Shown: positions 1-64,000 of the stretch, piece after piece
Layout: every line of letters starts with the position of its first letter
Numbering within the stretch: the first letter of the stretch is position 1
Assembly (NCBI GenBank): GCA_964020155.1
Contig: OZ026564.1
Location: 3,603,723-3,667,722 of the forward strand
From: Chondrilla cf. caribensis
Lineage: Eukaryota > Porifera > Demospongiae > Chondrillida > Chondrillidae
Reading direction: 5' to 3'
DNA length: 64,000 nt
Program-made: the position numbers and the translations under genes
The notes under the pieces: generated by a model
Databases searched by the model: none
The model's input: the letters and a program-made list of their open reading frames with translations, nothing else
What the model was told of the DNA's origin: nothing

Positions 1-129
1 ATTGTGTTATGTGTTCCTGCATTGTGTTATAATACTGATATATCAATGAATAACTTATATGTTCATTATACTTCACATCTCAGTACATACAAACGTATAT
101 CAGTTTACAGTATGTGTGTTTGTGTATAG

Positions 130-15229
<15,100 letters not shown>

Positions 15230-15753
15230 GGATAAAAGATTAACTCTGTGCAATGCATTTATAAGTGTTCATCATGTAAAATACATGTAGATGTGTATGT
15301 ACTTAAGTGGATACATACGTACAAACCTATGATATTATTATAATAGTATTACACATAAGAAGAATAAATACATAAAAATAAATAAATCGATAAATAACAA
15401 CAATGTTAATAATACAATTATATTCATTGATATAGTATATATAATACTAAGACAAAAATAATTAATGTATATGCAGTTTACACACATGTAATATACAAAT
15501 TAAACGAGATAAGTGATTGCATGGTTACACATGTACACATAATATTATACATAATATAGCTAGCACACACACAGATTAAATGCAATGGTTATATACGTAT
15601 AGTATTATATTACATATTTGCAATCTATCAGAAGTGTGCACATGCACAAGCTTGTTTTGTAATTATCAAGATGCTACAGGCAATATTTCCATGTGAAATA
15701 CTTGGTATAATAATATGTATAGTCTGGAATATATATTATTACATTCCTATAAT
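15230..15753. other. AT-rich 3' flank of WDR61
   Basis: No gene seen. The first half is repeated after the truncated WDR61 copy at 23927-24290. Confidence 0.5.
15363..15368 (+). terminator. Polyadenylation signal of WDR61
   Basis: AATAAA 134 bases after the stop codon of the WDR61-like gene, in AT-rich 3' flank. Confidence 0.4.
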
Positions 15754-15827
15754 CAGGGCCGTAGCCATCGGTCCGGTTGGTACGGTTTCAACCGGACCAC
15801 TTTTCACGGCAGTAGCTACCAAAAATT

Positions 15828-16001
15828 CTAAAAACGTTTTCCCTTGTTACTAAGGGAGAAAAGAATATCGACTCGCTCTCGAATCACTTGGGCGTCTCTT
15901 TTAGGATCAGGAGGACCTTTGCTGAAGTTATTACCTTCATAAATGTCGTTCCGCTCGAATTCTAGCCCAATTCCTAATCCCGGCGTTTTGAAATCGGCCA
16001 T
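15828..16001 (-). CDS. Conserved 57-residue frame in the CAGGGCC element, possible first exon
   Basis: [18 protein letters not shown]... runs to a stop with the same length in the copies at 32227-32400 and 54126-54299. A further copy at 24597 starts the same way. A TATATAG box lies about 15-20 bases before the ATG in all copies. It could be the first exon or leader of the lost transposase gene of this family; function unknown. Confidence 0.35.
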   Translation of the reverse strand: MADFKTPGLGIGLEFERNDIYEGNNFSKGPPDPKRDAQVIRERVDILFSLSNKGKRF

Positions 16002-17683
16002 CTTTTTCGCGCTATATAAATCATAATTCACTGGTGCGGTTATGCATAGGAATCCATTATTTATTACTAGTTGTGAACAAAGTTCAGAACCTCGCAAATA
16101 GATCTTGCATATCAAGATCTATGATATGACGTAGTTCAGTGACATCATCTAAAAATGTCTTCCAAAATGGACGTCATGATGGCCGACCATTTGGTGTCCC
16201 GAACGACGAATTGGCGAACCCTGCTCTTCGGCGAAGGAAATCGAAAAATCGTTGTGCAAAAAAGTTGACAATTGTTATTTGAATTGTCTTAAGGTACTTG
16301 GTAGTGATGCAGACCGAAATTTGTCGACGGGAGGAATCGAAAAGTAAGTGCTCTTTTAACGGATCGTGTGTGAACCACAGGCAACCTTTGTCCAAGTTTC
16401 CCATTTCAACATATGCTGCGACGGTGCCCCATTACCATCGGTGGGACGACTTAGTGCTGAACGCTTCGATCGACGAACGATTTGCGTTCAAAGAAACCGA
16501 AAAATGACCTAAATCCAACAATATTGGCGGCCACCGCAATTATGTGCGTGGGCTGCTCGATCGGACTCCCCTAACGAACGGAAACAACTAGTTCAGACAG
16601 AGTCTGCTGGGGCTCGCGAAAGGGAGCTGAAAATGTGTATACCGGAGATTAATGTTCATGAAATTATTTAAAATGGCTAGTAGGTTGGGTTAGGTATACT
16701 ATTTAGAGTGGCCTCCACAGTCTATAAATAAGTTTACCTATCCTGCAACCGAAACACGTAGAATCGCCATCTTTTCAGGCCAATGACGTCATGCACAAAT
16801 GTCTGCCAAAGTGGATGTCACCGTGCCTTCAGCTATGACATTACGTCATCGACATCCCTATGTCGTTTGCGATGGTGATCCGTTGAAATACGTTCTTCAG
16901 AGTGGGGTGGACTTGACGGGATTCCCTGGCTTCTTGTTGGAGACCCGACTGTTCCCGCCGCCTACTTGGGCCTTAGTCGAGACTTGAGGGGAGGATAAAG
17001 CTTCGGCCGAAGACCTGCCTCGTTCGAGAGAGGAACGGCAGCCAGTCGAAGACGGTCGAGTCGGGTAGAAGACTCGGAGCCCCTCGCCCGTGAAATCGAC
17101 CGACGGCGTTGCTGAATCGTTCGAGATTGTGCCCGAGCCCGGTCGAAGACCTTCTACGAGGCCTTCGTCGGCAAGGAGGCAGCCGAATCGAAGGGAACGA
17201 CGCTTTTCGCTTCTGGGCCAAAATTCGTGTGATACATATATATATTGTGGACCACAACCGGAAGTCGGGCCTTACCGCTAGTGTGGGGCTCGCTTCCGCT
17301 CGCCCCAATTACCTCGCTAACGCTCGGTAATTACATAGACTAGTTCAGACAGAGTCTGAAGGGGCTCGCCTAAGCTCGCCCTGTTAGCAGGGGTCAGCAT
17401 AGATGTGCAGTAGCTGGCATTGAAAACGCACACATAGGCACTGACTGATGTCTGCAGCATGCATGCTCTATTCAGGCGATTATGGAAATGCCAGCATATC
17501 CATAAGTGCCTGATAGGGTGGCTAAGTACATGCAGTGTGCTGGGTTCTGCTGCTGTGCAGTAGTTGCAGTAGTGACAAGTTTATTCCATGTTGCAGCACA
17601 GAGATGTCTGTGTTGTATTGAAGGATGATAATGATTTTATAGATGTATTACACAGCATCAAAATGAGTCAATGCGTAAATATA

Positions 17684-17732
17684 AAACCCTAACCCTACCC
17701 TAACCCTAACCCTATCCTAACTCTACCTTAAC
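17684..17732. repeat. Short interstitial telomere-like tract
   Basis: Five to six imperfect CCCTAA units (aaccctaaccctaccctaac and variants), equivalent to TTAGGG on the other strand. Too short to be a chromosome end. Confidence 0.6.
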
Positions 17733-18504
17733 TTACTCCCTACTCCAAAAGTACTACACTGTAGTTATAGAAAGAAATACCAAATGTTGATAAATGTGTA
17801 CATCAAAATGCATTGATGTCATCTCATTGTGTTAGACAGCTACAGCTTGCCCCATTCAGGTGCATATGTCAGCATGTGCACATAGGGTCTGTCCCATTTA
17901 GCAGCAGATGTGCCCAAGTATGAGTACAGGAACAATAGCAGTTGATGTATGCGTGTCGACAACGTTACTTTGCGTTTCTATGTGTGAGACCATACGGCAT
18001 TAACATGTATTTCGAGATTCCTTGTTCCACAAGAGAATCATTGAGACACAAAAGGTTCAAAAGCATTGATATGTGGTCTAACGAACCATGTAACAGTTTT
18101 AAAATGGTCAAAATAAGGAGAGATAGATGTTTTAACACGTAAGATATAACGCCCGACTCGCCGAAGAAGGACCCTGGTCCCCCCGTCGTTTCCTGCCTTT
18201 CAGAAGATGTCCCGAGTGTCCCCGCGCCTTTCTAGTTCTAGAAGAATGTTTCTTGTGTTTGGAGAACGGTTCGAAGGTGATCAATTCGGCCAGTACCAGA
18301 ATTGGCAGTCGATCAAAATGGCACGGCGTCCCAGAGAAAGAAACGTCAGCGTGTTTGAAAAATCGCCTCGATCGTCTCGAAAAGGGCATCCACGTCTTTC
18401 TCCGGACGTCCCTGACGTCTCGAAAAGAGTTTCCGTCCTTCAGAGGGTCGCACGATCGCGCCAGACGTCGAAAACGTTGGCCAAATTGTTGGCCTAAATT
18501 CGTA

Positions 18505-18538
18505 ATACAAACATATATATATATATATATATATATAT
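18505..18538. repeat. (AT)n microsatellite
   Basis: Pure AT run inside the GC-richer insertion. Confidence 0.8.
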
Positions 18539-18790
18539 TTCCACACCGGAAGCGTAGGCGGGCAGGCGGCCGACTCGCAAGAGAGGGGCTCGCTTAGGCT
18601 CGCCCCAATAATATGGATTCCTATTCCTATTATAATACATTATTATCAAATATATTATATTTATTGGCATCGAGGACTACCTCTGAAGGCCTAAAATCCA
18701 AATTTTCCTGGGGGACCCCCTACTTTATGTTTTCCATGTCTACATATTACCGTAAACTGGACCACTTCACGTTCAGTGGCTATGGCCCTG

Positions 18791-19184
18791 TATATTCTGA
18801 TCCACGGACCAACCCATGATGAAAAAATAGCATGATAGAAAAATTACTACATAAACTATAGTGATGTATTTTGAGGCTGCAACTTCATTGACAAGTACGT
18901 ATGACAATGATGTAACGGTTGTAATTTATAATGTAATACTGTCCACTCCAAATTAATTTATAATATACATAATACAGCAAAAATAGTATAATATGTAGTT
19001 ATGTGAGCACACAGGACATGCTGATATGCAAACCAGAGGGTAATAGTTACTATCAATAACCAAAATCACATATTATTATTATTAATAATGCAATTATATT
19101 ATAAAGAAAACAGGCATGCATGCAGCTTTCAGTCAAAGAATACTACTACAGGACTTGAGCAGAAGAGTGTATAAATCAGCTGAG
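18791..19184. other. AT-rich 3' flank of SRCR gene A
   Basis: No gene. The sequence (tgatgaaaaaatagcatgat ... ctgatatgcaaaccagaggg) recurs downstream of the other SRCR genes at 24872-25267, 32649-33035 and, more diverged, 42600-42946. Confidence 0.5.
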
Positions 19185-21696
19185 TCAGTAGGCATAGTAT
19201 GGGGGTTTATCCTCAATTGGACCCGTTGGTTGAGGATAAGGAACTGGGGCAGGTTGCTGACCGTGATAGCCAAATTGCTGCTGGTAGTCCGGCTGTGGTG
19301 GGTACCCTCCTTGCTGCTGTTGGTAGTCGGGCTGTGGTGGGTACCCTCCTTGCTGCTGTTGGTAGTTCGGCTGAGGTGGGTACCCTCCTTGCTGCTGTTG
19401 GTAGTTGGGCTGCTGTTGGTACACTACTTGCTGCTGTTGAGGCTGTTGATTCACCATAGTGACAGCTACAGTAGTTCCTGCAGTGGTGGTGACAGGAGCT
19501 CTTGCAGTCCTTCTGGTCCTCTTCTTGTGCTTGGCACAGCACATCACAACAATACAGATGACACACGGGAGACCACACAGAAATATTGCAGCAATAACAA
19601 CACCCGTAATGATCCCTGTCACACTAGAAGTTGTACGAGGGCTAGTTGTACCAGTAGAAATGGTGATGGATTCAGGAGGAAGTGTGCCTGTATGAGATAA
19701 GAACAAGATAACAAGTAATTCGAGTAATATGTGAAGTCGAAATGTAAATAACACCAACCCTACAAGGTTCTTAACGTAAATTACATTTTGAGTGATTTTA
19801 GTTGGAAAACTCAAGGGCTGCTGGCCCTTACAGTTGAATTAGTTGAGCGTCTCTTTCATGTTTAGAAAAACTTTTGCTGAAGATATTACATTAAACTTAT
19901 ATGGAAATACAAATTTATAAATTGGTTGATTTTGAAATGTCAAAAATTAGGAATTACGTAGGCTAAGATTCGAGTGCAAAGGCTTCTACAAGCAAATGTC
20001 TCAAACAAAGGTTCTTTTGAATTCAAACCTAAAAAAGATGACCGAGTAATTTGACCACAGGCAGCAGCCCCACAAGGTTCTTTACTTGAATTACTAGCTA
20101 TTATTATACCATTGGATTCCATGTACCTGTATGTACTACATATTTAGTACATACACATATAACCACAAGGGAGACTCACTTGTTACAGAACGAGTGCACC
20201 TAATCCCGATATCTTCAAAATGGAAACAGTTTTCAACTCCTAGGCCTCTGTGATTACAGTTGATCAGTTGGGATTCGCTTCCTGTACAGATGACATTGTC
20301 CAACCAGATAGTCTGACTACTGGATCCACTAGTACTGAGTGTCCAATCACTGCTAGAGGCCCCCACAAATCCCATCTGCCTGCAAGCAACAATAGCTTCA
20401 TTGTTCCCCCAACCATCATTACAGACGGTGCCCCATTCTCCATTGACATAAATCTCAAGACGACCAGCATAGAGGGATATGGAAGAAGAGGAACTGCCAG
20501 CAAGCCTCAGTGAACCCTGCTGTAGACCTGAGAGTGTAGTGTGGATGAGATAAAGTAATGTTACTGTACTAAATACACATTCACAGAATGATTACATGAT
20601 ACAAGAATCACAAAAATTCCAATATGAATGCTGCACTACCTATGTGACTACAGTGTTCTGTAAGGAATTGGGGGAAGTAACTAAGAAGGGGAAGTACACA
20701 ATGCTCCCACTTGCAGCACATTCTTAGAATATCACTCAATGACCACAGTGTGTCATTCATGTTCACCATTCCATGTACAAAATGCCACTGGAGTGGACCT
20801 GGGAATAACCTCATATCCAATTCTACATCTGATTCAGTAGTTATCATTACAAATATCATAATTGATATTGAATTCTGTACTCACTGGAGGTTGAACAGAT
20901 AACACCAACATCTTCACTGTGACTACAAAAGCTTAAGGAGGTGACGCAGTTATCCAGTCTACTCTCCCTACCAGTACAGGAGAAAGAGGCATCCCACTGT
21001 CCACCTGTTCCTTGACCAAAGAGTGCATTGGTCACAACTCTAATGGCATATCCATATCCCAGTTGTCTACAGGCTACGTCAGCATCATTCAGGTCCCAAC
21101 CGTCGTCACAAACAGTCTGCCACTGTCCGCTACGGAACACCTCAACACGACCCTCATTGTTTGCGCTGCCACCAACCAAACGTATGTCTTGAGCACTTCC
21201 TGTAGAGGAGGTTGACACAGAAGCCACTGATAAACAAGACAGTAATGTTGTAAATTCACCTTCTAATTACACATACTCAAGACAGTCTTGATGATAGGGA
21301 GTGGAGGAAGAACCATATTACCATACTCCTTGTCAACTACAATTACAGAATACACCCTAAAGATTGTATACCGGGCCCCTGGTTAATTGCACGATTTGAA
21401 TTGTTTCAAGGGAAATCCTCCCAGGCAATTTTGGGGCTGGAGAGTGTTTAGCAATTAGAGTTGAGAATGAGATACGTATACGAATTGAATTCGTTGACTG
21501 TGGTCCAAAAAGTGCTTCCCACCGATTAATAGTTTTCATATAAATGTGGCACCTACGTAGAACGTATAATCGACCTCCCCCACTCAAGGCCCGGGTAATG
21601 GGATAGGTGAGAGTGGCTTAACCATTGGAAATACTCACCGGGAGAAGCATTAGCCACGAAGAGAACACAGGTACAGAGGGAAAAGATTAACATCAT
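19185..21696 (-). CDS. SRCR receptor A: signal peptide, two SRCR domains, membrane helix, PPxY tail
   Basis: Reconstructed exons: 21639-21696 ([19 protein letters not shown], signal peptide), 20885-21226 (first SRCR), 20180-20527 (second SRCR), 19185-19687 (membrane helix and tail); 416 residues, all junctions GT-AG and phase 1. The first SRCR has [28 protein letters not shown] and FGQGTGGQW; the second has [23 protein letters not shown] and [19 protein letters not shown]. Each has six conserved cysteines (group A pattern). The helix is near residues 270-298 and ends CC, possibly lipidated. The cytoplasmic tail has 13-residue [13 protein letters not shown] repeats and ends DKPPYYAY, a PPxY motif of the kind bound by WW domains. 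SRCR domains typically bind extracellular ligands; the ligand here is unknown. Frames on the opposite strand are artefacts. Confidence 0.8.
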
Positions 21697-21954
21697 CGAG
21701 TTCACAGCCGTACAATCTTCTATGCTTAGACAATGTCAAACGACAGATAAGGCCACTCGTAACTCCCAACAGTTATGTACTTAAGAATTTCAATTTTATG
21801 TCACGTGCACGAATCGCCTACTACCTAGTATATACCTCGCGGTATTTTCGATCTTAAGTCGTATATACTCCCGCTGCAGTATAAGAAGCACATTATGATA
21901 TATATCCTTAATAATAACTTCAGCGAATGTTCTGAGCCTAAGGAAAGGTACTTT

Positions 21955-22060
21955 CTATTTTGCGGACGGTCCGCACGGACGGCTGACGGTGTCACGCTGG
22001 GGGCCCTGAAGGACTTCGTGTCCTGCTGTACGATAAGTGCAATGTATTCTTTATTTTCCG
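21955..22060. mobile_element. Fragment of a GCGGACGGTCCGC element
   Basis: GGTACTTTCTATTTTGCGGACGGTCCGC followed by ctgggggccctgaaggacttcgtgtc and ttctttattttcc. Shared with 41487-41614 and, partly in inverted order, with 60499-61065. Confidence 0.5.
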
Positions 22061-22187
22061 TTATGGGGGTTTTCAGCGGTATCTTCAGATTATTGTCAAG
22101 CAGTACTCCAACAGTAGTGATCGTATAAGCAGTACAAATATCGGAACAACAAACAAGAATAATGGTTCAACTTCTACAACAACATAC
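22061..22187 (-). pseudogene. Inverted fragment of a 7TM gene
   Basis: Read on the - strand this matches the helix 1 to helix 2 region of the 7TM array genes (CTTGTTTGTTGTTCCGATAT, GTTGGAGTACTGCTTGAC, CTGAAGATACCGCTGAAA) with indels and substitutions that break the frame. It directly precedes the truncated WDR61 copy, as its twin at 41615-41735 does. Confidence 0.75.
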
Positions 22188-22189
22188 TA

Positions 22190-22256
22190 TTCAGCAAGAA
22201 GGTACATAGGAGAAATGGTACCCGTTCACGCATGCACGCATGCACACACATATACA

Positions 22257-22295
<39 letters not shown>

Positions 22296-22346
22296 GCGCA
22301 TGCACGCACACACGCACACACACACACACACGCATGCACACACGCA

Positions 22347-22387
<41 letters not shown>

Positions 22388-22442
22388 GCGCTCACACACA
22401 CAGGCACACAAGCACACACACACACACACACGCAGGCACGCA

Positions 22443-22494
<52 letters not shown>

Positions 22495-23146
22495 TAGACC
22501 AATGTATGTGCACTTATGTATGTATGAATGTACGTGAGCTTATAAGTATATATTTGAGCATATTATATATCTATTATTGTGTACTTGATTACAGCACATT
22601 CCATGCCTGTGAGAGCTCTAACCTTCCCCCCTGATGGGATGTTGTTGTTGACTGGATCAGATGATAAGCATATGAATATACTTGATGTGTGAGTGTGTGC
22701 ATTCATTGTGTGTGTGTGTGCGTGTGTGTGCGTGTGTGTGTGTGTGTGCGTGTGTGTGTGTGTGTGTGTGTTGTATGTCTACGAGTGCACTGCTTAATAA
22801 TCGTCAAACAATACATGTTGTCACCATTCACATTCTGGCTTCCACCACCACATCACTCCCAACATGCACCATCCCTAACCACACCCTCACTGTTCCTTGC
22901 TTGTCCCCATGTTCACAGTAAGCACAACGTGTTGGCTCACACAATGTCCGGTCACAGCTCGTGGGTTTTGGGTGTGGAGTTCTTCCCAGACAACCAAAGG
23001 ATAGTCAGCTGGTATGTACATGTCCATTTGCACAACTAACGTTGCCTGAAATTCCTGAAATGTGTTTACATACCCATGCACACACACACATATGCAGTGT
23101 ATGCAAACATGTAAAGTATTTTCTTTGTGTATATGTGTGTGTGTGT

Positions 23147-23231
<85 letters not shown>

Positions 23232-23926
23232 TGTCTGTATGTGTGCATGCATGCATGTGTGCGTGTATGTGTGTATTAGGTAGTCCTTCAGCTGTTGAAT
23301 GTTGCTGGATTATTAGCAGTCTGTTGGGCCACAATGACTTTGCACTATGGGAACACATTTACATGGCTTCAAACAGTGCCATCATATGCATATCAGCTGT
23401 TGTTGTTAGGATACAAATGCACGACCAGCTGTGTTTGGTGTTGGTGTTTGTTGACTTATTTCACTGCTGTGTACACACAGCTCAAGTGATAAAACTGTCA
23501 AGGTTTGGGAAGCCAGTTCCAGAGAATGCCTGCATACAGCAAAAGACCACACTGACCAGGTAGGAGATCTCCTTACTGTACTATTCAGTGGAGCCTTTCT
23601 ATTGAGGGGCCCTTGGTGTCAGGACAGGGTGTCCTGTGTAGTAGGACCTCTCTTTTGTGGACACCTATATGACAAAATATGATTAGTTTGTTCATACAAA
23701 GTGCACACACACGCCCGCCCGCACGCACGCATACACACACACACACACAAACACACGCACACACACACACACACAACACACACACACACACACACACAAT
23801 GTCAGATATATGTTCCATTGCATGCCCTTATAGGTTTGGGATGTTGCAATCAATCCTGTCGGAACTAAAATGGTGTCTGTGTCTGATGACAAGGCTATTC
23901 ACGTGTATTCCTGTCCTTTACCATAG
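22190..23926 (+). pseudogene. 5'-truncated copy of WDR61 (last four exons)
   Basis: Begins at the last bases of the exon equivalent to 13324-13417 (AAGAAG with GTACAT donor). It continues with intact equivalents of the last four exons: 22595-22688, 22919-23011, 23481-23559 and 23834-23926, all with AG/GT borders and no stops. Differences are few (for example TFPPDG, MNILDV). Introns keep CA/TG runs at 22235-22492, 22700-22770 and 23127-23230. With no upstream exons it cannot make a full propeller, so it is called a pseudogene despite open exons. Confidence 0.75.
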
Positions 23927-24295
23927 GGATAAAAGATTAACTCTGTGCAATGCATTTAGAACTGTTCATCATGTAAAATACATGTAGATGTGTATGTACT
24001 TAAGTGGATACATACGTACAAACCTATGATATTATTATAATAGTATTACACATAAGAAGAATACTATAAATACATAAAAATAAATAGTAACAATGGTAAT
24101 AATACAATTGTATTCATTGATGTAGTATATATAATACTAAGACAAAAATAATTAATGTACATGCAGTTTACACTATACATGGTTACACATGTACAATAGT
24201 ATACATAAGTATAATATATATAGCACACACACAGATAAAATGCAATCGTTATATTATACGTATAGTATTATATATACGTAACATTTGTGGCATGC
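23927..24295. other. AT-rich 3' flank of the WDR61 copy
   Basis: Repeats 15230-15600 with indels. No gene seen. Confidence 0.45.
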
Positions 24296-24384
24296 AAAAT
24301 ACTGTTTACTCTTATATAATAGTAAACTTCAAGATGTTGACTCGAGACACATGCAGCTCTCACTCCATACCTATAGCTACCAGA

Positions 24385-24660
24385 AGAGACATAAGCCCGG
24401 GACCACCACTGTTCACCTGTTCCTTGACCGATATTATATGAAATAACAATTAATAGAAGAATATGGACTCGCACTCGAATCACTTGGTCGTCGCTTTTAG
24501 GATCGGGAGAATCTTCGCAGAAGTTATTAACTTCATAGATGTCGTTGTGCTCGAATTCTAGCCCAATTCCTAATCCCGGCGTTTTGAAATCGGCCATCTT
24601 TTTCGCGCTATATAAATTATAATAAAAATTCACTGGTGAGGTTATGCATATGAATCCATA

Positions 24661-24703
<43 letters not shown>

Positions 24704-24871
24704 TGGATTCCTATTCCTATTATTATACATTATTATCAAATAAATTGGCATCGAGAACTACCTCTGAAGGCCTAAAATCCTAATTTCCCTGGGGGACCCC
24801 CTACTTTATGTTTTCCATGTCTACATATTACCATAAACTGGACCACTTCACATTCAGTGGCTACGGCCCTG
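24385..24871. mobile_element. 5'-truncated CAGGGCC element beside an SRCR scrap
   Basis: The right end (ctacggccctg, 24861-24871) and the MADFKTPG frame starting at 24597 identify a copy of the 32151-32648 element. Its left end is missing. In its place (about 24385-24432, - strand) is a scrap like the GQGTGGQW region of the first SRCR exon. An AT run occupies 24663-24700. Confidence 0.5.
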
Positions 24872-25267
24872 TATAATATTCTGATCCACTGACCAACCCA
24901 TGATGAAAAAATAGCATGATAGAAAAATTACTACATGAAATATATAGTGATATTTTGAGGCTGCAACTTCATTGACAAGTACGTATGACAATGATGTATA
25001 ATAGTTGTAATTTATAATGTATAATACTGTCCACTCCAAATTATTTAATATTATACATAATACAGCACATGCATGTAGTATAATATGGAGTTATGTGAGC
25101 ACACAGGACATGCTGATATGCAAACCAGAGGGTAATAGTTACTATCAATAACCAAAATCACCTATTATAATGTAATATTATAAAGAAATAACCAGGCATG
25201 TAGCTATAGCTATATCAGTCAAAGACTACTACAGGACTGGAGCAGAAGAGTGTATAAATCAGCTGAG

Positions 25268-27804
25268 TCAGTAGGGATAGGATGGGGGTTTATCCTCAAT
25301 TGGACCTGTTGGTTGAGGATAAGAAGGAACTGGGGCTGGTTGCTGACCTTGATAGCCAACTTGCTGTTGGTAGTCTGGTTGAGGTGGGTACCCTCCTTGC
25401 TGCTGTTGGTAGTCTGGCTGAGGTGGGTACCCTCCTTGTTGCTGTTGGTAGTTGGGCTGAGGTGGGTACCCTCCTTGCTGCTGTTGGTAGTTTGGTGGAG
25501 GTGGGTACCCTCCTTGCTGCTGTTGGTAGTTGGGCTGTGGTTGATACACTACTTGCTGCTGCAGAGGCTGTTGATTCACCATAGTGACAGCTACAGTAGT
25601 TCTTGCAGTGGTGGTGACAGGAGCTCTTGCAGTCCTTCTGGTCCTCTTCTTCTTGGCACAGCACATCACAACAATACAGATGATGACACACGGGAGACCA
25701 CACAGAAATATTGCAGCAACAACAACACCTGAAACAACCCCAGGAGAAAGTGTGCCTGTATGAGGTAAGAATATAATAAGTGATTTGAGTTGAAAAACTC
25801 AAGGGCTGCTGGCCCTCACAGTTCAATTAGTCAGTGTCTCTTTCAGGTTTAGAAAAACCTTTGCTGATATATTACATTAAACTTATACGGAAATACAAAT
25901 TTATAAAAATTAATGGTTGATTTTGAAATGTCAAAAATTAGGAATTATGTAGGCTAGGATTCGAGTGCAAAGACTTCTACAGGCAAATATCTCCAACAAA
26001 GGTTCTTTTGAATTCAAACCTAAAAAAGATGACCGAGTAATTCGAGCACAGGCAGCAACCCCACAAGGTTCTTTACTTGAATTACTAGCTATTATTATAC
26101 CATTGGATTCCATGTACCTGTATGTACTACATATTTAGTACATACACATAACCACATGGGAGACTCACTTGTTACAGAATGAGTGCAACTAATCCCAATA
26201 TCTTCACTATGTCCACAGTTTTCAACTCCTAGGCCTCTGTGATTACAGTTGATCAGTTGGGATTCACTTCCTGTACAGGTGACATCGTCCAACCAGATAG
26301 GCTGACTACTGGATCCACTACTACTGAGTGTCCAATCGCTGTCAAAGGCACCTTCAAACCCCATCTGCCTGCAAGCAACATTAGCTTCGCTGTCCCCCCA
26401 ACCATTATTACAGACGGTGCCCCATTCTCCATTGACATAAATCTCAAGACGACCAGCATAGAGGGATGTGGAAAAAAAGGAACTGCCAACAAGCCTCAGT
26501 GAACCCTGCCGTAGACCTATGAGTGTAGTATGGATGAGATTAGGTAATGTTACTGTACTAAATACACATTCACAGAATGATTACATGATACAAGAATCAC
26601 AAAAATTCCAATATCATAATGAATGCTGTACTACCTACGTGACTACAGTGTTCTGTAAGGAATTGGGGGAAGTAACTAAGAAGGGGAAGTACACAATGCT
26701 CCCACTTGCAGCACATTCTTAGAATATCACTCAGTGACCACAGTGTGCCATTTATGTTCACCATTCCATGTACAAAATGCCACTGGAGTGGACCTGGGAA
26801 TAACCTCATATCCAATTCTACATCAGTACGGTTATCATTACAAATATTATAATTGATATTGAATTCTGTACTCACTGGAGGTTGAACAGATAACACCAAC
26901 ATCTTCACTGTGACTACAAAAGCTTGAGGAGGTGGAGCAGTATTCCAGTCTACTCTCACTGCCAGTACAAGAGAAAGAGGCCTCCCACTGTCCTCCTGAT
27001 CCTCGACCGAAGAGTGCATTGGTCACAACTCTAATGGCATATCTATATCCCAGTTGTCTACAGGCTACGTCAGCATCATTCAGGTCCCAACCGTCATCAC
27101 AAATGGTCTGCCACTCTCCGCTACGGAACACCTCAACACGACCCTCGTTGTCTGCGCTGCCACCAACCAAACGTATGTCTTGAGCACTTCCTGTAGGGGA
27201 GGTTGACACAGAAGCCACTGATGAACAAGACAATATAAATTTACCACTTATGTAATTATGCATACCCAAGGCATCCTTCATGATAGGGGGTGGGGGAGGG
27301 ATAACCATAATTATTATCATCACCGAACTCTCATTCTGATTGCTCCAAAGGGAATCATCACAGGTAATTTTTGGGTGGTGACCAGTGGGGAGTGTCTGGC
27401 AATTAGAATGTATATAATATTGATTGGAGCTGTAATGATAGCCGCGATAAGGACGGTTTGAGGTTATGTATTGTCTATGGTTTGAGTGTATAAGTTGTGA
27501 GGCGCGCACGAACTGTTTACTGTCGTTCACAATTGAGCTTCTCACCGAATTAATAGTTCACATTTCTGTTAATGAATTATAATACCTAGCTACGTACCAA
27601 CCTTTCGGACAAAACCCCACTCCTGATCAGTGGTAGCTAATGGGATAGCTAAGTGAGCTTCTTTAGAATTTATCTAACATAAGCGGTTTCTCCTACGTAT
27701 TCCGCCTTGAATTATACGATTAAGAGTGGCCTAACCTCTGAATACTCACCGGGAGAAGTATAAGCCATGAAGAGAACACAGGTATAGAGGAGAACGATCA
27801 ACAT
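25268..27804 (-). CDS. SRCR receptor B: signal peptide, two SRCR domains, membrane helix, PPxY tail
   Basis: Exons 27750-27804 ([18 protein letters not shown]), 26876-27217, 26169-26516 and 25268-25755; 410 residues in consistent phase 1. The first SRCR has [20 protein letters not shown] (here ICDDGW) and FGRGSGGQW; the second has [17 protein letters not shown]. The juxtamembrane stretch is shorter than in A: only TLSPGVVSG precedes the helix. The tail has four GGYPP repeats and ends DKPPSYPY. Leader and 5' flank (27805-28350) are duplicated upstream of gene D. The intron between the SRCR exons is strongly conserved among paralogues but contains stops, so it is not read as coding. Confidence 0.8.
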
Positions 27805-28226
27805 TATGGAGTTCACAACCGTACAATCTTGGATAATGTCAAACGACAGAGAGCGTCGAGGGACTCGCAATTATAGACACCCTAAAGTAATGTAACCCCT
27901 AAATTAGAGTTTAGGACGGCGATCAGAGTTTAATTAACCCTCCTGACCTCCCTTGTACAAAAAAAAACGTTTTAATTTTCGTAGGGTATTGGGAAAGGGC
28001 TAGCAAGTTACATTTGGTATCACAACGAAGCTTACTTCACATAGATTCCGATTCCTGAGTAAAATCATGGATACTCTATATTACGTACCCAGAAAAATCC
28101 TATGATATTGTCAGTTCATTGTGTTATACGTAACCGGTATCGGAAACTGTAATTTATATACATTATATACCGTAACATACTATATAAATATTCGATTACG
28201 TCACCACCAATGGCAAGAGGCTAATT
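27805..28226 (-). promoter_or_regulatory. 5' flank of SRCR gene B, no motif assigned
   Basis: Gene-free sequence upstream of the signal-peptide exon. A block just before the ATG (GTTTGACATTATCC ... GTTGTGAACTC) recurs before every signal-peptide exon of the cluster, so it likely contains the transcription start or leader. The whole region recurs at 48760-49193. Confidence 0.45.
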
Positions 28227-28291
28227 AGCTAGCCCGTCCCCGCACACGCCCCATGGGCGGAAGTAGGGCGCGTTTGCGGGACGGGCTAGCT
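28227..28291. repeat. GC-rich 65-base hairpin
   Basis: Perfect 14-base arms AGCTAGCCCGTCCC (28227-28240) and GGGACGGGCTAGCT (28278-28291), with further partial pairing inside (CGCACACGCCCC against GGGCGCGTTTGCG). It stands out in AT-rich flank. Copy at 49194-49258 with one arm change. Confidence 0.65.
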
Positions 28292-29059
28292 AGCTAGACC
28301 AGAGGCTGATAGGTCGGCGAAGAGACAAACGCGAACGACTGGTTAGATAGATAGATATAATTTTATTTTTCAACAGGAATGCGAACGACTGCATGGTTGT
28401 CGGAAAATTCGCCAGATGGTTAAAGCGAACAACTTTGATAGCATAATTATAGATGCATGCTATCAAACAATATTTAAAAATATTTCGTTGATCTATAAGA
28501 AAAGGAAAACGTGTTAGACTAAGTAAGAAATAATACAATGGGTTAAAATACAAATTACACACTTTCTTACTACTTGAGCGGATAATGCTGACGAATCTTT
28601 ATTCAAATGTAGCCCTTATAAACCTACAATGCCAATTCTTTTAAGGGAAGGTATAAATTGAAAAAAGACTCAAGTGGGCCTTTTAAAGAGGGTTTCGTTG
28701 CCTCTGGTTCCGACACACTATCTCCATGACAGTTACAGCTACCGCTTTGTAGCACACACCATTCCAAAGCTCTTGTTGCGCTGCAGAGCAAGACGGAGCC
28801 ACTTTTCTCGATTTCTACCGTTTATACCCGTAAACATACTGCAATAATGATTTTTATAATGAAGTGGGTGTCGTATAGACACTGATAATATTATATAAAA
28901 ATGAAGATTCGGAAATTAAAATGAACTACTAGTAGTAATGTCTTGAAGCGGATTGTTTCAGTACTAACATCCGGGTACCTTGCCTTCACAAGATGTGAGC
29001 TCGATGGATCCATCCACATGAGATGGCTGATGGTGATAGAGGGATCGTGATTCTCTAAG
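28292..29059. other. Gene-free sequence
   Basis: A gatagatagata tract at 28343-28357 is the unoccupied counterpart of the transposon insertion site at 49320. Nothing else recognised. Confidence 0.4.
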
Positions 29060-29349
29060 GCAGGTACAAGCTGATTGCAGAAGGCTGAGAGACAACAAAC
29101 AGTGCAGCCAGTTCAGGTACCATGAATAGGGCTGGGATCTTTTCTCAGCAAGTAATGAGTCAATCCTCTTAATGTGGTGTCGGCGAGCTTGCCCATTCCT
29201 TCAGTTGCTGAGAAAATCAACGGTGTGAAGGAACCTTGTTCTACTTCTAAAACCCATTGCTCATAGTGTCTCTATTTCTCTTTCTCCTGTTTCTTGTAGT
29301 TGGCCTCAATTGAGGATTTGGCATTGGAGGTGCAAAAGGATTAAACACC
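29060..29349 (-). pseudogene. Degenerate C-terminal piece of a retrotransposon polyprotein
   Basis: Two adjoining - strand frames give blocks like VFNPFAPSN, KKQEKEK (then a stop), HYEQWVLEVEQGSFTPLIFS, GMGKLAD and then, after a frameshift, RIDSLLAEKRSQPYSWYLNW. This order matches the region after the reverse transcriptase in many invertebrate retrotransposon proteins (GSFTPLVFS, GGMG, LLAEKR). Stops and shifts show it is dead. Assignment is from memory of the motif, not a search. Confidence 0.5.
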
Positions 29350-29889
29350 CTTATATCAAAAAATGCACTTGTAAACTGGCTGCGAACATAGATGATTCAC
29401 TCAACAATAGTATAGAATGACTGACGAAGTTGTCATGAATGTAATTATAAGGACCCATCAGTCTCTTGCCATGTGTCACGGTATGTGTTTCCAATCCCAG
29501 TTATGTAGTCTAGCCAGACCGTCCCTAAGAGGCACCAAAGGACGGAAAAGGAAAGGGATGGTCTAGCCCAAGTAGCGATCCGTTCACACCCGAGCACATG
29601 ACCATCAACCAATGAAATGTTACTGCCAAGGTTCTTGGCAATGATATTCATTGATTCAATACTGTTGTTTTTAGTTAATTTAATTAATTGTTAAGTGTCA
29701 TGGAGGACGATGGGAATATTCACCCATCTGACAGTCAGATGAACATGATTATTAGTATTTTGCAAGGACATGATACGATTGTATGTCTCCTGACCGGTCA
29801 CGGCAAGTCCCCCATCAAGGATTGCTAATGAAGGAATGAGAACAGACATAATATTCAGTCCTAGTTGTATCATCGTTTTTAAGCGTTAT
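29350..29889. other. Gene-free sequence
   Basis: No supported gene. From 29582 onward it is the first part of the segmental duplication shared with 51540. Confidence 0.4.
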
Positions 29890-29952
29890 GTATGTATGTG
29901 TGTGCGTGTGTGTTGTATGTCTACAATGTGTGAGTGTGTGCATGCGTTATGT

Positions 29953-30011
<59 letters not shown>

Positions 30012-30359
30012 GCATGTCTACGAGTGCACTGCTTGATACTCGTCGAACAATACATGTTGTCACCATTCACATTCTGGCTTCCACCACAACATCACTCCCA
30101 ACATGCACTGTCCCTAACCACACCCTCACTGCTCCTTGCTTGTCCCCGTGTTCACAGTAAGCACAACGTGTTGGCTCACACGATGTCCGGTCACAGCTCC
30201 TGGGTTTTGGGTGTGGAGTTCTTCCCAGACAACCAAAGGATAGTCAGCTGGTACGTACATGTCCATTTGCACAACTAACGTCTTCCGAAATTCCTACATG
30301 TTTACATACCCACGCACACGCATATGCAGTGTATGCGAACATGTAAAGTATTTTCTTTA

Positions 30360-30421
<62 letters not shown>

Positions 30422-30732
30422 TGTATGTGTGTGCACGTGTTTGTGTGTGTGCATGCATGTGTGTTTGTGTGTGTGTGCATGTGTGCGTGTATGTGTGTAT
30501 TGGGTAGTCCTTCAGCTGTTGAATGTTGCTGGCCATGGATTATTAGCAGTCTGTTGTGCCACAATGATTTTGCACTATGAGAACACATTTACATGGCTTC
30601 AAACAGTACCATCAGCTGTTGTTGTTATAATACAAATGCACGACCAGCTGTGTTTGGTGTTAGTGTTTGTTGACTTATTTCACTGCTGTGTACACACAGC
30701 TCAAGTGATAAAACTGTCAAGGCCTTTCTATT
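29890..30732 (+). pseudogene. WDR61 fragment with two exons, internally deleted
   Basis: Contains an intact copy of exon 14197-14289 at 30158-30250 and only the start of the next exon at 30710-30722. A deletion then joins mid-exon to downstream intron sequence (AAGG followed by CCTTTCTATTGAGG). TG runs lie at 29958-30010 and 30365-30420. Confidence 0.7.
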
Positions 30733-31209
30733 GAGGAACCATGGGGATCATGTCAGGGTGTCCTGTGTAGTAGGACCTCCCCATTGTGAACACCTATGGC
30801 AAGAATATGATTATAGTTTGTTCACACAAGTACACATACAAGCATGCGTTTTTTCTCTTTTTTCCTTAAAGTCCTCCCCAAGCAGGTTAATTTCCAACAA
30901 AACGTCAACAACTAGTGATATTATGTTGAGGCTGCAACTTCATTATTGACAAGTATATAATAATGTTATTATAATATTAATTATAATACAGTCCACTCTA
31001 AATCACTGTATACTATGCATAATACAGTACATACAGTACAATATAAAGTTATGTGAGCACACAGGGCATACTGATGTGCAAACCAGAGGGTAATGTTTAA
31101 CAGAATAACCAAAATTATGTATAATAATTAAGAACTAAACAGACATGCAGGCATTGGTCAAGGACTACTACTACAGGACTGGAGCAGAAGAGTGTATAAA
31201 TCAGCTGAG
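30733..31209. other. AT-rich spacer
   Basis: No gene. Repeated at 52632-53108. Confidence 0.45.
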
Positions 31210-31805
31210 TCAGTAGGCATAGGATGGGGGTTTATCCTCAATTGGATTCGTTGGTTGAGGATAAGGAACTTGGGCAGGTTGCTGACCTGGATAGCCAACT
31301 TGCTGTTGGTAGTCCGGCTGTGGTGGGTACACTCCTTGCTGCTGTTGGTAGTCCGGCTGTGGTGGGTACACTCCTTGCTGCTGTTGGTAGTCCGGCTGTG
31401 GTGGGTACCCTCCTTGCTGCTGTTGGTAGTCTGGCTGAGGTGGATACCCTCCTTGCTGCTGTTGGTAGTCCGGCTGTGGTGGGTACCCTCCTTGCTGCTG
31501 TTGGTAGTCTGGCTGAGGTGGGTACCCTCCTTGCTGCTGTTGGTAGTTAGGTTGTGGTTGGTACACTACTTGCTGCTGCTGAGGCTGTTGTTGATTTACC
31601 ATTGCGACAGCTACAGTAGTTCCTGCAGCTGCGGTGACAGGAGCTCTTACCACCCTTGTGGTCCTCTTCTTTTGCTGGGCACAGCACACCACAACAATAC
31701 AGATGATGACACATGGGACACCGCACAGAAACACAGCAGCAATAATAACACCTATAACGATCCCAGCCACATTAGCTGTGGTGACTGGTTCAGGAGAAAG
31801 TGTGC
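31210..31805 (-). pseudogene. Orphan SRCR-receptor tail exon (membrane helix and PPxY tail)
   Basis: Intact 596-base last exon with acceptor CAG before 31805. It encodes [15 protein letters not shown], a helix ([20 protein letters not shown]), six GGYPPQPDY or GVYPPQPDY repeats and DKPPSYAY. Nearly identical to the last exon of gene E (53109-53704). No SRCR exons lie between it and gene C, whose own tail exon comes first. It is probably a by-product of the segmental duplication; use as an alternative last exon of gene C is possible but unproven. Confidence 0.65.
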
Positions 31806-32150
31806 CTGTATGAGGTAAGAATATAAAAACAAGTGATTTGAGTTGAAAAACTCAAGGACTGCTGGCCCTCACAGTTGAATTAGTTGAGTATCTCTTTCAG
31901 GTTTAGAAGAACCTTTGCTGAAGATATTACATTACGCTTATACGGAAATACAAATTTATAAGATGGTTGATTTTGAAAGGTGAAGAATTAGGAATTACGT
32001 AGGCTAGGCTTCAAGCGTAAAGGCTCTACAAGCAAATATCTAGCTCCAACAAAGTTCTTTTGAATTCAAACCTAAAAAGATGACCAAGTACTTGAACACA
32101 GGCGGCAGCCCCACAAGGTTCTTTAATTGAATTACTAGCTATTATTATAG

Positions 32151-32648
32151 CAGGGCCGTAGCCACCGTTCCGGTTGGTTCGGTTTCAACCGGACCACTTT
32201 TTCAGGGCAGTAGCTACCAAAAAAATCTAAAAACGTTTTCCCTTGTTACTATGGGAGAAAAGAATATCGACTCGCACTCGAATCACTTGGACGTCTCTTT
32301 TAGGATCGGGAGAATCTTCGCTGAAGTTATTAACTTCATAGATGTCGTTGCGCTCGAATTCTAGCCCAATTCCTAATCCCGGCGTTTTGAAATCGGCCAT
32401 CTTTTTCGCGCTATATAAATTATAATATGAATTCATTGGTGCGGTTATGCATATGAATCCATAATATAATATGGGCCTATGGATTCCTATTCCTATTATT
32501 ATACATTATTATCAAATAAATTGGCATCGAGAACTACCTCTGAAGGTCTAAAATCCTAATTTTCCTGGGGGACACCCCTACTTTATGTTTTCCATGTCTA
32601 CATATTACCGTAAACTGGACCACTTCACATTCAGTGGCTACGGCCCTG
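32151..32648. mobile_element. Short CAGGGCC-ended element (MITE-like)
   Basis: 498 bases between CAGGGCCGTAGCC and CTACGGCCCTG. Holds the conserved MADFKTPG frame (32227-32400, - strand) with a TATATAG box just before it. Confidence 0.65.
32227..32400 (-). CDS. Conserved 57-residue frame in the CAGGGCC element
   Basis: Same length and start as 15828-16001 and 54126-54299, differing by a few residues. Possible first exon of a lost transposase; unproven. Confidence 0.3.
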   Translation of the reverse strand: MADFKTPGLGIGLEFERNDIYEVNNFSEDSPDPKRDVQVIRVRVDILFSHSNKGKRF

Positions 32649-33035
32649 TATAATATTCTGATCCACAGACCAACCCATGATGAAAAAATAGCATGATAGA
32701 AAAATTACTACATAAACTATAATGATATTTTGAGGCTGCAACTTCATTGACAGTACGTATGACAATGATGTAATAACGGTTGTCATTTATAATGTAATAC
32801 TGTCCACTCCAAATCATTTTATATTATACATAATACAGCACATATAGTATAATATGCAGTTATGTGAGCACACAGGACATGCTGATATGCAAACCAGAGG
32901 GTTATAGTTACTATCAATAACCAAAATCACCTATTATAATGTAATATTACAAAAAAATAAACAGGTATGCAGCTATCAGTCAAAGAATACTACTACATGC
33001 ATGACTGGAGCAGAAGAGTGTGTCAATCAGCTGAG

Positions 33036-35490
33036 TTAGTAGGCATACGGTGGGGGTTTATCCTCAATTGGAGCTGTTGGTTGAGGATAAGAAGGAACTG
33101 GGGCTGTTTGCTGACCTGGATAGCCAACTTGCTGTTGGTAGTCAGGTTGAGGTAGGTACCCTCCTTGCTGCTGTTGGTAGTCTGGCTGAGGTGGGTACCC
33201 TCCTTGCTGCTGTTGGTAGTTGGGCTGAGGTGGGTACCTTCCTTGCTGCTTTTGGTGGTTTGGCGGAGGTGGGTATCCTCCTTGCTGCTTTTGGTAGTTT
33301 GGTGGAGGTGGGTATCCTCTTTGCTGCTGTTGGTAGTTGGGCTGCTGTTGGTACACTACTTGCTGCTGCTGAGGCTGTTGATTCACCATAGTGACAGCTA
33401 CAGTAGTTCTTGCAGTGGTGGTGACAGGAGCTCTTACCACCCTTCTGGTCCTCTTCTTGTGCTTGGCACAGCACATCACAACAATACAGATGACACACGG
33501 GAGACCACACAGAAATATTGCAGCAATAACAACACCTGGAACAACCCCAGGAGAAAGTGTGCCTGTATGAGGTAAGAATATAATAAGTGATTTGAGTTGA
33601 AAAACTCAAGGGCTGCTGGCCCTTACAGTTGAATTAGTCAGTGTCTCTTTCATGTTTAGAAAAACCTTTGCTGAAGATATTACATTAAACTTATATGGAA
33701 ATACAAATTTATAAAAATTAATGGTTGATTTTGAAATGTCAAAAATTAGGAATTATGTAGGCTAGGATTCGAGTGCAAAGGCTTCTACAGGCAAATATCT
33801 CCAACAAAGTTCTTTTGAATTCAAACCTAAAAAAGATGACCGAGTAATTCGAGCACAGGCAGCAGCCCCACAAGGTTCTTTACTTGAATTACTAGCTATT
33901 ATTATACCATTGGATTCCATGTACCTGTATGTACTACATATTTAGTACATACACATAACCACATGGGAGACTCACTTGTTACAGAATGAGTGCACCTAAT
34001 CCCAATATCTTCACTATGTCCACAGTCTTCAACTCCTAGGCCTCCGTGATTACAGTTGATCAGTTGGGATTCACTTCCTGTACAGGTGACATCGTCCAAC
34101 CAGATAGTCTGACTGCTGGATCCACTACTCCTGAGTCTCCAATCACTGTCAAAGGCACCCTCAAACCCCATCTGCCTGCAAGCAACATTAGCTTCGTTGT
34201 CCCCCCAACCATCATTACAGACAGTGCCCCATTCTCCATTGACATAAATCTCAAGACGACCAGCATAGAGGAATGTGGAAGAAGAGGAACTGCCAACAAG
34301 CCTCAGTGAACCCTGCTGTAGACCTATGAGTGTAGTATGGATAAGATTAGGTAATGTTACTGTACTAAATACACATTCACAGAATGATTACATGATATAT
34401 ACAAGAATCACAAAAATCCCAATATGAATGCTGCACTACCTATGTGACTACAGTGTTCTGTAAGGAATTGGGGAAAGTAACTCAGAAGGGGAAGTACAAA
34501 ATGCTCCCACTTGCAGCACATTCTTAGAATATCACTCAATGACCACAGTGTGCCATTCATGTTCACCATTCCATGTACAAAATGCCATTGGAGTGGACCT
34601 GGGAATAACCTCATATCCAATTCTACATCAGTACGGTTATCATTACAAATATTATAATTGATATTGAATTCTGTACTCACTTGAGGTTGAACAGATAACA
34701 CCAACATCTTCACTGTGACTACAAGAGCTTGAAGAGGGGAAGCAGAATTCCAGTCTACTCTCAGTACCAGTACAAGAGAAAGAGGCCTCCCACTGTCCTC
34801 CTGTTCCTCGACCAAAGAGTGCATTGGTCACGACTCTAATGGCATATCCATATCCCAGTTGTCTACAGGCTACGTCAGCCACATTCAGGTCCCAACCATC
34901 ATCACAAACAGTCTGCCACTCTCTGCTACGGAACACCTCAACACGACCCTCATTGTCTACGCTGCCACCTACCAAACGTATGTCTTGAGCACTTCCTGTA
35001 GGGGAGGTTGACACAGAAGCCACTGATGAACAAGACAGTAATGTTGTAAATTCACCTTCTAATTACACATACTCAAGACAGTCTTGATGATAGGGAGTGG
35101 AGGAAGAACAAAATTACCATACTCCTTGTCAACTACAATTACAGAATACCCCCTAAAGATTGCATACCCCCTGGTTAATACCATGATTTGAATTGTTTCA
35201 AGGGAAATCCTCTCAGGCAATTTTGGGGCTGGAGAGTGTTTAGCAATAATTAGAGTTGAGAATGAGATACGTATACGAATTGAATTCGTTGACTGTGGTC
35301 CAAAAAGTGCTTCCCACCGATTAATAGTTTTCATATAAATGTGGCACCTACGTAGAACGTATAATCGGCCTCCCCACTCAAGGTCCGGGTAATGGGATAG
35401 GTGAGAGTGGCTTAACCATTGGAAATACTCACCGGGAGAAGCATTAACCACGAAGAGAACACAGGTACAGAGGGAAAAGATTGACATCAT
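33036..35490 (-). CDS. SRCR receptor C: signal peptide, two SRCR domains, membrane helix, PPxY tail
   Basis: Exons 35433-35490 (MMSIFSLCTCVLFVVNASP), 34681-35022, 33976-34323 and 33036-33562; 424 residues, phases consistent. The first SRCR has [20 protein letters not shown] and FGRGTGGQW; the second has [17 protein letters not shown] and GGLGVEDC. The tail has five repeats, two with QKQQ in place of QQQQ, and ends DKPPPYAY, a canonical PPxY. Leader and intron 1 match gene A closely (21227-21760 with 35023-35550), so C and A are recent duplicates. The 5' flank is interrupted by the transposon at 35823. Confidence 0.8.
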
Positions 35491-35820
35491 CGAGTTCACA
35501 GCCGTACAACCATAGATAATACAAACCGCACCGGGATTGGAAACTATCAAATTTCACTGAACCCAAGCTTGTCGCATACCGAACGTTCATGACGTCATCG
35601 ACCGTTACGAATTCTATTATAGAAGCGTGAAGTTTATAATGGCGTCTTCCATCGTTAGTTTTAGGAGGCCTCGTAGGCGGTTGTCCGTAATCTAACCTAT
35701 GCATGCTGACGTTATTATGATATTCGGACATATCCTCTAGATATCCGTCCGTGCGGTTTGTATTATCTATGCTTAGACAATGTCAAACGACAGATAAGGC
35801 CACTCGTAACTCCCAACAAT
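35491..35820 (-). promoter_or_regulatory. 5' flank of SRCR gene C
   Basis: No gene. Contains the GTTTGACATTGTC leader block shared with gene A (35770-35800 equals 21722-21765), plus about 220 bases not present upstream of A. Confidence 0.4.
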
Positions 35821-35822
35821 TA

Positions 35823-36376
35823 GAGTAAAAAATCAAAATCCGGACGCATCAAAATTCGGCCACTGATATCTCTCTTCATTCTGAACGCTTTAAATTCAAA
35901 TTGCCATCGATAGAAAGAACACAACAAGCACTATCATTTCCAGTAGTTAGGGTAATTTCCATTCGAAAGTTTTCGAGATATACGCCTCTAAACGCGATGG
36001 CCGAATTTTGCAAAATTCGGACATAATCACCAAACTCGGACAAAGCTTCACAGCATTCTAATGGAATATGGTATCATTATGAAACATTAACTACTTGTAC
36101 AACAGTTTGTTACCGATAGATGTGCGAAGTTTCAATGTTATAGCTTCATCCTTCAGAAAATGCTGCTTCTCTTTTCAGGAGGTGGCGTAACATCAAAATT
36201 CGGCCACCCTCAAAAACGCTCTGTCGAACAAGGGAGCTGGAACCAGTGGTGCAAACGTACCGACTTGATAACTGCAGAACACACAAGGTACTTACATGAT
36301 CATAAATAGAGGGTAGGCCTTGCTTCAGACCACAAATCTTGCAAATGATCGCGAACGCCATTTTATAATTGGTTTC
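35823..36376 (+). repeat. Left ~554-base terminal inverted repeat
   Basis: Pairs with 40766-41321 with only scattered differences. Contains the motif CAAAATTCGGCCA at 35850 and 36194, a related CAAAATCCGGAC near the tip, and a perfect 20-base palindrome CCGAATTTTGCAAAATTCGG at 36001-36020. These are candidate transposase-binding sites. It ends just before the leader exon of the gene. Confidence 0.9.
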
Positions 36377-36665
36377 GCTAGCTCTTCGTCGAGTGCGTGC
36401 TTTCAAAATTCGACTCGCACAGTGTTCGAGGAAGTTTCCAGGCCGTTTTGAGGCAAGCTCCGATACTTTTGTTTGCTACCAGCCTACCAGCCAAGGTGAG
36501 CGCGAATACACATGCATCGCTACATTATTGATTGTTCTATGGTACTGTTGTTATGCATACCCATCAACGCTTATGAAAACATTGGGTGGTAATACAAACA
36601 TTGTAAGTCACCACAGGAATGACGTCATGCATGTATAATAATTATACTACTTGCTATTGTAGATT
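36377..36665 (+). promoter_or_regulatory. Probable leader exon and intron of the transposase gene
   Basis: A GTGAGC donor at 36496 after cctaccagccaag and an acceptor TTGCTATTGTAG at 36651-36662 suggest a spliced leader, with translation starting at the ATG at 36666. A coding extension upstream is possible only from a non-ATG start. Confidence 0.4.
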
Positions 36666-39600
36666 ATGTTACATCATGCTGGTTTTAAGAAGAGGGTAAT
36701 ATCCTCTCAGCACGTAGTCCATCAAAGTGTGAACCCAATTACACTGAGAGAGGAGCACTACAAGATGTGGAAACAGGACAGCATGGCCAAGGCCATGGAG
36801 GATATCAGGAGTGGCTGCTCCATCAGGTCTGCATCCATAATGTATGGAATCCCAAAATCAACACTAGCAGATCATGTTAATGGCAAATCAACCAGCAGAT
36901 CGGGAGGTGCTTACCTAACTGCAGAAGAAGAGCATGAATTAGTTGATTTCCTACTTGAAGCAGCATCAGTAGGCTTTCCAAGGACTAGGAAGGACATACT
37001 GGCCATAGTCCAGAACATTGTAAGCAGCAGAAAGACAGGTATTATGGTGACAATGGGGTGGATGGATCGTTTCATCCAACGCCATCCAGAAGTAGCATTG
37101 CGAACTGCAATACCATTGTCACATAGCAGAGCAAAAGCAACAGATCCCGAGGCATTAATGAAGTATTTCAAAGTTTTGGAGACCTGCTTCATTGAAAATG
37201 AGATTGTTGACCCAGATCAGGTGTTCAATTGCGATGAAACAGGATTGCCAATGAATCCACTATCAGAGAAAGTGGTGGCTGCCAAGGGAGCCAAGCATGT
37301 TTCATGCATCACAGGAGGTAATAAATCTCAAACCACCGTTCTCGCCTGTAGCTGTGCAACCGGGACAGTTCTGCCACCTTTTGTTGTTCTTGACCGTCAA
37401 TCCCTCCACCCATCTTACGCCTGTGGAGAAGTGCCTGGCACCCATTACGGGATGTCGTCGAATGGATGGATGAACCAAGAGCTCTTCCAAGGATGGTTCA
37501 CCCACGTATTTTTGGAATGCATCCCTCCCAAACGCCCTGTCATCCTATTGATGGATGGACATTCATCGCACTACTGTCCAGAAACTATTCGAATGGCAGC
37601 AGAGCACCAGGTAGTTTTGTTTGCACTACCTCCAAACACCACCCACATTACACAACCTTTGGATCGTGCATGTTTTGCACCTCTAAAGGTCGCATGGCGT
37701 GAGGAGTGCCATCGATTTCAAACCCTGAACCCTGGTAAAGTGATCAATCGATTGGAATTCAGCGGCATTTTCTCTAGAGCCTGGTATAAGGCCATGAAAA
37801 TGGAGAATATTATTGCCGGCTTTAGGGTAACAGGTATTTACCCCCTCAATGCAGATGTCCTTCTGAAAGATTTGCCAATTAAGTCAGGAGTGAAGCAAGA
37901 AGTAGAAGTCCCTACTCTTGCATACATACCATTTCTTAGCCCTTTCCCAAGTCATCATCGATATCTTTCGTCTTCTCCGGGAACACCTGATGTATCCATT
38001 GGCAAGTATAGTCAGTCAAATGGTACTGTTACATCTGATTCAGCTGATACACCACCAATGACTGTTGAAGAACCTGACGGCAGCTTGACCCCCAAGTCTC
38101 CAAGCATCTGCATGCTAGCCTACAGGCAAAAAAGTGCAATAAGCAAATTTCTCGATCACTCACAGCTGCATAGTACCAGTGAAGCCAAGAAACCAGCCAA
38201 TCCAGGCAAAGTTTTGACTAGTATTCAGAACCTACAGATTTTGGAGGAAAAGGAGAAGCTTAAGGCACAGAAAGAGGAGAAGCGACTTCAACGGCAGCAA
38301 GCAAGGCTGAAGAAGAGAATTCAAAAGGATTATAAGCTTCCAATCAAGGCAGTGACAGCTGCAGGTAAGACATACGTATATACATAAGATTACATGACAT
38401 GTATACTGCATGAATTTCACCACAAGTGCTCGTTCAGCCTATTTTAATTGTAATAGTTTTCCAACATGCAGCAACTGTGACTAGTCTTGTTGAACAATCT
38501 GGTAAAGCAACAGGTGGGACGCCTATGCAGATCCTGGAAGACGCACTGGACCAGAAGATGCAAAGATCAAGCAAAGACTTATCAGGTATTGTTTTAATTA
38601 GTAACAATATATTTAGAGATGTAATCTGCCAATATACTGCATGCGCACATTACAGAACATTCAGTTGCAGTGGCTATGTAGAATGTATGTGTCATACCTT
38701 TTAATTTCTTTGTAGATGCATCCACCATGGCAAGTCAAAAGTTGCAAAAGCCCGGCTTGAGAACAAATCCAAAACAGCAGAAGATCCTCACCGATGAGAC
38801 TGAGAGCCAGAAAAAGCTTTCAGATCGACCAGAGGTAGCCAAGCAAAAGAAAAACATCCAAGGTACTCTAGAAGCATGATTATATATATATATAGGTATT
38901 GTTTTAATTGGTAACAATTTTCATGTTTAGTATTTCTGTGTGTTTATTGTGTTAACTTGTACTCTGTGTAGTTTGTTCTTCCTGTTCTGTACTATTATTT
39001 GTTATATTTTGATAATTATGAATATAATATATATATATATATTGAGTAAAAACGTATTCGACTCAATTGACCCATTTTTCGGCATCATCCCTACATATGA
39101 AGTACTACTATACTTCATGATATATATGTTTTGTACAAATTGTTCCAATTAAAGTCTTACTAATAGGACTTTGTCAGGTTTAGTCAATGACATCTTAATT
39201 AGTTCTATATGATGGCAATGTTAAAGTCAAGACATTTTAAACTAGCATAACCTGAGAAGCTGACAACCAGTAATATAAAATTGAAATTATTCAATTTTTG
39301 TCTGGAATTTACCTTAGTAAGTTACCCTACCCAAACTGCATGCAGGTACTGAGTCAAATGTGCCTGACAGAGCACAAAGTTTGACACTAATTACACCCAC
39401 CACCTGTGTGAAGAAGGAAGCAAAGAGATGCACTAATAATTCCAAACCCAAAAAACGTGAGTACATCTGTATGATTGGAGTGATATATATTACATATTGG
39501 ATAATTATAACGTACATATTTTTCCCACTGTATTATATAGAACAAATGGATTGGTGGATTAGGGAACTAAACCTTAATGCTAGTGCCAAGCATCGACTAC

Positions 39601-40476
39601 AGAATGGAGATGATCTTGATGACACGCTCATGAATGCAGCTCAGAGTCTTCTGCAGAAGCAATGCATGGATATTGGTGGATTTCAGAACACGCTTCTTGG
39701 GCAGAAATTGCAGTTTGGAGCAGTGGATCCCAAAAGGAAAGCTGTGCAGCTCATACATACAGGTTAGAAATGAGCGTATCATAAACAATCATTTTGTACT
39801 AGATTCTGCAACTGTTACAATGGAAACATGTAGAGAAGATCTTTACCAAGATCTCTACTCTAAAGCTAGCAGTTCTGAAAAAATAATCAGCTCAATTATA
39901 AAACCATTACTTATATATATACTACTGTATATGTTATTAGGTGAATCACACTGGATATGTGCATACAGGGAAGCAGGAAGCAACACTGCCATTGTTCTGG
40001 ACAGTCTAGGATCGGAGATGGATACTTCCACACACACACTCCTACAACTAGCAACAATGTTCAAGCCAGCTGCACCTGCTGATTCTATCAACATTCAGCT
40101 GAAGTCAGTCCAGCAGCAGCAGGGTTTGCATGACTGTGGCCTGTTTGCCATAGCTTTTTCAGTAGAGGTGTGCAAAGGCAATGATGCATCAGGTATAGTC
40201 TTCAACCAGGGCAAAATGCGAAAACACCTGCAAGCCTGTCTGGAAAATGGTTTCATGTCACTCTTCCCAAAAGCCAAAAATAGAAAAGGTGCCAACTTTT
40301 CAGAAGAAAGAACTGTTGTGGAGGAACTCTACTGTATTTGCAGAATGCCAGAGATGTTTGATGAGCGGATGATTTCCTGCGACAAATGCAACAAGTGGTA
40401 CCACTGTAAGTGTATTCGAATGCCTAGAGGAAGGAAACAGTTTAGGTGTCCAAAATGTAGATCTGGCTTTCTGTGA
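36666..40476 (+). CDS. Transposase fused to Ulp1-like protease domain and PHD finger
   Basis: Exons 36666-38364, 38472-38585, 38716-38862, 39346-39456, 39541-39762 and 39941-40476, all GT-AG and phase 1, giving 942 residues. Psq/CENP-B-type helix-turn-helix at about 40-75 (GIPKSTLADHVNG), CENP-B second HTH about 85-150, and a DDE_1 catalytic core with D190 (FNCDETG), D297 (LLMDGHSSH) and D333 (TQPLDRACF), 35 residues between the last two. A low-complexity linker follows (570-690). Residues ~690-880 resemble a Ulp1/SENP (C48) peptidase: H768 in ESHW, D785 in VLDS, Q825 and C830 in QQGLHDCGLF. The C-terminus (896-937) is a C4HC3 PHD finger with WYH. All catalytic residues are present. The fused layout depends on splicing predicted by eye. 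Roles inferred: cut-and-paste, possible SUMO or ubiquitin-like processing, and chromatin reading. Confidence 0.82.
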
Positions 40477-40765
40477 ACACCTTCTGCTGCACCACTTGGC
40501 TTACTGGCATTTTCTAGACTAAGTGTCATTACAAGAAAATGCATGGGACAGTTTCATCTTTTGGTTTTGCGTTTTTTTGTGTTTTTGCGTTAACGTTGTT
40601 TTTAACTCAACTCAAGTACAGGCTAGTGGAGACTTGCTATGGCTACATTTTATCCAGCAGGTGACTAAATTAAGCTTTTAATGGACCTGGCTGAACTGTG
40701 TCTCATAGGATAGCTAACTAACATCAAAAGTACACACTCGACATATATAGGTTACATATTATAGT
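40477..40765 (+). other. 3' region of the transposase gene
   Basis: Sequence between the stop codon and the right inverted repeat; no further gene. Confidence 0.4.
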
Positions 40766-41321
40766 GAAACCAATCATAAAATGGCGTTCGCGATATCATT
40801 TGAAAGATTTGTGGCCTGATGCAAGGCCTACCCTCCATTGATGATCATGTAAGTACCTTGTGTGTTCTGCAGTTATCAAGTCGGTACGTTTGCACCACTG
40901 GTTCCAGCTCCCTTGTTCGACAGAGCGTTTTTGAGGGTGGCCGAATTTTGATGTTACGCCACCTCCTGAAAAGAGAAGCAGCATTTTCTGAAGGATGAAG
41001 CTATAACATTGAAACTTCGCACATCTATTGGTAACAAACTGTTGTACAAGTAGTTAATGTTTCATAATGATACCATATTCCATTAGAATGCTGTGAAGCT
41101 TTGTCCGAGTTTGGTGATTATGTCCGAATTTTGCAAAATTCGGCCATCGCGTTTAGAGGCGTATATCTCGAAAACTTTCGAATGGAAATTACCCTAACTA
41201 CTGGAAATGATAGTGCTTGTTGTGTTCTTTCTATCGATGGCAATTTGAATTTAAAGCGTTCAGAATGAAGAGAGATATCAGTGGCCGAATTTTGATGCGT
41301 CCGGATTTTGATTTTTTACTC
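40766..41321 (-). repeat. Right ~556-base terminal inverted repeat
   Basis: Inverted partner of 35823-36376, with the same 20-base palindrome at 41124-41143 and the same CAAAATTCGGCCA-type motifs. Confidence 0.9.
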
Positions 41322-41323
41322 TA

Positions 41324-41614
41324 TGTACTTAAGAATTTCAATTTTATGTCACGTGCACGAATCGCCTACTACCTAGTACCTCGCGGTATTTTCGATCTTA
41401 AGTCGTATATACTCCCGCTGCAGTATAAGAAGCACATTATGATCTCCTTAATAATAACTTCAGCGAATGTTCTGAGCCTAAGGAAAAGGTACTTTCTATT
41501 TTGCGGACGGTCCGCACGGACGGCGGGCGGAATATGCGGACGGTGTCACGCTGGGGGCCCTGAAGGACTTCGTGTCCTGCTGAACGATAAGTGCAATGTA
41601 TTCTTTATTTTCCG
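41324..41614. other. Segment shared with 21775-22060
   Basis: Direct continuation of the duplicated flank interrupted by the transposon. Includes the GCGGACGGTCCGC element fragment at 41487-41614. No gene. Confidence 0.5.
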
Positions 41615-41735
41615 TTATGGGGTTTTCAGTGGTGTCTTCAGATTGTTGTCAAGCAGTACTCCAACAGTAGTGATCGTATAAGCAGTACAAATATCGGAAT
41701 AACAAACAAGAATAATGGGTCAACTGTTACAACAT
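41615..41735 (-). pseudogene. Second inverted 7TM gene fragment
   Basis: Counterpart of 22061-22187, covering the helix 1-2 region of the 7TM family with the same indels, so it arose before the segments duplicated. Confidence 0.7.
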
Positions 41736-41794
41736 AATATTCAGCAAGAAGGTACATATGAAAAATGCTACCCGTTCACGCATGCACGCATGTA

Positions 41795-41796
41795 CA

Positions 41797-41848
<52 letters not shown>

Positions 41849-41922
41849 CACGCATACACGCACACACACACACGCATGCACGCACGCAAGCACACACACA
41901 CACACATGCATGCACGCACGCA

Positions 41923-42000
<78 letters not shown>
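41795..42000. repeat. (CA)n microsatellite
   Basis: CA run with CGCA and CATG variants, like that following WDR61 exon 13324-13417. Confidence 0.85.
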
Positions 42001-42003
<3 letters not shown>

Positions 42004-42023
42004 TCCATTGCATGCCCTTATAG

Positions 42024-42116
42024 GTGTGGGATGTTGCAATCAATCCTGTCGGAACTAAAATGGCGTCTGTATCTGATGACAAGGTTATTCACGTGTATTC
42101 CTGTCCACTACCATAG
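42024..42116 (+). pseudogene. Isolated copy of the last WDR61 exon
   Basis: GTG TGG GAT ... CCA TAG, 93 bases like 15137-15229, with a TTATAG acceptor. The preceding exons are deleted: CA repeats from two different introns appear to have recombined. Confidence 0.7.
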
Positions 42117-42946
42117 GGATAAAGATTAACTATGTGCAATGCATTTATATTAAGTGCTCATCACACATAAATGAAAAATACATGCAGGTGTGTATGTGAT
42201 TAAGCGGATACATACTAACCTATATATAATACTACAGCACAATAATAATAATAATAATGTAATATGTAGTATACGTATGTATGATCTATATATAAAATAA
42301 TAAATAATAAATTAAATATAATTAAGTTAAGCACCTCCAAATTAATGTTGTTACAGAATGCACACATGCCGAGATAGGGATTGTTTCAGAATTGCTGACT
42401 ATGATGATTATCATGTACGTATATAATGTGTTCCTTTGCATGATCACAACAGTAATTTTATATTATAATATTGCACTACAAAGATGGCCGATGTCTATCA
42501 ATCAATATTATTATTATAACAAAATACTTGGCATAATAATGTATAGCCTGTAATTATTATAATTACTTTATATTCCTATTATTCTGACGGGCAAACTAAC
42601 TCATGATTGAATAAACAAAGTAGCATGACAGTAAATTACTACATACGTACACTATAGTAATACGTTGAGGCTTCAACTTCATTGACAAGTACATAATAAT
42701 GTTACATGCAATTTAAGAATAGAAGAATAATACTGTCCACTCTAAATCACATGCACTGTATATTATTATATACAGTACATACACTGTCAGTACAATACAC
42801 AGTTAAGTGAGCACACAGGGCATGCTGGTGTACAAACCAGAGGGTAATGTTTAACAGAATAACCAAAATTATCAATAATAAGAACTACACAGGCATGCAG
42901 ACATAGGTCAAGGAATACTACTACAGGAATGGAGCAGAAGAGTGTG
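42117..42946. other. AT-rich spacer
   Basis: No gene recognised. The right part resembles the 3' flanks of other SRCR genes. Confidence 0.45.
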
Positions 42947-45900
42947 TCAATCAGCTGAGTCAGTAGGGGGATTATCCTCAATTGGATCTGTTGGTTGGGA
43001 ATGAGAAGTAACTGGGTCAGGTTGCTGATCTTGATAGCCAATTTGCTGCTGGTAGTCGGGCTGTGGTGGGTACCCTCCTTGCTCCTGCTGGTAGTTTGGC
43101 TGTGGTAGGTACACTACTTGCTGCTGCTGAGGCTGTTGATTCACCATTGCGACGGCTACAGTAGTTCCTGCAGCGGTGGTGACAGGAGCTCTTACCACCC
43201 TTGCGGTCCTCTTCCTTCGCTTGGCGCAGATCACCACAACAATACAGACGATGACACATGGGACAATAAACAGAAACACTACAGCAAAAACAACACCCGT
43301 AACGATCCCGGCCACGTTAGCTGTAGAAATGGGGACGGATTCAGGAGAAAGTGTGCCTGTATGAGATAAGAACAAGATAACAAGACTTAGTATGATTGTA
43401 GAAATTCTTCAACATGCTAGATCAATTTAGACGTGTTTTATCTATGGACAGATAACGCATGTCACAATTTTTCATCAAACAGTTGGGCTTCTTCAGGTAC
43501 ACACAACTAAAACTAAACTGATTGAACAATGTAAGTGAGTAAGTGAGTGGATGGAAAATTAACCAATGGGAACAAAACATACATGATGCCTGTCCAATCA
43601 ATAAGAAAAAGATAACAAGTAATTCAAGAAATACTGGAAGTTGAAATGAAAATAATATCAGGGCTGCCACATGCAGAAAGAAGACTAATGAGTAATTCCA
43701 GCATGGGGGCGGCACTTTACTAGGTCTTATTGTAACATCAACTGTTGAATTACATGCACAGCTGTACGTACACTTTTAGTATGTACACATAACCACATGA
43801 GAGACTCACTTGTTACTAAATAAGTGCACCTAATCCCAATATCATCACTATGACCACAGTTTTCAACCCCTAGGCCTCTGTGATTACAGTTGATCAGTTG
43901 GGATTCACTTCCTGTACAGGTGACATCGTCCAACCAGATAGTCCGACTACTGGATCCACTACTACTGAGTGTCCAATCACTGTCAAAGGCACCCTCAAAC
44001 CCCATCTGCCTGCAAGCAACATTAGCTTCGTTGTTCCCCCAACCATCATCACAGACGGTGCCCCATTCTCCACTGACATAAATCTCAAGACGACCAGCAT
44101 AGAGGGATGTGGAAAAAAAAGAACTGCCAACAAGCCTCAGTGAACCCTGCTGTAGACCTAAGAGTGTAGTGTGAATGAGATAAAGTAATGTTACAGGAAC
44201 TGTGCTAAAGACACATGCACAGGGTGACTATGACACACATACATAATATTATATGTACATACATGTCATTGATTACGTAGTACATGATTACGTACACAGT
44301 ACACACACAATAAATACCAAGCAGTCCGATGAGGATGCCATACTATGTGTTTACAGTGTTAGGTAAGCAAGTAAGGGAAGTAAGAAGGGAAACTACACAA
44401 TGATCCCACTCTCAGCACATTCTTAGAATATCACTCAATGAATACAGTGTGCCATTCATGTTCAACATTTTGAGCACAAAATGCCAGTGGAGAGAACCTG
44501 GGAAGAACCTCGTATCCAATTCTACATCAGTAGCTATCATTACAATTATACAAGAATAATATTGATATTGAATTCTGTACTCACTGGAGGTTGAGCAGAT
44601 AACACCAACATCTTCACTGTGACTACAAGAGCTTGAGGCGGTGAAGCAGTTATCCAGTCTACTCTCATTACCTCTACAGTGGAAATAAGCCCCCCACTGT
44701 TCTCCTGTTCCTCGTCCAAAGAGTGTTTGGGTCACAACTTTAATGGCATATCCATATCCCAGTTGTCTACAGGCTACGTTAGCCTCATTCAGGTCCCAAG
44801 CGTTGTCACAAACAGTCTGCCACTCTCCGCTACGGAACACCTGAACACGACCCTCATTGCTTGCGCTGCCACCTACCAAACGTATGACCTGAGCACTTGC
44901 TGTAGGGGAGGTTGAGACAGAATTCACTGGTGAACAAGACAATATAGATTCACCACTCATGTAATTACACACACTCAAGACACTCTTCATGATAGGGAGT
45001 GGGGGAGGAGAACCATATGCATGTCATCACCAAATTCTTATTCTTAATGTTCCATTGGGAAACCTCACAGGCAATTTTTGGGTGGGGTGGGGAGTGTCTG
45101 CCAAGTAGAATGCATAATGAAAGAAGTTATAATAATAGCCACAATAAGGGTGGCTCGAGTATAAGTTGTGAGACGCGCATGAATATACCATATGCACAGT
45201 TATGCCCATCGTCCACAATGATGTGGTGGATGTCGGTGAATGCGTTTGCGCTAATGTGTGGAGTAGTATAGGCAGCTGTGAGGGAAATGCGTTTTTCACC
45301 ATCTACTGCAATTATTGTAGCCTGACTAGATGCTTTCTTGAAGGAACACTACTGGCCAACAACAGGAAATAGGACCAAACTGGTTGAAAGAGCAGCAAAC
45401 TTCTTTGAAATTGAGAAATTTCGAGTACACAATTGATTGAATTAGGTTCAGTGCACGAATTCTAGCCCAATTTCTAATTGTCGGCATTCAAAATCAGTCA
45501 TCTTCCTTCACGCAATAAAAATTATAATAATAATTGCGGTTAAAGTGTAGGAGCACATATAATATATACAGCATAATATACCTATCGGATGAGCGATACA
45601 TACCGGACGTCGAAATGAAAATAATATCAGGGCTACCACAGGCAGAAAGATGACTAATGAGTAACTAAAGCATGGGGAGCAGCAGCCCCATAATGTTCTT
45701 AACTTTACTAGCTCTTATTGTAACATCAACAGTTGAATTACATGCACCTGTACGTACATCTTTACACATAATCACATGGGAGACTCACATATTACTGAAC
45801 GAGTGCACCTAATCCCGATATCTACATAATGTCCACAGTAACCAACTCCTAGGCCTCTGTGATTACAGTTGATCAGTTGGGATTCACTTCCTGTACAGGT

Positions 45901-48759
45901 AACATCACCCAACCAGACAGGCTGACTACTGGATCCACTTCTCCTGTGTGTCCAATCACTGTCATAGGCACCTTCAAACCCCATCTGCCTGCAAGCAACA
46001 TTAGCGTCAGTGATCCTCCAACCCTCATCATCACAGACGGTGCCCCATAGTCCATTGGCAAAAATCTCAAGACGACCAGCATAGAGGTATGAGGAATAAT
46101 AGGAACGGCCAACAAGCCTCAGTGAACCCCGCTGTAGGCCTAAGAGTGTAGTGTGGATGAGATAGGTAATGTTACTGTACTAAAGACATATACACATGCA
46201 GAGTGACTATGATTACATACATACATAATATATGTACGTACATGTCATTGATTACATTATACATGATTATGTACACAGTACACACATCACACAATAAATA
46301 CCAAGCATATGCATTCCGATGCGGATGCCATACTATGTGACTACAGTAGAAGTAAGGGAAGTAAGAAGGGAAACTACACAATGCTCCCACTCTCAGCACA
46401 TTCTTAGAATATCACTCAATGGATACAGTGTGACATTCATGTCAACATTTTGAGTACAAAATGCCAGTGGAGAGAACCTGGGAATAACCTCATATCCAAT
46501 TCTACATCAGTAGTTATCATTTTAATTATTATAATTGATATTGAATTCTGTACTCACTGGAGGTTGAGCAGATAACACCAACATCTTTGCTGTGACTACA
46601 ATAGATTAAATAGTCGGTGGTGGTCCGGGAGCAGTATTCCAGTCTTCTCTCACTACCAGTACAAGAGAAAGAGGCCTTCCACTGTCCTCCTGTTCCTTGA
46701 CCAAAGAGTGCATGGCTCACAGCTCTAATGGCATATCCATATCCCAGTTGTCTACAGGCTACGTCAGCATCATTCAGGTCCCAATCGTCGTCACAAACAG
46801 TGAACCACTGTTTGCTACGGAGCACCTCAACACGACCCTCATTGCTTGCATTGCCACCTACCAAACGCATGTCCTGAGCACTTCCTGTAGGGGAGGTTGA
46901 CACAGAATTCACTGGTGAACAAGACAATATAAATTCACCACTTGACTAATGAGTAATTCCAGCATGGGGGCGGCACTTTACTAGGTCTTATTGTAACATC
47001 AACTGTTGAATTACATGCACAGCTGTACGTACACTTTTAGTATGTACACATAACCACATGAGAGACTCACTTGTTACTAAACGAGTGCACCTAATCCCGA
47101 TATTATAACTATGTCCACAGTCTTCAACTCCTAGGCCTCTGTGTCTACAGTTGATCAGTTGGGATTCACTTCCTGTACAGGTGACATCGTCCAACCAGAT
47201 AGTCTGACTACTGGATCCACTTCTTCTGAATGTCCATTCATTGTCATAGGCACCTTTAAACCCCATCTGCCTGCAAGCAACATTAGCTTCATTGATCCCC
47301 CAACCATAATCACAGATGGTGCCCCATCGTCTATTGACATAAATCTCAAGACGACCAACATAGAGGGATGCGGAATAATAGGAACTGCCAACAAGCCTCA
47401 GTGAACCCTGCTGTAGACCTAAGAGTGTAGTGTGGATGAGATAAGGTATTGTTACAGGAACTGTGCTAAAGACACATGCACATGCAGGGTGACTATGATT
47501 ACACACGTAAATAATACATAATAATAGTACATGTCATTGATTTCGTTGTACATGATTACGTACACACACCACACAATAAACACCAAGCATTCTGATATGG
47601 ATGCCATACTATGTGACTGCAGGGGAAGTAAGTGAAGTAAGGGAAGTAAGAAGGGAAACTACACAATGCTCCCACTCGCAGCACATTCTTAGAATATCAC
47701 TCAACGGTTACAGTGTCTCATTCATGTTCAGCATTTTGAGCACAAAATGCCAGTGGAGAGAACCTGGGAATAACCTCATATCCAATTCTACATCAGTATA
47801 GTTATCATTTTAATTATTATAATTGATATTGAATTCTGTACTCACTGGAGGTTGAGCAGATAACACCAACATCATCATTGTGACTACAAGACACTGAGGA
47901 GGTGAAGCAGTTATCCAGTCTACTCTCACTGCCAATACAGTAGAATTCAGCCTCCCACTGTCCTCCTGTTCCTCGACCGAAGAGTGTATTGGTCACAACT
48001 CTAATGGCATATCCATATCCCAGTTGACTACAGGCTACATCAGCCTCGTTCAGGTCCCAACTGTTGTCACAAACAGTCTGCCACTGTCCACTACGGAACA
48101 CCTCAACACGACCCTCATTGCTTGCGCTGCCACCTACCAAACGTATGTCCCGCGCACTTCCTGTAGGGGAGGTTGACACAGAATTCACTGGTGAACAAGA
48201 CAATATAAATTTACCACTCATGTAATTATGCATACCCAAGGCATCCTTCATGATAGGGAGTGGGGGAGGGATAACCATAATTATTATCATCACCAAACTC
48301 TCATTCTGATTGCTCCAAAGGGATCGAATCATCACAGGTAATTTTTGGGTGGTGACCAGTGGGGAGTGTCTGGCAATTAGAATGTATATAATATTGATTG
48401 GAGCTGTAATGATAGCCGCGATAAGGACGGTTTGAGGTTATGTAGTGTCTATGGTTTGAGTATATAAGTTGTGAGGCGCGCACGAACTGTTTACTGTCGT
48501 TCACAATTGAGCTTCTCACCGAATTAATAGTTCACATTTCTGTTAATGAATTATAATACCTACGTACCAACCTTTCGGACAAAACCCCACTCATGACAGC
48601 TAAGTGAGCTTCTTTAGAATTTATCTAACATAAACGGTTTCTCCTACGTGTTCCGTCTTGAATTATACGATTAAGAGTGCATGGTGTAACCTCTGAATAC
48701 TCACCGGGAGAAGTATTAGCCACGAAGAGAACACACGTACAGAGGAGAACGATCAACAT
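42947..48759 (-). CDS. SRCR receptor D: possible six-SRCR receptor with degraded PPxY
   Basis: Exons 48705-48759 ([18 protein letters not shown]), 47846-48187, 47071-47418, 46558-46911, 45789-46139, 44585-44926, 43810-44157 and 42947-43356; 849 residues if all are joined. Exons alternate first-type and second-type SRCR, each in phase 1 with GT-AG borders and no stops. The domain from 46558-46911 has an insertion (RTTTDYLIYC); that from 45789-46139 has VWLGDVTCTG. The tail is short, with one to two repeats, and ends EDNPPTDSAD, so the PPxY of other members is lost. The intron at 44927-45788 contains sequence like the intron 1 region of other genes, so the last two SRCR exons plus tail may come from a separate gene that lost its signal exon. 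Fusion into one transcript is inference. Confidence 0.65.
45440..45560. mobile_element. Decayed CAGGGCC-element fragment
   Basis: cgaattctagcccaatttct and following bases match the middle of the 32151-32648 element with many changes; no frame remains. Lies in the gene D intron at the proposed fusion point. Confidence 0.45.
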
Positions 48760-49193
48760 TATGGAGTTCACAACCCTACAATCTTGGATAATGTCAAACG
48801 ACAGAGAGCGTCGAGGGACTCGCAATTATAGACACCCTAAAGTAATGTAACCCCTAAATTAGAGTTCAGGACGGCGATCAGAGTTTAATTAACCCTCCTG
48901 TCCTCCCTTGTACAAAAAAACGTTTTAATTTTCGTAGGGTATTGGGAAAGGGCTAGCAAGTTACATTTGGTATCACAACGAAGCTTACTTCACATAGATT
49001 CCGATTCCTGAGTAAAATCATGGATACTCTATATTACGTACCCAGTAAAATCCTATGATTGTCAGTTTATTGTGTTAGCATAGATAATAGAACTACGTAA
49101 CCGGTATTGGAAACTGTAATTTATATACATTACCTACCTTAACATACTATATAAATATTCGATTACGTCACCACCAATGGCAAGAGGCTAATT
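48760..49193 (-). promoter_or_regulatory. 5' flank of SRCR gene D
   Basis: Duplicates the 5' flank of gene B (27805-28226) with small differences, including the GTTTGACATTATCC leader block. Confidence 0.45.
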
Positions 49194-49258
49194 AGCTAGC
49201 CCGTCCCCGCACACGCCCCATGGGCGGAAGTAGGGCGCGTTTGCCGGACGGGCTAGCT
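49194..49258. repeat. GC-rich hairpin, second copy
   Basis: AGCTAGCCCGTCCC arm paired with a GGACGGGCTAGCT arm; one base of the stem changed relative to 28227-28291. Confidence 0.6.
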
Positions 49259-49321
49259 AGCTAGAGTAGAGGCTAATAGGTCAAAGAGACAAACGCGAAC
49301 GACTGGTTAGATAGATAGATA

Positions 49322-51261
49322 GGGTACAGTGGGGTATATTCGGACACCTTACGATTACCGTAATCCTAGCACAAATATAAAGACGCTATAAATACCCAAA
49401 CTCTCACATACCGAGCCACATATTCGATGATTCCAGAGATACCATTTAAAATCATTTCGCCTATTACCAACTGAAGAAAAGCTTGAAAAAACGTATTAAC
49501 GCTCATCTTTAGTATACGGACATTGGCGGGTATAACCGGAAATTCGTTTCAAGCGCTATAAACCATAATGCAATCGTTGTAATCACGTATATTAGTCAAA
49601 GATAATAATAGTGTAAAAGGTACAGAAATAGCTGGTAAATAAAAAAACACAACATAATTAAATAAAAGCAAGAACAAACAACAGAAACGCAATAAATGAT
49701 GCAGCTACAGTATGTAGTTTGAAGACTGACTCAAGACTAGTTATCAATACACTTGTGGCAATACCAGTCATCTTCTTTCAAGAGAAAATGTTCACTTTGA
49801 GGGATGTCGACACATTCTGTGTGATACCATGTATCACACAAATTGCAGCATATCCAGTTTCCCTCTTCATCATCTCCTCGATAGCATACAGGACACTCAA
49901 TAATTTTTGCTACTTCCTGGTCTTTTTTGCATTTTTTTTTCACTTTGTACTCTCGGCGCTTCTTCTCTGCTTCCTTCACTCTTTGCTTTTCTTGTTTCTC
50001 TTCCCTGCGTTTTTTCTTTAAGTCTTCATCACATTTCTTTTTCTCTAGCTTTTCCTCCATCAGCTGAATCACTTCATCGCCCGAAATGTGTGGTGGCATG
50101 GTTGATGGTCCTCGGGTTTTCTTCTTAGTTCCGACAATGGACTTGGGGATAACAAGGGATTCCTTGAAGGCTTCAGAGATTTGACCTTGGCCTCCAAGAT
50201 CAAAAGGGTCATCTTCGCTGTCATTATGCCCTAGATCCTCTTGTACATCATCATGGAGCGTCAGTGCTTTCAGTTTTGACCAAACGTTGTACAGCTCATC
50301 ATGCTCTTTAAGAAAGCCATCAAAGTCTTTATTCCATTTGTCAAGTCTTTGCTTGCTGCAGGCGGATGCACGTGAAACTTGTAATTGCTCTGGTGAGCGC
50401 ATAGTAAGGTTGGGATGACGACGCAAAAATCCATACCACCAGTCTTTCCCAGGTCGATTATCCGAAAAAGGATTTGGTCTTCCATCTTTATCCAGTATCG
50501 CCTTCACCATCTCTGTTATTTGTTGCCGTGTTCGTCCATATCCTATTTTGACCATCTCCACTGCCCAATTGGCCAGCATGTTCTCTTCTGCTTCTGTCAA
50601 GACTGTGGCAGGACCACGCTTGTACCCTTTAACGTTGCCAGCGAAATGATCATATATGGTGCTTTTTGGTATTGCACACTGTCCAGCAGCATCCCTGAAT
50701 GACAGTCCTTCCTCCTTGATTAGCTGCAAAGCTTTTTCCATTTTCTTCTGTGAATCGTTGTACATGGCCATTATCCTGCAAATATAAATCACAAATACGA
50801 CAAATAACACACATGTAAGTCAGTTATTGGTCCTATCGAGACTATTGATAACCATATTGACATGTACAACGAGTCTCAAATGTTTTAAAGTGTCGTATGT
50901 TTTCGTCCGACATAGGCCGAATTATATGAGTCACTTAATCGACTATAACCATCTGAAAACAACATCTAAGTAAGCAAAAATTTCTGAAAGAGTTTAGAGC
51001 TACCAGGGTTACAAATAAACACCGGTCTCAGCAGAATCCGTTAGCTATAGTGAGAATGAGGGCATCCCATCTCTTAAAAATGTGGCAAAAATATATTTTT
51101 CGGGTGAATGAAAGATAGACAGTAAGTTAACGAAGAAATCGACAATACAACTACAAACCTTATCCTCAGAGGTAACGTTCACCATCAACAATCGACGGAG
51201 TTGGCGCGCCTGAAGTGCATATCCGGAGTTAGCCGAAGTCCGAATATTCCCGTACCCACCC
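49322..51261 (-). mobile_element. Smaller pogo-like transposon, 1.94 kb
   Basis: Left end GGGTACAGTGGGG and inverted right end GGGTGGGTACGGG; both continue to TATTCGGAC. TA flanks lie at 49320-49321 and 51262-51263. The homologous gatagatagata tract near 28355 lacks it, confirming insertion. Encodes one - strand protein without a DDE domain, so it is non-autonomous. Confidence 0.85.
49737..50771 (-). CDS. Pogo-type DNA-binding protein with basic coiled coil and PHD finger, no catalytic domain
   Basis: 344 residues from MAMYNDS. A TTTGCAG acceptor just upstream suggests a spliced leader. Psq-type helix-turn-helix at about 5-50 (IPKSTIYDHFAGN), CENP-B-type second HTH at about 55-130 (GYGRTRQQITEMV, WWYGFLRRHP), then the usual linker (WNKDFDGFLKEHDELYNV) after which transposases enter the DDE core. 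Here it passes straight to WSKLKALTLHDD and an acidic stretch, so the core is absent. A lysine/glutamate-rich coiled coil (about 235-290) and a C-terminal C4HC3 PHD finger (CPVC, CNLCDTWYHTEC, CHKC) follow. It could be an internal-deletion derivative acting as a binding competitor, or an exapted DNA/chromatin adaptor. Confidence 0.75.
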   Translation of the reverse strand: MAMYNDSQKKMEKALQLIKEEGLSFRDAAGQCAIPKSTIYDHFAGNVKGYKRGPATVLTEAEENMLANWAVEMVKIGYGRTRQQITEMVKAILDKDGRPNPFSDNRPGKDWWYGFLRRHPNLTMRSPEQLQVSRASACSKQRLDKWNKDFDGFLKEHDELYNVWSKLKALTLHDDVQEDLGHNDSEDDPFDLGGQGQISEAFKESLVIPKSIVGTKKKTRGPSTMPPHISGDEVIQLMEEKLEKKKCDEDLKKKRREEKQEKQRVKEAEKKRREYKVKKKCKKDQEVAKIIECPVCYRGDDEEGNWICCNLCDTWYHTECVDIPQSEHFLLKEDDWYCHKCIDN

Positions 51262-51263
51262 TA

Positions 51264-51844
51264 GATATAATTTTATTTTTCAACAGGAATGCGAACGACT
51301 GGTTGTCGGAAAATTCGCCAGATGATTAAAGCGAACAACTTTTATAGCATAAATATAGGAGCATGCTATCAAACAATATTTAAAACATTTCGTTGATCTA
51401 TATGAAAAGGAAAACGTGTTAGACTAAGTAAGAAATAATACAATGGCCTAAAATACAAATTACACTTTCTTACTACTTGAGCGGATAATGCTGACGAATC
51501 TTTATTCAAAGGTAGCCCTTATAAACCTACAATGCCAATGTTCACACCCGAGCACGTGACCATCAACCAATGAAATGTTACTGCCAAGGTTCTTGGCAAT
51601 GATATTCATTGATTCAATACTGTTGTTTTTAATTAATTTAATTAATTGTTAAGTGTCATCGAGGACGATGGGAATATTCACCCATCTGACAGTCAGATGA
51701 ACATGATTATTAGTATTTTGCAAGGACATGATACGATTGTATGTCTCCTGACCGGTCACGGCAAGTCCCCCATCAAGGATTGCTAATGAAGGAATGAGAA
51801 CAGACATATTCAGTCCTAGTTGTATCATCGTTTTTATGCGTTAT
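51264..51844. other. Gene-free sequence
   Basis: Continues the 28.35-28.62 kb segment, then at 51540 jumps to sequence matching 29582 onward. No gene. Confidence 0.45.
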
Positions 51845-51898
51845 GTATGGGTGTGCGTGTGTGTTGTATGTCTACAATGTGTGAGTGTGTGCATGCGT

Positions 51899-51932
<34 letters not shown>

Positions 51933-52280
51933 GCATGTCTACGAGTGCACTGCTTGATACTCGTCAAACAATACATGTTGTCACCATCCACATTCTGGCT
52001 TCCACCACCACATCACTCCCAGCATGTACCATCCTTAACCACACCCTCACTGCTCCTTGCTTGTCCCCGTGTTCACAGTAAGCACAACGTGTTGGCTCAC
52101 ACGAAGTCCGGTCACAGCTCGTGGGTTTTGGGTGTGGAGTTCTTCCCAGACAACCAAAGGATAGTCAGCTGGTACGTACATGTCCATTTGCACAACTAAC
52201 GTCTTCCGAAATTCCTACATGTTTACATACCCATGCACACGCATATGCAGTGTATGCGAACATGTAAAGTATTTTCTTTA

Positions 52281-52326
<46 letters not shown>

Positions 52327-52631
52327 TGTATGTGTGTGCACGTGTTTGTGTGTGTGCATGCATGTGTGTGTGTGTGTGTGTGCATGTGTGCATGTATGTG
52401 TGTATTGGGTAGTCCTTCAGCTGTTAAATGTTGCTGGATTATTAGCAGTCTGTTGTGCCACAATGATTTTGCACTATGAGAACACATTTACATGGCTTCA
52501 AACAGTACCATCAGCTGTTGTTGTTATAATACAAATGCACGACCAGCTGTGTTTGGTGTTAGTGTTTGTTGACTTATTTCACTGCTGTGTACACACAGCT
52601 CAAGTGATAAAACTGTCAAGGCCTTTCTATT
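51845..52631 (+). pseudogene. WDR61 fragment, second duplicated copy
   Basis: Exon copy at 52079-52171 (with AAGTCCGG replacing ATGTCCGG) and a truncated next exon from 52609, with the same internal deletion as the copy at 29890-30732. TG runs are shorter (51902-51930, 52285-52325). Confidence 0.7.
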
Positions 52632-53108
52632 GAGGAACCATGGGGATCATGTCAGGGTGTCCTGTGTAGTAGGACCTCCCCATTGTGAACACCTATGGCA
52701 AGAATATGATTATAGTTTGTTCACACAAGTACACATACAAGCATGCGTTTTTTCTCTTTTTTCCTTAAAGTCCTCCCCAAGCAGGTTAATTTCCAACAAA
52801 ACGTCAACAACTAGTGATATTATGTTGAGGCTGCAACTTCATTATTGACAAGTATATAATAATGTTATTATAATATTAATTATAATACAGTCCACTCTAA
52901 ATCACTGTATACTATGCATAATACAGTACATACAGTACAATATAAAGTTATGTGAGCACACAGGGCATACTGATGTGCAAACCAGAGGGTAATGTTTAAC
53001 AGAATAACCAAAATTATGTATAATAATTAAGAACTAAACAGACATGCAGGCATTGGTCAAGGACTACTACTACAGGACTGGAGCAGAAGAGTGTATAAAT
53101 CAGCTGAG
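52632..53108. other. AT-rich spacer
   Basis: Repeat of 30733-31209; no gene. Confidence 0.45.
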
Positions 53109-56100
53109 TCAGTAGGCATAGGATGGGGGTTTATCCTCAATTGGATTCGTTGGTTGAGGATAAGGAACTTGGGCAGGTTGCTGACCTGGATAGCCAACTT
53201 GCTGTTGGTAGTCTGGCTGTGGTGGGTACACTCCTTGCTGCTGTTGGTAGTCCGGCTGTGGTGGGTACACTCCTTGCTGCTGTTGGTAGTCCGGCTGTGG
53301 TGGGTACCCTCCTTGCTGCTGTTGGTAGTCTGGCTGAGGTGGATACCCTCCTTGCTGCTGTTGGTAGTCCGGCTGTGGTGGGTACCCTCCTTGCTGCTGT
53401 TGGTAGTCTGGCTGAGGTGGGTACCCTCCTTGCTGCTGTTGGTAGTTAGGTTGTGGTTGGTACACTACTTGCTGCTGCTGAGGCTGTTGTTGATTTACCA
53501 TTGCGACAGCTACAGTAGTTCCTGCAGCTGCGGTGACAGGAGCTCTTACCACCCTTGTGGTCCTCTTCTTTTGCTGGGCACAGCACACCACAACAATACA
53601 GATGATGACACATGGGACACCGCACAGAAACACAGCAGCAATAATAACACCTATAACGATCCCAGCCACATTAGCTGTGGTGACTGGTTCAGGAGAAAGT
53701 GTGCCTGTATGAGGTAAGAATATAAAAACAAGTGATTTGAGTTGAAAAACTCAAGGACTGCTGGCCCTCACAGTTGAATTAGTTGAGTATCTCTTTCAGG
53801 TTTAGAAGAACCTTTGCTGAAGATATTACATTACGCTTATACGGAAATACAAATTTATAAGATGGTTGATTTTGAAAGGTGAAGAATTAGGAATTACGTA
53901 GGCTAGGCTTCAAGCGTAAAGGCTCTACAAGCAAATATCTAGCTCCAACAAAGTTCTTTTGAATTCAAACCTAAAAAGATGACCAAGTACTTGAACACAG
54001 GCGGCAGCCCCACAAGGTTCTTTAATTGAATTACTAGCTATTATTATAGCAGGGCCGTAGCCACCGTTCCGGTTGGTTCGGTTTCAACCGGACCACTTTT
54101 TCAGGGCAGTAGCTACCAAAAAAATCTAAAAACGTTTTCCCTTGTTACTATGGGAGAAAAGAATATCGACTCGCACTCGAATCACTTGGGCGTCTCTTTT
54201 AGGATCGGGAGAATCTTCGCTGAAGTTATTAACTTCATAGATGTCGTTGTGCTCGAATTCTAGCCCAATTCCTAATCCCGGCGTTTTGAAATCGGCCATC
54301 TTTTTCGCGCTATATAAATTATAATATGAATTCATAGGTGCGGTTATGCATATGAATCCATTATAATATAGGCCTATATACATGGATTCCTATTCCTATT
54401 ATTATACATTATTATCAAATAAATTGGCATCGAGAACTACCTCTGAAGGCCTAAAATCCTAATTTTCCTGGGGGACTCCCCTACTTTATGTTCTCCATGT
54501 CTACATATTACCGTAAACTGGACCACTTCACATTCAGTGGCTACGGCCCTGTATAGCATTGAATTCCATGCACCTGTATGTATTTAGTATGTACACCTAA
54601 CCACATGGGAGACTCACTTGTTACTGAACGAGTGCACCTAATCCCAATATCTTCAATATGTCCACAGTTTTCAACTCCTAGGCCTCTGTGATTACAGTTG
54701 ATCAGTTGGGATTCACTTCCTGTACAGGTGACATCGTCCAACCAGATAGTCTGACTAATGGATCCACTACTACTGAATATCCAATTACTGTCATAGGCAC
54801 CTTCAAACCCCATTTGCTTACAAGCAACAATAGCTTCATTGTTCCCCCAACCATCATCACAGACGGTACCCCATTCTCCATTGACATAAATCTCAAGACG
54901 ACCAGCATAGAAGTATGTGGTAGATGTAGTACTGCCAACAAGCCTCAGTGAACCCTGCTGTAGACCTGAGAGTGTAGTGTTGATGAAATAGGTAATGTTA
55001 CTGTACTGAATACACATACACAGGGTGACTATGACTACACACATACATACACACAATTATGTGATTACGTTATATGCACTTAATAATACACACCACACAA
55101 TAAATACCAAACTTTGCAATACAGATGTCATACTATGTGACTAGAGTATAGGTACGGATGTAAGGGGAGTAAAAAGAGAAAGTACACAACGCTGCTACTC
55201 CCAGCACATTCTTATAGAATATCACTCAACAGTTACAGTTTCCCATTTGTGTTCACCAGTTTCAGTACAAAATGCCAGTGGAGAGAACCTGGGAATAACC
55301 TCTTATCCAATTCTAAATCAGTAGTTGTCATTACAATTATTACAATTGATATTGAATTCTGTACTCACTGGAGGTTGAGCAGATAACACCAACATCTTCA
55401 CTGTGACTACAAGAGCTTGAGGAGGTGAAGCAGTTATCCAGTCTACTCTCACTACCAGTACAGGAGAAAGAGGCCTCCCACTGTCCTCCTATTCCTTGAC
55501 CGAATGCAGCACCGGGCAGAACTCTAATGGCATGCCCATATCCCAGTTGTCTACAGGCTACGTTAGCCTCGTTCAGGTCCCAACCGTCGTCACAAACGGT
55601 CTGCCACTCTCCACTACGAAACACCTCAACACGACCCTCGTTGTTTACATTGCGACCTACCAAACGAATGTCTTGACCAATACCTGTAATGACAGTTGAC
55701 ACAGAAGCCACTGGTGAACAAGACAATACAAATTCCCCACTCACATAATTACACATACTCAAGATACTCGTCATAGTAGAGAGTGGGGGAGGGAGAACCA
55801 TATCATCACCAAACTCTTCTATAGTAGTCTAAAAACTCGGGTTCGTTCCGCTTTATGGCGTCCACGTGAAAAGGGTTTAATTGTTCCAAAGGGAAGTCTC
55901 ACAGGCAGAGGGGGAGGTGGCCGCGTTTGGCAATTAGAAAGCATAATGAATGAAGTTGTAACAATAGCCACGTACGGGTGGTTTGAGCATGGTTGTAAGA
56001 CGAGAACGAATTGTTGACTGTCGTTCACAATTGAGCTTCTCAACGATTAATAGTTCCCATTTCTGTTAATAAATGTGGCACCTACCTACGTAAAACTTAA

Positions 56101-56255
56101 CCAACTTCCCGGACAGAACCCACTGAATTCTCCTACGTGTTCCGCATGCAAGGGTGACTGATTTACACGATTAAAAGTGGCTAAACCTCTGAATACTCAC
56201 CGGGAGAAGTATTAGCCATGAAGAGAACACAGGTATAGAGGAGAACGATCAACAT
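53109..56255 (-). CDS. SRCR receptor E: signal peptide, two SRCR domains, membrane helix, long PPxY tail
   Basis: Exons 56201-56255 ([18 protein letters not shown]), 55369-55710, 54618-54965 and 53109-53704; 446 residues, phases consistent. The first SRCR has [29 protein letters not shown] and FGQGIGGQW; the second has [23 protein letters not shown] and WLDDVTCTG. The tail has six repeats and ends DKPPSYAY. The intron before the tail exon contains a CAGGGCC element (54050-54551); removing it restores the same intron seen in gene A (about 20104), so the insertion is intronic and tolerated. Confidence 0.78.
54050..54551. mobile_element. CAGGGCC element inside intron of gene E
   Basis: 502 bases with inverted ends. 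Flanks attattatag and tatagcattg suggest a TATAG target duplication. The uninterrupted intron is seen at 20095-20115. Carries the MADFKTPG frame at 54126-54299. Confidence 0.7.
54126..54299 (-). CDS. Conserved 57-residue frame in the CAGGGCC element
   Basis: Third full-length copy, identical in length to the others, with the TATATAG box upstream. Confidence 0.3.
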   Translation of the reverse strand: MADFKTPGLGIGLEFEHNDIYEVNNFSEDSPDPKRDAQVIRVRVDILFSHSNKGKRF

Positions 56256-56875
56256 TATCGAGTTCACAACCCTACAATCTTTAATAATGTCAAACGACAG
56301 AAAACGTGAGGGAGTATCTATGGAGGGACAGAGTGGTGACTGTCATACATCGAGTCATGTGACTAACACGCTATAGTATGGAAACGGAAGTAATTATAAA
56401 CGCTCGAGCTGCACCACCGTGAAGTACACGAGAGCATGTACAAGCCAAGTAATTTTTAGTGGGCATTGTAGGGGACTTCATACCACCTCTACTGTTCACC
56501 TTCTACTTGACTGATGAAATATCATTAATAATAATTAATAAACCGTTGCGCTTTATCATAGTCACAACTACGATAGCATGTCTAATTAAATTATTAATGC
56601 AATCTGCTTGGTCAGCTTGTCATCAACTTATAATACATGTGCAATAATAATGAATGTATTATTATTCGTATCATTAATTATTAATTATGCACTTTTGTAA
56701 CTGGTAATTGCATCATTAAATAATGCATTGGATTTCAGTGCATATATAGGCTCAATCCAATCCATGTGCCATAATACTATAATATAACTATTATATATAC
56801 AGTACATGTGCATGTATGCACATCCATCAGATATGACGGAGCTCAGCAAAATAATATTATCTTATTATCTTATCG
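56256..56875. other. 5' flank of gene E and AT-rich spacer
   Basis: Leader block GTTTGACATTATTAAAG just upstream of the signal exon; no other feature. Confidence 0.4.
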
Positions 56876-57411
56876 TACCCTCCTTGCTGCTGCTGCATGG
56901 TAGTCTGGCGGAGGAGGGTATCCTCCTTGCTGCTGTTGGTAGTTCGGCTGTGGTTGGCAACATTAGCTTCATTGTCCCCCCAGAGATCATCACAGACGAT
57001 ATCCCATTCTCTATTGACATAAATCTCAAGACAACCAACATAGAGGGATGTGGAAAAAAGGAACTACCAACAAGCCTCAGTTAACCCTGCTGTAGACCTA
57101 AGAGTGTAGTGTGGATGAGATTAGGTAAAATAAATGTTACAGTGACTGTACTAAATACACATACACAGGATGACTATGATTACACACATGCATATACATG
57201 ATTATGTGATTACATAATACATAAATTATCACACACACCACATGCACAATAAATACCAACTTTTCTGAAACAGATGTCATACTATGTGACTACAGTGTTA
57301 AGTGTATCTCCTTGTACAGAAGACCCTCTTAACCTTTGAAAACTCACCAGCCGCAGGAGAAGAATTAGCCACGAAGGGAACACAGGTATATAGGAGAACG
57401 ACCAATATCAT
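56876..57411 (-). pseudogene. Chimeric SRCR-receptor remnant F
   Basis: A signal-peptide exon is still recognisable at 57348-57411 (MILVVLLYTCVPFVANSSP with an extra AA). Next, about 56957-57097 is the first third of a second-type SRCR exon, but with an in-frame TAA (GGT TAA CTG). It is joined directly to about 80 bases of tail repeat (56876-56956). The first-type SRCR exon, helix and tail end are gone. An internal deletion between the SRCR and repeat sequences best explains it. Confidence 0.75.
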
Positions 57412-57798
57412 TGAGTCCACAACCCTGCAATCTCGGATAATGTCAAACAACAGAGAGCTTCGAGGGACTAGTCCTCATAATGCTCCTGGTCTCGCATAGC
57501 CAGCCCCTTTCCCCGATTGCTGCCTTTCTCCGGCTTCCAAATAAGGAAGTGATGAGGGTCCAGTCATGCTAGGTACTGGATTGGAAACATTACAGTTAAC
57601 GAGCTGTACCACCGTGAAGTACACAAGCATATTTACAAGCTCAGTAATGATTTAGTTTTTATCATTATTATTTAGTTATTTTCATAATTATTAAGATTTT
57701 TATTATAATTCATTTGTAATGACTTAGTGGGTATTCATAGGGGACTTTATATAAAGGCTCTCCACTGTTCACCTCCTACTTAGCCAATGAAGTACAAG
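57412..57798. other. Upstream region of remnant F
   Basis: Leader block GTTTGACATTATCC retained; otherwise AT-rich without a gene. Confidence 0.4.
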
Positions 57799-58125
57799 CA
57801 CTGTAAAAATACTGGTAGAAATATTCCACCATTATTGGTGGATTAGATGAATTGTATGTATCACCATATGGAGATTTTTGTAGTATATAGACAGTGCAAA
57901 TAATTCATGGGGGCTGGTGACACATGTTTGTTTGCATATGTACATGCACATTTGTAGACCAGCCAAGCAAACACACCACCACCTCCCCTAGCCACACACA
58001 AATGTATGTATAATCTGCGACCCTACACTTTATTGCATTCATTGTTTCTTGTCACCAATAACAACCGTGACAATAGTTGAGCGTGTGATGACACATTCAT
58101 CAAATCCACCAGTGCTTTTACAGTG
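57799..58125. mobile_element. CACTGTAAAA-ended MITE-like element
   Basis: Inverted ends CACTGTAAAAATACTGGT and CACTGTAAAAGCACTGGT about 327 bases apart; no coding frame. The termini recall CACTG-ended DNA transposons, but the family is not assigned. Confidence 0.5.
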
Positions 58126-58516
58126 ATAGGCTCAATCTTCTCGTGCTGTAATACTATTATACATGCACATCCATCAGATATGATAAAACTCGGCAAAATA
58201 ATATTATCTTCACACCATCAATAACATGAATATGCACATGTATCAATGAAATAATAAGTATAAAGTAATGAATAAAATTGCGTAAAATTACTAAAACTAT
58301 AGTGATATGTTGAGGCTGCAACTTCATTGACAAATACGTATGACAATGATTTTATAATTTATAATGATAATAATACTGTCCATGCACTTTATAAATCATA
58401 CATTGTCATCAGAATAACTAAAAATACCTATATATATAATATTAAGAACTGAGCAGGCATGTAGTCAAGGAATACCACTACAGGAAAGGAGTAGAAGATT
58501 GCGTCAATCAGCTGAG
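58126..58516. other. AT-rich 3' flank of gene G
   Basis: No gene seen. Confidence 0.4.
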
Positions 58517-61396
58517 TCAGTAGGGATACGGTGGGGGGTTGTCCTCATTAGGATCTGTTGCTTGAGGATGAGAATGCACTGGGGCTGGTTGCTGACCTGG
58601 GTACCCTCCTTGCTGTTGGTAGTCAGGTTGAGGTGGGTACCCTCCTTGCTGCTGTTGATAGTCGGGCTGTTGTGGGTACCCTCTTTGCTGCTGCTGTTGG
58701 TAGTCTGGCTGAGGTGGGTACCCTCCTTGCTGCTGTTGGTAGTCAGGTTGAGGTGGGTACCCTCCTTGCTGCTGTTGATAGTCGGGCTGTTGTGGGTATC
58801 CTCTTTGCTGCTGCTGTTGGGAGTCTGGCTGAGGTGGGTACCCTCCTTGCTGCTGTTGGTAGTTGGGCTGCTGTTGGTACACTACTTGCTGCTGTTGAGG
58901 CTGTTGTTTCACCATTGCGACAGCTACAGTAGTTCCTGCAGTTTTGGTGACAGGAGCTCTTACCACCCTTGTGGTCCTCTTCCTTTGAGAGGCACAGATC
59001 ACCACAACAATACAGATGATGACACATGGGACAACACACAAAAATACTACAGCAATAACAACACCCGTTATGATCCCGGACACGCCTGGGATCATAACGG
59101 GTGTTGAAGTTGTACTAGTAGAAATGGTGACAGATTCAGGAGGAAGTGTCCCTGTATGAGACAAGAACAAGATAACAAGTAATTCAAAATATACACAAAA
59201 TTGAAATGAAAATAATTCAGGGTTGCCACAGAGAGAAAGATGACTAATGAGTAATTCGGGCATGGGAGCGGCAGCCCCACATGGTTTTTAACGTAAATTA
59301 CTAGCTATTATTGTAACATCAACTGTTGAATTCCATACACCTACATGTACATATTTAGTACATACACATAACCACATGGGAGACTCACTTGTTACTACAT
59401 TAGTGCACCTAATCCCGATATCTGCATAATGTCCACAGTTTTCAACTCCTAGGCCTCTGTGATTACAGTTGATCAGTTGGGATTCACTCCCTGTACAGGT
59501 GACATCGTCCAACCAGATAGTCTGACTACTGGATCCGCTAGTACTGAGTGTCCAATTACTGTCATGGGCACCTTCAAACCCCATTTGCTTACAAGCAACA
59601 ATAGCTTCGTTGTTCCCCCAACCATTATCACAGACAGTGCCCCATTCTTCATTGACATAAATCTCAAGACGACCAGCATAGAAGTATGTGATAGATGTGG
59701 CAGCAAGCCTCAGTGAACCCTGCTGTAGTCCTGAGAGTGTAGTGTGGATGTAAAATAGGTAATTACTGTACTGAATACATATACACAGGGTGACTATGAC
59801 TACACACATACATATTCACGATTATGTGATTACGTTATACGTACATAATAATACACACCACATGCACAATAAATACCAAGCTTTGCAATACGTACAGATG
59901 TCATACTATGTGACTAGAGTGATAGGTAATGGGAATAACCTCATATATCCAATTCTACATCAGTACCTGATATTGAATTCTGTACTCACTGGAGGTTGAG
60001 CAGATAACACCAACATCTTCACTGTGACTACAAGAGCTTGAGGAGGTGGAGCAGTATTCCAGTCTACTCTCACTGCCAGTACAAGAGAAAGAGGCCTCCC
60101 ACTGTCCTCCTGTTCCTTTACCAAATGCGGCACCGGGCAGAACTCTAATGGCATAACCATATCCCAGTTGTCTACAGGCTACATCAGCATCATTCAGGTC
60201 CCAACCGTCGTCACAAACAGTCTGCCACTGTCCACTACGGAACACCTCAACACGACCCTGATTGTTTGTGTTGCGACCAATCAAACGAATGTCCTGAACA
60301 CTTCCTGTAGAGGTCCGACAAAGAATCCACTGGTGAGCAAGACAATATTATAAATTCACCATTCATGTAATTACACACACTCAAGACACTCTTCATGATA
60401 GGGAGTGGGGGAGGAGAACCATGTCATTGCCAAACTCTTCTTCTAATTGTTCCCGAGTCAAACCTCACAGGCAATTTTTGGGGTGGGTGGGGAGTGTCTG
60501 GGGTACTTTCTATTTTGCGGACGGTCCGCACAGACGGCGGACGCATACAAAAGATAGGGACGGCAATTAGCGCCCGCTTAACTCCTATACTGCGGATGAC
60601 ACAAGATATGAATATGCTAAAAAGCGGACTGAGGTGTATTCCAAACCGGATACCACACATTGAAGCGGACACAAATGTAGAATACAGCAGTAACACTTTG
60701 TTTAGCTAATGTGCCTCTCTCTGTAGCTATTATTATTGTACATTAAGCTCTACTGTACCTCTCTACAATTACAAGAAAAAACGAACAGCAATTCTTCCCA
60801 TGACAGCTGACAGTAACTGCATGCGTAAAATAAAGAATACAGTGCAATTTATCTTCCAGCAAGACACGAAGTACTCATTCAGCACCCCCAGCGTTGACAG
60901 CTGCATGCCAAAGCCACGTGGTCCACCAACTAGCATTGCACAAGAAATTAAGAATAGCAATTCTCCCCAAAAGACAGCTGACAGTAATATACTACGCAAC
61001 CTATATGCTCACACGAAGTCCTTCAGAGCCCCCAGCACGGCACCGTCCGCATTAGAGCGTATAATGAATGAAGCTATAAAAATAGCCGTGATAAGGGTGG
61101 TTTGAGAGTAAGTTGTGAGACGAACTGTTTACTGTCGTTCACATTGAGCTTCTCACCGATTAATAGTTCACATTTCTGTTGTTAAACGTACTTAACCAAC
61201 CTCCCGGACATAACCCCACTCAAGGGTAAAGGGATAAGTGAGCTTCTTTATAATCTATCTAGCTAATGGTAGACGGGTCTCCCCCGCCTTCCGCCTTGAT
61301 ATAGGGTAAAGAGTGGTTTAACTTTTGAAAACACTCACCGGGAGAAGTATTAGCCACGAAGAGAACACACGTATAGAGGAGAACGATCAACATCAT
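58517..61396 (-). CDS. SRCR receptor G: longest PPxY tail, damaged exon junction
   Basis: Exons 61339-61396 ([19 protein letters not shown]), 59990-60304 or -60329, 59389-59730 and 58517-59151. With the usual acceptor (exon start 60329) the first SRCR exon is 340 bases, 2 short of the family, which shifts frame. A nearby acceptor, CCTCTACAG before 60304, restores it and gives 449 residues beginning the domain at [12 protein letters not shown]. The SRCR domains are otherwise complete ([29 protein letters not shown]). The tail has six to seven repeats, two with an additional QQ and YPQQP, and ends DNPPPYPY. Intron 1 contains an inserted element (60499-61065). Could be functional through the shifted acceptor or an early pseudogene. 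Confidence 0.68.
59059..59106. repeat. Perfect 19-base inverted repeat within the gene G last exon
   Basis: CAACACCCGTTATGATCCC and its exact complement are separated by 10 bases, just before the membrane helix. The duplicated arm adds residues TSTPVMIPG to the juxtamembrane stretch. Confidence 0.85.
60499..61065. mobile_element. Element with GCGGACGGTCCGC end in intron 1 of gene G
   Basis: Starts GGTACTTTCTATTTTGCGGACGGTCCGC. Further along are inverted versions of blocks found at 21955-22060 and 41487-41614 (gaagtccttcagagccccca; aaaataaagaatacagtgcaa). Repeated gacagctgacagtaa at 60803 and 60974. Non-coding and internally rearranged; class unknown. Confidence 0.45.
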
Positions 61397-61980
61397 CGAG
61401 TTCACAACCCTGCAATATCTTGGGTAATGTCAAACGACAGAGAGCGTCTAGGGACTCGTAACCCCTTAATTGAGTTCAGTGCGGTGAAAACATATGAAAC
61501 GGGCAGAATCAGAATTGAACGCTTACGTCACAAATCGCCTGCAACCCGCAGTATTTTCGCGAGTCGTGCTTTGTATCTGGTAGGTCATGAGGGTGCAGTG
61601 CACGGGCGACAGGATACATAATAACTTACATATGCCAACGAAAACTTGATTTGGTGTTCAGCAAAGTACATATATAATGCTATATGTGAAACTGAGATGA
61701 AGGAGAAAAAGGAAATCGTGCACGTGGTCCGGGGGTCAGTCGCAATACACTTTGTAGTCTCTACAAATAACCATAGGGAGGGGCTTTGGGATTCGTAGTT
61801 ATTAAATTTTCCCATACATGACATAAACATTACATGCAGGTATACATATTATTAGTCAAAGAACACCATACAGGTACGTAACTTTGAAGTGGGGTAGTTT
61901 ACGCTACGCTATATTATTGTTATACAAATCAGCTGAGTCAGTATAGCCACACAGTGCAGGTTCATCCTCAGTTGGAAAAG
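61397..61980. other. 5' flank of gene G and spacer
   Basis: Leader block GTTTGACATTACCC next to the signal exon; no gene. The part near 61910-61980 is the decayed original 3' end of gene H. Confidence 0.4.
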
Positions 61981-63775
61981 TTAATCGGTTGAGGATAATG
62001 AGGAACTGGGGCTGGTTGCTGACCTGGATAGTTGAACTGCTGTTGGTAGTCTGGTTGAGGTGGGTACCCTCCTTGCTGCTGTTGGTAGTCTGCATGGCTG
62101 AGGTGGGTACCCTCCTTGCTGCTTTTGATAGTCTGGCTGAGGTGGGTACCCTCCTTGCTGCTGTTGGTAGTCTGGCTGAGGTGGGTACCCTCCTTGCTGC
62201 TTTTGGTAGTCCGGCCAAGGTGGGTACCCTCCTAGCTGCTGTTGGTAGTAGGGCTGAGGTGGGTACCCTCCTTGCTGCTGCTGGTAGTCAGGCTGTGGTG
62301 GGTACCCTCCTTGCTGCTGTTGGTGGTTAGCCTGTGGTTGGTACACTACTTGCTGCTGCTGAGGCTGTTGATTCATCATTGTGACAGCTATAGTAGTTCC
62401 TGAAGTGGTGGTAACAGGAGCTCTTGCAGTCCTTCTGGCCTTCTTCCTTCGCTTAGCACAGCACACCGCAACAATACAGATGGTGACACACAGGAGACCA
62501 CACAGAAACACAGCAGCAATGACAACACCCACAATGATCCCAGTCATGCTAGCGATTGTATGGGAGCTACTAGAAATAGTGACTGATTCAGTGGGAAGTG
62601 TACCTGTATGAGATACGAACAAAATATAGAGGTTAATTTTTCAATGCAGCCCTACTTCATGATTCAATTTCAATTTGACATAACAATGACTGATGTTTGG
62701 TTCAACTTGAAATCTCTACTGATCATACCATCAATTCTACTTTATCATTAGTTACAGATGTGATAACAGCTTGTACTCTCACTAGCACACAATGAACCAC
62801 ATGGGAGACTCACTTGCTAACAAGTAAGTACATCCAATTCCAATATCATCACTATGTCCACAGTCTTCAACTCCTAGGCCTCTGTGTCTACAGTTGATCA
62901 GTTGGGATTCACTTCCTGTACAGGTGACATCGTCCAACCAGATAGTCTGACTACTGGATCCACTAGTACTGAGTGTCCAATTACTGTCATAGGCACCTTC
63001 AAACCCCATCTGCCTGCAAGCAACATTAGCTTCGTTGTCCCCCCAGAAATCACCACAGATGGTGCCCCATTGTCTATTGACATAAATCTCAAGACGACCA
63101 GCATAGGGGTAGCTAGAGAGAACACTGCGTGTGCTAGCAAGCCTCAGTGAACCCTGCTGTAGACCTGAGAGTGAAGAATGGGTTGCACAAGTTATAGTAA
63201 TAGGCAGTTAGTGAACTGTTCCGATCTGCAGGTAAATGGGTTGTGTCACTGAAATAAACTGCCGTTTACAGCTCTCTCATATAAACTGAATAATGAACTG
63301 AAAATTGTGTACATAGATAAAAGAATTTTAAATGTGAGTTGAAATTGAAAATGACCGAGGATTCGAATTCAAAACAACTATCATGCATGTGGAACTCTGC
63401 ACTCACTAGAGTTTGAGCAGATAACACCAGCATCTGTACTAAGAGAACAACTGAAACTTAATAGTAATAAAATGAAAGTACCAGTGCTTTTAGCACAGTC
63501 GTGCAATCTTCTCTCGCTACCAGTACAAAGGATGTTCACTACCCACTGTCTACCAGTTACTCTTCCGAATCGAGCATGGGTCACAGCCTTAATAGCATGT
63601 CCATATCTCAGTTGTCTACAGGCTACGTTGGCATCATTCAGGTCCCAACCATAGTCACAAACAGTCTGCCACTGTCCACTACGGAGTAACACAACACGAC
63701 CCTCATTGTCTGCGCTGCCACCAACCAAACGTATGTCCTGAGCACTTCCTGTAGGGGAGGTTGACACAGAAGCCA
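61981..63775 (-). CDS. SRCR receptor H, cut by the window end, tail frameshifted
   Basis: Exons 63407-63775 (first-type SRCR), 62814-63164 (second-type SRCR) and 61981-62603 (helix and tail). The signal-peptide exon must lie beyond base 64000. The first SRCR is divergent ([29 protein letters not shown]) with an insertion TFILLLLSF between its last cysteines. The tail starts normally with several GGYPP repeats, but four extra bases near 62092-62097 (TGCATGG against TGG) shift the frame, so the protein ends [16 protein letters not shown]... instead of a PPxY. The original end has also drifted (DEPALCGYTDSAD in another frame). The receptor may still reach the membrane but lacks the WW-binding end. 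Confidence 0.68.
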
Positions 63776-64000
63776 CTGGTGAACAAGACACTATAACTAT
63801 CCAATGACAAGTAAGTCTAAAAGGTGTTCATGATAGCATACAATTAGGTTACGTACAAACAACATATGCCAGGCATCTTGCTTCTTCCTGGATAGATTTC
63901 TGACTCCGTCAGTCATCCAATCAGCTTCTACTCATGCAGGCTTCTCGGCTAGACACTAGCAGGCCTCCTGAAGAGAGCCCTTCAAGAGATTCCAGGTATC
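63776..64000. other. Start of intron 1 of gene H, nothing further seen
   Basis: No signal-peptide exon or other gene in the last 225 bases. Confidence 0.4.

Follow-up and report, generated by a model that had tools for sequence, protein, structure and literature searches.

A pogo-type transposon of the sponge Chondrilla cf. caribensis with a transposase, an Ulp1-like protease domain and a PHD finger in one predicted gene

A complete pogo-type transposon was found in a 64,000-nucleotide stretch of Chondrilla cf. caribensis DNA (contig OZ026564.1), which is called the window here. That a transposase, an Ulp1-like protease and a PHD finger belong to one predicted transcription unit is supported by its copies and ends, by an empty target site, by splice sites that are conserved, and by a gene model of Amphimedon that joins the domains. 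An earlier note, made from the letters of the window, had proposed this arrangement and was right in its main point, but it had also called the protease 'SUMO-type', which is narrower than the fold neighbours indicate, and assigned the catalytic glutamine to Q825, where the alignments give Q824. We think it probable that this is a cut-and-paste element with 560-nt repeats whose one predicted 942-residue protein acts on chromatin. The novelty is the carrier and not the tail: a pogo element with an Ulp1-PHD cassette, known here from three families of this genome and from the Amphimedon model. Transposons need silenced donor DNA to be opened and safe targets to be chosen. Here, one predicted protein, conserved across several families, would combine a cutting enzyme, a tag-removing protease and a histone reader, and both steps could be tested in one molecule.

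Results

Element ends and empty target site

The span given in the earlier note, 36666..40476, corresponds to the coding part, whereas the whole element is longer and is flanked by TA on either side.

35823..41321, plus strand: complete pogo-type transposon, 5499 bp (copy A), from its ends, copies and empty site
35821..35822, no strand: left TA target-site duplication; one TA in the empty site, TA flanks in 5/5 copies
41322..41323, no strand: right TA target-site duplication, from the empty site and the copy comparison
35823..36382, plus strand: left terminal inverted repeat, about 560 nt, begins GAGTAAAAAATC
40762..41321, minus strand: right terminal inverted repeat
21719..22067, plus strand: empty target site, flanks joined, one TA, without the element

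Both ends of copy A open with TA followed by GAGTAAAAAATC. The repeat arms are 99% alike between 35821-36349 and 40795-41323, and 94% alike between 36348-36380 and 40762-40794. The two flanks of an element were joined and searched in the same genome (137 Mb, 37 contigs); this was done for copies A and D of the five. For copy A, an empty site was found inside the window, 14 kb from the element, matching over 57 bp left of the junction and over about 300 bp with small gaps right of it. One TA is present there, as against two at the element, and the ends of the element and its TA duplication are thereby fixed. The large spliced protein with chromatin domains might suggest a multi-copy host gene family, and the Amphimedon gene may not be mobile. 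However, the inverted repeats, the TA duplications at five sites and the empty site leave this reading next to no probability, and the empty site contradicts it.

For copy D, the joined flanks matched the genome no better than as partial repeats (78-86%), lying across or beside the junction; one of these (C23:1794076, 81%) spans it. The stretch 21719-22067 and about 35766-41621 form a duplication, the second copy of which received the element. On the minus strand adjoining the element, the frames at 33902-35062 resemble scavenger-receptor cysteine-rich repeats by eye, and a long CA/TG simple repeat lies just to its right (41770-42017).

Gene model and transposase

36666..38364, plus strand: exon 1 (aa 1-566), with the DNA-binding domain and the DDD core of the transposase
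36774..36890, plus strand: HTH_psq DNA-binding domain, aa 37-75 (Pfam 1.2e-8)
36921..37094, plus strand: HTH_Tnp_Tc5-like stretch, aa 86-143 (17.6 bits, Pfam cut-off 22.2)
37332..37823, plus strand: DDE_1 match, aa 223-386 (Pfam 6.8e-24)
37233-37235, 37554-37556 and 37662-37664, plus strand: D190 (upstream of the DDE_1 match), D297 and D333
38472..38585, plus strand: exon 2, linker
38716..38862, plus strand: exon 3, lysine-rich linker
39346..39456, plus strand: exon 4, linker
39541..39762, plus strand: exon 5 (aa 691-764), with the N-terminal portion of the Ulp1-like domain
39941..40476, plus strand: exon 6, protease catalytic part and PHD finger, with stop

The six exons join without a stop into 942 amino acids. 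As had been proposed, they share one phase; the five introns are GT-AG and all in phase 1. The core aspartates D190, D297 and D333 were likewise confirmed at their positions, with 35 residues between the last two (DD35D). The DDD triad, DDE_1 and N-terminal HTH_psq matches above cut-off, the TA duplication and the inverted repeats are all marks of a pogo element. Integrase families gave no Pfam match at E up to 1 in the 942-aa protein, the core being DDE_1, and a PDB search with exon 1 returned nothing useful.

By the gene model, the exons would be spliced into one protein in this species. In families 1, 2 and 3 of the genome, intron 5 interrupts one and the same codon, with an ATACAG/GT donor and an AG acceptor, although the introns themselves differ. 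It is conceivable that the protease and the PHD finger form a second, separately expressed gene of the element that is not joined to the transposase, as the exon joining in the window species is predicted and another DDE_1 element of this genome (L063+L058+L064) has a HIRAN-like and protease frame as a separate convergent gene. With the uniform intron phase, an intron 5 kept in three families and all domains in one protein in the Amphimedon model, we regard such a split as unlikely.

The Ulp1-like protease domain

Within 39949..40137, plus strand: predicted catalytic residues H768 (39949-39951), D785 (40000-40002), Q824 (40117-40119) and C830 (40135-40137)

H768, D785 and C830 are the residues named earlier, but the catalytic glutamine is Q824, six residues before C830. 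The four residues were aligned in 17/17 protease modules, 13 of them distinct after near-duplicates were merged (J, L048, L051, L052, L057 and L060 were left out). Among 57 aligned database relatives, H, Q and C were found in all 57 and D in 55. In the H-D-Q-C order and in its fold the domain agrees with the Ulp1/CE-clan proteases. With the whole protein, Pfam reported RickCE_cat, a CE-clan catalytic domain, above cut-off (4.2e-6). The Peptidase_C48 profile, which the earlier note had named as a check, scored 21.6 bits on the C-terminal piece alone and 18.7 bits on the whole protein, the latter under the cut-off of 20.7. A model of exon 6 alone, without exon 5, gave no Foldseek match at E <=0.001 (BPTF 6.4e-3, SENP5 0.041).

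The residues predict an active protease, and its substrate may be a SUMO- or ubiquitin-type tag. The narrower 'SUMO-type' goes beyond what is shown, as the fold search also ranked a NEDD8 protease and deubiquitinases. In a single-sequence search of the PDB, OtDUB came closest to the protease part. These neighbours would fit a protease that mainly acts on its own protein or on ubiquitin, for stabilising, processing or repair of the excision site, and that is unrelated to silencing. A role in DNA repair was also proposed for the Ulp1/OTU domains of Ginger1 transposons (Bao et al. 2010, PMC2836005). The PHD finger at its side speaks for chromatin instead, yet the finger could serve targeting alone, and none of this is decisive. 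We take this possibility seriously, although it is not the one that we would back.

The PHD finger

40333..40458, plus strand: PHD finger C896..C937, C4HC3 (Pfam 2.5e-6)

The C4HC3 finger noted earlier has its full set of zinc ligands (C896, C898, C911, C914, H919, C922, C934 and C937), and its Pfam match is above cut-off. The solved PHD structures nearest to it are those of Spp1, BPTF and PHF2, which have H3K4me3 complexes on record. The cage positions are held by Y895, M908 and W917, and from this cage the finger would plausibly bind histone H3 as a K4-methyl reader, perhaps with a preference for the lower-methyl mark. The latter is suggested by E902, which stands at the position of BPTF Y17 and was aligned by phmmer with the Glu of 2ri7, according to its PDB title the BPTF Y17E mutant bound to H3K4me2. 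For BPTF Y17E, a preference for the dimethyl mark is stated in PMC4589357. At the corresponding position, the 57 relatives have E in 27 cases, D in 17, W in 6, Y in 3, Q in 2 and H and K in 1 each. However, E902 alone is insufficient for an H3K4me2 preference, because Spp1, the best single-sequence PDB match, was crystallised with H3K4me3 and has an Asp aligned there, in a loop that is one residue shorter.

Copies and sister families in the genome

With exon 1 as the query, 77 places in the genome matched, five of them near-identical. These five elements, put together from overlapping loci, are 5499, 5522, 5514, 5224 and 5527 bp long and 98.5-99.5% alike. They sit at different places, each flanked by TA on both sides, and the protease and PHD exons lie within the inverted repeats in 5/5. 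Three are open throughout (942, 942 and 940 aa); the reading frame is interrupted in copy B by a stop at codon 696, and copy D has lost sequence across exons 4-5. With the TIR as DNA query, at least 11 matches were obtained: ten from the two ends of each of the five copies, and a partial one elsewhere (C19:1455675-1456025, 85% over 342 nt). Short derivatives of this exact family were not seen with the TIR query, the counts of which are lower bounds. The likeness of the copies and the few TIR matches indicate a small and recent family.

Family 2 was found on C4, C16 and C2, and family 3 on C5. Their transposases are 48-51% identical to that of the window over the HMMER-matched part (the C2 copy matched in two pieces, at 54 and 40%); over nearly all of exon 1, the identity of F, G and H is about 43-45%. 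The inverted repeats of the sister families are about 380-391 nt long and 95-99.5% alike. Family 2 has TA followed by GAGTAAAAAACGG at both ends in 3/3 copies; the single copy of family 3 has TA followed by GAGTAAATAATAT at the right end, with different bases at its left extremity. In 4/4 sister copies with repeats found, the repeats enclose the protease-PHD exons. Further copies with the same fusion, which the earlier note had proposed to look for, thus exist in the near-identical set and in both sister families, and in none of these nine does the tail lie outside the repeats.

Elements with the protease module account for 10 rows (9 loci) among the 77 exon-1 matches, and pieces of the module in a degraded state occur at a fifth place, J on C2. 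Another exon-1 match, C18:2993114, has a PHD-like match 1.9 kb away without a protease, and two more merely neighbour module-bearing elements. This neighbour count entered 52 of 69 match rows, the remaining 17 being second pieces of the same places. Other pogo-type frames, L011, L022 and L025, end in a PHD finger by Pfam without a protease in frame, and PHD-like ends were seen by eye at L010, L020, L024, L026, L027, L029 and L030.

Test for selection on the tail

A comparison of the five copies counted 5 nonsynonymous and 6 synonymous changes in the protease-PHD part, where 79% nonsynonymous would be expected (p 0.014), and 13 of each in the transposase, with 78% expected (p 0.0018). The TIRs are more variable than exons 5-6 (p 0.0003, five copies). 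Compared with the introns, exons 5-6 showed no significant deficit of variable columns among the copies (11/758 vs 19/1037, p 0.58). The test counts few changes and pools copies with shared ancestry, and because of this ancestry the support for a purifying signal on the protease-PHD part is only modest.

The tail might be a captured passenger without function, being broken in copies B and D and not significantly below the introns in variability, with few changes in the test. We consider this more doubtful still than a split gene, as the catalytic residues are aligned throughout the 17 modules, nonsynonymous changes are fewer than neutral, and the tail was kept in two further families with transposases at 48-51% (matched part) or about 43-45% (exon 1).

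Relatives in other sponges and on other transposases

The protein search found Amphimedon queenslandica LOC109581489 (P0005-P0010, NCBI-predicted isoforms of 1117-1370 aa), whose transposase is 42% identical and whose end carries the same protease motif and a PHD finger. Like the window element, it combines HTH_psq, DDE_1, Ulp1-like and PHD domains in one predicted protein; Pfam reported DDE_1, HTH_psq and PHD. It differs in a long tandem-repeat linker and is recorded as an uncharacterized protein, and it may or may not be mobile. No Pfam peptidase family matched the Amphimedon proteins or P0001 at E 0.1, and the protease was recognised there by the module alignment. A Dysidea avara protein is an exon-1 relative with a PHD-type finger; both species are demosponges.

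A single-protein search with the C-terminal region returned one relative only, and a search with a module profile found 681 at E <=0.001; alignments A2 and A3 took in 60 and 57 of the 120 proteins listed. In P0001, the module stands behind a MULE transposase (Pfam MULE), and its tail is 36% identical to that of the window over 84%. By eye, the module of loci L042 and L043/L044 in this genome stands behind Ginger1-type integrase-like frames, and that of L041 and L056 behind the tail of one. The likeness to an integrase with GPY/F at L042/L043 was judged by eye from its motifs; the sole Pfam match there was SH3_Tf2-1 at 16.7 bits, under the cut-off of 30. A Gypsy retrotransposon was rejected for L042 and L043, as no RT-like frame of at least 120 aa was seen in 4 kb upstream (L061, L062; unsplit frames, by eye), and for this reason they are called Ginger1-like. 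At L049 and L050 no transposase frame of at least 110 aa was seen within 4 kb (by eye). The tail of the window element belongs to a cassette that occurs on Ginger1-like integrases and on a Mutator-like transposase as well.

In the transposase tree, the seven protease-bearing pogo rows all fell into one clade (support 100), together with eight rows of unknown tail and one tail-less row. When the unknown rows were counted as tail-less, four label changes were needed, three of them forced by well-supported branches. This tree has 34 rows, relatives of the window element alone with no named pogo reference families, including 11 of the 120 listed database proteins; near-copies L002-L004 as well as L014, L026, L027, L028 and 47 locus-less genome matches were left out. 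In the module tree, built with 43 of the 120 listed database rows and without pogo2_G, pogo2_I, Ging_L042 and HIRAN_L054, four pogo modules grouped at 83 with two database rows within, and three Ginger1-like modules fell in three places. These trees are compatible with, but do not prove, a single gain of the tail in this pogo clade, the source being a cassette that circulates among transposons.

The second DDE_1 element mentioned above (L063+L058+L064, C11, about 2365977-2369024) is about 3.05 kb long with perfect 44-nt repeats. Inside the same repeats as DDE_1 lies the convergent gene with a HIRAN-like domain (24.2 bits, cut-off 24.7) and a related protease (Peptidase_C48 24.7, cut-off 20.7), and no PHD finger was seen in this gene. 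L054, L055 and L059 are similar protease loci.

Comparison with known transposons

Ulp1 domains in other DNA transposon superfamilies, which the earlier note mentioned, are indeed described for Ginger1 and Mutator (PMC2836005). According to Bao et al. (2010, PMC2836005), Ginger1 carries Ulp1 or OTU tails, Ginger1-9_HM of Hydra is given as 'Ulp1, PHD', and the Ulp1 and PHD parts were aligned with Mutator transposases. By this account, the pair itself is not new. Like the window element, Ginger1 is a cut-and-paste element with introns and a transposase with C-terminal Ulp1 and PHD. Its core, however, is of the Gypsy-integrase type with a zinc finger and GPY/F, and it has CCGG/CCGT duplications and TIRs of 44-270 bp; the window element has a pogo DDD transposase, a TA duplication and 560-nt repeats, and neither the core nor the duplication of Ginger1. 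Mutator-like elements with Ulp1 (and PHD), cited in PMC2836005, and P0001 have the same tail but a MULE transposase.

For pogo elements, Gao et al. (2020, PMC7386202) give lengths of 1.2-5.2 kb, DD29-59 spacings and the TIR types. The Fot/Fot-like group described there resembles the window element in HTH_psq, DD35D and the TA duplication, and perhaps in the Tc5-type stretch, which scores below cut-off in the window element; a single HTH_psq is likewise reported for the group. The window element differs in its length of 5.5 kb, and its 560-nt repeats compare with long TIRs of 392-856 bp reported in that paper for insects only. The words Ulp1, PHD and protease are absent from the main text of PMC7386202 and, by word search, from PMC7325037 (Tc1/mariner and pogo phylogeny). 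By word search, too, PMC10027918, on transposon-derived transcription factors of animals, has no PHD and no Ulp1, and PMC10799480 no Ulp1, with mentions of pogo or PHD absent or on other proteins. Among the papers listed by the literature searches, with Repbase, bioRxiv and most subscription papers outside their scope, none on a pogo element with Ulp1 and PHD was seen. This agrees with the earlier note, which knew of no described pogo family of this kind.

Proposed function

In the reading that we prefer, the 942-residue protein would cut and insert at TA, the PHD finger would likely hold H3K4-methylated chromatin, and the protease would likely remove SUMO- or ubiquitin-type tags there. An action on host silencing and a choice of open chromatin, put forward in the earlier note as an inference, keep that standing here. 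The purpose may be two-sided. The finger would anchor the transposase at chromatin of promoter or enhancer type. Host modifiers would be taken by the protease off repressors or off the transposase itself, which could keep the donor or the target open. The same accessory cassette on transposases of separate origin implies that accessory domains are exchanged between transposon superfamilies. A bolder version, which we offer tentatively and do not expect to hold in full, is that Ulp1 and PHD are a portable chromatin-access kit, acquired repeatedly by pogo, Ginger1 and Mutator. The PHD finger with its Y17E-like swap would then read H3K4me2, not me3, and steer insertion to primed promoters or enhancers, and the protease would strip SUMO-dependent silencing from the element and its target.

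Copy B was inserted 195 bp upstream of an ATG (C8, near 2119386), a single case that bears on promoter targeting; the frame of this ATG stays open as far as the locus reaches, over 153 aa or more, and by eye resembles a SAND-domain gene. L067 and L068 are palindromic, TA-flanked sequences of 855 bp each, the first 50 bp of which are 76% identical to the ends of the window element, and matching ends adjoin copy D. They may be mobilised by the pogo group of the window element.
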